DNA from: Periplaneta americana
Taxonomy: Eukaryota; Arthropoda; Insecta; Blattodea; Blattidae
DNA: 64,000 nucleotides
NCBI RefSeq assembly: GCF_040183065.1
Contig: NC_091120.1
Span: 72,628,708-72,692,707, forward strand
Reading direction: 5' to 3'
Numbering within the stretch: position 1 is the stretch's first letter; each line of letters starts with the position of its first letter. The notes under the pieces were generated by a model that was given only the letters and a program-made list of their open reading frames with translations, had not been told where the DNA came from and ran no database searches. Below are positions 1 through 64,000 of the stretch, piece after piece. The translations under genes and the position numbers were made by a program.

Positions 1-321
1 CTACTTTGACTTCCTGGCACAGCTCATATTACTTACTACTTATAGTACACCCAAAGTAAATTTATCATAAGCTTCTTTATTTCTAATTCCAGTACATTAT
101 TATCATCATCATTAAATAAATTGTGTATAAAGATTTTCCCCATCATCGCTATCGTATTTCAAGAGCACAGGAAAATAACGTGCTTTGTCCACTTTTTTTT
201 TCTTCAAAAAATTTCCTGTAAAATTTGCTAAGTACGTTCTTTTGCTGTGCTCTTTATTTTTAACTACTCGTATCTTTGGAGTGTCGCCTAATAATGCATA
301 GTCCCGCATTGTGTGCCACAG
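1..321. other. AT-rich sequence upstream of the first visible exon
   Basis: I see no coding exon, repeat copy or RNA gene here. The region ends at a CAG splice acceptor (319-321), so it is most likely the 3' end of an intron of the gene that continues at 322. Earlier exons would lie left of the window. Confidence 0.4.
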
Positions 322-627
322 GAAACTCGCCGCTGCTGGTGGCTATATTCGGCTTCGCGTCACTTCTGGTGCACTGCTTCCTCGTGATCGGTGCCCGCAA
401 TGTGAGTACCATTATGTGTTGTCACACTGGCCCGCAACATGACTGTTGTTGTAGCGGACTTGAATGCTTGCAGGAGAACCCGTTGCTGATGCTACCCTAC
501 CTGCTGTTCACGCTGGCAGCGTTCGCCGTGGTGGCCGGGTTCATGGTCTACGTACTCATGCGCTCCTACATCGTCGACGATCCCGTGATCTCCATGTCGC
601 TTACGGCAGCCGCAGCCATCTCTGCGG
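322..627 (+). CDS. Multi-pass membrane protein, internal coding exon
   Basis: This looks like a genuine host exon. It starts after a CAG acceptor (319-321) with two bases of a split codon and ends at 627 before a GTTAGT donor. Codon use is GC-rich, unlike the AT-rich surroundings. The product holds two clear hydrophobic segments, LLVAIFGFASLLVHCFLVIG and LPYLLFTLAAFAVVAGFMVY, and the start of a third, ISMSLTAAAAIS, which continues in the exon at 3813. A loop with MCCHTG and CCCSGLEC lies between the first two segments. It is bounded by a GTGAGT donor (402) and a CAG acceptor (471-473), so a 72-bp in-frame stretch may be spliced out. Phase matches the next exon exactly (gcg|g + cg|gtg). The layout resembles small insect four-helix membrane proteins of the DUF4728/pasi type, but I cannot confirm the family. 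The N-terminus is outside the window. Confidence 0.75.
402..473 (+). other. Possible 72-bp in-frame mini-intron (exitron-like)
   Basis: The stretch starts with a consensus GTGAGT after AAT and ends with TGCTTGCAG. It is 72 bp, a multiple of three, and contains no stop in frame. Removal joins GARN directly to ENPLL and deletes the whole Cys-rich loop. Either state keeps the frame. Whether it is spliced cannot be decided from DNA alone. Confidence 0.4.
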
Positions 628-1097
628 GTTAGTATTCACTTTATACACAAGTTTCCTCCATCACCTTCATCTTCACGGATTACGCTCTATAGTATATGAA
701 GACTCTAATCAAAATTCCTTAGCTTATCTAACAGTTCTTCGTCCATTAGATCTACATTCCATTCTTGTTTTTCCATAGTCATGCACTTTGGTGCTCATTT
801 CAGTTAGATAATTATGCAATACACGAGGTTCATAAAATACATTAAAGGTGATATGTTTCAGTTGTATGAACACCAATAAGTACAATAAAATTATTGAAGA
901 TGTTAGTCAGACATGTTTCGGAGATGCTTCTCCATCACCTTTAATTATTTTATCAAATCAATGAACACTGTATTATTGACCTAACATGTGTTTTTATCTT
1001 TAAATACGAGGGTCATACTTTGGCAACACTTCCACTGCAAGCAATTAGAGCGGGTTATGTAAAAAAATCCTCTGACTGAGGTTCTGCCTGATATGTA

Positions 1098-2104
1098 CAG
1101 TAAAACCTGTTAAACGACCACTGCTGGTTCCATGAAAAATAGGTCTTTCAGAGGGGTGGTCACTCAATAGTGGGAGTTTTTACACAAATAATTGGTTAAA
1201 ACGTTTCTATGTTAATCAAATAAAAAACATGGGGAATATTGCTAACAATGAAAGCTTGAGATAACTTTATTTCTTATTTTACGTTATTTTTACAATTTTC
1301 TCCTTTGATTCATTACATACTCTGCTTCGTTTTTACAACCCAATTTTCAAAACTATTCTTTAACATGTTAAAAAAAGTTCATTTATATGTTCTCTATTCA
1401 AACAGTCTTTCAGTGGCGCCGTTGTTGAATTAGCTGAATATTACATAAGGCTTCTTCTAGTGACTTTTTGGGGTTGAAATTCTCTCTTGACTTTAACCTC
1501 GTCACCGGTGGATTGATCACTGGATTTTTCTAAAAGGTAGGAGGAAGAAAAAATAAATTATTGCACTGTAATTAACAAGTAAAGATTTGATTTTTCTGTA
1601 CAAAACGAAAAGTAAAACCGTCATACGGCATGAGAAATCTTACCTTTCAAGAAACTGTTAAACAGGGGTGCAAATAACCCTTTGTTATACCTTGGAAGCC
1701 GTTAGCAAACGGTCATTGTACCTTTTTCCTAGCAATAACCAACATTCTTTAAGGGATTAAGGACAGAGATGGGCATTCAACGTGAATACGGTACCACTTA
1801 AAAACGTTGCCAAACATCATTTCAACTTCTAGTACTGTACGAATTTCTTGGAATTTATTTAGGCTACAGTAATGTAATAAAATACTAAATTGTAAATTTT
1901 AAAAATACAGTATGGTCTTCTAAAAGGGGCGAAATTAAGAAAATGGCTATTCAATCACTGGTCGGTGGCCGGGGAGAGAGGTGGTCTCTTAAAAGGGGTG
2001 TGATTTACATTTGTTTTATGGATGTTTAATTCGATTCTTTAAAAAATCGGTCTTTAGGAGGAGTGGTCTCTCAATAGGGGTGATTTTTCAGACAGGTTTT
2101 ACTG
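1098..2104. mobile_element. Non-autonomous pogo/Tigger-like DNA element
   Basis: The ends are CAGTAAAACCTGTTAAACGA on the left and the reverse complement of CAGTAAAACCTGTC on the right. The left end follows a TA; on the right the corresponding bases are CA, so the second TA of the target duplication may have decayed. Subterminal blocks such as GTGGTC with 'aGGGG' recur near both ends. No transposase ORF is present. A CAGT start fits the pogo branch of Tc1/mariner elements. Confidence 0.65.
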
Positions 2105-2174
2105 CACATCTATTATCAGGAAGTACATCTCACTTGACGTTATGTGTCAGACGAAGAACAATTTTTTGTATACA

Positions 2175-2350
2175 TCTGAAGCCTGATTAGTGTAGTATGT
2201 AGCTAGTCGGCGATGTATGCAATGGAGGTGGAAAGGAACTGGCCACCATACTTCATTATCTCCTGGCGTAGTTGTCTCATGAGTGATACCTTCTTAGTAC
2301 CATTTTTGAGGTTCAGACTTGTCTTCGGACAATTGACTAAACAACAACGT
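2175..2350 (+). repeat. Interspersed repeat R, copy 1
   Basis: A ~170-bp unit starts CTGAAGCCTGATTAGTGTAG and passes through GGCGATGTATGCAATGGAGG, GGAACTGGCCACC and CTCATGAGTGAT to CTTCGGACAATTGACTAAAC. Other copies are at 20833/23045 (split), 31049-31213 (reverse) and 40104-40262. No tRNA-like head is visible. It could be a SINE body or the conserved 3' end of a LINE. Confidence 0.7.
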
Positions 2351-2440
2351 CTGAAAATTTTTGTCACTGTTGTAGTCTAATCTTTCTTAAGATTTGGTAA
2401 ATCTGTTATAGAAAAATTCTCCTGTGTTAATGTGAAACTA

Positions 2441-2897
2441 CAGTAAAGCCTCGTTAATCCGGAATAATTGGGAGATAAGTTCACCGATTTAATGAAAGTC
2501 CGGATTAACAAAAATAACAGTAGAAAGTGCATTAAAACTCTATTTATAGCAACAAAGCACATTTATTATGATGTATTTAAAGAACATAGGCCTAAATACA
2601 CTATACAGTACAGTAAAATGTAAAGCAATTACATACAATACAGTACATACGTGATATCTATAATTATGATGATGTGCCCGACGACCTGGTCTGCATCGCT
2701 CGAAACTCTTGCTGCGGAAGTTGGTTTGAAGAGCATGTCTATATTCTTTTGTAATTCCATAATTCTAATGTATAAAAGTAAGTCTTAAAATTAGGTTCTT
2801 TAATTTTCCCAAACTCACTTTTTTTTTTTTTTTTTTTTTTGCTGTCCGAATTAAGCGAAGTCCGGCCTATCGGGTCCGAGTTAACGAAGTTTTAATG
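2441..2897. mobile_element. Non-autonomous pogo/Tigger-like MITE
   Basis: The termini CAGTAAAGCCTCGTTAATCC and, on the opposite strand, CATTAAAACTTCGTTAACTC form imperfect inverted repeats. Each is flanked by TA (2439-2440 and 2898-2899). The 457-bp interior is non-coding and has a T tract near 2817-2840. The ends differ from those of the element at 1098, so it is a different subfamily. Confidence 0.7.
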
Positions 2898-2966
2898 TAT
2901 ATCGTTAACTTACCTCAGTTGAAAACTCTCGGCTTTATTTGCTGCCCTTTTCAGATACTAGAGAGG

Positions 2967-3309
2967 CCCTTGTCTGTTTCCGGTTTCTTCTGATGGTGCT
3001 TTGGTGGCAGAAGCGTTTATGTTTGGTAATGTTGTGTCAAATGGGGTGTGCGTTCTGAAATTTAACTGTATAACTTTAGTAACTTAGAAAGAGATATGGA
3101 AATCTTACATATTCAACAGAAAAACCAAAAATTAAATACACTAAAACAGCACGAAATATACTCGCATACAAAAGCACATCGACAACATATCCTCAGTACA
3201 CAATAAAATTAAATTTAAGAACACACACTCCATTCGACACAACACTAGCGAACATAAACGCACCCGCAACAGACGAAGCACCATCAGAAGAAACCGAAAA
3301 CAAGAAGGG
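2967..3309. mobile_element. Fold-back element, ~100-bp arms
   Basis: The left arm (2967-3066) includes GGTTTCTTCTGATGGTGCTT and the right arm (3209-3309) includes AGCACCATCAGAAGAAACC. They are reverse complements with scattered mismatches and enclose ~140 bp of AT-rich sequence. No ORF is present. It fits a MITE or fold-back transposon. Confidence 0.65.
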
Positions 3310-3348
3310 TTGTCAATAGTATTTTAAGATGGCTGCAAATCAAGCCGA

Positions 3349-3597
3349 AACTATACTGCTTTCCATTGTCTGACAGGCGATGTAAACATTGCCAGCAGAG
3401 TATGAGAGAAGAATAATTGCTACTCAACCAATGGCAGAGGTCACGTTTTAGGCTTGTCTTGAAGTTGGGCGGAGCTAGAACGCTTCAGACCGCCCAACTT
3501 CAAGGTAAGCCTGGGATATGACCTCTGCCATCCTTCTCCCAGTCTCTGCCGGCAATGTTTACGTCGCCTGTCAGACATTATGGAACGCAGTATAGTT
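3349..3597. mobile_element. Palindromic MITE, 249 bp
   Basis: The element is a nearly complete hairpin. AACTATACTGC begins the left arm and GCAGTATAGTT ends the right. TCTGACAGGCGATGTAAACA pairs with TGTTTACGTCGCCTGTCAGA. The centre is GAAGTTGGGCGG...CCGCCCAACTTC around a ~15-bp loop. It lies 39 bp right of the previous fold-back. Confidence 0.8.
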
Positions 3598-3812
3598 AAA
3601 CTAAGTTAAATTACCAACCAATTACGATTCCCTGTTTCAATATTTCAGTCCCAAATTAATTTACCTCGATTATATTGTTTATTTCCATTTTTCACAATGT
3701 GAGTTCACCCTTCAGACTCTTTCCTTCTCTCCATTCTTTGCCCAGCATCCATTTCATTCACTTAGTCACATTTCTCTTCATTGAACATATATTGTTTGCA
3801 CTTTTCTCGCAG

Positions 3813-4012
3813 CGGTGACGTACAACGTGTGGACGGGAATCTACAGCCACTATCGCGAATTGGAGGACAGGCTAAAGGCACCGTCGGAGTTCCAACTCAG
3901 AAATTTAGGATTCGAAAAGGAGTCCGAATCAGACATGTCGGATTCGCACCTGCCACTGTCAAAGGAATGCAGCTTCAATATGACAGCAGCGTCTTCGCCG
4001 GTGTCTCTTTAG
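3813..4012 (+). CDS. Multi-pass membrane protein, terminal coding exon
   Basis: This is the last exon of the gene whose preceding exon ends at 627. It begins after the CTCGCAG acceptor and reads AVTYNVWTGIYSHYREL, completing a third membrane segment. A charged cytoplasmic-type tail follows (EDRLKAPSEFQLRNLGFEKE, then SESDMSDSHLPLS) and the frame ends at TAG 4010-4012. The final ~17 residues (KECSFNMTAASSPVSL) lie in sequence homologous to the 71-bp minisatellite that follows, whose units read KEYIFNHMSPVSV-stop in the same register. The stop codon is therefore part of the repeat. Total length from the visible exons is ~170 residues, or ~145 if the 72-bp loop is spliced out. Confidence 0.75.
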
Positions 4013-5930
4013 ACAGCACTACTTCCCAGCTGTTAATGTGCAAAGAGTACATTCTCAACCACATGCTGCCGGTGTCAGTCTAGACAGCATTTCGTCCCAG
4101 CTGCCAATGTACCAGAAATATATTTTCAACCGCATCTCGTCGGTGTCTATCTTGGCAGCATTACGTCCCAGCTGTCATGCCAGTGTACAAGGAGTACATT
4201 TCCAACTACATGTCGCCGATGTCTGCCAAGACAACACTACGTTCCGGCTGCCAATGTACCTTCAACAACATGTACGAGTTCACTTTCAACCACCGACGTC
4301 TGCCTAGACAGCACTACGTCTCAGCTGCCAATGTACAAGGAGTACATTTTCAACATGTCGGTGGTGACTGTGTAGACAGAACTATTTCCCAGCTGCCAAT
4401 GTACAAGAAATATGTTTTAAACCACATATTGCCGGTGTTTGTCTAGGCAGTATTGATCCAGCTGCCAATGTACTGGGTGTACATTTTCAACCACATGTCG
4501 CTAGTGTCAGTCTACACAGCACTACAATCCGGCTGTCAATTTATAGGCCATTCGTTATCTTGTGAAACCTACCTGCGCATCGGGGAAGAATAAGGTGACT
4601 GAGAAGCTTTCCTCTCTCGCTACGCTCATACTTTTGGCTAGTGCGTTCAGTTTACTCCCCCACAAAGAGTCTTATTAAATGTTACGGCGCACGCAAGCAT
4701 TTGTTTTCATGAGATAACGAATGATCTATACAAGAAATACACTTTCAACAACATGTCTGCGGTGTCTCTCTCTAGACAACAAAATGTTCCAGTTGCTAAG
4801 TACAAGGAGTACATTTTCAAACACATGTCGTCTGTGTATGGCTAGACAGCACTACGTCCCAAAGTGCAAGGAGTACATTTTCAACCACATGTCGCCAGTG
4901 TCTGTCTAGACAACACTACATCCCAGCTGCCAATGTACAAGGAATATATCTTCAACCACACGTCGCTGGTGCCTGTCTAGACGGCACTATGTCCCAGCTG
5001 CCATTGTACAAGGAGAAAATTTTCAACCACATGTCGCCAATGTCTGTCTAGACAACACTACATCCCAGCTGCCAATGCACAAGGAATATATCTTCAACCA
5101 CATGTCGCTGGTGCCTGTCTAGACGGCACTATGTCCCAGCTGCCATTGTACAAGGAGAAAATTTTCAACCACATGTCGCCAATGTCTGTCTAGACAACAC
5201 TACATCCCAGCTGCCAATGTACAAGGAATATATCTTCAACCACATGTCGCTGGTGCCTGTCTAGACGGCACTATGTCCCAGCTGCCATTGTACAAGGAGA
5301 ACATTTTGAACCACATGTCATCCCTGTTTGTCTAGACAGCACTACGTCCAGCTGTCAACGTACAAGGCGTACAGTTTCAACCATATATCGTCGATACTTG
5401 TCTAGGTATCGCTAAGTTTCGGATAGCAATATGCCAATGTACAAGGAGTGTAGTTTCAACATGTCGCCGTGTTTAGCTAAAGAAAATTACGTTGTAGACG
5501 TCGATGTACAAGAAAAGTACTTTGTATAATATATTGCCGTTGTCTGTCGAGAAGCAATCTGTTCCAGTTTCGAATGTAGAAGATTGCAATTTCTGGCACT
5601 TTTCGGCGATTTTCTCTATACATCACTATGTCACAGCCGTTTTTTTTTTACAAGAACAGTAACTGTAAAGATATGTGGCCCATGTCTGTCTAGCACCACT
5701 ACATTTCAATTAACAATATACAAGGAGTGCAGTTTCAACTACTTGTCGTGCTACATGCCAATATGAAAGTACTGCATGTCACGGATTAGCAGTTGCTGCT
5801 TCGAAAATTCTACATCCCAGCTGCAAATATTAAAGACTTATCGCTGAAAAACGCCTGTCACCGGTGCATGTCCATAAAGCAATCTGTTCTACTTGTCACT
5901 ATAAAATAACTGCAGCTTCGATCAGATGGC
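3958..5930 (+). repeat. 71-bp minisatellite from the coding 3' end into the 3' flank
   Basis: The units are built around CAGCTGCCAATGTACAAGGA, TTCAACCACATGTCGCCGGT and GTCTAGACAGCACTACGTCC. Consecutive GTCTAGAC sites at 4904, 4975 and 5046 give a 71-bp period. Between ~4905 and 5330 two unit types alternate (GGAATATATC and GGAGAAAATT) and form 142-bp dimers. Copies decay toward both edges and are barely recognisable from ~5480 to 5930. The first unit includes the gene's stop codon. A MITE interrupts the array at 4544. Confidence 0.85.
4544..4728. mobile_element. TA-flanked MITE inside the minisatellite
   Basis: A 185-bp insert breaks a repeat unit between CAATTTATA and TATACAAG. Its termini are TAGGCCATTCGTTATCTTGT on the left and, reversed, TAGATCATTCGTTATCTCAT. 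It is flanked by TA (4542-4543, 4729-4730). The uninterrupted unit reads CAATGTACAAG, which supports a clean insertion. Confidence 0.8.
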
Positions 5931-8099
5931 GACGTGCCTGTATTAACAACACTCAACCAGTAAATTTCAAAGTTGACCACTTCAGTATCAGTTCGCTACT
6001 AGGAATAATCTGATCACAGTGAAGAGTCAGATCTTATGTGTGTGACATAGCACTTTTTTAATTTCACTAATACTAACCATGGTTAAGTTGATTCCAGTCA
6101 AGAATTGACAGCCTGAAAGTCAGTGTAATGAAGCATTGCAAGTCTTTTTTTATTGAACCAAGTGTGTTGCCGGTGTTTGAAGAACATTCGAACAATTAAT
6201 TTTGCTACCTCAGTTTACATATACAGCGCAAAATGTAAAAGTGACTGCCTCGGATGAGTCAGTAGTACACCGTAATGGTGACAATGCATACGTCCATCAT
6301 GGTGCTAAGTATAGATCAACTTTCATTTCTACCATAATAGTTCCTATTTAGGAAAAATCGAGTGCCAAAGCCTACCAATTCCTTTTAACAGTTCTATCCA
6401 ATATATTTTATAACTCATAAGCAATGAAACTAAGATTCCATGTGGACACAGGCCTATAATAAATGTTTCCGTGATTTAATGGGAAATATCTAAATTCACA
6501 TACGTTTCCTTGAAAAATTAACTTTTCATAGGTTCCCTTACATAAAAAATGATTTTCTTTTATTATAACAAGAAGAACTAGTTTTTAATCTATCTATGTA
6601 AACGTGATGAACATCAATTAACATAAGCTGAAATGGCGAAATCAGTTTGCAATTTAGACGCATCATTTACCTGTGCAAACAGAGAAAAGACTGAACATAA
6701 TTATATGTTAACCAGATAGTCAATTTAGTAAAATGTAACGACGACAATACAAATAAAAGGTGCAATGAAAATAACAATCTTTCCCATTCCATGTAAATGT
6801 GTGCAAAATATGTTTTCATGATTGCAGTGTTCCAGACTACTTTCTGTTCGCGAATTATCAATCCCCGTAAGCCTACTACGGATGTTGTCTCTCTCTTTAT
6901 TTCTATTTTTATCGGGGGATGAAATTGAGAAGGTCAAAAACAAAAAAACGAAAGAGCTTATTGCATATATACGATCTCATTCAACTGCATATGTTCTATA
7001 TTCAAACATTTCTGTTAACAGAAATAACAATGCTGAAATTTCAAATTTTTTAGAACCTGTCCTCAAGAAAATACGACAACTCTATTCGCAACTACTGGTT
7101 CCAACGCGTACCTACATGTTATGATTTTCAGAACCTGACTTTTGGTTATTCCATTCTGTCCTTGAACTTAACATCTCGGACGTTTAGAAGCTAGATATAG
7201 ATTCCATCAGAGCAAATTGACAGACCTAAAGAATTTGACTAATCCAAACAACTGGACAGTGGACTATACGGTGGAAGTGACATAGCTGTGCGGATTGAAG
7301 GTGGCAATAGAAGACATTAAATTAAATAAAAACCTATTATGCGTTTTGCAGTTAAGTGCATGCTTAATTAGAAAATTGGGCTGAAATTCTGAGTAGTTTG
7401 CCAGTAGCGTGTCGCACGTTCATCTACGAACGCACACGCGCTGTTGTTCTGAATAGATTATTCCCTGCATTAATCACTTCAGTACAGTTGCAAGACTTGC
7501 TAATGACAGGAAATTAAGATACGTGTTAATGTTGTTATTTTACTTGCAAGAAAAACTGTTCATTTCATTTAAATTTCGAGGAATAAATCATTAGGAGAAT
7601 TTTTTTCTGATAAAAGTTTTCATTTGGAACCAATATGGTATTACAATTTTTTGTTTTATTCTATCGAAGGAAAAATCTGTTAAAATCTGCGGATTTATAT
7701 ACTTTCACTCTGTATATAGGCCCATATATATAGTGTCAGTTAGCAAAAAAACTGAGTTCAATCACTGTAAAAACAAAAAATCTCATACGTTATTACTTAT
7801 TGTCTTGTTTTAAAGCATAATATGTGATATGACTTCAATACAGATTTGAATACTAAGTAAAAACAACATGGAAATATTGGAAACTATGCTATTAAGTTAT
7901 TCAGTTTATATAGACTCAAGTTTTTAATTCCATGTATTACATGGGGTTACGTACAAAATACGGTCTCTTACTATAATAAATAACAATAAATATGTTTGAA
8001 GACTCTATTATTTCGCAGTTTTGTAGGCTCATCTGGAAAACAATGTAGAACTAATCTTTATTACAACTTAAGTTCTCCAGTTTATGCCGCCTGAACTCA
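5931..8099. other. Intergenic AT-rich stretch without recognisable features
   Basis: Short ORFs such as the one at 6822-7124 have no signal I recognise, and their composition matches the surrounding non-coding DNA. No SINE head, LINE peptide or inverted terminus was found. Confidence 0.4.
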
Positions 8100-8106
8100 G
8101 TAACAC

Positions 8107-8296
8107 CACAGTCTAGTCACTCTAGTATATACAGTCACGAAGCTTGAGTTGTTGAGGGTGCTGGGAACAATGCACTGTGTCGATACTAATTCGCATTATC
8201 TGTGATGAGGCGATAGTAGCGATCCTAGTGGTTAGCAACTATCTATGGCTGCATATTTCCTCCTTGTTGAGCTTCGTGACTGTAAACTAGACTGTG
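8107..8296. mobile_element. MITE family T, copy 1
   Basis: The termini CACAGTCTAGT and ACTAGACTGTG enclose a second inverted pair, TACAGTCACGAAGCTTGAG and GAGCTTCGTGACTGTA. The flanks GTAACAC (8100-8106) and GTAACAC (8297-8303) look like a 7-bp target duplication. The core GATAGTAGCGATCCTAGTGG is found in reverse in the copy at 60840. No coding capacity. Confidence 0.8.
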
Positions 8297-8781
8297 GTAA
8301 CACTCTACAAAGTACCATGTAATCTGTCATACAACTATCTTGTTCAAGGATTAACAATTATCTCAGTAACTTTTCCGTTGATTTCATCATGAGAATATAT
8401 TTTATTTAATACATTATTAAGACATCTACTGTACTTTTATTTAGGCACAGTACGCCCATCACTACCAGGATTAGAAAAATCAAAATGGTTTGTAAGAATA
8501 TCACTTATCAATTTGATATTATCTGTGGACTTCGACGGATAGGAAAACTACCAGTGATCTCCGATCTGCTGCAATTTGTTTTGACTATTCAAACATTCGC
8601 TGCATAGGTATTATACTAATGTTGATATTGTTCAACGCATCGCATATACAGTACTTAATGTACAGAATGTCTTACTCAACCGTTCATGAATTATTTTAGG
8701 CAGCACCCACAACACGATTAGGATTAGACACTTTTCGTCTTTGAAATTCTCTAATTCACAGCACTTGTATTCCAGTTTTAA

Positions 8782-9196
8782 CCCTCCAGTGGTCGCGTGG
8801 ATCACAATAGTCTGTCATCTGGGTATCTTTCGTTCGTATATTTCTCTACGACTAGCTGAAACGTTGTAACAGAAGAGTGTTAAGGAGGTGTTTACTTGGG
8901 GCGTAATTAAGTTGGTGCGTTCTTGCATCGCGACTGTACTCCGCACAGATGTTCTCAGTCTCTAAATGTATGTTTTTACAGAATTTATTATAATATGTAA
9001 TTGGACAAACAATTGTTTTGTGAATTTTGAAAAAAGAATGCATATAATGAAAATCTGTTAATGTGGAATTACTAATAATTAACCAGAAAAGTTGAAAAAA
9101 TGAAATTACATGTAAAAAAAGTAACTTAGAATATGGATCACAACTGTAATCCGCGCGACCACTGACGTTACATTTGAGTGCGCAACAACTGGAGGG
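8782..9196. mobile_element. Non-autonomous piggyBac-type element
   Basis: The element sits between TTAA sites (8778-8781 and 9197-9200). The ends CCCTCCAGTGG and, reversed, CCCTCCAGTTG are inverted repeats. Subterminal GGTCGCGTGGATCAC and GTAATCCGCGCGACC add an inner inverted pair, the usual piggyBac architecture. No transposase remains. Confidence 0.8.
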
Positions 9197-9285
9197 TTAA
9201 TAATGATTGAAAACAGCGAAAATAAATAGATATAAACGAAAGTAAATTTAAAAGCCATATTGGAAATTCGATAAGCTGCTTGATT

Positions 9286-9951
9286 AAGTTAAACAAAAGG
9301 TCCGTCTATGCTTATCTGTTTGGAACAATTAACTGGAAGTTATTTGTACACATTTTGTTTAATGAAGATTAAACGTTTTCGACTCAACTGAGTCATCTTC
9401 AGAAATTGTGCCATTGAATACATAAGTACATCTGTTTAAATATAATGTAGTCTACATGTTTGTGATTCCACACTAATAAAATTAAACAAAGTGCAATCAT
9501 CTGTTGTGAGTCAATACAAATATAAAATTTAAAAAATTTAAAAATAAAATTTAAAAACATCGATAAAACATTATGCATGTATAAGCTGTTATGTATTAAA
9601 ATGAAATGCAAACTGCGATTTTACTTACATAACAGCTTATACATGCATAATATTTTATCGATGTTCTTAAATTTTATTTCTTAATTTTTAAATGTTATAT
9701 TTATATTGACTCACAACGGATGATTGCACTTTGTTTAATTTTATTAGTGTTTCACATTGCAATGGATCACACACATGTAGACTGCATTATATTTAAACAT
9801 ATGTACTTATGTAGGCTACTCATTGACACAATTTCTGAAGATGACTCAGTTGACTCGAAAACGTTAAATATTCATTAAACAAAATGTGTACAAATAACTT
9901 CTAATTAATTGTTCCAAACAGATAAGCATATATGGATCTTGTGTTTAACTT
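9286..9951. mobile_element. Long palindromic fold-back element, 666 bp
   Basis: Left arm 9286-9595 and right arm 9626-9951 are near-perfect reverse complements around a ~30-bp loop. Landmarks are GCTTATCTGTTTGGAACAAT / ATTGTTCCAAACAGATAAGC at the outside and GTATAAGCTGTTATGTA / TACATAACAGCTTATAC at the centre. The arms start with AAGTTAAACA. Neither arm encodes a protein. Confidence 0.85.
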
Positions 9952-10954
9952 ACATATAAACGGATTGACTGATTCATATATTGATTCGTACGATGCATTT
10001 GAGTAAAGAAATATTAATTTCTAACACACGGATCTCTCAAGATAGTTAATGGCTCTCAGCTAGAGTAATGGGTTCTATGAATATTTCGACTGTCTGTGAG
10101 GTATGATCCCCGGTTTTTCTTCTTGTACTCTTTAATCTCAAACTCCGAAAGCAGGTGATTTTAGAAGGTTCTAGTTAATACTACTTTAAAACGGAAATAT
10201 GTAATCAATTAAACATCTTATACACATAAACCAGAATGTTCCACAGCAATAGCTCTATCAGCTCGAATCCTGCCTTCGGTAATCATTCACGGTTCGAATC
10301 TCTGAAAATTGACAGAAAAAGTGAATGATAGCAACAGAAGAATTGAATATAAGATATTCCAGCCAGCAATATACGTCGGCATGCGGGTTGTCACTGATCT
10401 CGTATGTCGTAGACCATTTGGAATGTTATAGTCTAAATCCATCGTTTTTCATTGTGACGTTCTCATGATAGTGTCGCTAGAAATGACATACTCAAAAAGA
10501 ACCTTATAAATGGTAAATATTGTGTTAAAACTCTAAGCTGTCTGTTATTACAGATACCTTCTTAATATCTCCGTTATTTATTCCGAATGAAACAAAACAA
10601 ATTATCTAATTTGAGCGATTGGAGATAACTTACGCATTAAGAAATAATATGAAAAGAGTAAATAATTCGATAAAACACTATCCAGTGAAAAACGCGACTA
10701 TAAGAAACGTTGGAAAGCCGAAAGAAAATAAATAATTTACATAACATATTGAATGTAGCCTATATGTTTAACATAAAATTATCACACTAAAACTACAATT
10801 CGTAACATTGACGTGACTATGTCAGTGGACGTTATAGACACCCCTGATTCCGCCTGCGAAACCATTAAATACCTCCCACATGTCTGGACTGATATTTGGG
10901 CTGCTTAAACAAAAATGAACGGCTTAAATCAGACAACCTGTACTGTACTGTCCA
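9952..10954. other. Intergenic stretch without recognisable features
   Basis: No coding, SINE or transposon signal was recognised. The patch CGGTTCGAATCTC near 10290 recalls a tRNA B box, but no A box lies at the right distance. Confidence 0.35.
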
Positions 10955-10955
10955 A

Positions 10956-11182
10956 ATTTCACGAGAGGATCCCTGCGAGGGGAGTATGGTCCTTGCGGGG
11001 TAAGATGAGAGAGTAAGCCAGTAACTCAGCGTTATTGAAGGAGCAGGTGGATGGAAGTGGTGTCATTGGCCGGCTGGGACAAACAAGGCTCAGTCAATAG
11101 CTGGCCGGTTCCGTGTTGGGGATAGGTTATAAGAGTGGGGGAATAACTCCATTCCTTGCTCGGATCTTCTCGTGAAATGCGG
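10956..11182. repeat. GC-rich segment with 17-bp inverted ends
   Basis: ATTTCACGAGAGGATCC at the left and GGATCTTCTCGTGAAAT at the right are reverse complements with one mismatch. They enclose ~190 bp of GC-richer sequence with CCGGCTGGGAC and GCTGGCCGGTTCC. It may be a MITE; no target duplication was identified. Confidence 0.4.
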
Positions 11183-11216
11183 CCTGTATGTACAAATTAC
11201 TTACGCCAAGCACGAC

Positions 11217-11490
11217 TGCGCGCGGTAGCGATGCGGTCAAGGCGTCACGCAGCAAAGGAAGAAGATCGCGGGTTCGACTGTCGATGAGCTTATGGATTTT
11301 CTCCATTGATCTAATCCTTCCTGCCGCGCTATGGCCCTGGGGTTTATTTAGCCTCTAACAGAAATGAGTACCAGGGCATTTCCTTTGGGTAAAGGCGGCG
11401 GGCACGCACGACTCTCATTCCCATTGCCGTTAATGCCGATTGTCTATAAAGGTGGGCGCCTGAAGGAGTTAAGGGAGATGAGGGGAAATT
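11217..11490 (+). mobile_element. tRNA-derived SINE, family D, copy 1
   Basis: The head resembles a tRNA promoter: GCGGTAGCGATGCGGTCAAG stands for the A box and CGCGGGTTCGACTG for the B box. The body motifs AGCCTCTAACAGAAATGAGT and GGGTAAAGGCGG recur in the reverse copy at 19197-19477. Outside these, the copies are diverged. Confidence 0.65.
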
Positions 11491-11563
11491 TCTTCAATTT
11501 CATAAAAAACTACGATTTTATTTTTTGCTTTAATGTTAGTCCCTGATGTCTACTTTTTTAACT

Positions 11564-11739
11564 TGGTTATTTAACGACGCTGTATCAACCACTCGGTTAT
11601 TTAGCACCGATGGTATTTGGCGAGATGAATCCGAGGATTCGCCATACCTTACCTGATATTCGTCTCATGGTTGGGTAAAACCTCTGAAAAAATCGAATCA
11701 CGTAAACGGCCAAGCGGGAATCGAACCTATGTCCGAGCG
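11564..11739 (-). mobile_element. tRNA-derived SINE, family B, 5'-truncated
   Basis: The reverse strand reads from a B-box remnant (TAGGTTCGATTCCCGCTTGG) through the family body to the shared 3' module seen here as GGTTATTTAACGACGCTGTA. The tRNA head beyond the B box is missing at the right edge. Confidence 0.8.
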
Positions 11740-12003
11740 AATAAAACACTAATATATGCTATAGAGTTAACAACAAAAAAAAAATTAACATCCAGAAAAA
11801 TGGTTGTTCTAGCACAATATTTATGGGAGATGATAGTTTTAAAGACAGATCAATGACCAAAAAATATTTGCAGAGAAAATAAGTTTTAATTTTTGACAGC
11901 TAGGTCATACAAATTGTGCAGATATTTTAAAATGTCTAACAAAGTAGCTGATTGTAGGGGCGGAAGTGACAAACTTTATTCACATATTAAGCAGACATCA
12001 GAC

Positions 12004-12060
12004 CCACCGCCGTACTCAGTCGACTGAGGCGCTTGCCTGCCGATCCGGAAATGGTTGTGC
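12004..12060 (+). mobile_element. SINE family B head fragment
   Basis: CCGCCGTACTCAGTCGACTG followed by AGGCGCTTGCCTGCCGATCC matches the tRNA-like 5' end of family B copies (compare the reversed right ends at 26415 and 36438). The body is absent; unrelated sequence follows. Confidence 0.55.
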
Positions 12061-12302
12061 TAACAGATCTGCAGAACTGTAGCTCCTCAGAGCGAATTCC
12101 TTCGTACTCCTTCTACCCCACCCACCTTTTCTACCAGTTTGGTCATAGCGTTCTAGTTGCACTCGGCTATATCAACATTCATTCTCGCGGCGGCAGGTGC
12201 ACAATACGCGTACTGAAGTTTGAAGAGAACTGGAACATGGCAAAATCTAAACCCTTGAAGAAATACTACTTCTAAAGGAAATGGGAACATGATTATATTG
12301 TT

Positions 12303-12342
12303 GAAGAAGAAGAAGAAGAAGAAGAAGAAGAAGAAGAAGAAG
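12303..12342 (+). repeat. (GAA)n microsatellite
   Basis: Thirteen or so perfect GAA repeats. The poly-lysine ORF across it is an artefact. Confidence 0.9.
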
Positions 12343-13921
12343 GAATTGCTTGTTTACTGTGTCACATCCAATTTATTTCTACACGTCATTTCAATATTAA
12401 ATGGCATTTCAACAAAGCCCATATTAAGAATTGTGGAACAGACAAACTTTCCGATAAGCTCATTATTATGAACTGTATATTATTTATTTATATACTATTA
12501 AATTAAGGATATCACTTGTTGCCTTCATTTTGTATTGAAATAAATAGTGATATTTATATTAACTTTCAAGGTTCATTACTTAAATGCCACAAATTTATGT
12601 TTCCGTAGGTGATGATAGGAGGAAATTTTTGGAAAATCTAAAGCAGGCTAGGCGCAAAGAAATCTCAAAGAAACTACTATCGGAAAATCTAACATAATCG
12701 TAAACCTCGAAACGACAATGACTTTATTACAATCCTTTTTTGAAAATTATAGTGCCGCCACTGATGGACTTTCCACATGCAAAGAATGTAAAAAACTCTA
12801 TGCACAAGTGACCATCCGCAATAGAAGTAGAGTGAAGCTGACGTCGTATTTCCCCTACTTACGAATTCTGCAGGCTGTGCTGATGGAGTTACTTGTCAAC
12901 AATGTGACTGTCCAGCGACAGAACTGATATATTGTATTTTATATTTTTGAAGATTGGCTAATTAATATTAACCCGAAACATTCCCAATCACACTAACATT
13001 CATACAAAAATGGTAACTTTTGCACAAAATGTTGTTTTTTTTTTTTTCAAACTTGAGTCTTTCTTAATGTTTCTTAATATTTCTCTGTTTGAGTAAATCT
13101 TTTGGAAAGCATGACGAAAAAGTTCAGCACAAAAAGAACTTCAGTTTTCAGAGAGAAGATAGATTTTTAGAAAATACTTTCGTTTCAAGAAAAAATATGC
13201 ATTACTTTTACAGTGTCAGGTAGATTGCTTTCAAAAGTTTTATGTATACACTAGTGTGCCAAATTTCAGATTTCTATATTTATTGGTTTAGTAATTTGAG
13301 ATTTCAACTCGTTCCTCCCTTAACCTTCCGCCACCCCCTGGGTCGATCTGACCTGTAATGAGGTTGACTTCACCTTTCTGCATGCATACTTGTTTAATCA
13401 ATCTCGTAGCTATATACAGTTTTCTCCATAATTGTTTACATCAGAAGTGAACTCATAAGACACGCATGGTATTGCAGTTTGGAAGGTTGGTTTCTTGTCT
13501 AACAAAGCCAGCGGGAGAATCGTGAGCAGGTCTTCGGAACTCCGAAACACTTCTTATCAGGATCTTACTCAGGTTACCTATTATGTCTACAACGTATGGC
13601 ATGAGAGAAAATCCGCATAATAATATTAATAACCTAAATAGAGGAGTCGGACATCCTTTTTTCTCCCTCTTGTTCTCTGCACATTTCTGCGCATTACCAA
13701 ATGACGCAGCTTACGTCACCTCCAGTCGGCAATTAATCACATTGCAACGGAGGCCATAATGGAATGAATGCCGAGGCCTTCCTTCTCGGCCTACAGCACA
13801 CAAGCGTTTAATTAACAGAGCCTGCTATGAATTTACTATCTTCTAAAGTCTGAACAAAAGCCCAAAACCACGCAATGCTCATTCAAAATTACATATTCAT
13901 TATTACAATAAAATACTGACC
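12343..13921. other. Intergenic stretch, mostly featureless
   Basis: No gene is seen. At 13318 a TTAACCTTCCGCCACCCCCT start followed by GGGTCGATCTGACC resembles a piggyBac-type end. I found no matching right end. Confidence 0.35.
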
Positions 13922-13994
13922 CCTACGGTGGCTGAGTGGTCAGACATTTGGTCTATCACGCAGGCGATCCGGGTTCGAGTTCCGGTCAGGCCAT
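13922..13994 (+). mobile_element. tRNA-like SINE head, family F, copy 1
   Basis: GGTGGCTGAGTGGTCAGACA supplies a degenerate A box and GGGTTCGAGTTCC a good B box, followed by GGTCAGGCC. A cloverleaf is poor, so this is a SINE head or tRNA pseudogene and not a tRNA gene. A related head lies in reverse at 40640-40893. Confidence 0.6.
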
Positions 13995-14486
13995 TATTAT
14001 GTAAGAAAAAAAAGTCAACATCACAATATCCTCAGTTACTTCAATTTGAAATAAACCATTCAAAGGTCACTGGAATTTCCCTTCAATCAATTTGTGACGG
14101 CAAATTTTCTATTTGTTTTGCATCTCGTTACGTTTTCCGCACGTAGAAACCCAGAGTTAGCTAACTCACTGAAATATACTGTACGTTTAGCTTACATGTT
14201 CCGTCTAAATCAGGCGTGTCCTAAACAATAGGCTTAGAGCGTCGAATCACTGATGATTGCAGCCCGCAACACTTCAGGATAGGTTTGAGAAGTGCGGATG
14301 AAAAGTACCCGATACAAAAAACCAAGTTTGGCAGTGGTGGATTACGTCATTTAGTTGTTACCAATGGCCCTTTATTTATCGAATTATGAATTATATATAT
14401 ATATACTGTATTTATTTACACATAAAATTATTCCTTGAAATATTTCCCCACAGTTACTTTTTAAATACAACAAAATCAATAACAAT
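13995..14486. other. Intergenic stretch without recognisable features
   Basis: No repeat copy or coding signal was recognised apart from a short (TA)n run near 14393-14404. Confidence 0.35.
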
Positions 14487-14531
14487 AATAATAGTAATAA
14501 TAATAATAATAATCATCATCATCATCATCAT
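14487..14531 (+). repeat. (AAT)n/(ATC)n microsatellite
   Basis: AAT repeats grade into ATC repeats. On the reverse strand they follow the LINE remnant at 14532-15470, so they are probably its 3' tail. Confidence 0.8.
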
Positions 14532-15468
14532 CCCTGCATGTATTGGGCCTAGTGACCCGTTACGGTCTCTTGCCAACGCTTGAATGGTCTGCCCAAGGAT
14601 CTCTTGCCCACAGGATGGTAATTTAAAATTTGGCGTGGAATTCTAGAACGAGGCATTCTGATACATGTGATCTCCAGTTTTGTCTGTATTTCTGTAGGTA
14701 TTCCGTAATCGGTTCAATCTGCAGTTCTTTCATAATGTCAAAATTTATAATGTGATTCATTCTCGACGCATAAATCTCATTTCTGGCGCCGTTAATCTTT
14801 GTGAATCAATATTACAAATCGTCCAAGCTTCACTACCAAAACAGAGTATAGATCTGGCCAATGTTTTATAAATTCTGGTGCGCGTGTGTTTTTCTACTAA
14901 GGTTGGTTTGAATATCTGATTAATTATTCCCATTGCTCTGTTGAATTTAATAATTTTCTCATTCAAATCTTTTCCTTCTTCATATGAAATTTGGTAGCCG
15001 ATATAACTAAAATTTTCAACTTGTTCGATGATATTATTGATGTAAATTTTGCTACGGACTGGTTTCTTTCCTAAAAAAAAGACCATCACTTTAGATTTGT
15101 CAGTTGAAATTTCCATATTGTAACTTTCTGCCATTTGATTAAAGTTGTAAACCAAACGTTGTAAATTATCTTCTGAAGTTGCCATAAACACAATATCATC
15201 AACAAATAATAAGGTATCTATTTGGGACAAACGACTTTTCAATCTCCATTCCTTAATAATGTGATTCATGTTTAGCGTTATAAATAATAGAGGAGAAACT
15301 ACAACCCTGTCTCACTTCTTGATATCCATCTGCGCATGATCTGCCTTTTCGGAATTCATTTTGTGCTTCATCCAGTGTAGTGTCATAAAATTGGTTCAAT
15401 TTAATTTTTAGTATAAATTTTGTAGCCAGAATTGAGAAGGCTTATTCCTCTAAAGTTATCACAGTTGC

Positions 15469-15470
<2 letters not shown>
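14532..15470 (-). pseudogene. LINE reverse transcriptase fragment (RTE/BovB-like)
   Basis: A reverse-strand ORF at 14757-15269 encodes the palm region with a LLFVDDIVFMA motif, a variant of the catalytic Y/F-x-D-D box. Further features are NMEISTDKSKVM and a thumb region with VENFSYIGYQIS and ARSILCFGSEAWT. A frame change near 15270 separates upstream palm residues (SPLLF) from it. Stops downstream interrupt a C-terminal WARDPWADH/VTGPNTCRD-like tail. The remnant ends in the AAT/ATC tract at 14487. It lacks the endonuclease and is 5' truncated. Reverse transcription was its role; this copy is dead. Confidence 0.8.

Positions 15471-15536
<66 letters not shown>
15471..15536 (+). repeat. (AAT)n microsatellite
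   Basis: About 21 perfect AAT repeats abutting the truncated 5' end of the LINE fragment on the left. Confidence 0.95.
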
Positions 15537-16399
15537 TTAGATGGAGCTCATCCTTTAAATCAGAATATTGGGAGTAACACGAAATATAATGGCGTTTTTT
15601 ATTGATTTGAGAAGCCACATATAATCTTGTGGCAAATGAGAATGATATTTAATATTTATTTCATACTCAGAAACTAAAATTTCTCCTCCCATTGCGAATG
15701 GTAGTTTCTATTGTTCACAATCGACGCGGAGTAACACGACGTCGATACAGACATTGCGAAGATACAAGTGCCACTGATACCATCGTTCCAGTTTCATGGG
15801 AAGGGATGAGGGAGGAAAATTACATGATACAGTGCTCACTGCTCGCAACTCACGTTCGCATCACAACTCACTAAATGGACACGCCTGGTCTAAATGTTTC
15901 CATCAACTATGTAACATTTTGAAGATGACTATAGCCTACTGTGTTTCGTGGTTACAGTGTGTCAATGTAAGTGACACTGGCCAAGCACAATAACTAAGTA
16001 CTACCGACTGTTTCATTAATTCCCCACAGAAAACAATTTCGTAATCCTCCCCGTGGTATTTTCCAGCGAAAAATTTCAGAGATAAAAAAAAGAAGAGAAA
16101 TACGTGATAAAATTTAATACATTCATCAAAAGGATAGGATTTGTTTCGTCGACATCACCACAGATGTCGCTATGACCTGGAAGAAGTATGGAACTATGGT
16201 ATACATTACAATGAATCGCCACTAGAGTGCAGAGTATGTTCGTGTCCATTCGCGTTTGCTACATTTTCCCGGTTTCATCAACAGATGTTATAACTCTACT
16301 AACACGTTGTTTCTTAACATGAAACAATTTGTTATGTCTCTTCCATTTCACCAACATTTTCCTGCAAAATGTTAATTAACATGTCGTTAATGTTACGTA
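15537..16399. other. Intergenic stretch without recognisable features
   Basis: No gene or repeat copy was recognised. Its right part (from ~16150) may belong to the Harbinger element that follows, whose left end I could not place. Confidence 0.35.
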
Positions 16400-16766
16400 C
16401 CTTCTTCTCATTGATGCTATTGCTGCAGAAACTTTACTAACAATTCTACTTATTGTAGATTTTGAAATTCCAGCATTCCCTTCAACCATTAAATGAAGGA
16501 TCAAGCGGCATAAAACCTCAGAGTTATCAGTATCTGCTGCATTGGAGATAGAGGTGTGTTTCTTTTGGTCGGGTATTCTAACCTCTCTTGTATTTCTTCC
16601 ACAACCTTACCGACGACAGTTTTGGACAATCTATATCCTTCAAAAATTCTTCTTCTTGCAAATTTTCAAAATCATTTCGTCTTAAAGCTCTTTCCCTATT
16701 AGGAACGGCAGTCAGATGGTCTAAATAGAGCAATTCCACATCAAAAATTACGTCCGCCATTTTCAA
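16400..16766 (-). pseudogene. Harbinger (HARBI1-like) transposase N-terminal remnant
   Basis: The reverse strand starts MKMADVIFDVELLYLDHL and continues RERALRRNDFENLQEEEFL, the usual start of PIF/Harbinger transposases and HARBI1. After a stop at ~16578 another frame carries NAGISKSTISRIVSKVSAAI, the helix-turn-helix segment before the DDE domain. Between them a third frame reads 'LRFYA', so at least two frameshifts are present. The DDE catalytic domain was not recognised. Palindromic GTTAAACTAGTTTAAC-type sequence at 16880-16925 may belong to its terminus. Confidence 0.75.
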
Positions 16767-17211
16767 CTGTTCAACAATTGTTAAGCTTTTAACATAAGGG
16801 AGTTGGGATGTTAATTTAACACAGAGTTTAACTCTTTGTTAGAGCTAACATTTGTTGATGGAACAGAATTTTTGTTAAATCAAATGTTAAACTAGTTTAA
16901 CAAAGTGTTAAAAATTAACATTTTTTTATGAAACTCGGCACAAATGTTATTAGGTACTAATTTCTGACAACCACACGATTCATGTAGGCCTATATAAAAT
17001 GCTATGTATATGTTTATAAAGTAGCTTTTTAATAATGAGTATAAATAACTATAACAAATTACCCATTACAATTAAGCAGAATATCAATTTAAAACTTCTG
17101 TTAAAATCATAGCTTTTATAGTCTTGACGAAGTTTTTATTCTGTAATATGTTATTGGCTTACAGTAGTGCTTATGACAAGACCTATTACATATAGCCTAT
17201 GTTTAATGGCC

Positions 17212-17213
<2 letters not shown>

Positions 17214-17268
<55 letters not shown>
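17214..17268 (+). repeat. (AAT)n microsatellite
   Basis: About 17 AAT repeats directly following the left inverted-repeat arm. Confidence 0.95.
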
Positions 17269-17269
<1 letters not shown>

Positions 17270-17689
17270 TTTATAAATTTTAAAATTTTAATAATATTTG
17301 ACTCATTAAACCTTGCAACTTAGTGATATATATTTTATTTATGAACGAGCAAAAGAAAATGCAAGGAAAGTTGCAAACTTCAATGAGTCAAAATATAATT
17401 TACGATGCCAACTAGGTCATCCTATGTCTACGAGAAATCACCAACGTTTGCAAGTACAGGTCTTCTGCAACCAAACTTCAAAAGGATAGCCTTACGTTCT
17501 ATTCTAGCTGATTACACAGATGTCGGGCTCGGGTCAAGCCCGCGGGCTCAGGCACTGCCCGGCTCGTGGGCCGTGCTCAGGTTGAAATTCAAATATGCTT
17601 GTCGGGTTCGAGCTGTGCTCGGGCCTTAATTAAACGCAAATCGTTTTGTTTTGCCGCCAATTATATACTGATTAATAATTCATTAATTC

Positions 17690-18170
17690 ATTCATAGTGT
17701 TCTGCCCAAAGGCAGGTCTTTCACTGCAAACTCAACATTCTCCAGTCTTTCTATTTTCTGCCTTCCTCTTTGTCTCCTCATATAATCCATATGTCTTAAT
17801 GTCGTCTATCATCTGATATCTTCTTCTGACCCGAACTCTTCTCCCGTTCACCATTTCTTCCATTGCATCCTTCAGAAGGCAGTTTCTTCTCAACCAGTGA
17901 CCCAACCAATTTCTTTGTCTCTTTCTGATCAGTTTCAGCATCATTCTTTCTTCATCCACTCTTTTCAATACAGCTTCAATTCTTATTCTGTCTGTCCACT
18001 TCACACGCTGAATCTTTCTCCATATCCACATGTCAATGCTTCTATTCGCTTCTCTTAATTTCGTCGTAATGTTCATGTTTTACCCCCATACAATGCAACA
18101 CTCCATACAAAGCACTCCATGCAAAGCACTTCACTAGTCTCTTCCTTATAATACGAAAATTTTAATGCAG
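17690..18170 (-). pseudogene. LINE C-terminal fragment, family L1c
   Basis: The reverse ORF 17732-18076 reads WRKIQRVKWTDRIRIEAVL, then MMLKLIRKRQRNWLGHWLRR and NCLLKDAMEEMVNGRRVR, and ends RKTGEC. This is the C-terminal tail beyond the reverse transcriptase of an RTE-like LINE, well known from cockroach and termite annotations. A non-coding 3' end (GCAGTGAAAGACCTGCCTTT read in reverse) follows. Related fragments lie at 28775-29225 (reverse) and 62885-62965 (forward). Confidence 0.8.
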
Positions 18171-18557
18171 CCACAGTTGATGTCCAACCGACACCCATCT
18201 AGACATCTAAACCCACCTTATAAGTTATTGTTAATTTCGACTTCGTATTTCGTAACGGCATTTTTGTTTCGTCCCTACTCTGTCATAGACACAGAGCATT
18301 AATTATTTGTTTTACCTGGGAGACTGGAAGATCAATCTTTCTCATGCTGCTACTGGAGTGATATCTCTCGCAGTTGTTTCTGACCGTGTGGCCTCTGCCT
18401 TTGTTTAACTCTTAGTCTTTGGGTTTCGGTTCGGGTTCGGGTGATAATTGAGGGGTTAGCTGGAAGAAGGGCGTAACTCAGAAAACATATATTATTATGA
18501 TGTACCGAAGTACATATGATATTTCTGTGCAGATATTCTGGGTCATCATATGATGAA

Positions 18558-19140
18558 AGATGACGCAGTGCATGAGGGTAGGACACTAGAGGGAACCCAA
18601 GAGGTTATTATTATTATTGGCCATTAAACATAGGCTATATGTAATAGGTCTTGTCATAAGCACTACTGTAAGCCAATAACATATTACAGAATAAAAACTT
18701 CGTCAAGAACCTAAACTGAGAGGATTCGATCCGACATCGGGATGGGAATCCGGTATGGCTTAGTGGATAGAGCATCAGCACGTAGAGCTGAAAACCCGGG
18801 TTCAAATCCCGGTGCCGGAGAGAATTTTTCTCCGCTCCACTCATCTTTCACCATACGATGACGCAGAATATCATATGTACATCATAATAATATATGATAT
18901 GCGAATAATCACCTAGTGATTTAAGACGACGCTTATTCCGTCGGATCCCGGCCACTTAGTCACTCATAACGAGTGTGGACATTGTGCCACTGTCACACAT
19001 CTATGACGCAGTGCAAGAGGGTAGCCACTAGAGGGAACCCAAGAGGTGGAACTTAAACATCGGGACATCGGGATCGGAATCCGGTGTGGCTTAGTGGATA
19101 GAGCATCAGCACGTAGAGCTGAAAACCCGGCTTCAATCAA
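18558..19140 (+). mobile_element. SINE-like cluster, family G
   Basis: Two tRNA-like heads (ATGGCTTAGTGGATAGAGCA) start near 18755 and 19085. The first has an intact B box (GGGTTCAAATCCC); the second is cut after CCCGGCTTCAAT. The 3' motif CACTAGAGGGAACCCAAGAG occurs at 18582-18601 and 19026-19045. The arrangement is a broken tandem of one ~330-bp element, with the second head truncated. Confidence 0.6.
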
Positions 19141-19196
19141 CAAAAACTATCTGTACCCTACAGCTCCCCTACATCTCTTGCTGGAATATGACACTA

Positions 19197-19477
19197 TCCC
19201 CGTAACTTGCCATGAAGGCACTTGGGGGGCATGGAGATAGAGCCCCATGCTTTCCATGACCTCGGCACTAGAATGAGGTGGTGTGGTCGGCACCACGCTC
19301 TGACCGCCTTTTACCCCCGGGAAAGACCCGGTACTCAATTTTATAGGAGGCTGAGTGAACCTCGGGGCCGTTCTGAAAGTTTGGCAACGAGAAAAAATCC
19401 TGTCGCCACCTGGGATCGAACCCCGGACCTTCCAGTCCGTAGCCAGCTGCTCTACCAACTGAGCTACCCGGCCGCCC
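19197..19477 (-). mobile_element. tRNA-derived SINE, family D, copy 2, full length
   Basis: The reverse strand starts with GGCCGGGTAGCTCAGTTGGT (A box) and GGGGTTCGATCCC (B box) and resembles an arginine tRNA with an ACG loop. The body follows (CAGCCTCCTATAAAATTGAG, GGGTAAAAGGCGG). It is bounded by a perfect 14-bp target duplication, GGAATATGACACTA, at 19183-19196 and 19478-19491. Confidence 0.9.
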
Positions 19478-19709
19478 GGAATATGACACTAATCACATAT
19501 ATATTTTACGGTAATACGTTCTCTTGTGATTCCATGGTTAATGTTCAAATATTGTACGAGAACGAAACATTCTTTTTTTTTAATTATGCCCTTTTTCCAT
19601 AGAAGAGGGTTTAAAATACTGCAATACTGTTAACTTTTCTATATTTCTATAAGAAAGGCTTGATATAGGCCTGTACTACAATAATGAGGATAATTAGAAG
19701 GTATGTTTT

Positions 19710-19714
<5 letters not shown>

Positions 19715-19764
<50 letters not shown>
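19715..19764 (+). repeat. (TA)n microsatellite
   Basis: About 24 TA repeats. Confidence 0.95.
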
Positions 19765-19768
<4 letters not shown>

Positions 19769-20832
19769 GTTCGGTTAATGTAGTGATAATAATTTAGTAA
19801 ACACAATTAATCCCACTTATTTCACGATATCATTTTAACTGAAAGTACCTACAATATAGGCTTACAAACACTATACCACTTTAAGTGATCTAATAACCTA
19901 ACATAAACAACATCTAGACTCTTGTGAGGCCTATTGGAGTGTTTGCCTCTCATATCTGTCATTACAGTACCACCTAGTTTCACTATAGCCCATTTTGTAC
20001 AGTTATCACTCATTTCTTAGATATTTTAAACAATGACAGAATAAGAAACTTGCATAAACTTACTCTCAGTCATAATACTGTATACCCAAGAACATTCTCG
20101 GTGCTGTGGTTTTATAGTTGTTTGTTTTTGATTCCAGTTTCCCAAAATCCTCAATGGAAAATGGCTTGTTCCTCTGTAGACATCTCATATTTCTTCTGGC
20201 AGCCACTGGCTTAAATGCTTTGCTGCTAACCTGTCAGAAATATGGTCGTTCCTAAACGACTAACTGCTAGTCTAGATCTAACATTTTATAGCACTGCTTA
20301 CGCATATATTATTAGTACCTTACATTCATTCTCCACTGACAAAAATAAATAGTAATCCTGTATTTCTTTCACCATTTTTCCTGACCTACTTGTGTAAGCT
20401 TTGCCGTAATTTCGTCGTTGTTTGCTACATTATTTTCATAGTTTGTTAAACCGTGTCCCTTTTCTACCTTTCCGTATGTAATTCATTTTCACCGATACTT
20501 TCAACATCAGAAAGGTTATATTCGCTTCCATTAGGCGAAAGATAGGATAGATCAGAACATTCGTCCAGGCAACCCGAACACTTTTGCCGGTCCTCGAAAC
20601 ACAGTAGTTAGATGGAAGATGGACGCAATTCAATAATACTTCTCTATTGCAATCTATTGGGAGTAGAGGCATAATATTGTGGTGGTTGTGGAAACGCCGC
20701 CAAAGAACGCATATAGCCATTTTACGGAAAACCCCCTCAATTATAAGCTAATCTCGGGTTTCGGGTTAGGGTCTGGCTCAGATCGGGCTGGGCCGCGCCG
20801 TGCCTAAGAACTTCGATCCATGCAGACCTCTA
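19765..20832. other. Intergenic stretch, mostly featureless
   Basis: No gene was recognised. A CG-rich patch (20755-20820) with CGGGTTTCGGGTTAGG and GGGCTGGGCCGCG resembles patches at 17525-17620 and 18420-18440. All three may come from one transposon terminus family, but no paired ends were found. Confidence 0.3.
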
Positions 20833-20872
20833 ATCTGAAGTCTGATTACTGGTAAGTGTAATATGTTGCTAT
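20833..20872 (+). repeat. Interspersed repeat R, copy 2, left half
   Basis: CTGAAGTCTGATTACTGGTA and GTGTAATATGTTGCTA match the start of repeat R. The right half resumes at 23045 after a 2.1-kb insertion. Confidence 0.65.
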
Positions 20873-20924
20873 AAATCTGTGCATTTCGAACTGGCGGCTC
20901 ACGTTCACATACAAATGATGTTTT

Positions 20925-21235
20925 CTAATGCCAGGCGTTTGACAATAAAGTCATTTGACCTCTTGCACTCCAATATTTTTCAAAGATATTATCATGGCCA
21001 GCCACTGAAGCACAGATTTTGAGGTGTTCCAAATCCATTTCTTGGTTTGAGTTGCACAATGGGCAGTTAGGGGACTGATATATTCCAATTCTATGCAAGT
21101 GTCTGGCCAAACAATAATGACCTGTTACCAATCTAAATGCAGTTACAGACAATTTTCTTGGTAAATCGGGAATTAACTGTGGATTATGATGCAGAGAGTT
21201 CCATTTTTTCCCATGAGATTGCTTTATCAAATTTT
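20925..21235 (-). pseudogene. LINE RNase H-side C-terminal fragment (distal half)
   Basis: The reverse strand reads IKQSHGKKWNSLHH, then RKLSVTAFRLVTGHYCLARH and CPLCNSNQEMDLEHLKICAS, and ends RGQMTLLSNAWH. The CPLC...H..C zinc-knuckle-like tail is typical of the region after RNase H in insect non-LTR elements. It joins the fragment at 22332-22884 once the insertion at 21238-22331 is taken into account. Confidence 0.8.
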
Positions 21236-21237
21236 GT

Positions 21238-22331
21238 TTGTTGAAATCTAAGTATGTAGATCTACAGCATGATTTGGACAGACTATATAAATGGAGTATC
21301 GATAATTCTCTTCTGTTAAATCTTAATAAATGTTGCTTTATGACATATTCTAAAAATAAGACAGTTGCTCAAAATTTGTATGAAATTAATGGTGTGAAGT
21401 TACCTAGAGTAGAATCATTTAAGGATTTGGGTATTTATTTTACACACAATTTATGTTTTAAAATGCACTTAAATCACGTGGTGATTGATGTACATAGAAA
21501 GTTAGGATTTATAATCAGAAATATAAAAGAATTAAAGAATATAAATACTATTGATACTCTATATAAAACTCTAATTAGAAATAAGCTAGAGTATGCGTCT
21601 GCAATATGGTCTCCTTAGTTCCAGTCCCATCAGATGTAAATAGAAAGGATACAGAAAAGATTTTTACGTTATTTATATTTTAAAAAACATCACGTGTCGT
21701 CTTATGACAAGCAAATTTCATATAATCAGTTACTTTTTTAATTTAATTATAAAACTTTAAAATCTCGACGATTAATAAATAGTCAAATTTTACTCTATAA
21801 GACTGTTAACGGTATATTGAATAACTGTGATTTTCTTAAATTCCTTCAGTTCAATGTAAAAAGAACAGAATTACGTCATAGGCAACATTTTATTATTCCT
21901 ATTCCTAGAACTGTTTTCTTCAAGAACTCTCCATTGTTTGTTATGTGTAATACAACTCTCTGTCTTTAAACTGTGATTCTCAATTGAATTTTAGTTTAAC
22001 AATTGAAAATTTTCATATAATATTAAAAAGAATTGTATTTCCTTAGATATTTAAATTATAAAGAAGTGTATTATAATGTCTTCACTCTAGTTTTTAAATA
22101 ATTTTGCATCATTATATTGACATTTGGCACTATATTAACTGTAGTATTATATTCTAGCATCTATTACCATTATGTATTTTCTTTCTTTCGTTTGTGTTGT
22201 TTGTTTTGTTGTTCTTTTTCTCTTATTATGTATTTTGTGTATACATCTATGTAAGCCACCTGTAATTGGAAGCCTGCTTCTGTTGGTGGTGGATTTAAAA
22301 TAAAATAAATAAAATAAAAAATAAAATAAAT
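21238..22331 (+). pseudogene. 5'-truncated jockey/CR1-type LINE inserted in another LINE
   Basis: The ORF 21238-21618 carries the reverse-transcriptase thumb region: DLDRLYKWSIDNSLLLNLNK, then VESFKDLGIYFTHNLCFK, then TLYKTLIRNKLEYASAIWSP. It ends at a TAG. Frames further on still read 'ERIQKRFLRYLYFKKHH'-like tail sequence after a frame change. The copy ends in an AATAAAATAAAT-type tail at 22300-22331. It interrupts the reverse-strand LINE between KRF-coding sequence and IKQSHG. Confidence 0.8.
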
Positions 22332-22884
22332 CTTTTCAGAGTAATACGTAGATTTAGTAACAGGTCTCTAAGTAGTAGTGCTGTCCTTCTTTGCTAAAGC
22401 ATCCGCATTCTCGTTTCACAGGATTCCACAATGGGATGATAGCCTATCCATTGGAATACAATTCTTTAATTGAGAGAGCATTTTAGTTATTTCTGCTGTT
22501 TCAGATGAAGGTGTGTGTTTAGAAACTATTGATAGAATAGCTGCTTTGGAATCTGACAATATAACTGCATTCTTAAATTTATTTATGTGGCATAGAAGAT
22601 TCCTGAGACTTTCACTTATTGCAATGATTTCTCCATCAAAACTTGTTGTTCCATATCCAAGAGATCTATAAAGTGAGAAGAGACAGCACGTAACACCTGC
22701 ACCGGCATCTTGTTCTCTGGAGATCAAGGATCCGTCGGTGTATAAATGAAGCCAGTTTTGTGGAGGGTACCTAATATTAATTGTTTCTAAAGACAATTGT
22801 TTCATTATTTCAGTGTTTACTTCTGATTTCAGTATTTCTTCTGTTAAATTTAGATTATATTTTAAACTTAATAGAGAAAGTACA
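22332..22884 (-). pseudogene. LINE RNase H domain fragment (proximal half)
   Basis: The reverse ORF from 22805 encodes RNase H: LHLYTDGSLI with the first catalytic Asp, TSFDGEIIAISESL with the Glu, and NAVILSDSKAAI with the second Asp. The HCGIL and NENADALAKK block carries the last acidic residue. A TGA interrupts it between HCGIL and NENAD, and a TAG follows DSTTT. Upstream coding continues to about 22884. RNase H removes RNA from the RNA-DNA hybrid in some non-LTR elements; this copy is dead. Confidence 0.85.
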
Positions 22885-23044
22885 AACCATCACCGATCTG
22901 AAAATTGTGAACTGAAGCAATGGTAATTCCAGCTGTTCCAGATGACTTTAGTTGAGGAGAATGGCCCAGGGTTGGGGTAACCACACGTGACAAAAGCAGT
23001 CCATTGCTTCACCTTGAGCCGCCAGTTTGAAATGCAAAGACTAT

Positions 23045-23190
23045 AGTCAGCGATGTATGTAATGGAAGGGGAAAGGAATTGGTCACACTACCCTATTATC
23101 TCATGGCTTAGTTGCGTCATGAGTGATGCTTTATTGGTGTCACTTATGAGGTTCAAACTGTCTTCGGACCGTTGACTGAACAATCCTTAT
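23045..23190 (+). repeat. Interspersed repeat R, copy 2, right half
   Basis: The segment runs from CAGCGATGTATGTAATGGAA to CTTCGGACCGTTGACTGAAC and completes the copy that begins at 20833. Confidence 0.7.
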
Positions 23191-23792
23191 TTATAACGTG
23201 AAAATATAGAGCAGAAATGGCTAATGGAGTATTTCGACAAAACCGGCCACAAATAAAAGAAATTCGAACCACAAGGTCCACTTGTCACCGTCGAGATTAA
23301 TTGGCGTCGGGTGAAACTGATATTCATCAACTGCATTTGACAGTACTGTTGTAAACACGTGGATACGGGTATCGATCACGCTACCCACGACTGGCCCCTC
23401 TGCGATCAAGGCCGTCACTTCCAACGAACATCATGAATTGCAAACAGCCGATGAAGAGTCCGACTTGTGGCAGATGGGTGTTATAATTTTACTCTGCCAG
23501 ACAGGTCTGTAACCTAAAGGCCAGAATCTAATCATCGGTGCATTCTATGGATTCTTTGGGAACATACTGGGATAGGTGCACTTTCCTAAGGGTTTTGTGG
23601 TCGCAACATGTGTCCTATGAACCCAAAGATCGAAAGTTAAAATTTCGCTCAGGATGATAACGCAGAGATTTCAACTATTACGGATTTTCCATATTGAATA
23701 CAGATTTTCCCCAATACTACAGCCACATGAAAATGATTACTGTACAGAAAAGCATAACTATCACGGCAAAAAAATTTCCAAGCCTGCAGAAG
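23191..23792. other. Intergenic stretch without recognisable features
   Basis: No repeat copy or coding signal was recognised. Confidence 0.35.
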
Positions 23793-23800
23793 TTTTAGAT

Positions 23801-24033
23801 CAGGGATGCAGAACTGAGGAAGAGAGAGGTGGAAGCATGGGGAAAGAATTTGTTCTCCGTCCACAATCCCCCGGCCTTGAATTATATACGTATAGGTGAC
23901 GTTCCGCAAGCATACTGAATATATATCTCCTCTCCCCCTGATGTCCAATGACGTGTGGGGTAAAAGGAAGGGATGAGTTACGTGTTCCGGCTTGTGACGT
24001 ATGCCACAATTACAGCACAGTTTTGCATCCCTG
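23801..24033. mobile_element. hAT-type MITE with 8-bp target duplication
   Basis: The 16-bp inverted ends are CAGGGATGCAGAACTG and, reversed, CAGGGATGCAAAACTG. TTTTAGAT flanks both sides (23793-23800 and 24034-24041). The 233-bp interior has no transposase. The end sequence and the 8-bp duplication are both diagnostic of hAT. Confidence 0.9.
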
Positions 24034-24109
24034 TTTTAGATATTTCACACAACAGAGGGAAAATGTTTAATATTCATTTGAGTATTTAATTTAAAAATTT
24101 CCAAATGTT

Positions 24110-24416
24110 TTTAATGAAGATGAACATGACAACCTTGAAGAGGTATTTTCAGCTCATCGATGCGATGGATCTAGAATAGATGCAAATAGTACCAAAATTG
24201 CAGATTTCAGAAATGAAAGTGAGTTTAAAACATTCGATAAAGTTGTGTTTGCAGCTGCTGACTGTCCCTCACAGTGACTCTCCTACGGAAAAAGTCTTCC
24301 GTGTTTTGATAAAATTCAGACAAGTCAGGGCGATATTAAACACATCAACAATGGAATCACTTGTGATTTATATTCTAGAGCTTGAAGACGACATTGCAAG
24401 GACTAGTATGCTTTAA
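24110..24416 (+). pseudogene. hAT transposase dimerisation-domain remnant
   Basis: The frame LKHSIKLCLQLLTVPHSDSP, then TEKVFRVLIKFRQVRAILNT and STMESLVIYILELED matches the hATC motif (usually L-S-IP-x-S-x-A-x-x-E-R-x-F-S). The canonical ERxFS is EKVFR here. Upstream acidic sequence in another frame may be an older part. It is unlikely to be functional. It lies 77 bp from the hAT MITE, but there is no evidence that they belong together. Confidence 0.6.
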
Positions 24417-24778
24417 GAAATAATTTGCTAGGTGGATAGGCAAAAGTGTCAGATAACGTGTAAAATATAGCTATATAATGACTTATACCCGACACTGCTA
24501 GAATGGAAGCACACACACTCTGTGATAACCAGGGGTAAAAAGTTCGTACCGAAACTGTTAAGTTGCATGAGCTTGGACTATATACCTACCGAACGAACTG
24601 TAGTGACGTAGCTCTCAACGTCAACAAACCAGAAAAACAAACATGTACAGTCGGATGGTAACCAAACTTATCTTTGTACCAATGATCTATGGCATTAGAA
24701 TCGAAATAATTCGCAAAAAGCAATAATTGGCAATTACATTCTTTGTAATTTCCAATATACAGTAAAATAATTTGCACA

Positions 24779-24996
24779 TAGGGTAAAAGTTGGTAATATT
24801 GTAATATGAGTAATATTGGGATAGTTGATTTTGGGAATTTATTACAATTTTACTGAGCGTCAACGTATTAAGGGGATGTTCGTGGACAATTTCTGCACAA
24901 AACCGGTCCTTCTTTCGCTCAGTAAAATTGTAATAAATTGTAGAAAAGCACTATCATAATATTACTCGCATCACAATATTACCAACATTTACCCTA
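24779..24996. mobile_element. Palindromic MITE with TAGGG ends, copy a
   Basis: Inverted arms start TAGGGTAAAAGTTGGTAATA on the left and, reversed, TAGGGTAAATGTTGGTAATA. They pair through AATTTATTACAATTTTACTG, leaving a ~60-bp centre. TA borders both ends. The ends resemble those of the elements at 53492 and 55637. Confidence 0.8.
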
Positions 24997-25611
24997 TATA
25001 TAAGAATAACAAACAAAGTACGTAATAATATGTATCTAACCTTGGTACAATTAATAATAATTTACATTTTCAGTTTATCAAAAATATACTTTTCTGCGTT
25101 CAGAAAAATTACATTTGTACCCTGAAAATGTTAGCTTTAAGTCACAAGATGTAACTGGAGAAAATCTTAAATATGATACAGTATTCCTTACTGTATCATC
25201 AAGTGAACAACAGCTTTGTGATTATATAGTGTATTTCGTATATGCCACATCACATTAAACTCATAATTCGTTTCAAGAACAATTTTTATTTTTTGCTTTC
25301 ATAACTATTGGAACTTCTGCGGATTGGTATATATATTCGAACAATAAAATTATTGCTCCGCATCTCACGGCGTCAATCATTTCTACATTTCTGGACTGCA
25401 GCAGGGTGAGGCTATGCTGAGTAAAATCTTCTAATACGTACCAGTATGTAGTTTAGTAATAATGTCTTTGTTGCAAACCAATTTATTATTTTGTTAACCA
25501 AAATTCAGTCATGGATGATTTAATTTTCTTTTATTCTGAAAGATGCATTAAGATGTAAAATACTCGTAAATAAGGATTATGAATAATTTCAAGGGATAAA
25601 TTATTCCAGGG
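24997..25611. other. Intergenic stretch without recognisable features
   Basis: No gene or repeat copy was recognised. Confidence 0.35.
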
Positions 25612-25930
25612 CTGGTATCCAACCCGGAAGCTTTGGCTAAGCACGCCAACGCTCTACCGACTGTTACCCAAGAACTATACCAGACACCGGCTCAATTTCC
25701 CCCTTATATCACATACCTCAAGTGAATTGACAGAACGCCAGAGCCCAGCATTGAGTGCACACTTAATGTGTGACCTAAACTTGTGATTTTCTGTTATCGA
25801 AATAGTAACACGTATTATACAAATTTCTATACTACACGTTACTGTACGATACCTGGCTCTGGTTTAATTTTTCCCTTGAAATTATTCAAGTCAGCTTTAC
25901 AAAGAGCTATACCTCAAAGCCAGATTTATG
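25612..25930 (-). mobile_element. SINE-like repeat with internal tRNA-like block, family H, copy 1
   Basis: The reverse strand contains GGTAGAGCGTTGGCGTGCTT (A-box side) and a decayed B box (CCGGGTTGGATACC). The copy at 47228-47550 matches on both sides of this block, including GACACCGGCTCAATTT and GAGTGCACAC. The tRNA-like part thus lies inside a longer repeat. Confidence 0.6.
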
Positions 25931-26160
25931 AGAATTAATTATGTTTTTAACATTTCTTTTTTCTGAACCCCCTTTAAACCTGAATTCCAGGTTCACTGGA
26001 CAGAAATCATCTGCTCGTACGCTCCAATAAATTTTACAAAGAATTCCATTACCTTTTTCTCTAAAAAAAAAAAAAAAATCACTGCGTGTAGCCCTATATA
26101 CATGTATGCCAAAGCCGGTTTTTAAAAATACAAATATTAAGGTATATTAGTGATATTAAT

Positions 26161-26415
26161 CGCGTATTTTAACGACGCTGTATCAACAACAAGATTATTT
26201 AAAAACCATGAAATTGGTAATTTTTAATTCGTATATGGCGATATGAGATCGAGGTTTCGCCATGGCACTACATGATATTAGTCTTACAGTTATGGAAGAG
26301 CTCGAAAAACTACGACCAGATAATCAGCTCAAGCTGGAATCGAACCTAGGTCCGAGCGCAGTTCCTAATCACCAGGCAAATTCGCCTAGCTCCTGAGCTA
26401 CGCCGGCGCCGGTAA
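26161..26415 (-). mobile_element. tRNA-derived SINE, family B, full length
   Basis: The reverse strand starts GGCGCCGGCGTAGCTCAGGA, has a B box TAGGTTCGATTCC, and ends in the shared 3' module (here TTTTAACGACGCTGTATCAA). Imperfect flanks TTAGTGATATTAAT and TTAATGATATAAT suggest a ~13-bp decayed target duplication. Confidence 0.85.
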
Positions 26416-26870
26416 TTAATGATATAATATTTATTTTTAGTCAAGTAACAGCAGTACGTTTAAAACTATTGTTTTTTATAGGCATTCTTCCACCCTTAAC
26501 CAGAATATTTTAAAAATATAGGGTACTTTTATAAACAGGGACTCTTACCAACCTTCAAAACCTTTTGTTATTATCATCCTGTCTTGGAGAAGGGAAAAGC
26601 TTAAACTGAAATCGCAAAGGAATGTAAAAATAATTCTGTAGAATGTGATGAATTTCTCTTGGATACGGACTGTACTATTTCACTGTGTACTACAATATAA
26701 AAATGACAAAGCGAATCGTATACGTAGGCCTACTTAGATTTGTAATTGAGCCCGCTACTGTACGATGATTTCAATAAAGACGCATTAATTAAATATTTTA
26801 CTAAAAGTTATTACATTCCATGTTCATCATTTGCGGATAGTTGACTCGTAAATTCTAAACACTAGATACA
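26416..26870. other. Intergenic stretch without recognisable features
   Basis: No gene or repeat copy was recognised. Confidence 0.35.
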
Positions 26871-26881
26871 ATATCTTAGGA

Positions 26882-27512
26882 CTTAGGTTTGGAAGTAAAT
26901 CCCGAAAAGACAAAGTATATGATTATGTCTCGTGGCCAGAATATTGTACGAAATGAAAACATAAAAATTTGAGAATTATCCTTCGAAGAGATAGAAAATT
27001 TCAAATATCTTGGAGCAACAGTAACAAATATAAATGCCACTCGGCAGGAAATTAAACGCAGAATAAATATGGAAAATGCCTGTTATTATTCGGTTGAGAA
27101 GCTGTCAAAAAATCTGAAAGTTAGAATTTATACAACAGTTATAATATCAGTTGTTCTGTATGGTTGTGAAACTTGGACTCTCACTTTGACAGAAGAACAG
27201 AGATTAAGGGTGTTTGAGAATAAGGTGCTTAGGAAAATATTTGGGGCTAAGAGGGACGGAGTTACAGGAGAATGCAGAACTGCACACATTGTATTCTTCA
27301 CCTGACATAATTAGGAACATTAAATCCAGACGTTTTGAGATGGGCAGGGCATGTAGCACGTATGGGCGAATCCAGAAATGCATATAGAGTGTTAGTTGGG
27401 AGACCGGAGGGAAAAAGACCTTTGGGTAGGCCGAGGCGTAGATGGGAGGATAATATTAAAATGGATTTCAGGGAGGTGGGATATAATAATAGAGACTGGT
27501 TTAATCTTGCAC

Positions 27513-27600
<88 letters not shown>

Positions 27601-27729
27601 TTTATTTTAACTGGCAGAATTAAGGCCATTCGGCCTTCTCTTCCACTCAACCAGTAGGGACCGATGGCGGGCTTATGTGAGGGTGAACCTTCAGGTTCCT
27701 TAAAAGCCATTTGTAAATAACTTAAGTAA
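26882..27729 (+). pseudogene. 5'-truncated RTE-like LINE with 11-bp target duplication
   Basis: Translated blocks in order are GLEVNPEKTKYMIMSRGQNI, EIENFKYLGATVTNINATR, KVRIYTTVIISVVLYGCETW, EQRLRVFENKVLRKIFGAKR, LRWAGHVARMGE in part, RPEGKRPLGRPRRRWEDNIK and RDRWRAYV. These are the thumb and C-terminal tail of an RTE-like reverse transcriptase. A TGA near 26972 and a deletion after GVTGE shift the frame. The perfect 11-bp duplication ATATCTTAGGA at 26871-26881 and 27730-27740 fixes both ends. The element ends in an AAGTAA-type tail. It is interrupted at 27512-27655. Confidence 0.9.
27512..27655 (-). mobile_element. Nested 5'-truncated retroposon tail with (AAT)n
   Basis: Between NLA (aatcttgcac) and the RDRWRAYV codons lies (TAA)n plus ~50 bp. 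On the reverse strand that unique part reads GGTTGAGTGGAAGAGAAGGC, GGCCTTAATTCTGCCAG and then AATAAATT(ATT)n. The same 3' end occurs forward at 35725-35843. It is a very short LINE or SINE insertion with its microsatellite tail. Confidence 0.8.
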
Positions 27730-27740
27730 ATATCTTAGGA

Positions 27741-28216
27741 TAGTGATGCCCAAACTTTTGAGTGTCACAGACCTCTTAAATTTCATACTTCAGTTTGCCG
27801 GACCCCATAATATGTCTTGCATAATTTAAGCCCATAATCATGTTCCACCTATTAAATATTTGAATATTGTAGTGAATTAAACATTTTTAGTGAATTGGTA
27901 GAGATATTAAACTTTAGCTTTATTGAATTCAACCTGAAAATATATAAATGCAAATATATTTCAAGTCAGTTTTTTTTTTACATTTACCATAACGTTATTA
28001 CCAGAATAGTTGATATTGCCTTGCAGCTATCAGTTTTGAGAAGTCAATTGTAAATACTCTAAGTCGCAAGTTTACCTCCATATTACATTTACTTCTATTG
28101 TTGTTCTTAAAGAAGACCAGAGCATAAAATGTATTTAATTGTTGTATTGCAATTCGGAAAACATCGGGAGACATTGTAGTGCATGCTACTAAGATTGCAA
28201 CAAGATCTTTGTACAA
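27741..28216 (-). pseudogene. Possible hAT element end with transposase tail remnant
   Basis: TAGTGATGCCCAAACTTTTG at 27741 resembles a hAT terminus (CAGTG...CCCAAAC). The reverse ORF 28216-27998 contains NNRSKCNMEVNLRLRVF, which recalls the C-terminus of Tip100/ZBED-type hAT transposases (KYRSRLNVE-x-DLR). No second terminus was found, so this is tentative. Confidence 0.35.
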
Positions 28217-28774
28217 AACTCGATTTTTAAGCTGGAATCAGAAGATAAATTATTCTAACAGTTTAATTTCTTCTTTAGCGGACAAACTAGTTTTCACCTA
28301 ATTGTCTTTTCAATTGAAGAAAGGAAAATATTCCATTAACTGTAATGTTAATTAATCAAGATGTTCTCTATTTTTCCAAGTATACTGGCCAAGAGTTCAT
28401 CACCATTTCTTGTTAGAAAGTCGCTTAGTGTAGGAAATTAATCGAATTCTCGCTTTATAGCTCAACGAGAGTACAAGTTAATTTTTTTTTACTGTTGCTT
28501 CAATCATACTGTGAACGGTGAACACTTACAGTTGGGTCCTGAAAATTTAATTTGGGGAATTTAAAAAAAAATACGAGATAGGTAGGCACGACTTGCAAGC
28601 AAAGACAAGTCCCTCAAGCGGTCTTATTCCTGTTAAACTCTGTGTCTCAAAAGTCTGACACAAACAAAAATATTCCAACAAACGGAAAAAATAGAAGAAT
28701 ACTATAAAAATGGATAAACTAAGAAATGAAAATATAATAGAATCTCTCAAAATTTTTCCAATACATTATAAAAT

Positions 28775-29225
28775 AAAAGAATTCATTGCCCAAGGGCAAG
28801 TATTTCACTGCAAACCCAGTATTCTCCAATCTACATTATTGTCTGCCTTCCTCTTAGTCTTCGCATATGATCCATACCATCTTAATTTCGTCTATCATCT
28901 CATATTTTCTTCTGACCTGAACTTTTCCCCAATTCGCCATTCCTTCCGATGCATCCTTCAGTAGGCAGTTTCTTCTCAGCCAGTGACCCAGTCAATTTCT
29001 TTTTCTCATCCTGATTAGTTTCAGCATTATTCTTTCTTCACCCACTTTTATTAGCATAGCTTCATTTCTTATTCTGTCTGTTCATTTCACAAGTTCCGTT
29101 CTTCTCTACGTCCATATTTCAAATGCTTCTAGTAGTTTCTCTTCATATCGCCGTAATATCCATGTTTCTGCCCCATACATTGCAATACTCCACACAAAGC
29201 ACTTCACAAGACTCCTCTTTTTTTT
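28775..29225 (-). pseudogene. LINE C-terminal fragment, family L1c, copy 2
   Basis: The reverse strand corresponds base by base to the copy at 17690-18170. Both share the region coding GHWLRRNCLLKDA and the 3' motif GCAGTGAAATACTTGCCCTT. Several indels break the frame. It runs further 5' (CATGGATATTACGGCGATAT, read in reverse). Confidence 0.8.
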
Positions 29226-29609
29226 TCAGAGGTCTGCAGATGATGATCCTTTTCCTATTAAAAGCTTCCTTTAAGGGGGTATGTAAGTATACAGATTAAC
29301 ATCTTCAAAAAATCGTTTTTTTTTCAAGACAATTTAAAAAGTATGCACCATCTATTAAAGTTTATTTTTGTAAAACAATTACTTAAATATCTATATTACT
29401 TTTAAAGCTATGAACATGAACGCAAGATGCTGCACATAGTACTACATTGCATATTATATCTTTAACGCTCTTTTCCCGCTAACTACATTTTGAAAATCCA
29501 TTTTCATGAAAATTCTGAAACTACGAAACAGAATTTTATGAATTCATTTTCGCATGTTTACATGTATAGCCTATTATCTACAAAACTGAAACAGACTATT
29601 AAGTCTATT

Positions 29610-29805
29610 CTTTTTTCTAGTTGGTTATTTGACGACGCTGTATCAAATACGAGGTTATTTACCGTCGAGGGGATTAGTAGTAGCGAGATAATATTTGGCG
29701 AGATGAGGCCGAGGATTTGACACAGATTACTTGACATTCGCCTTACGGTTGGGAAAAGTCTCAGAAAGAAACCCAAACGGAAATCGAACCCACGCCCGAG
29801 GGCAA
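29610..29805 (-). mobile_element. SINE family B, 5'-truncated, with 9-bp target duplication
   Basis: The reverse strand runs from GGGTTCGATTTCCG through the family body to the 3' module (TTATTTGACGACGCTGTATC in forward reading). AAGTCTATT at 29601-29609 and 29806-29814 is the target duplication. The tRNA 5' half is missing, so truncation happened at insertion. Confidence 0.85.
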
Positions 29806-29814
29806 AAGTCTATT

Positions 29815-30289
29815 ATTGAAAGGAGGAGGATGATGATGATGATGATGATGAAGATGATAAAGTTTAAATTAAAATACTATTTGAAAATGCACCTTGTTTC
29901 GGCGGACCCATTCGACCGCGGACCACATGTTGGGAACAGCTATCGTAGAAGATATCACAGAGAGAGAGATATGCATAGCATGAACAAAACCACTTTTTAG
30001 GTAGCCTATTCGAGAATCAATAGCACGTATTTACGCGAAAATATCGAAATATTTTTTGCAGTCCCACAGCACTTTCATTTTGCTTCATATAACAAGAACT
30101 TAAAAAGAAATTCACTGTCTTCGTCCGGTAATGAAATTCGCATATTTTAGTTCGTAACCGATAGCTCTATAGTTGACGTTTTTCACAGTGTTAACTAATT
30201 TGTAGGCCTCCAAACATTTAAACAAATTACTAGGATTAGTCGTTTAAATGATACCGCGTTTATGCCATAATTAAGGCAGTCCAAACAGT
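29815..30289. other. Intergenic stretch with a short (GAT)n run
   Basis: A (GAT)n microsatellite lies at ~29830-29850. Nothing else was recognised. Confidence 0.35.
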
Positions 30290-30470
30290 TTTTACAGTTG
30301 CCGCGCCGCCGGCTAGAGCGAGGAAGCAGACCGGCCACGCCGGCAGAGTTGAAGTTGAAGTCTTACTTCATTCAGTCTGGGTCGTGACGGCTGCAGAGGA
30401 GCAGCTCGGCGCGTGTGAAACAGTGAGTGTGACTTGCATGTCCACAGACGAACAAAGGTATGAACCAGCG
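30290..30470 (+). promoter_or_regulatory. Isolated CpG-rich patch, possible promoter or 5' exon
   Basis: This ~180-bp patch is markedly GC- and CpG-rich (GCCGCGCCGCCGGC, CCGGCCACGCCGGC, CAGCTCGGCGCG) in AT-rich surroundings. It has an initiator-like TTCAGTC at ~30370 and a donor-like AAAG|GTATGA at ~30458. No matching repeat was seen in the window. A noncoding first exon is possible, but a GC-rich transposon end is equally possible. Confidence 0.25.
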
Positions 30471-30715
30471 TGAATCTCTGCAGGTGGTGACCTTTATAGG
30501 CATCAAGAGTTTTGTTGAACCCAGCTCCGGCTCTTTCTTATAATTCTTGTTTTGGTAACTCTCGCAGATACTGTAAGTACCATGGTTTAAGCCACTCGCA
30601 TTTGTCACATTTTGCTATTCAATTTCTAAAAATGCGACAAACGTTTAATTTAATTTGCAAAAATCCGACAACCACACTGGACTTCAGAATTAGGGTTACC
30701 AAATGTCACATATGT

Positions 30716-31048
30716 CCCGCGCTGTGGCGACGTGGTCTAAGGCATCCTTCCTAGGACCTGCGTTATGGAATGCGCGCTAGTTCGAGTCCTTATGGGGGAA
30801 GAAATTTTCTCATGAAATTTCTGTCAGTGTAGAGGACCGATGCCCGATACGATAGGTAGCGAAATCCGGTTACGAAAGCCAGCTATAACGGCTGGGGGGG
30901 GGGATCATCGTGCTAACCACACGGTACCTCCATTCTGATTGGATGATCGTCCACCTCTGCTTCGGCATGTGGACGTGAGGCAAGCAGACGTCTGTTGTTC
31001 ATGGTCCTTCATGGGCTGTCGTGTCTCGGATTATTATTATTTTTTTTA
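30716..31048 (+). mobile_element. tRNA-derived SINE, family E, full length
   Basis: The head GCTGTGGCGACGTGGTCTAA is the A-box part and GCTAGTTCGAGTCCTTATGG the B-box part. The body includes GAAAGCCAGCTATAACGGCT, GGATGATCGTCCACCTCTGC and CTTCGGCATGTGGACGTGAG. It ends GGGCTGTCGTGTCTCGG followed by a short (ATT)n tail. It abuts a reverse copy of repeat R. Confidence 0.75.
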
Positions 31049-31209
31049 GTCAACTGTCCGAAGACAGGTCTGAACCTCACAAGTGACACCAAAAAGCACC
31101 ACTTATGAGGCAACTATACCAGGAGATAATGGGGTAGGGTGGCCAGTTCCTTTCTCCCCCATTGCATACATCGCCGATTAGATATATATTACACTAATCA
31201 GACTTCAGA

Positions 31210-31213
<4 letters not shown>
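31049..31213 (-). repeat. Interspersed repeat R, copy 3
   Basis: Reverse copy, from AGTCAACTGTCCGAAGACAG to TACACTAATCAGACTTCAGA, carrying every landmark of the copy at 2175. Confidence 0.8.
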
Positions 31214-31246
<33 letters not shown>

Positions 31247-31254
31247 ATTATTAA

Positions 31255-31292
<38 letters not shown>
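31214..31292 (+). repeat. (ATT)n microsatellite
   Basis: About 25 ATT repeats with two phase slips, adjoining repeat R. Confidence 0.95.
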
Positions 31293-31293
<1 letters not shown>

Positions 31294-31579
31294 ATGTCAC
31301 GTATTGTGCGGGATATCTCATATTTGAGGCTGTTAAAGCTTGTCCCTTTCTGACCCCATACGGAACGTTCAAAATCCTTGTAAACTAGTGAAAGAATGGA
31401 TTTTTATAGCAGTGCTGTATCTTACAGGACTAGTAAAAGAATGGATTTTTACACAAGTGCTGCAATTTGCTTATAAAAGTCATATAACTACACTGAGAAC
31501 AATATTTTCAAACGAGTCCATTAAATTTAACATGTGTTGAATTGTCAACATTTGAAGAGATATTAAATTCTTTGAAATT

Positions 31580-31927
31580 CATAGATTTTTCTCCCGATAT
31601 CTACCTATATAGACAGCTTCTATGATGAGTTTTCAAAATTTAAGGAAGATATGATTGAAATAGGTACTACTCAACACAATAAAAGTGTAAATACAAAATG
31701 GACCAAATTTGTTACCGGCCAATTTAAGTGAAATCCCACATTTGTTAATGTTGGTATCCTATCGCCTATCTATTTCAGATTCAAATGCCTATGTGGAAAT
31801 TACATTTTCTGTTATGAAAAATAAATGGAAGGATGAAAGTAACAGATGTTCAACAAATCTCGCGAAAGCTGAAGTCCAAGTTATCTTAAATTGTAATCAT
31901 AGTTTTAATTCATTTTTAATCAATTAA
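31580..31927 (+). pseudogene. hAT transposase C-terminal remnant (ZBED5-like)
   Basis: One frame reads DFSPDIYLY, then YDEFSKFKEDMIE. After a frame change near 31712 the next reads LMLVSYRLSISDSNAYVEIT, FSVMKNKWKDESNRCSTN and LAKAEVQVILNCNHS. This is the hATC dimerisation domain (usual form SIP-x-SNA-x-VERxFS). The expected Glu-Arg is EIT here, and the frameshift shows decay. An upstream ~50-bp tandem duplication (31388-31475, twice LVKEWIF) may be part of the same element. Confidence 0.7.
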
Positions 31928-31989
31928 GATAGATTAAACCTTGCTAGCTAATGAAACATAATAGCAATAATCATAATATACTTTGTACT

Positions 31990-32250
31990 GTCCACACCTG
32001 TGGAGTAACGGTTAGCGCGTCTGGCCGCGAAACCAAGTGGCCTGGGTTCGATTCCCGGTCGGGGCAAGTTACCTAGTTGAGGTTTTTCCCGGGGTTTTCT
32101 CCAAACCCAATATGAGCAAATGCTGGGTAACTTTCGGTGTTGGACTTTGGACTCGTTTCACTGGCATTATCACCTTCACCTCATTCAGACGCTAAATAAC
32201 CTAATATGTTGATAAAGCGCCGTAAAATAACCTACTAAAATAAAAAATAC
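31990..32250 (+). mobile_element. tRNA-derived SINE, family A, copy 1, 12-bp target duplication
   Basis: The head CACCTGTGGAGTAACGGTTA and B box GGGTTCGATTCCC are tRNA-like. The body runs through GGTTTTTCCCGGGGTTTTCT to the shared 3' module (GACGCTAAATAACC to GATAAAGCGCCGTAAAATAA). ATACTTTGTACT flanks it at 31978-31989 and 32251-32262. It is the best-preserved forward copy. Confidence 0.95.
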
Positions 32251-32623
32251 ATACTTTGTACTATACAGTAATGCAATAAATTCAGCATATGAAAATGTAT
32301 ACTTTCCAGTAGAAATCTGTAGTTTTCTTGGATAATTTAGTAGCACAAAACCATTATAACTGTTTTAATCTAAATCCCAAGTGGTAAAGTTATAATAAAA
32401 TAAGTTGCTAATTACTAATTCAGTGTAAGTGACTTCAGATAGATACAAAATTATATCAATAATATGGCATGTTGTGCAGATACGGGTTCTCTCAGATGAA
32501 TCTATTTCGCTTGTGATAAACTTCGCACTTCAAGGCTCGCTCTCACCCTGTCTCTTATTAGCATTCTAAAAATCTGATTATCCTACTTGAGAACTCTTCA
32601 GAAACGAAGTTTATTACTATTAA

Positions 32624-33594
32624 CCCTTTGAAGCGCAGTGGTTACAGTACATAACCACCTTTTAAATTTGAGTTTCCTGCCTACTTACAGTGTGATTTTT
32701 ATTTCAAAACTACTGCGCTGCGTTCACTGATCCCTAGTAACTGTAGAAGAATTTTATTTTCCCTATATTTGTGTTGCTCCACTAAGATGGCCGATGTTGT
32801 TGTGTATAGTTGGGCTGTGGAAGACTCGCAACGTGTTTTTATTTCAGTTGTATGCTAAAATATCACAGTTACGTAAGTTTCTATTTAGTGTTATTTGTCT
32901 TTCCGTCTTTTAGAACATATTTCAGTAACAAGATTGTAATTTCGACACATGTAGCGTCAATATAGAAATAATGTGGTGGTTTCAAAAGGTAACCACTACG
33001 CAAACAGGGTAGTTATGCTTACCATATCCTATACAACAAAATGTTCCATTTTTGTGTCAGTTTATTCATCATGGCTACAAGGAAGAGATGGTTGGTGACA
33101 ATCACAAAGTGTTTTTGACAACTTTTTCACAAGTTTGATTTGAATCTGATGATCTATAAGGGAGGAAAATATGTATGCATGTGATACAGTTAGACATGGG
33201 CGTATTGGTTTACCACACGACGAAAGAAGAGACCGTGAGATGAAACGTGGTGAGAGTGATAGCCGTACGTCATATGCTGGAGAGTCCTGGCTGAAGTGGA
33301 AGGATAGAAGGTCCATTCTTTTCCTTTCTTATTACCACGCAACACATGTGAAGTGGCACTTTGCCTTAATGAAACCAGAAACTCTTTCCTTTTGTATCAT
33401 TCGCAATAAGTCTGAAGACATTGTGTTCTGCAATATTGCATAGTGGTTTTACCATGAAACCACCCATTTTCTGTTTAAAAAATGGAAGTTTTTAAAATTT
33501 TTAAAATTTGAGGCACTTCTCTTAGACAAATAAAAGTTTAATTTCATTGCAAACACAATTTTTTATTTCCTTCCCAAATGCGTGCATCAAAGGG
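32624..33594. mobile_element. piggyBac-type transposon, decayed, 971 bp
   Basis: TTAA (32620-32623 and 33595-33598) borders inverted ends CCCTTTGAAGCGC and, reversed, CCCTTTGATGCACG. GTGGTT...AACCAC blocks recur at ~32638-32666, 32970-32998 and 33440-33465 as subterminal repeats. It contains a transposase remnant at 33060-33443. Confidence 0.85.
33060..33443 (+). pseudogene. piggyBac transposase fragment
   Basis: The frame from ~33171 reads CDTVRHGRIGLPHDERRDRE, then MKRGESDSRTSYAGESWLKW and KDRRSILFLSYYH. This matches the part of the PiggyBac DDE domain with GTLR/TVRxNRxGLP, KxxRGE and KWxDxRxVxFLS. Upstream, TTFSQV and LMIYKGGKYVCM appear in shifted frames where DNFFTS...L is expected. Most of the protein is deleted. 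This copy could not cut DNA. Confidence 0.75.
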
Positions 33595-33671
33595 TTAAAC
33601 AATGAAATCAGAGATGTGTATGAACTAATTAGCTCTGGAGAATCCGTACATTTAAATTAAATGTTAATGGA

Positions 33672-33902
33672 ATGCACATATTCAAGCACAATAGATGTTC
33701 AGGAACGGATTTCAAAGAGTTAGTACAATTCAAGTATGTTAACAAGTTAAGTGAAGAATTTACGCTAATTGATTTAGTTATAAGGTATGCTGTAATAATC
33801 TCTTTGCATTCTGTAAATTGTGAGCAAGGATTTAATTGTATTAATCTTGTAAAGACTGAATTTAGAAACCGCCTTAAAAAAAAAGAGCTAGCACTCTGCT
33901 AA
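33672..33902 (+). pseudogene. hAT-like transposase dimerisation-domain fragment
   Basis: The ORF ends VNKLSEEFTLIDLVIRYAVI, then ISLHSVNCEQGFNCINLVKT and EFRNRLKKKELALC. This fits the hATC form P-V-S-T-A-E-C-E-R-G-F-S-x-x-N-x-I-K-T-x-x-R-N-R-L, with HSVNCEQGF at the ECERGF position. It lies just outside the piggyBac element and belongs to a different hAT lineage from 31580 and 24110. Confidence 0.7.
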
Positions 33903-34258
33903 CAATAAATCTTGAAAGGTCCACTCTAAAGAATTTGTTTTCCCAAGTGCTTTCAATGTTTGAGTGCTCATAAAATAGTCGTAGCCTATTTTAATGTGAT
34001 TAAATTCAGCAATAATTGATTCTAAACTTAAGTGTAATGATTTACATACATATAGACTACCTAGAGCATGGTAAGATGGGTCGAAGCTGAAAGTAGGCTA
34101 ATAAAACCCCGAGAAGCAAATTACGATTTTTTTTTTCTGTAAGACTTGTTAATTTATCTTTCTGTAGAACTGTATAGAATTTTGCTCAAGCTTCTCACAA
34201 TTTCCACAAATATAATTTTTCATTTGTGTATTTTTGCGACAATTATCTATTTTCTACC

Positions 34259-34404
34259 TTAAGGGGTTAGGTACAGCTTAGAGTAGTAAAATTTGTGGAA
34301 ATATTCAACATGTTTTTCCTCCACTACTGTATCTTGTACAATAATGAAAATTTATATATGTAAAACACTGTCCTACTATATGAAACAAATATTTTTACGA
34401 TTTG

Positions 34405-34455
<51 letters not shown>

Positions 34456-34997
34456 CAAAATTCAAAATAGTGGCAGTTCACTGTGCAGTGATGAAGCGTT
34501 TCCCTCATAACTCATAAACTTGTTAACTTTTTCATTTACTCTCTCTTTTATTTTATTGCTGAAACTCATGTTTACATTATCATGCTCTTTCAACTAAATT
34601 CCTTAATAAATATTTTTTTTTTAATTTTGTGTTAGAAAAAAATACTGATATTTGACCATTTTTAAATGAATTTATTTTTTATCAGACAATCTATAAAAGG
34701 TAGAGAAATGATCTTGCACCATATTATATGACATGCATAAATACACCCAAAAATATATCACAGAATGTTGGATAGTTTTTGAGTTATGCGGGAAACGCTT
34801 CATCACTGCACAGGGAACTGAAGTTTGAAAAAAAAATGTAAATAATTTTTTTAAATCGTAAAAATATTTTTTCGTATAGCAGAATTACAGTGTTTTACAC
34901 ATGCTATTTTTCATTACTATGCAAGATACAGTAATGAAGAGAAAAAATGTTGAATATTTCGAACATTTTACTCCTGTAACTGTACCTAATCCCTTAA
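34259..34997. mobile_element. Long palindromic element with TTAA ends, 739 bp
   Basis: The arms start TTAAGGGGTTAGGTACAG on the left and, reversed, TTAAGGGATTAGGTACAG. They pair through ACTACTGTATCTTG / CAAGATACAGTAATG and TGTAAAACACTG / CAGTGTTTTACA to the inner CACTGTGCAGTGATGAAGCG / CGCTTCATCACTGCACAG. An AT-dinucleotide run (34413-34440) and ~230 bp of centre separate the inner pair. There is no coding content. Confidence 0.85.
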
Positions 34998-35539
34998 ACC
35001 CTGGTACGTACATCATATTAAAAATGTTTCGCCTCATGCCATATGACATCTACAACGAATGAACCAAACTCTTTCGTCAAAATTGACTCACGTGAATACG
35101 CTGTCAGATGATCTCTCTTTATCACGTAATGTAAAGAAAGCAGTTCTTTGAGACACAGCGCAGCGGACTTGTTATAGAAGAGAACTGACAAACGGAGACT
35201 GCTTATGAGTTATGAAATACTGGTATTGCACATAACTAGTTCGTGCGCGTATGAGAAGTTAGTTTTGCTGTTCCATTTGGTAAATCCAATGCTTATCTTA
35301 AAGCCCAGAGGCCCTCATGCAGACATTGTTAGCGCTCTTTAACTCTAACGTAAGGTGGCTTTAATGTTCTGAGCAGAAAGCAGGCATTACCACAATGATT
35401 TAAGTTAAAAGCAGATGAGTAAATGAGTGACACAATGCTACAACTTTTGTGCATTCAGCCAGTCATTCTTATCTCTCTTGACGAATGCATTAATTTGTAA
35501 TAAACGCAGAGCTTCTCCCAATTATGGCTAAGAATATTA
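34998..35539. other. Intergenic stretch without recognisable features
   Basis: No gene or repeat copy was recognised. Confidence 0.35.
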
Positions 35540-35613
35540 ATGAATGAATGAATGAATGAATGAATGAATGAATGAATGAATGAATGAATGAATGAGTGAG
35601 TGAGTGAGTGAGT
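35540..35613 (+). repeat. (AATG)n then (AGTG)n microsatellite
   Basis: About 14 AATG units change to five AGTG units at the right end, a single-base spread within the array. Confidence 0.9.
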
Positions 35614-35724
35614 GTTAAATATAGGCCTATGAAGTTCAGTTTGACATCATTGTTGTTACATTCGGTGGTAGCTATTTTTATTAGTGTTCTTTAAATATTA
35701 GTAAAATTGTATCAGTTTTTTTTC

Positions 35725-35776
35725 TTTCTGGCTAAATGGAAGAGAAAGCCTGATAGCCTTAACTTCACCAAAATAA

Positions 35777-35843
<67 letters not shown>
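35725..35843 (+). mobile_element. Retroposon 3' end with (ATT)n tail
   Basis: CTGGCTAAATGGAAGAGAAA and GCCTTAACTTCACCAAAATA lead into AAATT(ATT)n of about 21 units. The same 3' end is inserted in reverse at 27512-27655. This identifies the (ATT)n as a retroposon tail. Confidence 0.75.
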
Positions 35844-36185
35844 GCAGCAGCATTTCTTTCTTAGTTTAAGGAATTTACATTCCCGTACCTCATACGTTAA
35901 TTGAACACTCGATAATTCGAATTATGAATAATGCCTATCAAAGTTTATTCCCTCTAAAAACCCTATAAACTAATGTCAAAAATTCACATTTATTTCGGAT
36001 TTTCGAAACTTATATTTGGATAATTCGAAGCCAGGACTTTATTGATTTCAACTAAAATAGTGTCTCATTTAGCTTTTCGTGGAAACTTCGGTTAGTAATG
36101 ATTTCAAGAATTCAAATTTTATTCTTAAATTTCATACTGATCGACAGTGGATCAGAAAAGGTCTTTGCTACGGTTCCTTTAAGTT

Positions 36186-36438
36186 ATCCTAGTTATTTAA
36201 CGGCACTGTATCAACTACTGATTTAATTAGCGTCATTGGAATTGGTGATAGCGAAATGGTTTTTGGAAAGACAAGGCCGAGTATTCGCCATAGATTACCT
36301 GACATTCGCCTTACAGTGAGGAAATCTTCGGAAAGAATTCAACCAGGTAATCATCACAAACGGGAATCGAACCCATGCTCGAACGCAGTAACGGATTAGC
36401 AGGCAAACGCACCTGCAGACTGAGCTACGCCGGTGGCT
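36186..36438 (-). mobile_element. tRNA-derived SINE, family B, full length
   Basis: The reverse strand starts GCCACCGGCGTAGCTCAGTC, has a B box (ATGGGTTCGATTCCC) and ends with the shared 3' module. Identity to the copy at 42790 is high through the middle (GCCATAGATTACCTGACATT). Confidence 0.85.
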
Positions 36439-37657
36439 TGTTGCTACTGTTAATAGATTTCATAGCGTTATCCCGTGACTGAACGTAAGTAACAGCAGCG
36501 ATTCACAGTTGCTTGTAGGCGTTTCCGCGATGCGTGAAATGAACGGAAGTACGACAGCAGTTTGTAGGTCAGAGTGTGGTGAGTGTAGTAAGAGGAAGTA
36601 CGATAACAGAAACTTTAATTACTTCCGTCAGCAATCTTATTTTGTCCGCCCTATGTACAAGTGTCTGATATGAAGCCAAAATATGTATTTCTCCTAGTTG
36701 GTGGCAAAAGTACCACTTTTTGGCAATACAGACCAGTAGATTATACAGGGACATCATTTTATTTTTACTTCAATTTTTATTGTGCCTGAGTTTTTGAATG
36801 TACTTCACTCCCACCCCTTCTAGTAATGAAGTTCAACCGTCCTCCACACAGATCCAAGACCGCATGTACCTACAGTCACAGTAACTTAGCCATACGGTCA
36901 TAGTAAATATGTTCGCGTTTTCCAGTGACGAAAGGGATTCCAATATTGAATCATTTTCTCACAGGTACTGTCGCCCATTTGCCTACGTCGCATCCCGGTT
37001 TCCCCCACCTGCTTCTATTCGCCTCTCAGTAAAGGCTAGTGGCTGGGTTGTCTTAGTTCTTTTCTGAGAACTTTAATTTTTGTTAGGAATTGGACGTCTA
37101 CGTAATATTATACCCATACTCGTTAAGTAATTAACTGTGACGTGACTTCCCCCCCCCTTTCTACGACCCTGCGACATAACCACTTGGACGGGCAGTAGAT
37201 AGCATGTCTGAGTAATTTTATCTTTTCGGATCGGGCAGAAGTGAAGATTGAATTTACAGTACGTAAGATACTCTTTTATAGAGTAGGTACATAATTATTT
37301 CAACGTGAGTTACTGGTATGAAGGGCGAAACTGGTAATTGGAATTAGGTACAATAGTTTATAGTGCGATAATATACACAAAAGAACTGAAGCCTGTATCG
37401 AAATGAACGGCCACCATTTTCAAAAATGTTTTTAAATATCCATATTATGATTATTTCTCAATTTAACTTCATTCTCTGAATTGTACGCTAATGTGCTATA
37501 GACAGTATAATATACACTGCATAATGAATACGTTCGCATGGATAGTTCAATTCGTGAGTAAAAACACTTATTGTTAATACAGTACTGTATTTTGATTAAA
37601 CAGAAAACTGATAAAAATTATCAAGCTCAAAAGCGTGATATTTCCTAGTTTACGTAA
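36439..37657. other. Intergenic stretch without recognisable features
   Basis: No gene or repeat copy was recognised. Short ORFs have no recognisable domains. Confidence 0.35.
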
Positions 37658-39697
37658 ATGGATGTTTTGTCTTGTCTTGTCGCAGAACACGTTCTATACA
37701 ATGCTTGGTTCAGTTTTGTCTTGTCTTGTCACAGACCACGTTCTATACAGTGCTTGGTTCTGTTTGTCTTGTCTCGTCGCAGAACACGTTTTATACAATA
37801 CTTGGTTCTGTTTTGTCTTGTCTTGTCGCAGAACGCGTTCTATACAATGCTTGATTCTGTTTTGTCTTGTCCTGTTAGGTTAGGTTAGGTTATTTTTTAT
37901 TTTACGACGCTTTATCAACATCTTTGGTTATTTAGCGTCTGAATGAGATGAAGGTGATAATGCCGGTGAAATGAGTCCGGGGTCCAGCACCGAAAGTTAC
38001 CCAGTATTTGCTCATATTGGGTTGAGGGAAAACCCCGGAAAAAACCTCACCCAAGTAACTTGCCCCGACCGGGAATCGAACCCGGGCCACCTGGTTTCGC
38101 GGCCAGACGCGCTGACCGTTACTCCACAGGTATGGACTCTTGTCTTGTCGCAGAACGCGTTCTATACAGTGCTTGGTTCTGTTTTGTCTTGTCTTGTCAC
38201 AGAACACGTTCTATACAGTGCTTGGTTCTGTTTTGTCTTGTCTTGTCGCAGAACGCGTTCTATACAGTGCTTGGTTCTGTTTTGTCTTGTCTTGTCACAG
38301 AACACGTTCTATACAGTGCTTGGTTCTGTTTTGTCTTGTCTTGTCGCAGAACGCGTTCTATACAATGCTTGGTTCTGTTTTGTCTTGTCTTATCGCAGAA
38401 CACGTTCTAAATAGTGCTTGGTTCTGTTTTGTCTCATCTTGTCGCAGAACGCGCTCTATACAGTGCTTGGTTCTGTTTTGTCTTGTCGCAGAACGCGTTC
38501 TATACAGTACTTGGTTCTATTTTGTCTTATCTTGTCGGAGAACGCGTTTTATACAGTGCTTGGTTCTATTTTGTCTTATCTTGTCGCAGAACGCGTTCTA
38601 TACAATGCTTGGTTCTGTTTTGTCTTGTCTTATCGCAGAACACTTTCTATACAGTGCTTGGTTCTGTTTTGTCTTGTCTTATCGCAGAACACGTTCTATA
38701 CAGTGCTTGGTTCTGTTTTGTCTTGTCGCAGAACGCGCTCTATACAGTGCTTGGTTCTGTTTTGTCTTGTCGCAGAACGCGTTCTATACAGTACTTGGTT
38801 CTATTTTGTCTTATCTTGTCGGAGAACGCGTTCTATACAGTGCTTGATTCTGTTTTGTCTTATCTTGTCGGAGAACGCGCTCTATATAGTGCTTGGTTCT
38901 ATTTTGTCTTGTCTTGTCGCAGAACGCGTTCTATACAGTGCTTGGTTCTGTTTTGTCTTGTCGCAGAACGCGTTCTATACAGTGCTTGGTTCTGTCTTGT
39001 CTTGTTTTGTCGCAGAACGCGTTCTATACAGTGCTTGGTTCTGTTTTGTCTTGTTTTGTCGCAGAACGCGTTCTATACAGTGCTTGGTTCTGTTTTGTCT
39101 TGTCTTGTCGCAGAACGCGTTCTATACAGTGCTTGGTTCTGTTTTGTCTTGTTTTGTCGCAGAACGCGTTCTATACAGTGCTTGGTTCTGTTTTGTCTTG
39201 TTTTGTCGCAGAACGCGTTCTATACAGTGCTTGGTTCTGTTTTGTCTTGTCTTGTCGCAGAACGCGTTCTATACAGTGCTTGGTTCTATTTTGTCTTGTC
39301 TTGTCGCAGAACGCGTTCTATACAGTGCTTGGTTCTGTTTTGTCTTGTCGCAGAACGCGTTCTATACAGTACTTGGTTCTATTTTGTCTTATCTTGTCGG
39401 AGAACGCGTTCTATACAGTGCTTGGTTCTGTTTTGTCTTATCTTGTCGGAGAACGCGTTCTATACAGTGCTTGGTTCTGTTTTGTCTTGTCGCAGAACGC
39501 GTTCTATACAGTACTTGGTTCTGTTTTGTCTTATCTTGTCGGAGAACGCGTTCTATACAGTGCTTGGTTCTGTTTTGTCTTGTCGCAGAACGCGTTCTAT
39601 ACAGTACTTGGTTCTATTTTGTCTCATCTTGTCGGAGAACGCGTTCTATACAGTGCTTGGTTCTGTCTCGTCTTGTCTTGTCGCAGAACGCGTTTTT
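37658..39697 (+). repeat. 44/49-bp minisatellite, ~37 units
   Basis: The unit is CGCAGAACGCGTTCTATACA, GTGCTTGGTTCTGTTTTGTC and TTGTCTTGT (49 bp), or 44 bp when one CTTGT is missing. Each unit carries the perfect 12-bp palindrome AGAACGCGTTCT or a one-base variant (AGAACACGTTCT, AGAACGCGCTCT). No unit has a stop in any forward frame. Since 49 and 44 leave remainders 1 and 2 modulo 3, ORFs up to 436 codons overlap in all three frames. They are artefacts. A SINE splits the array at 37880-38134. Blocks of several units (for example 38455-38545 and 38705-38795) recur, pointing to higher-order duplication. Confidence 0.95.
37880..38134 (-). mobile_element. SINE family A, inserted in the minisatellite
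   Basis: The reverse strand has B box GGGTTCGATTCCCG and the full body, ending in the 3' module (TTTACGACGCTTTATCAACA in forward reading). TCTTGTC occurs on both sides, but it is also part of the array, so the target duplication is ambiguous. Units on both sides belong to the same repeat. Confidence 0.9.
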
Positions 39698-39768
39698 GGA
39701 CTATATTAGTTTTAAGTGGTTAACATAACATCCTAAATCGGCAGGCAGCTATGGACGCAAGTGTAGTA

Positions 39769-40583
39769 CAGTAGAATCCCAATTATCCGTCTCTCCATTA
39801 ACCAATTGGCGGATTATCCGGCTGTCTTTCTCTCGCGGGAATTTTTTTTTGTGACACAGAAATGTATGAAGTACTGTACATTATTAGCCTGTAATTTTTT
39901 TTTCTAGAGAAAGCTATTACAAGACTTTACCTTTACACAGTATAGTCTAATGTTCGAGTTGTACTGTATAACTTCTATATAAAATATCTTCTTGGAATAT
40001 CAAAATAAATCATGTTATTCTAAGGATAAAAAGTGCAAATAACTGAGTGATTTGGGGAATGAGAAACTGTGGCTCATCTTAGAATACGAAATTGGAATCA
40101 CGACTTTGTGTAATATGTAGCTAATCGGCGGTGTATGCATTGGAGGGAGAAAGGAACTGGCCACCCTACATCATTATCTCTTGGCCTAGTTGCTTCATGA
40201 TTGATGCCTTATTGGTGTTACTTATGAGGTTCAAACCTGTTTTCGGACAGTTGAATAATCAATAACTGTGTGTAATTTAATAAAAATCAAGTATAAAGTA
40301 TGTAAATCTACAACAGAGACCTCCACTATCCCTATCTTACCACAGACAGCCATTGCAAGGAGTTTCTTTGCCCCTTAAAAACCCCTTTTTAACAACCAGA
40401 CTGAAATGAGTGAGCTCTGATCCACTACCTAGCATGTTGAATACAAGATCACTGAGGAAATTACGAAAGGTAAGCATTATTCACTAAATTTACGAAAATC
40501 TTTTATGGTACTGATTATCCGATTTTTTCGATTAACCGTTCAGCCTACCCTCTTTATTACCACGGATAATAGAGGTTCTATTG
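39769..40583. mobile_element. Pogo/Tigger-like element carrying repeat R
   Basis: The ends CAGTAGAATCCCAATTATCC and, reversed, CAATAGAACCTCTATTATCC are flanked by TA (39767-39768, 40584-40585). A second pair, GGCGGATTATCCGGCTGTC and GATTATCCGATTTTTTCGAT, lies inside. A copy of repeat R occupies 40104-40262. No transposase was recognised. Confidence 0.75.
40104..40262 (+). repeat. Interspersed repeat R, copy 4
   Basis: The segment runs from TGTGTAATATGTAGCTAATC to TTTTCGGACAGTTGAATAAT and is inserted in the pogo-like element. Confidence 0.8.
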
Positions 40584-40639
40584 TATATATTTTTAAAACT
40601 CCAAACGCAACTGACAATTTTTCGTCAACATGTTTACGG

Positions 40640-40893
40640 GGACGTAACTGACATCTCCCCTCTCACTCATTCCTAGACCAGCCTCCTCAGTGTGTCGCAA
40701 GCCAGCAATCGGGGAATGTTATGGAGTGATAATGGCCCGGAGGTGGGACGGAATTAAGGTGGGGAAACGAGAGGTCCTCGAGAAAATCTCCAACTGTGTT
40801 CTTAATCGCTACCAAAAAAAAATCCCAGGCCTGACCGGTACTGCAAAGCGGACAGCGTGACAAACCGGTCTAGACACTTGGCCACCGCAGGGA
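40640..40893 (-). mobile_element. tRNA-derived SINE, family F, copy 2
   Basis: The reverse strand starts GTCCCTGCGGTGGCCAAGTG (A-box part) and TACCGGTCAGGCCTGGG, then a poly-T run and a GC-rich body. The head is related to 13922-13994, where GGTCAGGCC also ends the tRNA part. The B box is decayed. Confidence 0.55.
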
Positions 40894-41510
40894 CATATTT
40901 ATAATGCTAATATTAAACGAGAGTCGCGTCACGTCGCACTTGTCATGGGAGAATATAAAGTACGCGGAGGTAGTCAGAGACCTACGGGAAAATCTCATTG
41001 CTGTTGCTCGGGTGGTCTATCTACTGTGTAGTATGACTGTGCTGCAACGTCCAGTACTCAAGGCTGAATTACACATGATAGATGACCGCGTTATATAGCG
41101 GATGTCGAACTAGTAGAGTGTTAATCAACTGTGTGTCTATCGCAATGCGTTAAATAGAAAAAGTGATTTTGAAAGATCTGAATGCCGCGTCTAGGCTCAA
41201 CGCTAGCATCCAGGCGACCAGAGTTCAATCCTTGGAGAGGTCGTGATGAAATGGGCAGGGCATAGTTGCGCCACACGGTCAGATAAAATGCAGCATATAA
41301 AAAGGGTCCCTGTTTTGTGGGCATAGTTGCGCCCTGTTCCCATCAGGTAGAGAAAAAGTCATGGCATAGTTGCGCCCCGTTCCCTTCAGATAGAGGAAAG
41401 GTCATGGCATAGTTGCGCCCCGATGAAATAGGTAGAGAAAAAGACACTACGGAAACTCGAGCCTCGTAATCAACCAACCTTATTGATTTCTTATTCGATT
41501 TATATTCATT

Positions 41511-41720
41511 ATCGATACCGTTAAAATGAACACCATGAAGTTGGCAGTATTTTATTAACTGTTTTTCTACTGTTTATGCAGAGATTATCGATAGCCTACC
41601 GCTAAAATGAACACCATGAAGTTTGCAGTACTTTATTAACTGTTTTTCTACTGTTTATGCAGTGATTATCAATAGCCTACCGTTAAAATGAACACCATGA
41701 AGTTGGCAGTACTTTATTCA
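41511..41720 (+). repeat. 76-81-bp tandem repeat, ~2.6 copies
   Basis: ATGAACACCATGAAGTTGGC followed by TTTTTCTACTGTTTATGCAG recurs with starts at 41511, 41587 and 41668. It lies inside the Mutator-like element. Confidence 0.9.
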
Positions 41721-41827
41721 CTGGCATATTCAAATGAGTGAGCCGTTGGAATATGGGGCCTTAGCAGTCTTGACATTTTATTAGTGATTTTCACACCGTC
41801 TGTGGCGTATAGTGAGGTTAATTTAAA

Positions 41828-42020
41828 ATGAATGTTAAGTTTAGTGAAAAGGGTGAAGAGTTAATAATTGATAATGGTTCTAAGTTTCAATTTTCGAAAC
41901 CCTGTACCGTAGGGTTAAGATATCGATGTAGAAACAAAAAATGCAGTTCATTTATTGTGTGTGATCAATAAAAAAGTGTTATTTTAAATAGCAAAATTGA
42001 TCATACGCTAGGCCTACCCG
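41828..42020 (+). pseudogene. FLYWCH-type zinc-finger remnant
   Basis: The frame from ATG 41828 reads MNVKFSEKGEELIIDNGSKF, then QFSKPCTVGLRYRCRNKKCS and SFIVCDQ, followed by a TAA. After it the frame reads ILNSKIDHT. This fits FLYWCH: a G-x-x-L-x-x-x-G-x-x-F start, Y-x-C-x-x-x-x-C in the middle and a terminal His region. The domain binds DNA and often precedes Mutator-like transposases. The stop and the lack of a transposase make it non-functional. Confidence 0.65.
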
Positions 42021-42789
42021 ATTTCAAATGTAGCTATCACTATAATATTTTTAAATAATTTATTTATTTTATGACAATCACTTTCGTGTGTACTATGCTC
42101 ATCGGGGCGCAACTATGTCATGTCCATCCTGCTACCTGATTTCTTCGGGGCGCAACTATGCCATGTCCCACCTGCTACCTGATTTCTTCGGGGCGCAACT
42201 ATGTCATGTTCCATCTGCTACCTGATTTCTTCGGGGCGCAACTATGCCATGTCCCATCTGCTACCTGATTTCTTCGGGCGCAATTATGCCATGCCTAGGC
42301 CTCCCAATTGACCGCGAGGCGCAACTATGCCATACAGGATGAAATTTGTGGTGGAGAAAGCAGAAATTCTAGTGGGTTTTCCGCTTCCTCTTTTCACTCC
42401 AACACACTCCAAATCCCCCTCATTCTACCATCTGCAATCAGTATTGCCAACGTAATTTACTCGTTACGTTTTTACGTAAATTACACGTAATTTATTAATA
42501 AATTGACTTGGAGTTGAAAACCGTTGTAATTAGTTCGTAGTGCTGCGTCATAGTGAGCCCACAATATTGAAAAAAAAAAAAAAAACATATTATACAGAGT
42601 GAGCCGTAAGTAATGTAATTAATTTTAGGGGTTATTCTTTACGATATTTCAAACAGAAAAGTTTAATAAAATTTTGCATGTTTTTGCTTACTTTACGACA
42701 TAAAAATTGTTTTATATAAAACGTTTCATACCGTGTTTTGGGAAAGCCATTGAAAGAATTCGCAATATACTCAGACAATATTTTTTGCT

Positions 42790-43034
42790 AGGTTATTTGA
42801 CGACGCTATATCAGCTACTAGGTTATTTAGCGTCGATGGAAGTGGTGATAGCAAAGTGGTATTTGGAGGGATGAGGCCGAAGATTCGCCATAGATTACCT
42901 GACATTCGCCTTACTATTGGGAAAACCACGAAAAAACCTAAACGGATAATCAGCACAAGCGGGGATCGAACCAGTGCCCAAGCACAACTCTGGGTCGACA
43001 GGTAAGCGCCTTAGAAGACCGAGTTACGCTGGTC
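42790..43034 (-). mobile_element. SINE family B, inserted in a palindrome arm
   Basis: The reverse strand is full length, from GACCAGCGTAACTCGGTCTT to the shared 3' module. CAAT borders it on both sides. The opposite arm of the palindrome lacks it. Confidence 0.85.
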
Positions 43035-43350
43035 AATTTAAGAAAGTAGTGTATTATGATAATAAATTATTGAAATAATTTTAGTTTTGTCTTTAAATGT
43101 GCAGAAATTTGATCCGCACAAAGGCAACATTGTAAAATTCCTTTTCAGAACAAAAAATTACATTTTTTCGGATCAAATTTCTTCACATTTAAAGGACAAA
43201 ACTAAAATTCTCCCAATCATTATCGTAATACACTGTTCTCTTAAACTGACTGGGCATATTGGGAATTAAGTCAATGGCTTTCCCAAAAACATGTTATGAA
43301 ATGCTCCATATAAAACTATTTTTATCTCAAAAAGGGGGGAGAGGGAGAGT

Positions 43351-43393
43351 GAGTGTGAGTGTGAGTGTGAGTGTGAGTGTGAGTGTGAGTGTG
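43351..43393 (+). repeat. (GTGAGT)n microsatellite
   Basis: About seven GTGAGT units in the right arm of the fold-back element. Confidence 0.9.
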
Positions 43394-43545
43394 TCTAATG
43401 CCTACCCACTTCACTTACATGATTCGGGTTCCGCATACTGCGGATAAAAACGAGGAAAACTGTATTAAACTCTTTTGTTTGAAATATTTCAAAGGATAAC
43501 CCCCTTATATTAATCACATTACTTACGGTTCACACTTTACACAAT

Positions 43546-43867
43546 ATAAATTTCAGAAGGTGTTCATACGAGTAAATCGGATGCTGATATCTACGAGATC
43601 GATCCCGACCACGGACAATAGAATCAGGAGGAAATTATTGTAAGTAAGACTTTCATTCTGTTTAAGAAAAAAAATTCCTGTTAATTCATTGTAGCAGATT
43701 TATTGCAAGTATAAGATCTTGTTCGTAAATAAAGATGAATAAAAATAAATATACAGCATAAATATGTACAGGACCGCCTTCTTCGGAGATGCGCTAGGGC
43801 GAGGGTTCAAATAATTCCGCTTGGGATGATTGATTGTTCAATTGATTGTTCAATTGATTGATTGATT
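43546..43867. other. Intergenic stretch without recognisable features
   Basis: Nothing was recognised except a short TTGATTGTTCAA-type direct repeat at 43828-43863. Confidence 0.35.
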
Positions 43868-43995
43868 TGGCTTTTCCAAGAAATTCCCCAACTGTAAAGC
43901 CAATGTGAAGTAATCTCATGGTGAATCCTCAAATCCGTCTCGTCAAATACCATTTCGCTATCAACCATTTTCATCGGCGCTAGATGATCGAATAA
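43868..43995 (+). mobile_element. SINE family B, degenerate body fragment
   Basis: AATACCATTTCGCTATCAAC, ATCGGCGCTAGATGATCGAA and the preceding AACTGTAAAGCCAATGTGAA match the forward consensus of family B. The head and the 3' end are missing. Confidence 0.6.
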
Positions 43996-44319
43996 CTGAA
44001 ATAGCATTTTTTAACTAATCGGTTTAAAAAGAAAGGATCATCATTACTCCACTTCTGATTATCGGTAACAGATGTCGTTCCGGTGATGAATGAAGGACCT
44101 CTGCTGGAGAAAAGCGGGAGCATATCGATTCATAATTTCGCTGACAACGTGTAATCTCGACCAATTAAAACTAGATCATTCGAGAAAAGCCAATGACTGA
44201 GTCTTCATGTGTTCGACATTATAAACCATTAAACCAATCATCAAAAAATGTAAATGGCTACATTTGTATCTCAGATACAATTGCTAAAAAGTATGGCTAT
44301 GAATAGTATAAGGACTGTT

Positions 44320-44431
44320 TAAGTTGACGATGCTAGGGTTTGCAGATGACACCTTTGAAATTTCTAAAAGTAAAGAAGATGCCGTCACACTTACGAACAT
44401 CCTTGTGCAACGACTTAAAGAAATTGAATTA

Positions 44432-44476
<45 letters not shown>

Positions 44477-44710
44477 ATACCAATAAATTCTCTGTCATTC
44501 ACATTGTCAAAAAGAAACTTGTTATCTCTTAATTATTGCTTACTTAGTTCCATTACTTAATCAGGGAAAATTATTGAATACCTTGGTATCAATTCTTAAA
44601 ATCAACTGATTCTTTATGAGAATAAAACAATAAAATTAGGCCCAAATGAACTTAAACAACACTTTAAACTTCTAGCAAAAAGGACTTCCGCTGAAAAGGG
44701 AACTTGAGAA
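44320..44710 (+). pseudogene. LINE reverse transcriptase fragment with FADD box
   Basis: The frame LLGFADDTFEISKSKEDAVT, then LTNILVQRLKEIEL contains the catalytic FADD motif of reverse transcriptase. It is interrupted by an (ATT)n tract (44434-44475). Beyond it another frame reads KIIEYLGINS, the usual Y-L-G box after the palm. Only this short region remains. Confidence 0.7.
44434..44475 (+). repeat. (ATT)n microsatellite in a LINE fragment
   Basis: About 14 ATT repeats between two parts of the reverse transcriptase frame. It may be another tail-only retroposon insertion. Confidence 0.9.
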
Positions 44711-45016
44711 CTTGAACAAAAGTTTTCGGTAAATTGTATTTGTATAATTGTATTGCATAGTTCAGGTAAAACTTATAGTTTAACACGTCCTCGACATAAA
44801 TAGAAACCAATGGACACATTTATTATAGCCTATTAATTGAACGTAAGTTATTTTTATTTGGAAATAGGCAGTTAAAACAATTACAGCTCTACGTCTAAGT
44901 GTGTCTGATGAAAGGATGTCTCTGTTTATGATTCTAGTTAAATAATTGCACACGTATTTTACTTTGCACTACGAAAATATTAATACAAGTATCCGATTTT
45001 ACACTTTCGGCGCGCA
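44711..45016. other. Intergenic stretch without recognisable features
   Basis: No gene or repeat copy was recognised. Confidence 0.35.
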
Positions 45017-45500
45017 GGCTATGCATAAAATGCTCCCTTCTATTTACATTTCATAAAACCGGCATCAGAGCGCCCAACTCTCCGACTTCCCAGTGAATGA
45101 AACTTTGTACTTGCTATAACAAGCGAGTCTCTGTCTACACACATCCAAAACAATGCACCACTGATGAAAGGGAAGTGTATGTTCATAATCCCAGCTGAAG
45201 TATTGCTCGCCTGTCTTACTGAGCACTTTTAAAATTTCAACATGCGAGCTGTATCCAAAATTTTCTGAGCTCTGGGTCATGCATAAAATGCCGCCTCTTT
45301 ATTTACAATGCATAAAACCGGTAGCAGAAAGTTGAATTCCCCCGACTTCCTAGTGAATGAAACTTCGTGCTTCCTACAAGGAATCGTAATCGCCCAGAAT
45401 AATGCTAAACATCTATCCAATCTGTCACTTCTACGAAATGCAGTACTTGTTCTGACATAACAATCAGGAAAATTATTGCTGAATTCTGTCGTCATAACCG
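45017..45500 (+). repeat. Diverged ~260-bp tandem duplication
   Basis: TATGCATAAAATGC at 45019 and CATGCATAAAATGC at 45279 start two similar segments. Both continue through CATAAAACCGG, CCGACTTCC and AGTGAATGAAACTT. Identity is moderate. Confidence 0.6.
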
Positions 45501-45840
45501 ACAATCTTATAAAGATTTGCGGAAAGTCCCAGCATGTCTGTAACAGAAAATACTTCTTTTATTTTTTACACAGACTTCGTAATATATACAGGTTGATTCA
45601 AAAGTCCGGCACATAAACAAATTTCGTTATTAGTGCAGATAGCGAAAACTGGAAAGAGGGGAAAGTTGTTGGAAATATGTAATTTTCAATCTATGTACTT
45701 GAATGTTCAACACCGTTGAGGTTGTACATTAGTACGACGCACCTGTCAGTCTAAATGCTGCCAAATTAGTGACTTTTTCGCTAAGATTTCAGAATATATA
45801 TTTATGTGAAAACCTCTGCGAATTTTTGTACCTTCATAAT
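45501..45840. other. Intergenic stretch, possible transposon end
   Basis: TACAGGTTGATTCAAAAGTC at 45589 resembles the ACAGGGTG-type ends common to insect MITEs and the outer ends at 42594 and 49642. No partner end was seen. Confidence 0.3.
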
Positions 45841-46043
45841 CTTTTTTTTTAGTAGGTTATTTTACGACGCTGTATCAACATCTCAGGTTATTTAGCGTCT
45901 GAATGAAGTGAAGGTGATAATGCCGGTGAAATGAGTCCGCTCATATTGGGTTGAGGGAAAACTCCGGAAAAAACCTCAACCAGGTAACTTGCCACCTGGT
46001 TTCGCGGCCAGACGCGCTAACCGTTACTCCACAGGTGTGGACA
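45841..46043 (-). mobile_element. SINE family A with internal deletions, 7-bp target duplication
   Basis: TCATAAT at 45834-45840 and 46044-46050 flanks the copy. Relative to the copy at 60569, two internal segments are missing: the GGGGTCCAGCACCGAAAGTT region, and the CCCCGACCGGGATTCGAAC region that includes the B box. Both ends are intact. Confidence 0.85.
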
Positions 46044-46050
46044 TCATAAT

Positions 46051-46339
46051 ACTTATCTTATACTTCGTATGATGCAAAAGCACAAATAATAATACTAATT
46101 ATTATTATCTTCAGGTTTCAACAGCTTAGTACGTCGGCTTGTTACGTTCTCATTTCTGTTACGATCATGAACTAACACAAGATATTCAAATTAGCAGAAC
46201 TCCCTAGTTATGTAGTCAGCATTTCGTAAAATCACCGGTTAAGGAAAAAGAGGATATAATCACAAGGAACATATACGAATTCCCTATGAAAGGAAGGAAA
46301 ATGTCTCATTCTTAGCCAGGAATCGAAACCAGAATGTTG
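46051..46339. other. Intergenic stretch without recognisable features
   Basis: No gene or repeat copy was recognised. Confidence 0.3.
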
Positions 46340-46575
46340 TTAAAAATGTTATGTTTTGTTTTATTTAACGACGCTCGCAACTGCAGAGGTTATATTAGCG
46401 TCGCCGGTGTGCCAGAATTTTGTCCCCCAGGAGTTTTTTTACATGCCAGTAAATCTACTGACATGAGCTTGCCGCATTTAAGCACACTTAAACGCCATCC
46501 ACCTGGCCCAGGATCGAACCCTCAACCTCGCGCATAGAAGGCCAGCGCTATACCAACTGCACCAACCAGGCCGAC
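46340..46575 (-). mobile_element. tRNA-derived SINE, family C, copy 1
   Basis: The reverse strand starts with CGGCCTGGTTGGTGCAGTTG and has a B box (GGGTTCGATCCTGGG). The body includes AGTGTGCTTAAATGCGGCAA and ends in a 3' module related to families A and B (GGTTATATTAGCGTC in forward reading). Confidence 0.85.
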
Positions 46576-47227
46576 TCGAAACGTGAATCGCTGAGTTTGT
46601 AGTTGGCTACATTATCAATTGTGTAGTAGGGAGGAAATAATACTAACATAGTAATCAATTTTTTCACGTAATTTACACGAACAGTACAGTTTATTGTATT
46701 CTATCTCAAAGGAGATCCTTCCAATCGTAATTGAAGGAAATCTTTTGACGCGAAATGTTTGTTATTATAGTGGCAACCACTATTCCGAAGGCCCTTTACA
46801 ACGTTATCCACGAGCTGTGACTTTTTGTTAGGTCAGGCAGTCTCCCTCATTGTTACTGCTAAATATGTAACAAGAAATTGAGTGAGAGTTACATAGGAAT
46901 GCCATGCTGACGCCCGTACAGGGTTCACGACCTTCCACGTCTGCGGGCGAATGGGGGCATCAATTGCGCAGTTCGCTAGACGTCGTTAAAAGACTTATGG
47001 TCGGTTTCACCACCGTTTGTAATAATTGCATCTGGCCTGAGGAACATAAAATTAACAACTGCCATATTGTATGAAAGACAAGGTCTTGGATACGAATTGC
47101 GCATAGAGTATGTAAGGTTATCCGTTGTCAATACTCTCCTGTGTTTCTTAAGCTGAAGCCCTAAGTCGTCACCACATAGTCTTCTAGAATATAGAGACTT
47201 GAGAAAGCCCTCTTTGAAGAATGAATA
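46576..47227. other. Intergenic stretch without recognisable features
   Basis: No gene or repeat copy was recognised. Confidence 0.35.
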
Positions 47228-47550
47228 TTCAAGGGAAAACTGTTCCGGAGCCGGGTATCGAACCCGGGGCCTTTGGCTAAACGCGCCAATGCTCTACCAA
47301 CTGAGCTACCCAGGAACTCTACCAGACACCGACTCAACTTTTTCCTTATATCCACAGACCTCAACGTGGGCTGACAATCGTCAGGCAACAAACACTGAGT
47401 GCACACAAACTCTGTGTGACTTGAATTGTGGTTTTCTGTTAACTTACAGTGACATGTATTATGCAAATCTAGCTTTCAGGTACATATAGGTATCTGTGCT
47501 AATCAGCTTCACAAGGGGAGCTATAACTGAAAGCTAGATTTGCAAAATGG
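47228..47550 (-). mobile_element. SINE-like repeat with internal tRNA-like block, family H, copy 2
   Basis: The reverse strand has GGGTAGCTCAGTTGGTAGAG (A box) and CCCGGGTTCGATACC (B box), much better preserved than at 25612. Flanking parts match that copy on both sides. Its upstream part ends in a small hairpin (AAATCTAGCTTTCAG / CTGAAAGCTAGATTT, 47465-47540). Confidence 0.7.
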
Positions 47551-48079
47551 GAACTGTTCGTGAACATCAGTTAACAAAATAAAATGAAAACGGCTAGTCT
47601 GAGCGATATTCGTGAATGTATAAAACATTTAAGAAAACCAGTATGACATTTCTTTAATCCCTGTCTGATGTTCAGCATTCTTTTCTTTTCTTTGTCGTAA
47701 TCTTTTTTTTTATATATCTATCAATATCCAATTTGAGAATTCTTTAAAATCTAACTTCCACACTCCTTAGTCCTTTCGTTTTTCTATTTAAGTTACAATA
47801 TTCACTGCCACGTAGCAGGAAATTACACACATTTAAATAAGACAATTAATAGGCTTTGTTTATGAACGTACGGTATCTGAACTTTCGAATGTCTCCAGAA
47901 AAATTAATTGCTTGCAGATTGTTTTCCATTTCGAGTTCTTCTGGAAACAAAAATTGCAGTTCAGGTACTTAAAGGCATTGGATCATCCTATAATTTTTTA
48001 GTTTAATAAAACTTTAACTCTTAATCGTCGAGATCAAAAAAAAAGTTCCATTAACTTTGTTTTATCAATATATCAACAC
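47551..48079. other. Intergenic stretch without recognisable features
   Basis: No gene or repeat copy was recognised. Confidence 0.35.
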
Positions 48080-48470
48080 ATGTCCAGTACTAGCTGTGCT
48101 TGGGAGAAGTCAGGACAACCCCCGTTGTTTCAGATGCGATGAGATAGAAACACTTGCTCACGTCCTTGGTTCTTGCAAGCATGTCAAGTACTGCGTAATA
48201 TTAGGCACCACACAATAAGATCTATAATTTCAGAGAGTTTGAGAAAACAAAGCTACACTATCCAAAAAGAAGTCCAGGTTCTTTCCTCAGAAGGGAGCAT
48301 AAGAAGAATCCATATTATTTCCTACAAACAAGACAGTGAAAAAGCATATATACTAGATCCAACAATTAAATTCGAGGTGAATACAAACCAATCGATTGAA
48401 GTCGACAACGAAAAGAAAGCTATCTGCCAATCAACTATACTACTACAAACAAAAATATAATCTCTCATTA
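48080..48470 (+). pseudogene. R2-like LINE C-terminal fragment
   Basis: One frame reads SQDNPRCFRCDEIETLAHVL, then GSCKH, a C-x2-C-x-H-x4-C knuckle. After a frame change near 48173 the next reads VLRNIRHHTIRSIISESLRK, VQVLSSEGSIRRIHIISYKQ and AYILDPTIKFEVNTNQSIEV. This resembles the post-RT zinc knuckle and endonuclease-proximal region of R2/NeSL-type elements. Only the C-terminus is present, out of frame. Confidence 0.7.
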
Positions 48471-49641
48471 ATAAGAAAACCATTTTCTTTCCTAAAATGT
48501 TTATTATAAATTACATTTTTTTTTGTTTCCTATAACATTTCATTAATTCAAACAATCTTGATCATTATACCTTTGTTATTGATATATCTATATAAATTCA
48601 TGTGTTAATAATTTCGTAAATCAAATTGACTGTTAAGCTTTGTCAAGAGGGAACGTTTCAATTTCGAGGAAGCAAATATACCACTTTTACATTAAAATAA
48701 ATTTTTGTCTACTGTACCAAGTTTAAAAATAACATTAATGTATTACAGCATTATATTACTTTATATATTTTTTTTGTCGTTGCCGTAATTATTATTATCA
48801 TTATCATCACTATCACGTCAATAGCAGTAGCAGTAGAAAGAAATTCCATACTACTTGATGTTTACATTATATTTACACAGTCTTTTGACATATATAACGT
48901 GCAAAATTGAATCAATTTTCAGGCACATTAAAAGAGAGAAATTACTTTTATAACTGATCCAAGTATGCTGAACCCTGGGTATTTCTACTTACATAACCAT
49001 TCCAATAAAATGCATATTTGGCAGTGATGTAGATATTTTCCAAAACATTCTAAAATTCTGCATTACAAGGAGTTGAATTTACAGTATCAGGCTATGAAGC
49101 CTTCACTCATTGTGATGAGGGAATAATTAATTCTTCATTCTATAGCTTGTGGATTGGGCTTCAAAGTTTTTTCTGAAAATTACGTTGAAAAGAAAATGTT
49201 TTACTTCACACCGAATTTAACCTGCGTTGTTGCAATAGATGGCCCTTTCCTCTACAGGCAGAGAAAAATTCACCTTAAATATCGTTAACGTAAAACGTCG
49301 CAAATTAACCCACAAAAATTGAAAAAAAAAAAAAAATTGAGATTTGTCACACCATACAGTCTGGTTATTGTCATTCTGCGTCCGAGTAAAAGGATTTAAC
49401 TCTCCAAATAATTATTTTTGCTATAATTAACAATTCTAAGACTCTGTGCCTCACTCATTCAAAACAAATGTTGGTAAAACTCTGTATCTCTCTCGGTATT
49501 GCGTTTCAAAACTTTACCAAATCTTGAATTTTATTTATAATGACAAGTGCTTTTTTTAAACTGAGAGTTACTGTATTTCATTTTAATGCCGTCAATATGT
49601 TGAGATATGAATTTTTCGTAATAGTAAAATTATATGTCACA
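48471..49641. other. Intergenic AT-rich stretch without recognisable features
   Basis: No gene or repeat copy was recognised. Confidence 0.35.
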
Positions 49642-50582
49642 TACAGGGTTGTTTTCGATTTCTGACAACGAATTTGAATGACATCATGTGCGTCAGGAGT
49701 CACACGAGAGCTGAACTGTGGCGCGAGGTGACAGAGCAGTAGTGAGTGATCTCATAGAGTGCACGGCAGCTCACAGCAGAAATTCCCAAGAAAATCGAGC
49801 CTTTTTGGGTGGGGTACATTACGACACTTTCTAATGCCATGTACAGTTTAGTTTAAATAAAAGAAGCCTGCAATAAACGAGGTTTCGTTATTTCCAAGAA
49901 AGGCATCTTCTGTGTACTTGAGAAGAATGGTAAAGCTCAAATAGAATTCATTTGTATCATCTGGTGGTGTGCGGCGACTTGTGACGGGGAGTGAATTTGC
50001 TTGCTTTTTCCACTCTGGAATTAATCCCATCCGATCTTTGCCAGTCTTACTAGGTACACATAAGATTAAATGTTAAATGTTTTATTTAACGACGCTCGCA
50101 ACTGCAGAGGTTATATCAGCGTCGCCGGATGTGCCGGAATTTTGTCCCGCAGGAGTTCTTTTACATGCCAGGAAATCTACTGACATGAGCCTGTCCCATT
50201 TAAGCACACTTAAATGCCATCGACCTGGCCCGGGATCGAATCCGCAATCTTGGGCATAGAAGGCCAGCGCTATACCAACTTGCCAACCAGGTCGACTACA
50301 CACAAGATGCCTTTCTTGGAAATAACGAAACCACATTTTTGCAAACTCCTTCCTATTAATTTCACGTAACTGTACTTGGCATCGGAAAGGGTTGTTATGC
50401 ACCCCTCCCAAAAAGGCTCGATTTTCTTGGGCATTGCTACTGCGATACACCGTGCATTCTGATTATGAAATCACTCACTACTGGTCTGTCATTTCTCGTC
50501 GCAATTCAGCTATCGGTGTGATTCCTGACGCACATGACGTCATTCAAATTCGTTATCAGAGATCGGAAACAACCCTCTGTAT
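49642..50582. mobile_element. Long palindromic element, 941 bp, carrying a SINE
   Basis: The outer arms TACAGGGTTGTTTTCGATTT and, reversed, TACAGAGGGTTGTTTCCGAT pair, as do CGAATTTGAATGACATCATG / CATGACGTCATTCAAATTCG and AAGAAAATCGAGCCTTTTTG / CAAAAAGGCTCGATTTTCTTG. The inner pair GGTTTCGTTATTTCCAAGAA / TTCTTGGAAATAACGAAACC lies on both sides of the SINE at 50067-50296. No coding content. Confidence 0.85.
50067..50296 (-). mobile_element. tRNA-derived SINE, family C, copy 2
   Basis: Flanked by TACACATAAGAT (50055-50066) and TACACACAAGAT (50297-50308), a 12-bp duplication with one mismatch. It is highly similar to the copy at 46340, with B box GGATTCGATCCCGGG in reverse. It sits in the palindrome centre. 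Confidence 0.9.
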
Positions 50583-52089
50583 AATCATCTACATTCCAGT
50601 AACACTTGATGTAAAGAACATTATATTTCTTGCAGACATGCGTCTGGCAAAATTAGCAAAGTTACAGACAATTCTGAAAGGCAGTATATGAGAAGGATGG
50701 ATTGTAATTTCGAGTCGAGGATACAATAATGATAAAATTAATTTGAATTAATAGACACACAACTTACAACAGAAGGAACTCGTTGGAAAGCATCAAAACA
50801 CATGTGGAAATGATACCTGCAACACATTGTGAAATAAACATTTGTGCGAGATCGTGCGTATTTGCTTCGTTTCCGCACAAAACCAATCCGCGGTAAGTCT
50901 AAAATTCCACATTCAGTATTCCCAACCTAACACACACAACAATTTCCCTCTTCTTACCGCTTAAGTGACATATTGATTTTACTGCTTTAGGCTTTTAACA
51001 TATTATTTTTAGAGACGTTCAATATAGTAATAATTATAAATTGGAAACTTACCACTGCAATTTCACGTAAATTGCACTGTTAATTATTGTTTTTAAATAT
51101 TTGCAAAAATTAAGTAAACTCTACAACTCCACTAAAGTTACTGCGTTCGTGATGCATGTAACATTAAGGAAGCCGTTTGTTTTAAGTTCGCATTTATAGA
51201 CTGGGGGGAAAAAAAGACAGACGTATATCACGGCCTGCTGGAGTATAGTAAACACAGAAAACATTTTAAAGCAACAATCTTGAAGATAGATATTTTTATT
51301 TTGCAAATTTGCCGTCATTGAACAGAAACCAAGATGGAGATTTAATTGCAACTAATTAGAAATTCCTCTTTCAGGTAGTATGTAATAAACTATCTTCGCA
51401 CAAAATAATGTACGATACACGAGCGGTATATTTTCTTTCAATTCTCGGAAATTAAAAAAGCTCAACTACGTTTCACTTTTTCAAACTTTTCCTCGAACAT
51501 GAAAACTTCAACATACCGCTCTTGTAACGCATATTGCTATTTCGTGGAATAAGAGTAGTCAAAGGCTTTGTAGTTTGTTTTATACGACCTAAAATTATAA
51601 TAGGCCTACATTTTTCTAATAAAAAGCACTGAATTTTAATTATAAATTAATTGTTATATAAAATAATAGCCACTATTTCTTTTCCGTAAAATAGATTCAT
51701 GTTGTACATTCGTCACTTAGCTACAACTCTATTAAAACTAATCTGTTAGTTTACTGAACACGTTTGCGAAATTACTATAAAACATAATGACAACCTTACT
51801 TCATCTAGTACACTCCAGGCCGGAAACTGCATAATACTAAGTCACTGAAAAGATGACAATCAATTCAGTTCACTTGGCAAAATCCCGATTGACAATAGAT
51901 TTTGCGAATATCAAAGGTTACGAATGTTGAAGTAATGGAATAAAAAATGTATTTGGAAATCGTTAAACACTTTATATATGTCGATTATTAAAAAAATTGG
52001 CTGCTGAAGTAGTGTCATGGGCAATAGAGGTAGTTGCGTGTCTGTAATAGCACGGATCTGTGGATCGGCTTTTATACATGATTAAAAAG
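50583..52089. other. Intergenic stretch with one inverted repeat
   Basis: CACGAGCGGTATATT (51417) and ACATACCGCTCTTGT (51511) form an imperfect hairpin ~110 bp long, perhaps a small MITE. Nothing else was recognised. Confidence 0.35.
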
Positions 52090-53220
52090 CAAAGAAACAG
52101 GCATGCTACGCCTCAGGGGCATCTAGTTTAACTTACAACGCAAACAAAATGAATTGGGAAATAGCACAACTGAAAGTCTGAGACGAAATAACTTTAAAAT
52201 TATAGATAAATATACTATAACTTAATACAAATACATACATAATATACATATTAAACATACCCGAAATGGAATGAAGTGGAAAATAATACAATTGTAAGAT
52301 TATGCTAGTGTAACTTAAAAAATTACGAATTTCACTTAATTGAGACAATTCGCATTTAAACCTGTATCCAGTAGCTACCTACAAATAAATGAAAATAAAT
52401 CATTAAAAATTAGAATTTCGCTAAACAAAGTTAAGTAGTAAAGTTGTAAGGCGATTATGGGGTTACTAAGACATTTTTAACCTAATTCAGTTCAGACGAT
52501 TCACATTGCAAATATCCTCCAACTCTCTGCAAATAATTGAAAATAACAATTAAAATTAAACTTGCCCAAAACGAAATGAAATAGTAAAATTGAAGGGTCC
52601 AAAGCCATAGTGGGCCAAGCGCCATACATTGAAAACGGAGGAAACATGGATTAAAATTAAGTTACTATCGTAATTCAATGAAGCATACAACAAATAATAT
52701 AAAGCATGCACATTGAAACTAAATTATATGTCAATCTTAATTAAACTGTGGTATTCATCTAACTTTAACCCTTGCTTTTCCCGTTTTTAATAAATGGCGC
52801 TTGGCCCACTATGGCTCTGAACCCTTCAATTGTAAGACAATGATTGCTGACAAATTCTAAATTTAATTCAATTAAAGCAATTCATATCTAAACCTATACC
52901 CAGCAACTATCTGCAAATGGGCTAAGTGGTAACAAATACGTAAAAAGTAAACATAAGCAAAAAAAATTAAGTAAAACTGTTTGTTATTGTAACTGCGATT
53001 CCATTTACTCCTGTATATAAAACTACTTGCAATAAATGGAACCCTACATATGGATTAAACTTACACAAAACAAAATGAAGTAATAAAATTGTGAGACGAT
53101 GAAAGGGTAACTGAGAAATTCTGAACCTAATTCAAATAATTAAAACAATTCACATTTAAATCTGTGTGCAACAAATACTGTATAAGCAAATAAGTGAAAA
53201 CTAATACATAAAAATCAAAG
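52090..53220 (+). repeat. Diverged ~150-bp tandem array
   Basis: Anchors ATTGTAAG/GTTGTAAG at ~52291 and ~52443, ATTG|TAAG split by the MITE at 52593-52827, and ATTGTGAG at ~53087 recur. So do AATTCAATTAAAGCAATTCA and CTGTATCCAGTAGCTACCTA-type segments. About five or six units remain, 65-80% alike by eye. Confidence 0.65.
52593..52827. mobile_element. MITE with ~30-bp inverted ends, AATTG duplication
   Basis: AAGGGTCCAAAGCCATAGTG and, reversed, AAGGGTTCAGAGCCATAGTG start the arms; both continue GGCCAAGCGCCAT. AATTG flanks it (52588-52592 and 52828-52832) and restores the tandem repeat reading AAAATTGTAAGAC. Confidence 0.85.
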
Positions 53221-53491
53221 CTATCGATTTAATCGATTAATAGAACCGATTAACAGATTAATTTTAAAATTCGATTAAGCAATGAAATTGTGGTTTAATA
53301 CATTCTTCGAACTGATTAAAAATTATCGTGTAGTGAAGAAAACATAACTGCCTTGTGAAGTCTGTACAGCAGAAAATCTGTGTATCATTTGATGCGGTAA
53401 ATTCTTAAGCTGTGACTGATAGGTCATTAATCATGAGTGTAAGCTGAAGTGTGTATCTTCTTGCTCTAGAAAGCTAAAAGCAATAATACTG
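53221..53491. other. Intergenic stretch with ATCGATTAAT-rich patch
   Basis: ATCGATTTAATCGATTAATA at 53221 is a local palindromic run. Nothing else was recognised. Confidence 0.3.
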
Positions 53492-53708
53492 TAGGGGAGA
53501 GTCGGGTAGTATCGGACATCGGGTAATATCGGACAGTGAGTTTCTTTCATCTACCACCATATGGTAGTACCTGACTGACATGGTTACGTTTCTCTATGCG
53601 ACATCACAGAAACGTAACCATGTCAATCAGCTACTATCATCGTGTGGTAGATGAAAGAAACTCACTGTCCGATATTACCCGATGTCCGATACTACCCAAC
53701 TCCCCCCT
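53492..53708. mobile_element. Palindromic MITE with TAGGGG ends, copy b
   Basis: Almost the whole 217 bp forms a hairpin. TAGGGGAGAGTCGGGTAGTA pairs with the right end TACTACCCAACTCCCCCCTA with few mismatches. GTGAGTTTCTTTCATCTACC pairs perfectly with GGTAGATGAAAGAAACTCAC. The phrase GG(A/G)TA(G/A)TATCGGACA is repeated twice within each arm. Confidence 0.9.
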
Positions 53709-55636
53709 AAGTCAATTACGTACAAATCTCTCCTTATACGATTTCTTCTTTGACTTTCACAAACTATGACAGGATGTATCATGCATTGCATTTTATTTAG
53801 AGATATATTGTCATTTGCCAACATAACCATCCGAAGATAGTTGGAAGTTTGCAATTGGAAGAGGGTTAGTGATCAAAGTAACGGTACTTTTTGGAATACC
53901 GGTACTTCTGTTTCGACACCTGCATCTTTGTCCATTAGTTGTTTATGAAACTGTCAAACCTCAGCTTTCTGTGGCTAAAGATTATTAGTTCACTTTCAGA
54001 GATTGTGCATTGTGCGTGATTGATGGATATTCAAAGACCAGTGTATTCTACAGTGTTTTTGTAAGAAATGCGAAAACCGTTCAGTTATAGTGGAAATAAC
54101 AAATCACAGTCAACTTCAGCTTCTCATGTAGGAGACTTGTACATTTGTTTGCAACTATTACGCGAGGCAAAATGCCTCAAAATAATCTTAATTTAAGTCG
54201 AACGGCCTAAGTGAAGAATAAAGTAGTTGTTTTTAGTACCGCTAACTGAATTCAATGATTTGTCAATTTTCTATGTGAAATATTGTAGATCGTTTAGTTT
54301 CCCGTATTTTCTTTAAAAACAGTTGGCAACCCTAATTTTATATTAAGTACGAAAGTAATTTGAAATTGACTTTCGTTTATATGACGTCATTCCATTTTCG
54401 ACCAATGAAGTGTAATAAAATTTTGAATTCCAACCAATCACAGTCATGCATCACGATAATTTGTGCAGCTCGATTTATCACTATCAATTTATCGCACGGT
54501 CGTTCTTTTGTTTAGTCAGTGTCGCCAACTGTTTCCACGTAAATCTATGAGCATGACTCCATTGTACTAAATAAAATGTGAAATCCTACTTCCACATCTA
54601 GTCTTCATCTTCTAATTCCATGTCCATTGTATCTAAAGAAAAATGACACTCTTCATAACAATTGTTCATTTAAGTATTGTATTATTCAGGTTATTTGTAA
54701 TTATACTATAAAATGTTTAAAATAACTTATGATTTCAACAGATAATGAAAACGTATTTCTATTATAATAACAAGAGGAAAGCGCAGTACATATAATTAAC
54801 GTTTTTAAACCTGTATTTCGCTTATCTCAATTGGCATTACTGAATAACATTCAATTTCTTTATTGCAGTGATCATTTTTCATCTATTTCGACTTCACAAT
54901 GTCTCAATAGGTTAAGTATTCATAAATATACAATATATTAAAATTTTGTGAGCGAATTTAGGAATATATTATTTACATTTTTATTTTATTCACGAAATAG
55001 TCCTAATAAATGTCACTCGAGGTCTGAGATTACTATAGATAATTTACGGATTCTGGAATAAATGTCTCTTTTTAAGAACTAATTTAAGACATTTATTACA
55101 TAATTTTCACTTAATCCAGCGTGATCACACTACTGGGTACTCGTTGAAGAACGTTTCAGAAACAAGACTCGCCTGACAAGAAACTTCCTTATATGTTATA
55201 CTCACGCTTCTCCTTAAGTGCGGAATTAAGATTCCAGTGAAAACGCTCTTCTATTGTTGTCACGTTTCCATGATGGCTAGTTATTAAAGTTACACATTCT
55301 TATATGGTGCGATTACCTTTGTTAACTTCTTTCACTCCTTTGAATTTTATTATTCCCATAGCACAAGCTGGCGTCCTCGCATTCTGCTTTCTCTTTACAA
55401 GTTCATTGACTGCTACTACAGTACAATAATTCTGTTGTTTCACTCTCATTCTGTTTGCAGCAGTTCGAGTAGCTTTCCATATATAAAACTCTACCACTAT
55501 GTGACAGAATGTTACCGTTGTGGTAGACATTATAGTGTCGTGCATTACAGGCGCTATATTCGCTTCAAATGTGTCAAGTATGGCGAAGTTCGCTCTACAG
55601 AAGGAGGCCTGCCATGTAACATAACTTTGAACTATA
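53709..55636. other. Intergenic stretch without recognisable features
   Basis: No gene or repeat copy was recognised; short ORFs near 55300-55670 lack known domains. Confidence 0.35.
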
Positions 55637-56188
55637 TAGGTGAAACTCGGCTAATTCCGCAGTACGGGTAATTCCGTAGTAGTGCATATGTGATTTTACT
55701 GCGGCTTTACAATAGCGTGAACGTAAGTTTAGAGGGGCTGTCAACAGGAGGCATGTCCTCTGCAGTGCTACAAAAAAAAAACCAAGGATATTGGTCGACA
55801 CCTCTGTCGGCAATACAGTGAAACATCGAAAGTTGGCTGTTTTTCGTGTTTTCCTACACAGTTGTGAAGAAAGTGAGCATTGTTACACATAAATTGTTTC
55901 TTTTATATTATTTTCATAATGTATTTAATAATTATTTACTACTGCGGAATTAGCGAAGCCCTATTTCGGATTTATTCACACTGTTGCGGAATTACCCGGG
56001 TTGTTCTTTTTCAACTGTAATGAATGTACAACCAAATATATCTGCATTTTAATAGATATCTTTATCCCATTTGGTAATGAAAGGTTTCGTCCATGTCTAC
56101 ATACCTTGATAATATTTTTCAATAAACATTTTGATAAAAATATGATAGATTTACTTCTTAATATGCGGAATTAGCCGAGTCTCCCCTA
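55637..56188. mobile_element. MITE with TAGG(T/G)GA ends, copy c
   Basis: TAGGTGAAACTCGGCTAATT and, reversed, TAGGGGAGACTCGGCTAATT form ~25-bp inverted ends, continuing CCGCA. ATTCCGTAGTA and GCGGAATTA(C/G) motifs recur inside (55670, 55950, 55990), like subterminal repeats. The 552-bp element has no transposase. Confidence 0.85.
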
Positions 56189-56322
56189 CCTACTTTCAGG
56201 TTATTTTCAAAACCAAAAACTGAAATTTAATATCGCTGTCAATTTATTAAGTATGTTGCATTCACAATATGATTCAAATGTTTAATGAGCAGAACAAGAT
56301 TATCAACAGTAATCTCACTAGA

Positions 56323-56400
56323 GGTTTTGATTTTATCGATAAATCTGCTAGTGGAACACGAGCAGATTTATCTAGAGAAAATCAAAACTCGAGTGGGATT
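56323..56400. repeat. Small hairpin
   Basis: ACTAGAGGTTTTGATTTTATC and GCAGATTTATCTAGAG pair with the segment ending AAAATCAAAACTCGAGT. A ~13-bp loop remains. It may be a terminus of the element holding the recombinase remnant at 56988. Confidence 0.5.
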
Positions 56401-56987
56401 TAATTGACTATTACACGATTAGAAGAAAGTATATAAAGATTAGAAGTAACATAGCGCTCCAATACAATAAAATATTAATTGACTTACGAAAATACAACTG
56501 TCTTCAAATGCATTATTGTACCATCTCAACATTACACTAGATGGCAGTAGTGTGTTATGATTAGCTGTTTTCTTGTTATCAGTTGTGCCAACTATGGAAT
56601 CTTCATTGAACTCTGTGGACGGTTACTAGTCAAGAAGGCTTTGTTGATTCAGTTTCATTTTTATTAAAATATTTGCATTCCACTTCAATCATCCGGATCC
56701 CAGTAATCAACGTCACTTGACAGATGATTTTCAATAAATCTTAGTATTAAACAATCTATGGTACGTGACTATCCATAATATCATATAGCAGAAGCTATAA
56801 CAAACATAACCTAAATAATATATACGAGTGTTAGGAAAGTTTTAATTAGGGATGATGAAATAAACAAGAAACGTTTTAATTAACGATGATGAAATAAAAA
56901 ATAAACATGAATAATTTTGAAAGGAATAATTATTGAAAGTACAATTTTCAAATTTGAATGTTTTAGTGGTTGGTGGTTCAGTTGATG

Positions 56988-57287
56988 TTATATTGGACGT
57001 GTGCGTAAAATAAGTGAACTCGTACATGGTGTATCCCTTAACTTATTCAGGATTTCCGAATGGTGCTCTTCATTTATTTGTAAATAGGGTTTCAGGGAAG
57101 ATGCATAGCTATGACCAGTGATCTTTATTAATTCTTGTTCTTGAATGCCAATGCGAGTCATATTTGAAAGTGCTGTGCATTGACTGGAGTGGTTTGTAAT
57201 TTTCTGTTTTTTGACGTCCAGACCAGTGCAGTTTGAAATGTTTGCAAACAAAGAAACAAATGATAGGGTAATGATAGAAATAGACAA
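56988..57287 (-). pseudogene. Tyrosine-recombinase C-terminal remnant (Crypton/DIRS-like)
   Basis: The reverse ORF holds KITNHSSQCTALSNMTRIGI, then QEQELIKITGHSYASSLKPY and LQINEEHHSEILNKL. This fits the end of a tyrosine recombinase: an H-x-x-R box (NHSSQ here, Arg lost), a GHS...SL..Y block and a candidate catalytic Tyr in KPYLQ. Such domains occur in Crypton, Ngaro and DIRS elements and in some domesticated host proteins. The N-terminal part and the first catalytic Arg were not found. The loss of the box Arg argues against activity. Confidence 0.5.
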
Positions 57288-58229
57288 ATGCTAGGGACGC
57301 GATAAAATTGAATAAATACTAGGGACGCGATAAAATTGTGCGATGAGCAGCCATGATTTGTTGAAAGAAGTCCTTTCGTACCGTTTTATTGGTCAAAAGT
57401 AGTGTGAAGTAGTAAAAGTGTAATAGTCAGTCTAAATTACACAAAACATTTTGGGAATCCGCCAAAATGAAATACTGTGTGAGCTTCAAGAGGTCCGTGG
57501 CACTCATGAGGTTGGAACAACCTGTTCTCACATCATCGACGTCAAATATATTTTCGAGAGTATGTAGTCACGCTTCGTATCTGTACCCGAAGCTATACAA
57601 CATAAAACAAACCGAATGTTGATTTTTGTTTTATTTATTTTAAAGACATTTCCAGCGGCAGCGGTAAAATGATCCGGCGAAAGTTTGAACTGTGGGAACC
57701 GTTATCCCGTGTACTTGAACGACAAAACCGTGGGAAGCTCGCAGGCTTTCTTGTTTTTTTTTTTCATTGTCTTTTGTTCTAGGCAAATAAACGGGTACCT
57801 CGTCCTATTTATAGGAGAATTAAAAGTAGAATGGATTTAAGTTTATTAATAAATTGTAGCTTATGGCAACTGGCAGTTATTTTCTGTTATGTTCGCAGCA
57901 ATAATTCTGGTTTGCAGTAAAGGACACTGATGAATGGAAGTATAACTAACTTTGTGAAATTTCTAATTAATACAGTAATTAATTAGTAATACCGGCATTA
58001 ATGTTAATATCAATACATAATTCAGTTATGTTGCGTTGTGATTCCAATTCAACATCATATTCAGGCAAGTGTAATTAAATATATAACTTACTTACTTATT
58101 TGGTATGAAACATACACATGGCTAATGGACAGAAATATATTTAGTGTTCAACTTTTTATTAAAATGTCCAAGAAAGGAAATGTCATAGTGGCGACTTAGG
58201 ATATTTACATACGGAATACTTAATAAATT
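57288..58229. other. Intergenic stretch, one 28-bp direct duplication
   Basis: ACTAGGGACGCGATAAAATTG occurs as two adjacent copies (57288-57340). The rest is featureless. Confidence 0.35.
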
Positions 58230-58239
58230 TTACAGGAGA

Positions 58240-58500
58240 AAGAGTTCATCCAAAGGGCTGGATTTGGGAAGAGTACCTAAACGCTCATTGCATTTCCGCG
58301 TTGAATAGCAATACTTAAGCGTTGTCGCAAATAAGTAGTGCAACGACGATAAAAAAAATTGGCCGATTTGAGATACCAAAATTTTAGCGTCATGATTCCA
58401 AGGGCCGAAGGTCTCCACAGCAAAGGGGACAAAGATATAATTGTATTTGAAGTAGGGTAATACATTTCAAAGTATTCTGTTTTCGGAATTCGCACTAATC
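58240..58500 (-). pseudogene. Retroelement C-terminal fragment (FVP-AVETFGPW type)
   Basis: One reverse frame reads VETFGPWNHDAKILVSQIGQ and another CTTYLRQRLSIAIQRGNAMS. Together they match the end of non-LTR reverse-transcriptase proteins that typically read FVPxAVETxGPW...QRISxAxQRGNA. A frameshift separates the two parts. Confidence 0.55.
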
Positions 58501-58750
58501 ATTTCACGTGATAAAAAAAATTCATTTTTAGGTTAAATCTTGTGAATCGTAAACTGTTTAGTCAAAGCAATGAATTTCATGTTGTCAGACAAAATACGTT
58601 TTAATATTAGATCATACTAATCTACTAAATACCAACATAATGTGCGAGAGGTCCAGGAAGAAAATATACTCTTTCCCAAATTACTGAACCATTTAGAAAA
58701 CACCTCCCCAACATAAAGATGAGATATGTTAAATAAGTAAATAAGCAATA

Positions 58751-58790
<40 letters not shown>

Positions 58791-59034
58791 TCAGTACATG
58801 GCATTATGACTTTACCCTCTTTGGTGGTATCTGATATTATTAGCTGTTTAGGAACTACTCTTACGTGATCCTCCCTATAGCTACCACATAAGCGAGGACG
58901 AAGTACGACAGAATAGCAACAGAGTAGAGTTGTCGAAAAGGACAGGGAGGGGCGTAGGGACGTCTCATTGGTCGCAAAAGAAGGGATCCGAACCCCGCGC
59001 TGTGCGAATGACATTCGAGTAGACTCGACATATT
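58501..59034. other. Intergenic stretch with (ATT)n at 58752-58790
   Basis: Apart from ~13 ATT repeats, nothing was recognised. Confidence 0.4.
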
Positions 59035-59150
59035 ACCTGATTAGGTTTTTCTGACAACCATAAGACAAATGTCAGGTAATATGGTGAATTCCCGCTCTCA
59101 TCTCGCCACAATACCACTTCGCTATCACTAATTCCACCAACGGTGGAAGA
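59035..59150 (+). mobile_element. SINE family B, body fragment
   Basis: CCTGATTAGGTTTTTCTGAC, ATAAGACAAATGTCAGGTAA and ATACCACTTCGCTATCACTA match the forward body of family B. The head and the 3' module are missing. Confidence 0.7.
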
Positions 59151-59944
59151 ACGAAGCAGAGGGTGAGAGATGAGTTAAGGTATAGCCCGACCCTACAACT
59201 GCGAACTGTGTTTAGCGATGGCTGTCCTCTCTTCTTTTACCGGACTAGGACATGTGCTTCTTACGATTTTATCTTCAAAGTTAACGAAGTCCCTTTATTA
59301 GGACGACAAATCCCTTAAAGAGACAAGTGCCTAATAATTGACATTCCAAATGAAAGAACAGTCCAAGCCTAGAAAACCAAATTTTACAGGATAAGATTTT
59401 ATTTGAATTATTCATTTCTGGGTTACATTTCATTAACAAGTTTTAGGTTATAATTTTACATAGTCAAACTGCATATAGCATCAAGTTTTAATGTTTGTTT
59501 GCTTGTATACAGAATAATTAAGGCTTATTTAAAAGATTAATTTGACGAGTTGTTTAATTTAGCTCTTTGCTATACTGAATTATACTTTCCTTCATTATAA
59601 ATATACTAAATTAACAAATAATTATAAACAAACAAAATGTCTGCACAAAATAAATAATGTTTTAGACAAAAATAGTAAATTACACTACAACTAAATGTCA
59701 ATTAATAAGGAAATTCATAAACACCATAAAAATGTTCTAGTAAACCTAGTAGTTTCTGTCTTTCGTTGGTGGAAAAATTTTTCCACTTTTCAAGATGTCA
59801 AGATCTCTGCTCTTTTCAACCAAAATTTTGGTATCCGACTTGCCACATTCTCCACAAACAAAAGATTTTGAACGGGCAAAAATATAGTTAAAATTATTGT
59901 AGGGGAAAAGAAATTCAAAGCTGCATGCTGCTCTTTACTCAAAC
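59151..59944. other. Intergenic stretch without recognisable features
   Basis: No gene or repeat copy was recognised. Confidence 0.35.
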
Positions 59945-59949
59945 CTTCT

Positions 59950-60100
59950 GTTTTGGCTTTTTTTCATTTGTTAACACATGCATTGTTTAAATCATTACTG
60001 TTTATGTGTACTGGTATAGTAATTCATGTAATAAAGGATTCTCAAGATATTCGTTTTATGGGTAATTTGTCCTTTCAGATACCTTTGACTTACTTCCTGT
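59950..60100 (+). pseudogene. ND5: NUMT: fragment of mitochondrial NADH dehydrogenase subunit 5
   Basis: The frame reads LAFFHLLTHALFKSLLFMCT, then GIVIHVIKDSQDIRFMGNLS and FQIPLTYF, about 48 residues of insect ND5 around the conserved HALFK and D-x-Q-D-x-R-x-M-G blocks. ND5 is a proton-pumping membrane subunit of complex I, encoded in mitochondrial DNA. Here the fragment is flanked by unrelated nuclear sequence and lies near a SINE, so it is a nuclear insert. The frame is intact over this piece, suggesting recent transfer. In-frame Trp-versus-stop codons do not arise in the piece, so codon use does not help. Confidence 0.8.
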
Positions 60101-60560
60101 ATGCTTCTTGGCGGATGTTGTTGAATATAGTTTTGCTCCTTGAAACAGTTTTCCATTATCTTACGCGTATTTGGCTCCATTCTGCAGGCTTAGCATTTTC
60201 TTTCAAACGAATTTCACTATCAGATTCATTCGAAATTTCGTTCAGCTGGAGATCGTCCTTCATTTTCCATATTTGTCAACCTAGTGACTTTGCAGCAGCA
60301 CACGATCACAAGTTGGCACTGCCTATAACAAAACAATGACCGAAGTGATCGACTTGGGATACTATTACATGGGAATGAAGGAAGAAGACGTCATATACAT
60401 CCGGGTGGCTAACGAAAAAAGACAGGCTTCGGCACGAATCGGAGAGACATGATTATCATGGTCCAGTCATGGCCATCTAGACAATCGTCTAATATAAAGA
60501 CATGTTCAAAGTTCTAAAAAAACAAAGGAATTGCTATATTAAAATCACGTTAAAAGTGCA
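60101..60560. other. Intergenic stretch without recognisable features
   Basis: The ND5-like frame runs on open to 60339, but residues after IPLTYF no longer match ND5. Nothing else was recognised. Confidence 0.35.
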
Positions 60561-60568
60561 TTTATACT

Positions 60569-60822
60569 ATATTTTTATTGGGTTATTTTACGACGCTGTA
60601 TCAACATCTAGGTTATTTAGCGTCTGAATGATATGAAGGTGATAATGCCGGTGAAATGAGTCCGGGGTCCAGCACCGAAAGTTACCCAGCATTTGCTCGT
60701 ATTGGGTTGAGGGAAACCCCCGGAATAAACCTCAACCAGGTAACTTGCCCCGACCGGGATTCGAACCCGGGCCACCTGGTTTCGCGGCCAGACGCGCTGA
60801 CCGTTACTCCACAGGTGTGGAC
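60569..60822 (-). mobile_element. tRNA-derived SINE, family A, 8-bp target duplication
   Basis: TTTATACT flanks it at 60561-60568 and 60823-60830. The reverse strand starts TCCACACCTGTGGAGTAACG, has B box GGGTTCGAATCCCGG and ends in the 3' module (TTTTACGACGCTGTATCAAC in forward reading). It is full length. Confidence 0.95.
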
Positions 60823-61140
60823 TTTATACTTTACATAAACACAGTCTAGTATATGCAGTCACGAAGCTCAATACGTAGTAAATATGCATCCATAGATAGT
60901 TACTAACCACTAGGATCGCTGCTATCGCCTCATTACAGACAATGCTAAATAGTACCGGCACAGTCTATTGTTCGTAGTAACCTCACAACTCAAGCTTCGT
61001 GACTGTATATACTATAGGCACCGTGCAAGCTCCTCTGATGGCGACTGTTGTTACTAACTGCAGGACAGCAGCGATAGAGTTATGCTTGAAGCGTATGAAT
61101 GTACTTTAACGTCTCAGGTTAAATGATTAGAAATATGGAT

Positions 61141-61473
61141 AATCCTAAAAAGCGGAAAGGTAACACAAATTACTGTGTTCTTGGGTGCAGTAATTCTTAT
61201 AGGAATATTCATTTCCAAAACAGAAAACTGAAGCGGAACGACGTTAATTGTGGATCCAAGCGCAGACGAAACTAAGTAGGCTACACTGCTTGTAAATAAT
61301 CATAGTATTATTATATTTCAATGTAAAAAATAGAATGTATATGTTATATTATGTTTATAAATAATCATTAAGTTAACAACGACGGGAATTTGTAATTTCA
61401 ATTCCAATGCTGTATATGCTATTATATTTAAAAGTAAAAAAAAAAACCATAGTACATAATTGCCGAGTTCTTT

Positions 61474-61506
<33 letters not shown>

Positions 61507-62630
61507 ATGTATATTAGAAAGAATAATATATATTTATTTTTAAACGTATTCATATCGATATTTAATTCTTGACTTCAAGTGCTAATGGTTCACCTTGGGA
61601 ACCAACACTCGCAATAAGAATTTGCGGTATTCATTTTATTGGGACAGAGAGCAGGACACTCCCAAAACTAACATACTGTTCCCAGTATTTTTCCAAAAGA
61701 TTAAAGAAAAAGGTTGCCTCATCTCAACTAGTTTAGAAAAGGTATGAAAGAGACGCAAAAAGGAGAAGAAAAGATGAAAATTTAAGTATTATGGAAGGTG
61801 AATGCTCAACAAGTGTTATTTCGAAAAATGAAATACCCAGCCATACAGGCAGAAGTAAATGAAGCCACTCTGAGTGATTTTGGTTTTTCTTTCACAATTG
61901 AATTGTGAGAATTGTCTACTCAAGTGTCTATTCCATTACGTCCCGAACTGAAGTCACATAAGAAATGTTATGGCAAGAGTTCAGGAACAGATGATATGTT
62001 TAATGAAATGCAAAGTTTGCAAGATTATTCTTCAAAAAGAGATGAGACAGAACTACCAGACTTAGTGGGAGTGACATTTTGTTAAAATTGCTGCCAATTG
62101 AAACACAATCATACAGTAAGATTTGTGAAGAAAATCGTCTACTCATATTTTCAAATTAAATTGAAAACTGAATTATCGTATTCTGCTATGAGGGTGATGT
62201 TCGGAGTTCATCGGACAACTATAATTATGATGTATTTTTACCACCACTTTATTGCTGTTGGTTACTGTAGTTTTGTGTTTTGGCCTAGCAGAAAAAGTAT
62301 TCAGGAAACAATGCCCGCAATATTGCAAAGAAAGTACACTACTCAAAATGCAGAGTGACAACTGATTGTACTGAAGTTAAAGTGAAACGCCACGTAACGT
62401 GGATCAAATGGTGGCCTTCAAATCTAAATACTACGGTGGCAGATCGAGTGACTCATTCATAACAGCTGATTGCGGATTATTTACTCTATTAGAAGGTGGT
62501 GATGAAGTCAGGTTTTCCCGGAATAAAAACAAACCTCTCCGATAAAGGGATCATTGTTGTTGCTTTACCGTATCTGCATGATAACAGATTAACAGCTGAA
62601 GAAGTAGAAACTACTCGTTAAATAAAACAT
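61141..62630 (+). pseudogene. THAP-DDE transposase pseudogene
   Basis: Blocks in order: THAP start KKRKGNTNYCVLGCSNSYRN (the C-x4-C pair), then, after ~300 bp, WEPTLAIRICGIHFIGTE (the C-x2-H pair). A coiled segment follows. Next are LKTELSYSAMRVMFGVHRTT with a helix-turn-helix look, VFWPSRKSIQETMPAILQRK, TTDCTEVKVKRHVTW (first catalytic Asp), YYGGRSSDSFITADCG (second) and FPGIKTNLSDKGIIV to LPYLHDNRLTAEEVE. Several frameshifts and stops separate them. The 300-bp gap in the THAP domain may be an intron. THAP binds the transposon ends and DDE cuts DNA; this copy cannot. Confidence 0.75.
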
Positions 62631-62884
62631 AACATAAAAAAGACTACTTCTAGAATTAAATCACATTAAAATACGTAATTTATAGAGACACTATACACAT
62701 ATAAATATTACACACGTCATGACATCAAATGTAAGTATATCAATGTTTTCGTAATATGACTATTCCGCCTCATTCAGTGGTCTGAAATCTGATTTAAATG
62801 CCAAACAACTACACTGATATTTCAGGAACTCTGTAGTTACATTTTTACACTCCTCTAAAAGTACTGAACTTTCCACTGCGTCTA

Positions 62885-62965
62885 TTAAATACGTAAAAAC
62901 TGGAGAATACTGGGTTTGCAGTGAAAGACCTGTCCTTGGTCAGAACACTATGAATGAACGAACCT
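62885..62965 (+). mobile_element. LINE 3'-end fragment, family L1c, copy 3
   Basis: GGAGAATACTGGGTTTGCAG followed by TGAAAGACCTGTCCTTGGTC and ACACTATGAATGAACGAA matches the reverse complement of 17690-17755. Only the 3' non-coding end is present. Confidence 0.75.
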
Positions 62966-63128
62966 ATTCTTATTAATATTACAACTTTTTATCGGCAGAA
63001 AGCCGCATGTAATTTCTATATCACACATAATTAGTGAATCAATGCTAGCCTGTAGTTAATTAGGAATTGAGACACTGCGCGGCGCCACCAGTACGATTTC
63101 CAGACCCTTGCACGGTGCCTATACTGTG

Positions 63129-63708
63129 ATATAAACTTGTTCAATGTTGGCCTTGTTATGACTAAGAATGTGACGTCGCGACGTAGCCTGTCTTTCTCGT
63201 TAGCCAAGCATGTATAAAGACATGGACTTGGGCTAGGCCTATTTCTTGTCGGTGGAAGGTCATTCTGCCCTACCAGAGCTAACGTCTGAAGAAATCTCAA
63301 GTTCGCAAAAGAGGCGACTTGGGCTGTTCTTTTATTCTGGACCTCAATTTTCTGAATCCTTGCAAGGATACAAGAATACACATTCCATTCCTAATCTTTC
63401 TTCAGTAAAAAGTACAGAGCTCTTTGAAGACCGAGGCCTATTCTGTCTGAGATCAATATGGTGTTGCATGTAACAGTCTAGATTCAATTTCAGTAACATC
63501 ATGTTCAAATTAAGATAATTTCTTTCTCTTTTTATATCATCGTCAACAACTGTTTGCGTTTAATCATACGCGTTCGGGTTACACACTAATTCCTCGGTCT
63601 ATCACGTATTATGATCGCCATGCTTTTTCTTTCCTTTCTTGCATGACGTATCACTTGTTTAAAATTCAATTCATGTGGCATTATTTTTAAGACTCAGATT
63701 TCTTGAAG
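63129..63708. other. Intergenic stretch with two overlapping unassigned ORFs
   Basis: ORFs at 63031-63381 (reverse) and 63246-63473 (forward, starting MSVEGHSALPELTSEEISSS) overlap. Neither shows a domain I recognise, and the first crosses the transposon end, so both are probably spurious. Confidence 0.35.
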
Positions 63709-63800
63709 CCCGGCCGGGTGACTACGCTAGCGCGCTTCCTTTGGGCGGTGCTGTCAGAAGATTCGTGAGTTCGAATCCCGCCTCGAACATGAATGGATAT
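63709..63800 (+). mobile_element. tRNA-derived SINE head, family I, running to the edge
   Basis: CCCGGCCGGGTGACTACGCT and GCGCGCTTCCTTTGGGCGGT represent the tRNA 5' half, and GTGAGTTCGAATCCCGC the B box. The body beyond 63800 (TGTGTGTGTGTTTCAGTGGA) has no second copy here, so its 3' end is undefined. Confidence 0.55.
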
Positions 63801-64000
63801 ATCTTGTTAATGTTCTGCCATGTGTGTGTGTTTCAGTGGAGGCTCCTATGCTCTTTAACCAAGGATAAGGGAGATCCACAAATGTGTCGATGTCTAGTGT
63901 GTGTGTGTCCACAGAATCGTCCCCTTTCCTACAGGCATTGCCATATAAGACCTATAAGGGCCCATTTACAATGAGAAGTAAACGCAACGCGAACACAAAA

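Follow-up and report, generated by a model that had tools for sequence, protein, structure and literature searches.

The window, a 64,000-nucleotide stretch of the Periplaneta americana genome, contains a 1085 bp element that is very probably a Mutator-like (MULE) transposon of the Mutator/Foldback type which has become non-autonomous by deletion and would be moved by a FLYWCH-MULE transposase made elsewhere. It is one of very many copies in a large genome and represents a new family of an already described element type, with a plan close to that of Tm1 (PMC3169594). Its parts, with positions counted from the first letter of the window, are the following.

41253 to 42337, plus strand: whole non-autonomous element, 1085 bp, bounded by the duplications and with ends common to other copies
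41245 to 41252, no strand: left target-site duplication GATGAAAT; 8-bp duplications recur in related copies
42338 to 42345, no strand: right target-site duplication GATGAAAT, an exact match to the left copy
41253 to 41258, plus strand: A-end tip, GGGCAG (read as CTGCCC on the opposite strand), the same in 25 of 30 copies
41259 to 41446, plus strand: A-end array of four units in forward orientation, 61 apart at the first gap and 43 thereafter
41516 to 41723, plus strand: internal 81-bp tandem array, 2.6 copies, with a copy number that differs among elements
41829 to 41969, plus strand: FLYWCH-like remnant of a transposase N-terminus, 47 aa followed by a stop
42102 to 42331, minus strand: B-end array of six reverse units, gaps 43, 43, 43, 42 and 41
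42332 to 42337, minus strand: B-end tip; the minus strand reads CTGTAT in this element and CGGTAT in 23 of 30 copies

The boundaries follow from the exact copies of GATGAAAT on both sides. These bear out the flanking 8-bp duplication claimed in the preliminary description and place the start at 41253, so that the position given there, 41254, was one base late. A third copy of GATGAAAT lies at ~41421, within the last left unit. When up to three mismatches were allowed, the core GGCATAGTTGCGCC was matched 14 times in the window, compared with a mean of 1.85 and a maximum of 6 in 100 shuffles. The forward cores start at 41259, 41320, 41363 and 41406 and are all exact, while the reverse cores start at 42106, 42149, 42192, 42235, 42277 and 42318, three of them exact and three with one mismatch. 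The start-to-start spacings (61, 43 and 43 bp on the left; 43, 43, 43, 42 and 41 bp on the right) confirm the reported layout of four forward units facing six reverse units, mostly at 43-bp spacing. The internal 81-bp array was absent from the preliminary description.

Other tandem repeats are present in the window. Arrays of a 49-bp unit run in the same direction at 37663-37875 (~4 copies) and 38138-39694 (~32 copies); because no inverted copies of this unit were found between 37000 and 40500, they are not an array-ended element by the inverted-copy test. Arrays of a 71-bp unit occupy 3995-5390, and their second half shows a higher-order period of 142 bp at 95% match.

A genome-wide count of the exact core in the 3.23-Gb genome returned 13,727 matches (7035 forward and 6692 reverse), and exact A termini, GGGCAG joined to the core, numbered 707 (345 + 362); the reversed-pattern control gave 0 in each case. 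We compared the window with six loci from the head of the core-match list (L009-L014) and with the 30 best matches of the remnant search. From these 37 sources we obtained 30 delimited copies, after removing two doubles (L059, which is the window itself, and L070, identical to L011) and dropping five loci that could not be delimited (L045, L052, L060, L068 and L069). Young copies are over-represented in this sample, since most were chosen as best remnant matches. One copy, L050, resembles a composite of two elements, its A side being interrupted by a gap of 542 bp.

The duplications and the tips recur throughout the sample. At one fixed offset, an 8-bp duplication was exact in 20/30 copies and had at most one mismatch in 25/30, whereas a control that joined left and right flanks from different copies gave 0/870 exact matches and 2/870 with up to one mismatch. 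The length of 8 bp agrees with the ~8-11 bp target-site duplications of MULEs; duplications of 8 bp alone do not decide the superfamily. Four more copies (L010, L066, L056 and L074) have exact 8-bp duplications at a shifted A boundary: the A tips of L056 and L074 carry one extra base, and those of L010 and L066 lack five bases. As L010 and L066 keep exact duplications nonetheless, our results suggest that a shortened A tip can still transpose. No duplication was found in L073, whose B end looks truncated. The short tips, asymmetric and placed outside the inverted repeat as in Tm1-type elements, read GGGCAG in 25/30 copies and CGGTAT in 23/30; L011 reads CTACCC instead of CTGCCC on the other strand of its A tip. 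At the B end of L009 the special outermost block is absent, and an ordinary 43-bp unit plus CGGTAT ends the array, next to an exact 8-bp duplication. A search with the joined flanks of the window element (joined with one base too many) matched only the window and L059 among the fetched sequences, and no paralogous empty site was recovered from that set.

The arrays vary widely. In 29 copies (L009 was left out of these counts) unit number ranges over 3-9 in the A array and 3-43 in the B array, and in L009, counted separately, 67 reverse units recur at an unvarying 43-bp spacing; the number of end repeats thus varies, a point that the preliminary description had proposed to check. The array of L045 comprises at least 32 units before the locus ends. 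Single-unit ends, which would have spoken against the proposed layout, occurred in 0/29 copies, with a minimum of 3 units per end in copies chosen by core or remnant. The outermost 41-bp B gap was found in 29/29 copies, partly by construction because the B-end template includes that gap. The interior was measured in 28 copies, 22 of which deviate from the majority sequence by no more than 2.6% yet differ in unit number (A 3-9, B 3-26); the arrays therefore change more quickly than their surroundings. Divergence within the array was lower (2.2-5.6%) than the between-element mean of 6.4% in 7/9 long arrays, but not in the other two (6.8 and 7.1%). The internal 81-bp array likewise differs among elements, with 2 to 20 copies in register. 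Inverted ends whose tandem units vary in number are the mark of fold-back and Tm1-type elements, and the likeness to fold-back elements noted in the preliminary description holds, with a plan close to Tm1.

The coding content of the element points to the transposase. The 47-aa piece starting at 41829 scored 16.4 bits against Pfam FLYWCH (E 0.01), below the cut-off of 23.6, and an unrelated family, Megourin, scored slightly above FLYWCH on the same piece, also below its own cut-off. We then compared the remnant with MULE transposases of the same genome, obtained by a PF10551 search in which the 150 best of 1106 MULE-domain candidates were scored. In 8 of 30 fetched MULE loci the remnant aligned to the region before the MULE domain, each time more than 3 above its own shuffles; against L015 the score was 72, and the best of 30 shuffled queries reached 45. 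In the copies found, a methionine opens the remnant, which sits between the arrays where the N-terminus of a transposase is expected. The FLYWCH remnant named in the preliminary description thus falls below the Pfam cut-off on its own and gains its standing from the alignment, which matches it to a FLYWCH zinc finger as in Phantom-type transposases; by these scores, it shares homology with the FLYWCH portion of MULE transposases encoded in this genome.

A coding partner within the family was sought in several ways. The family core was absent from the 30 fetched MULE loci (~3.2 kb each) and from three further long MULE ORFs, which are of other types. The nearest MULE match to any remnant lay 55,790 bases away, among the best 150 of 1106 MULE and the best 150 of 1818 remnant candidates, and a PF04500 genome search gave no autonomous partner among the best 150 of 3379 candidates. 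Full copies with a MULE DDE domain, which the preliminary description had proposed to look for, were accordingly not found among the matches listed in the PF10551, remnant and PF04500 searches and the coordinate comparison. As to the assignment to MULE itself, the variable array ends, the 8-bp duplications and the FLYWCH-MULE homology stand in its favour, and the DDE domain is the part that was not found within the family. A 68-aa piece in the interior of L012 was considered as additional transposase sequence and rejected. Most of the best 150 of its 1393 first-look candidates genome-wide begin only at residue 8, and it is similar to the C-terminal portion of an ORF with a reverse transcriptase domain in L033 (31% over 35 aa, E 0.044); we now read it as a probable inserted LINE 3' end.

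The MULE search also brought to light a second array-ended family, with 16 loci (L015, L017, L018, L020-L024, L026-L029, L031, L035, L037 and L039), one of which, L037, partly reads N. Three of its ORFs were scanned: MULE was above the cut-off in 3/3 (51.9-63.2 bits) and FLYWCH in 2/3 (28.7 and 31.7), the third, an ORF that starts late, scoring 13.8. With up to two mismatches, the motif AGTTGGTTCCC forms forward left-end arrays with a 34-bp period in 10/16 loci, from 2 to 26 units long; the left end otherwise has a single unit in 1/16 loci and none in 5/16, some being truncated. At the right end, four reverse copies spaced by 34, 34 and 20 bp were found in 13/16 loci. Simple shuffles gave 0-3 matches of the motif per locus. 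Exact duplications of 7-9 bp adjoin the tips in 4/8 loci with both ends recognised (L020, L021, L023 and L028) and were not found in the other four, among which L031 and L039 had the right end matched at an inner unit; the swapped-flank control gave 0/56. Since this family carries both transposase ORFs and terminal arrays, the same genome does contain a FLYWCH-MULE transposase enclosed by array ends. Between the two families, unit similarity is not significant, 227 to 443 of 500 shuffles being as good in an ungapped comparison. For the same reason we rejected AGTTGNNNCCC as a binding site shared by the units of both families: it occurs in both, but shuffled units compare equally well. Helical phasing was also discarded, as spacings of 41, 43 and 62 bp lie near 4 and 6 turns but the 34 bp of the second family do not.

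The second family bears on the possibility that the arrays are plain minisatellites, expanded within a dispersed repeat and without any function in transposition. In its favour, tandem growth also occurs away from the tips, as seen in the internal array of 81-bp units and in the long arrays of the B end. Nevertheless, we consider it unlikely, because the arrays stand at both ends in opposite orientation with one common core, at least three units per end are kept in 29/29 copies (chosen by core or remnant), and a second FLYWCH-MULE family independently displays end arrays of a different unit. Moreover, the end tandem repeats of Galileo hold demonstrated transposase binding sites (PMC3688188).

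We next set the Mutator/Foldback reading of the window family beside known systems. Tm1, a Mutator/Foldback family of root-knot nematodes, combines FLYWCH and MULE in one coding type and shares with our family the oppositely oriented ends of variable tandem unit number and the many non-autonomous copies (PMC3169594). Its asymmetric tips of 6-7 bp, CGGTTAA or CGGATAA and CCTACCC, bear a short, apparent likeness to the CGGTAT and CTGCCC (CTACCC in L011) of the window family (PMC3169594). The two differ in unit length (43 bp in the window family vs ~14 bp in Tm1), in units per end (up to 67 vs 1-9), in the duplications (8 bp vs mostly 9 bp) and in number (very many copies vs 61 analysed); the window family has an internal 81-bp array, unlike Tm1, and Tm1 has a coding copy, whereas none was found among the window-family matches listed (PMC3169594). 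Muta1 and other MULEs of Aedes aegypti are similar in their 8-9 bp duplications, long ends, subterminal tandem repeats and non-autonomous copies with varying repeat number, and Muta1 moves in a yeast assay; they differ in their units of 9-15 bp, in the palindromic tip motif of Muta1 and in having known autonomous copies (PMC5225508). Tetris, a fold-back transposon of Drosophila virilis, differs in that its unit of ~220 bp lies inside an outer flanking domain, in its few complete copies and in the expansion of its arrays into satellite DNA (PMC4079207). The plan is exemplified further by Tetris and the Muta families (PMC4079207, PMC5225508), and the tables of a Mutator review place minisatellites beside aphid Phantom transposase ORFs (PMC6446971). 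According to the preliminary description, this layout is not known to have been described from cockroaches, and our literature search, conducted largely without subscription journals, returned no relevant cockroach report; the array-ended layout itself is already described for Mutator-type elements elsewhere, in Tm1 (PMC3169594) and the Muta families (PMC5225508).

It is very improbable that the element comes from a different superfamily that makes 8-bp duplications (P/Galileo-like or hAT), resembles MULEs only superficially and holds its FLYWCH-like remnant as a captured piece: fold-back ends do arise in other superfamilies, as in Galileo, whose internally repetitive long ends vary in repeat number and contain binding sites in the repeats but whose transposase is of the THAP-domain P type and not MULE (PMC3688188, PMC3573991), and no DDE domain was found in the window family among the matches listed, yet the methionine-initiated remnant between the arrays matches MULE transposases in their N-terminal part, the tips are asymmetric and similar to those of Tm1, whose transposase is Phantom-type (PMC3169594), and no P or hAT protein was seen by eye in six-frame readings of the interiors of L010, L011, L012 and L065, so that the stretches read contain no transposase of the kind that would have contradicted the MULE call.

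On the Mutator/Foldback reading, we infer that a FLYWCH-MULE transposase from elsewhere in the genome moves the window family. It would cut at the two tips, which adjoin the outermost cores, and the element would be inserted at an 8-bp staggered cut, by analogy with Muta1. The repeated core is most likely the transposase binding site, as the Galileo example suggests, and each end would for that reason offer many sites. The number of units would shift fast through unequal exchange or replication slippage within the array, a process suggested by the variable array length together with the partial homogenisation. A broader proposal, possible but doubtful, is that the arrays are fast-changing docking banks for the transposase, that competition among non-autonomous copies for a common FLYWCH-MULE transposase tunes array length, and that at least two MULE families have converged on the array-ended design with unrelated units.

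The window family provides a large natural series of ends, ranging from 3 to 67 units, around interiors that are nearly identical, and the second array-ended family, with its transposase ORFs in the same genome, provides a comparison. The family thereby makes an old question about fold-back elements testable, namely, whether extra units help, hinder or do not affect transposition.
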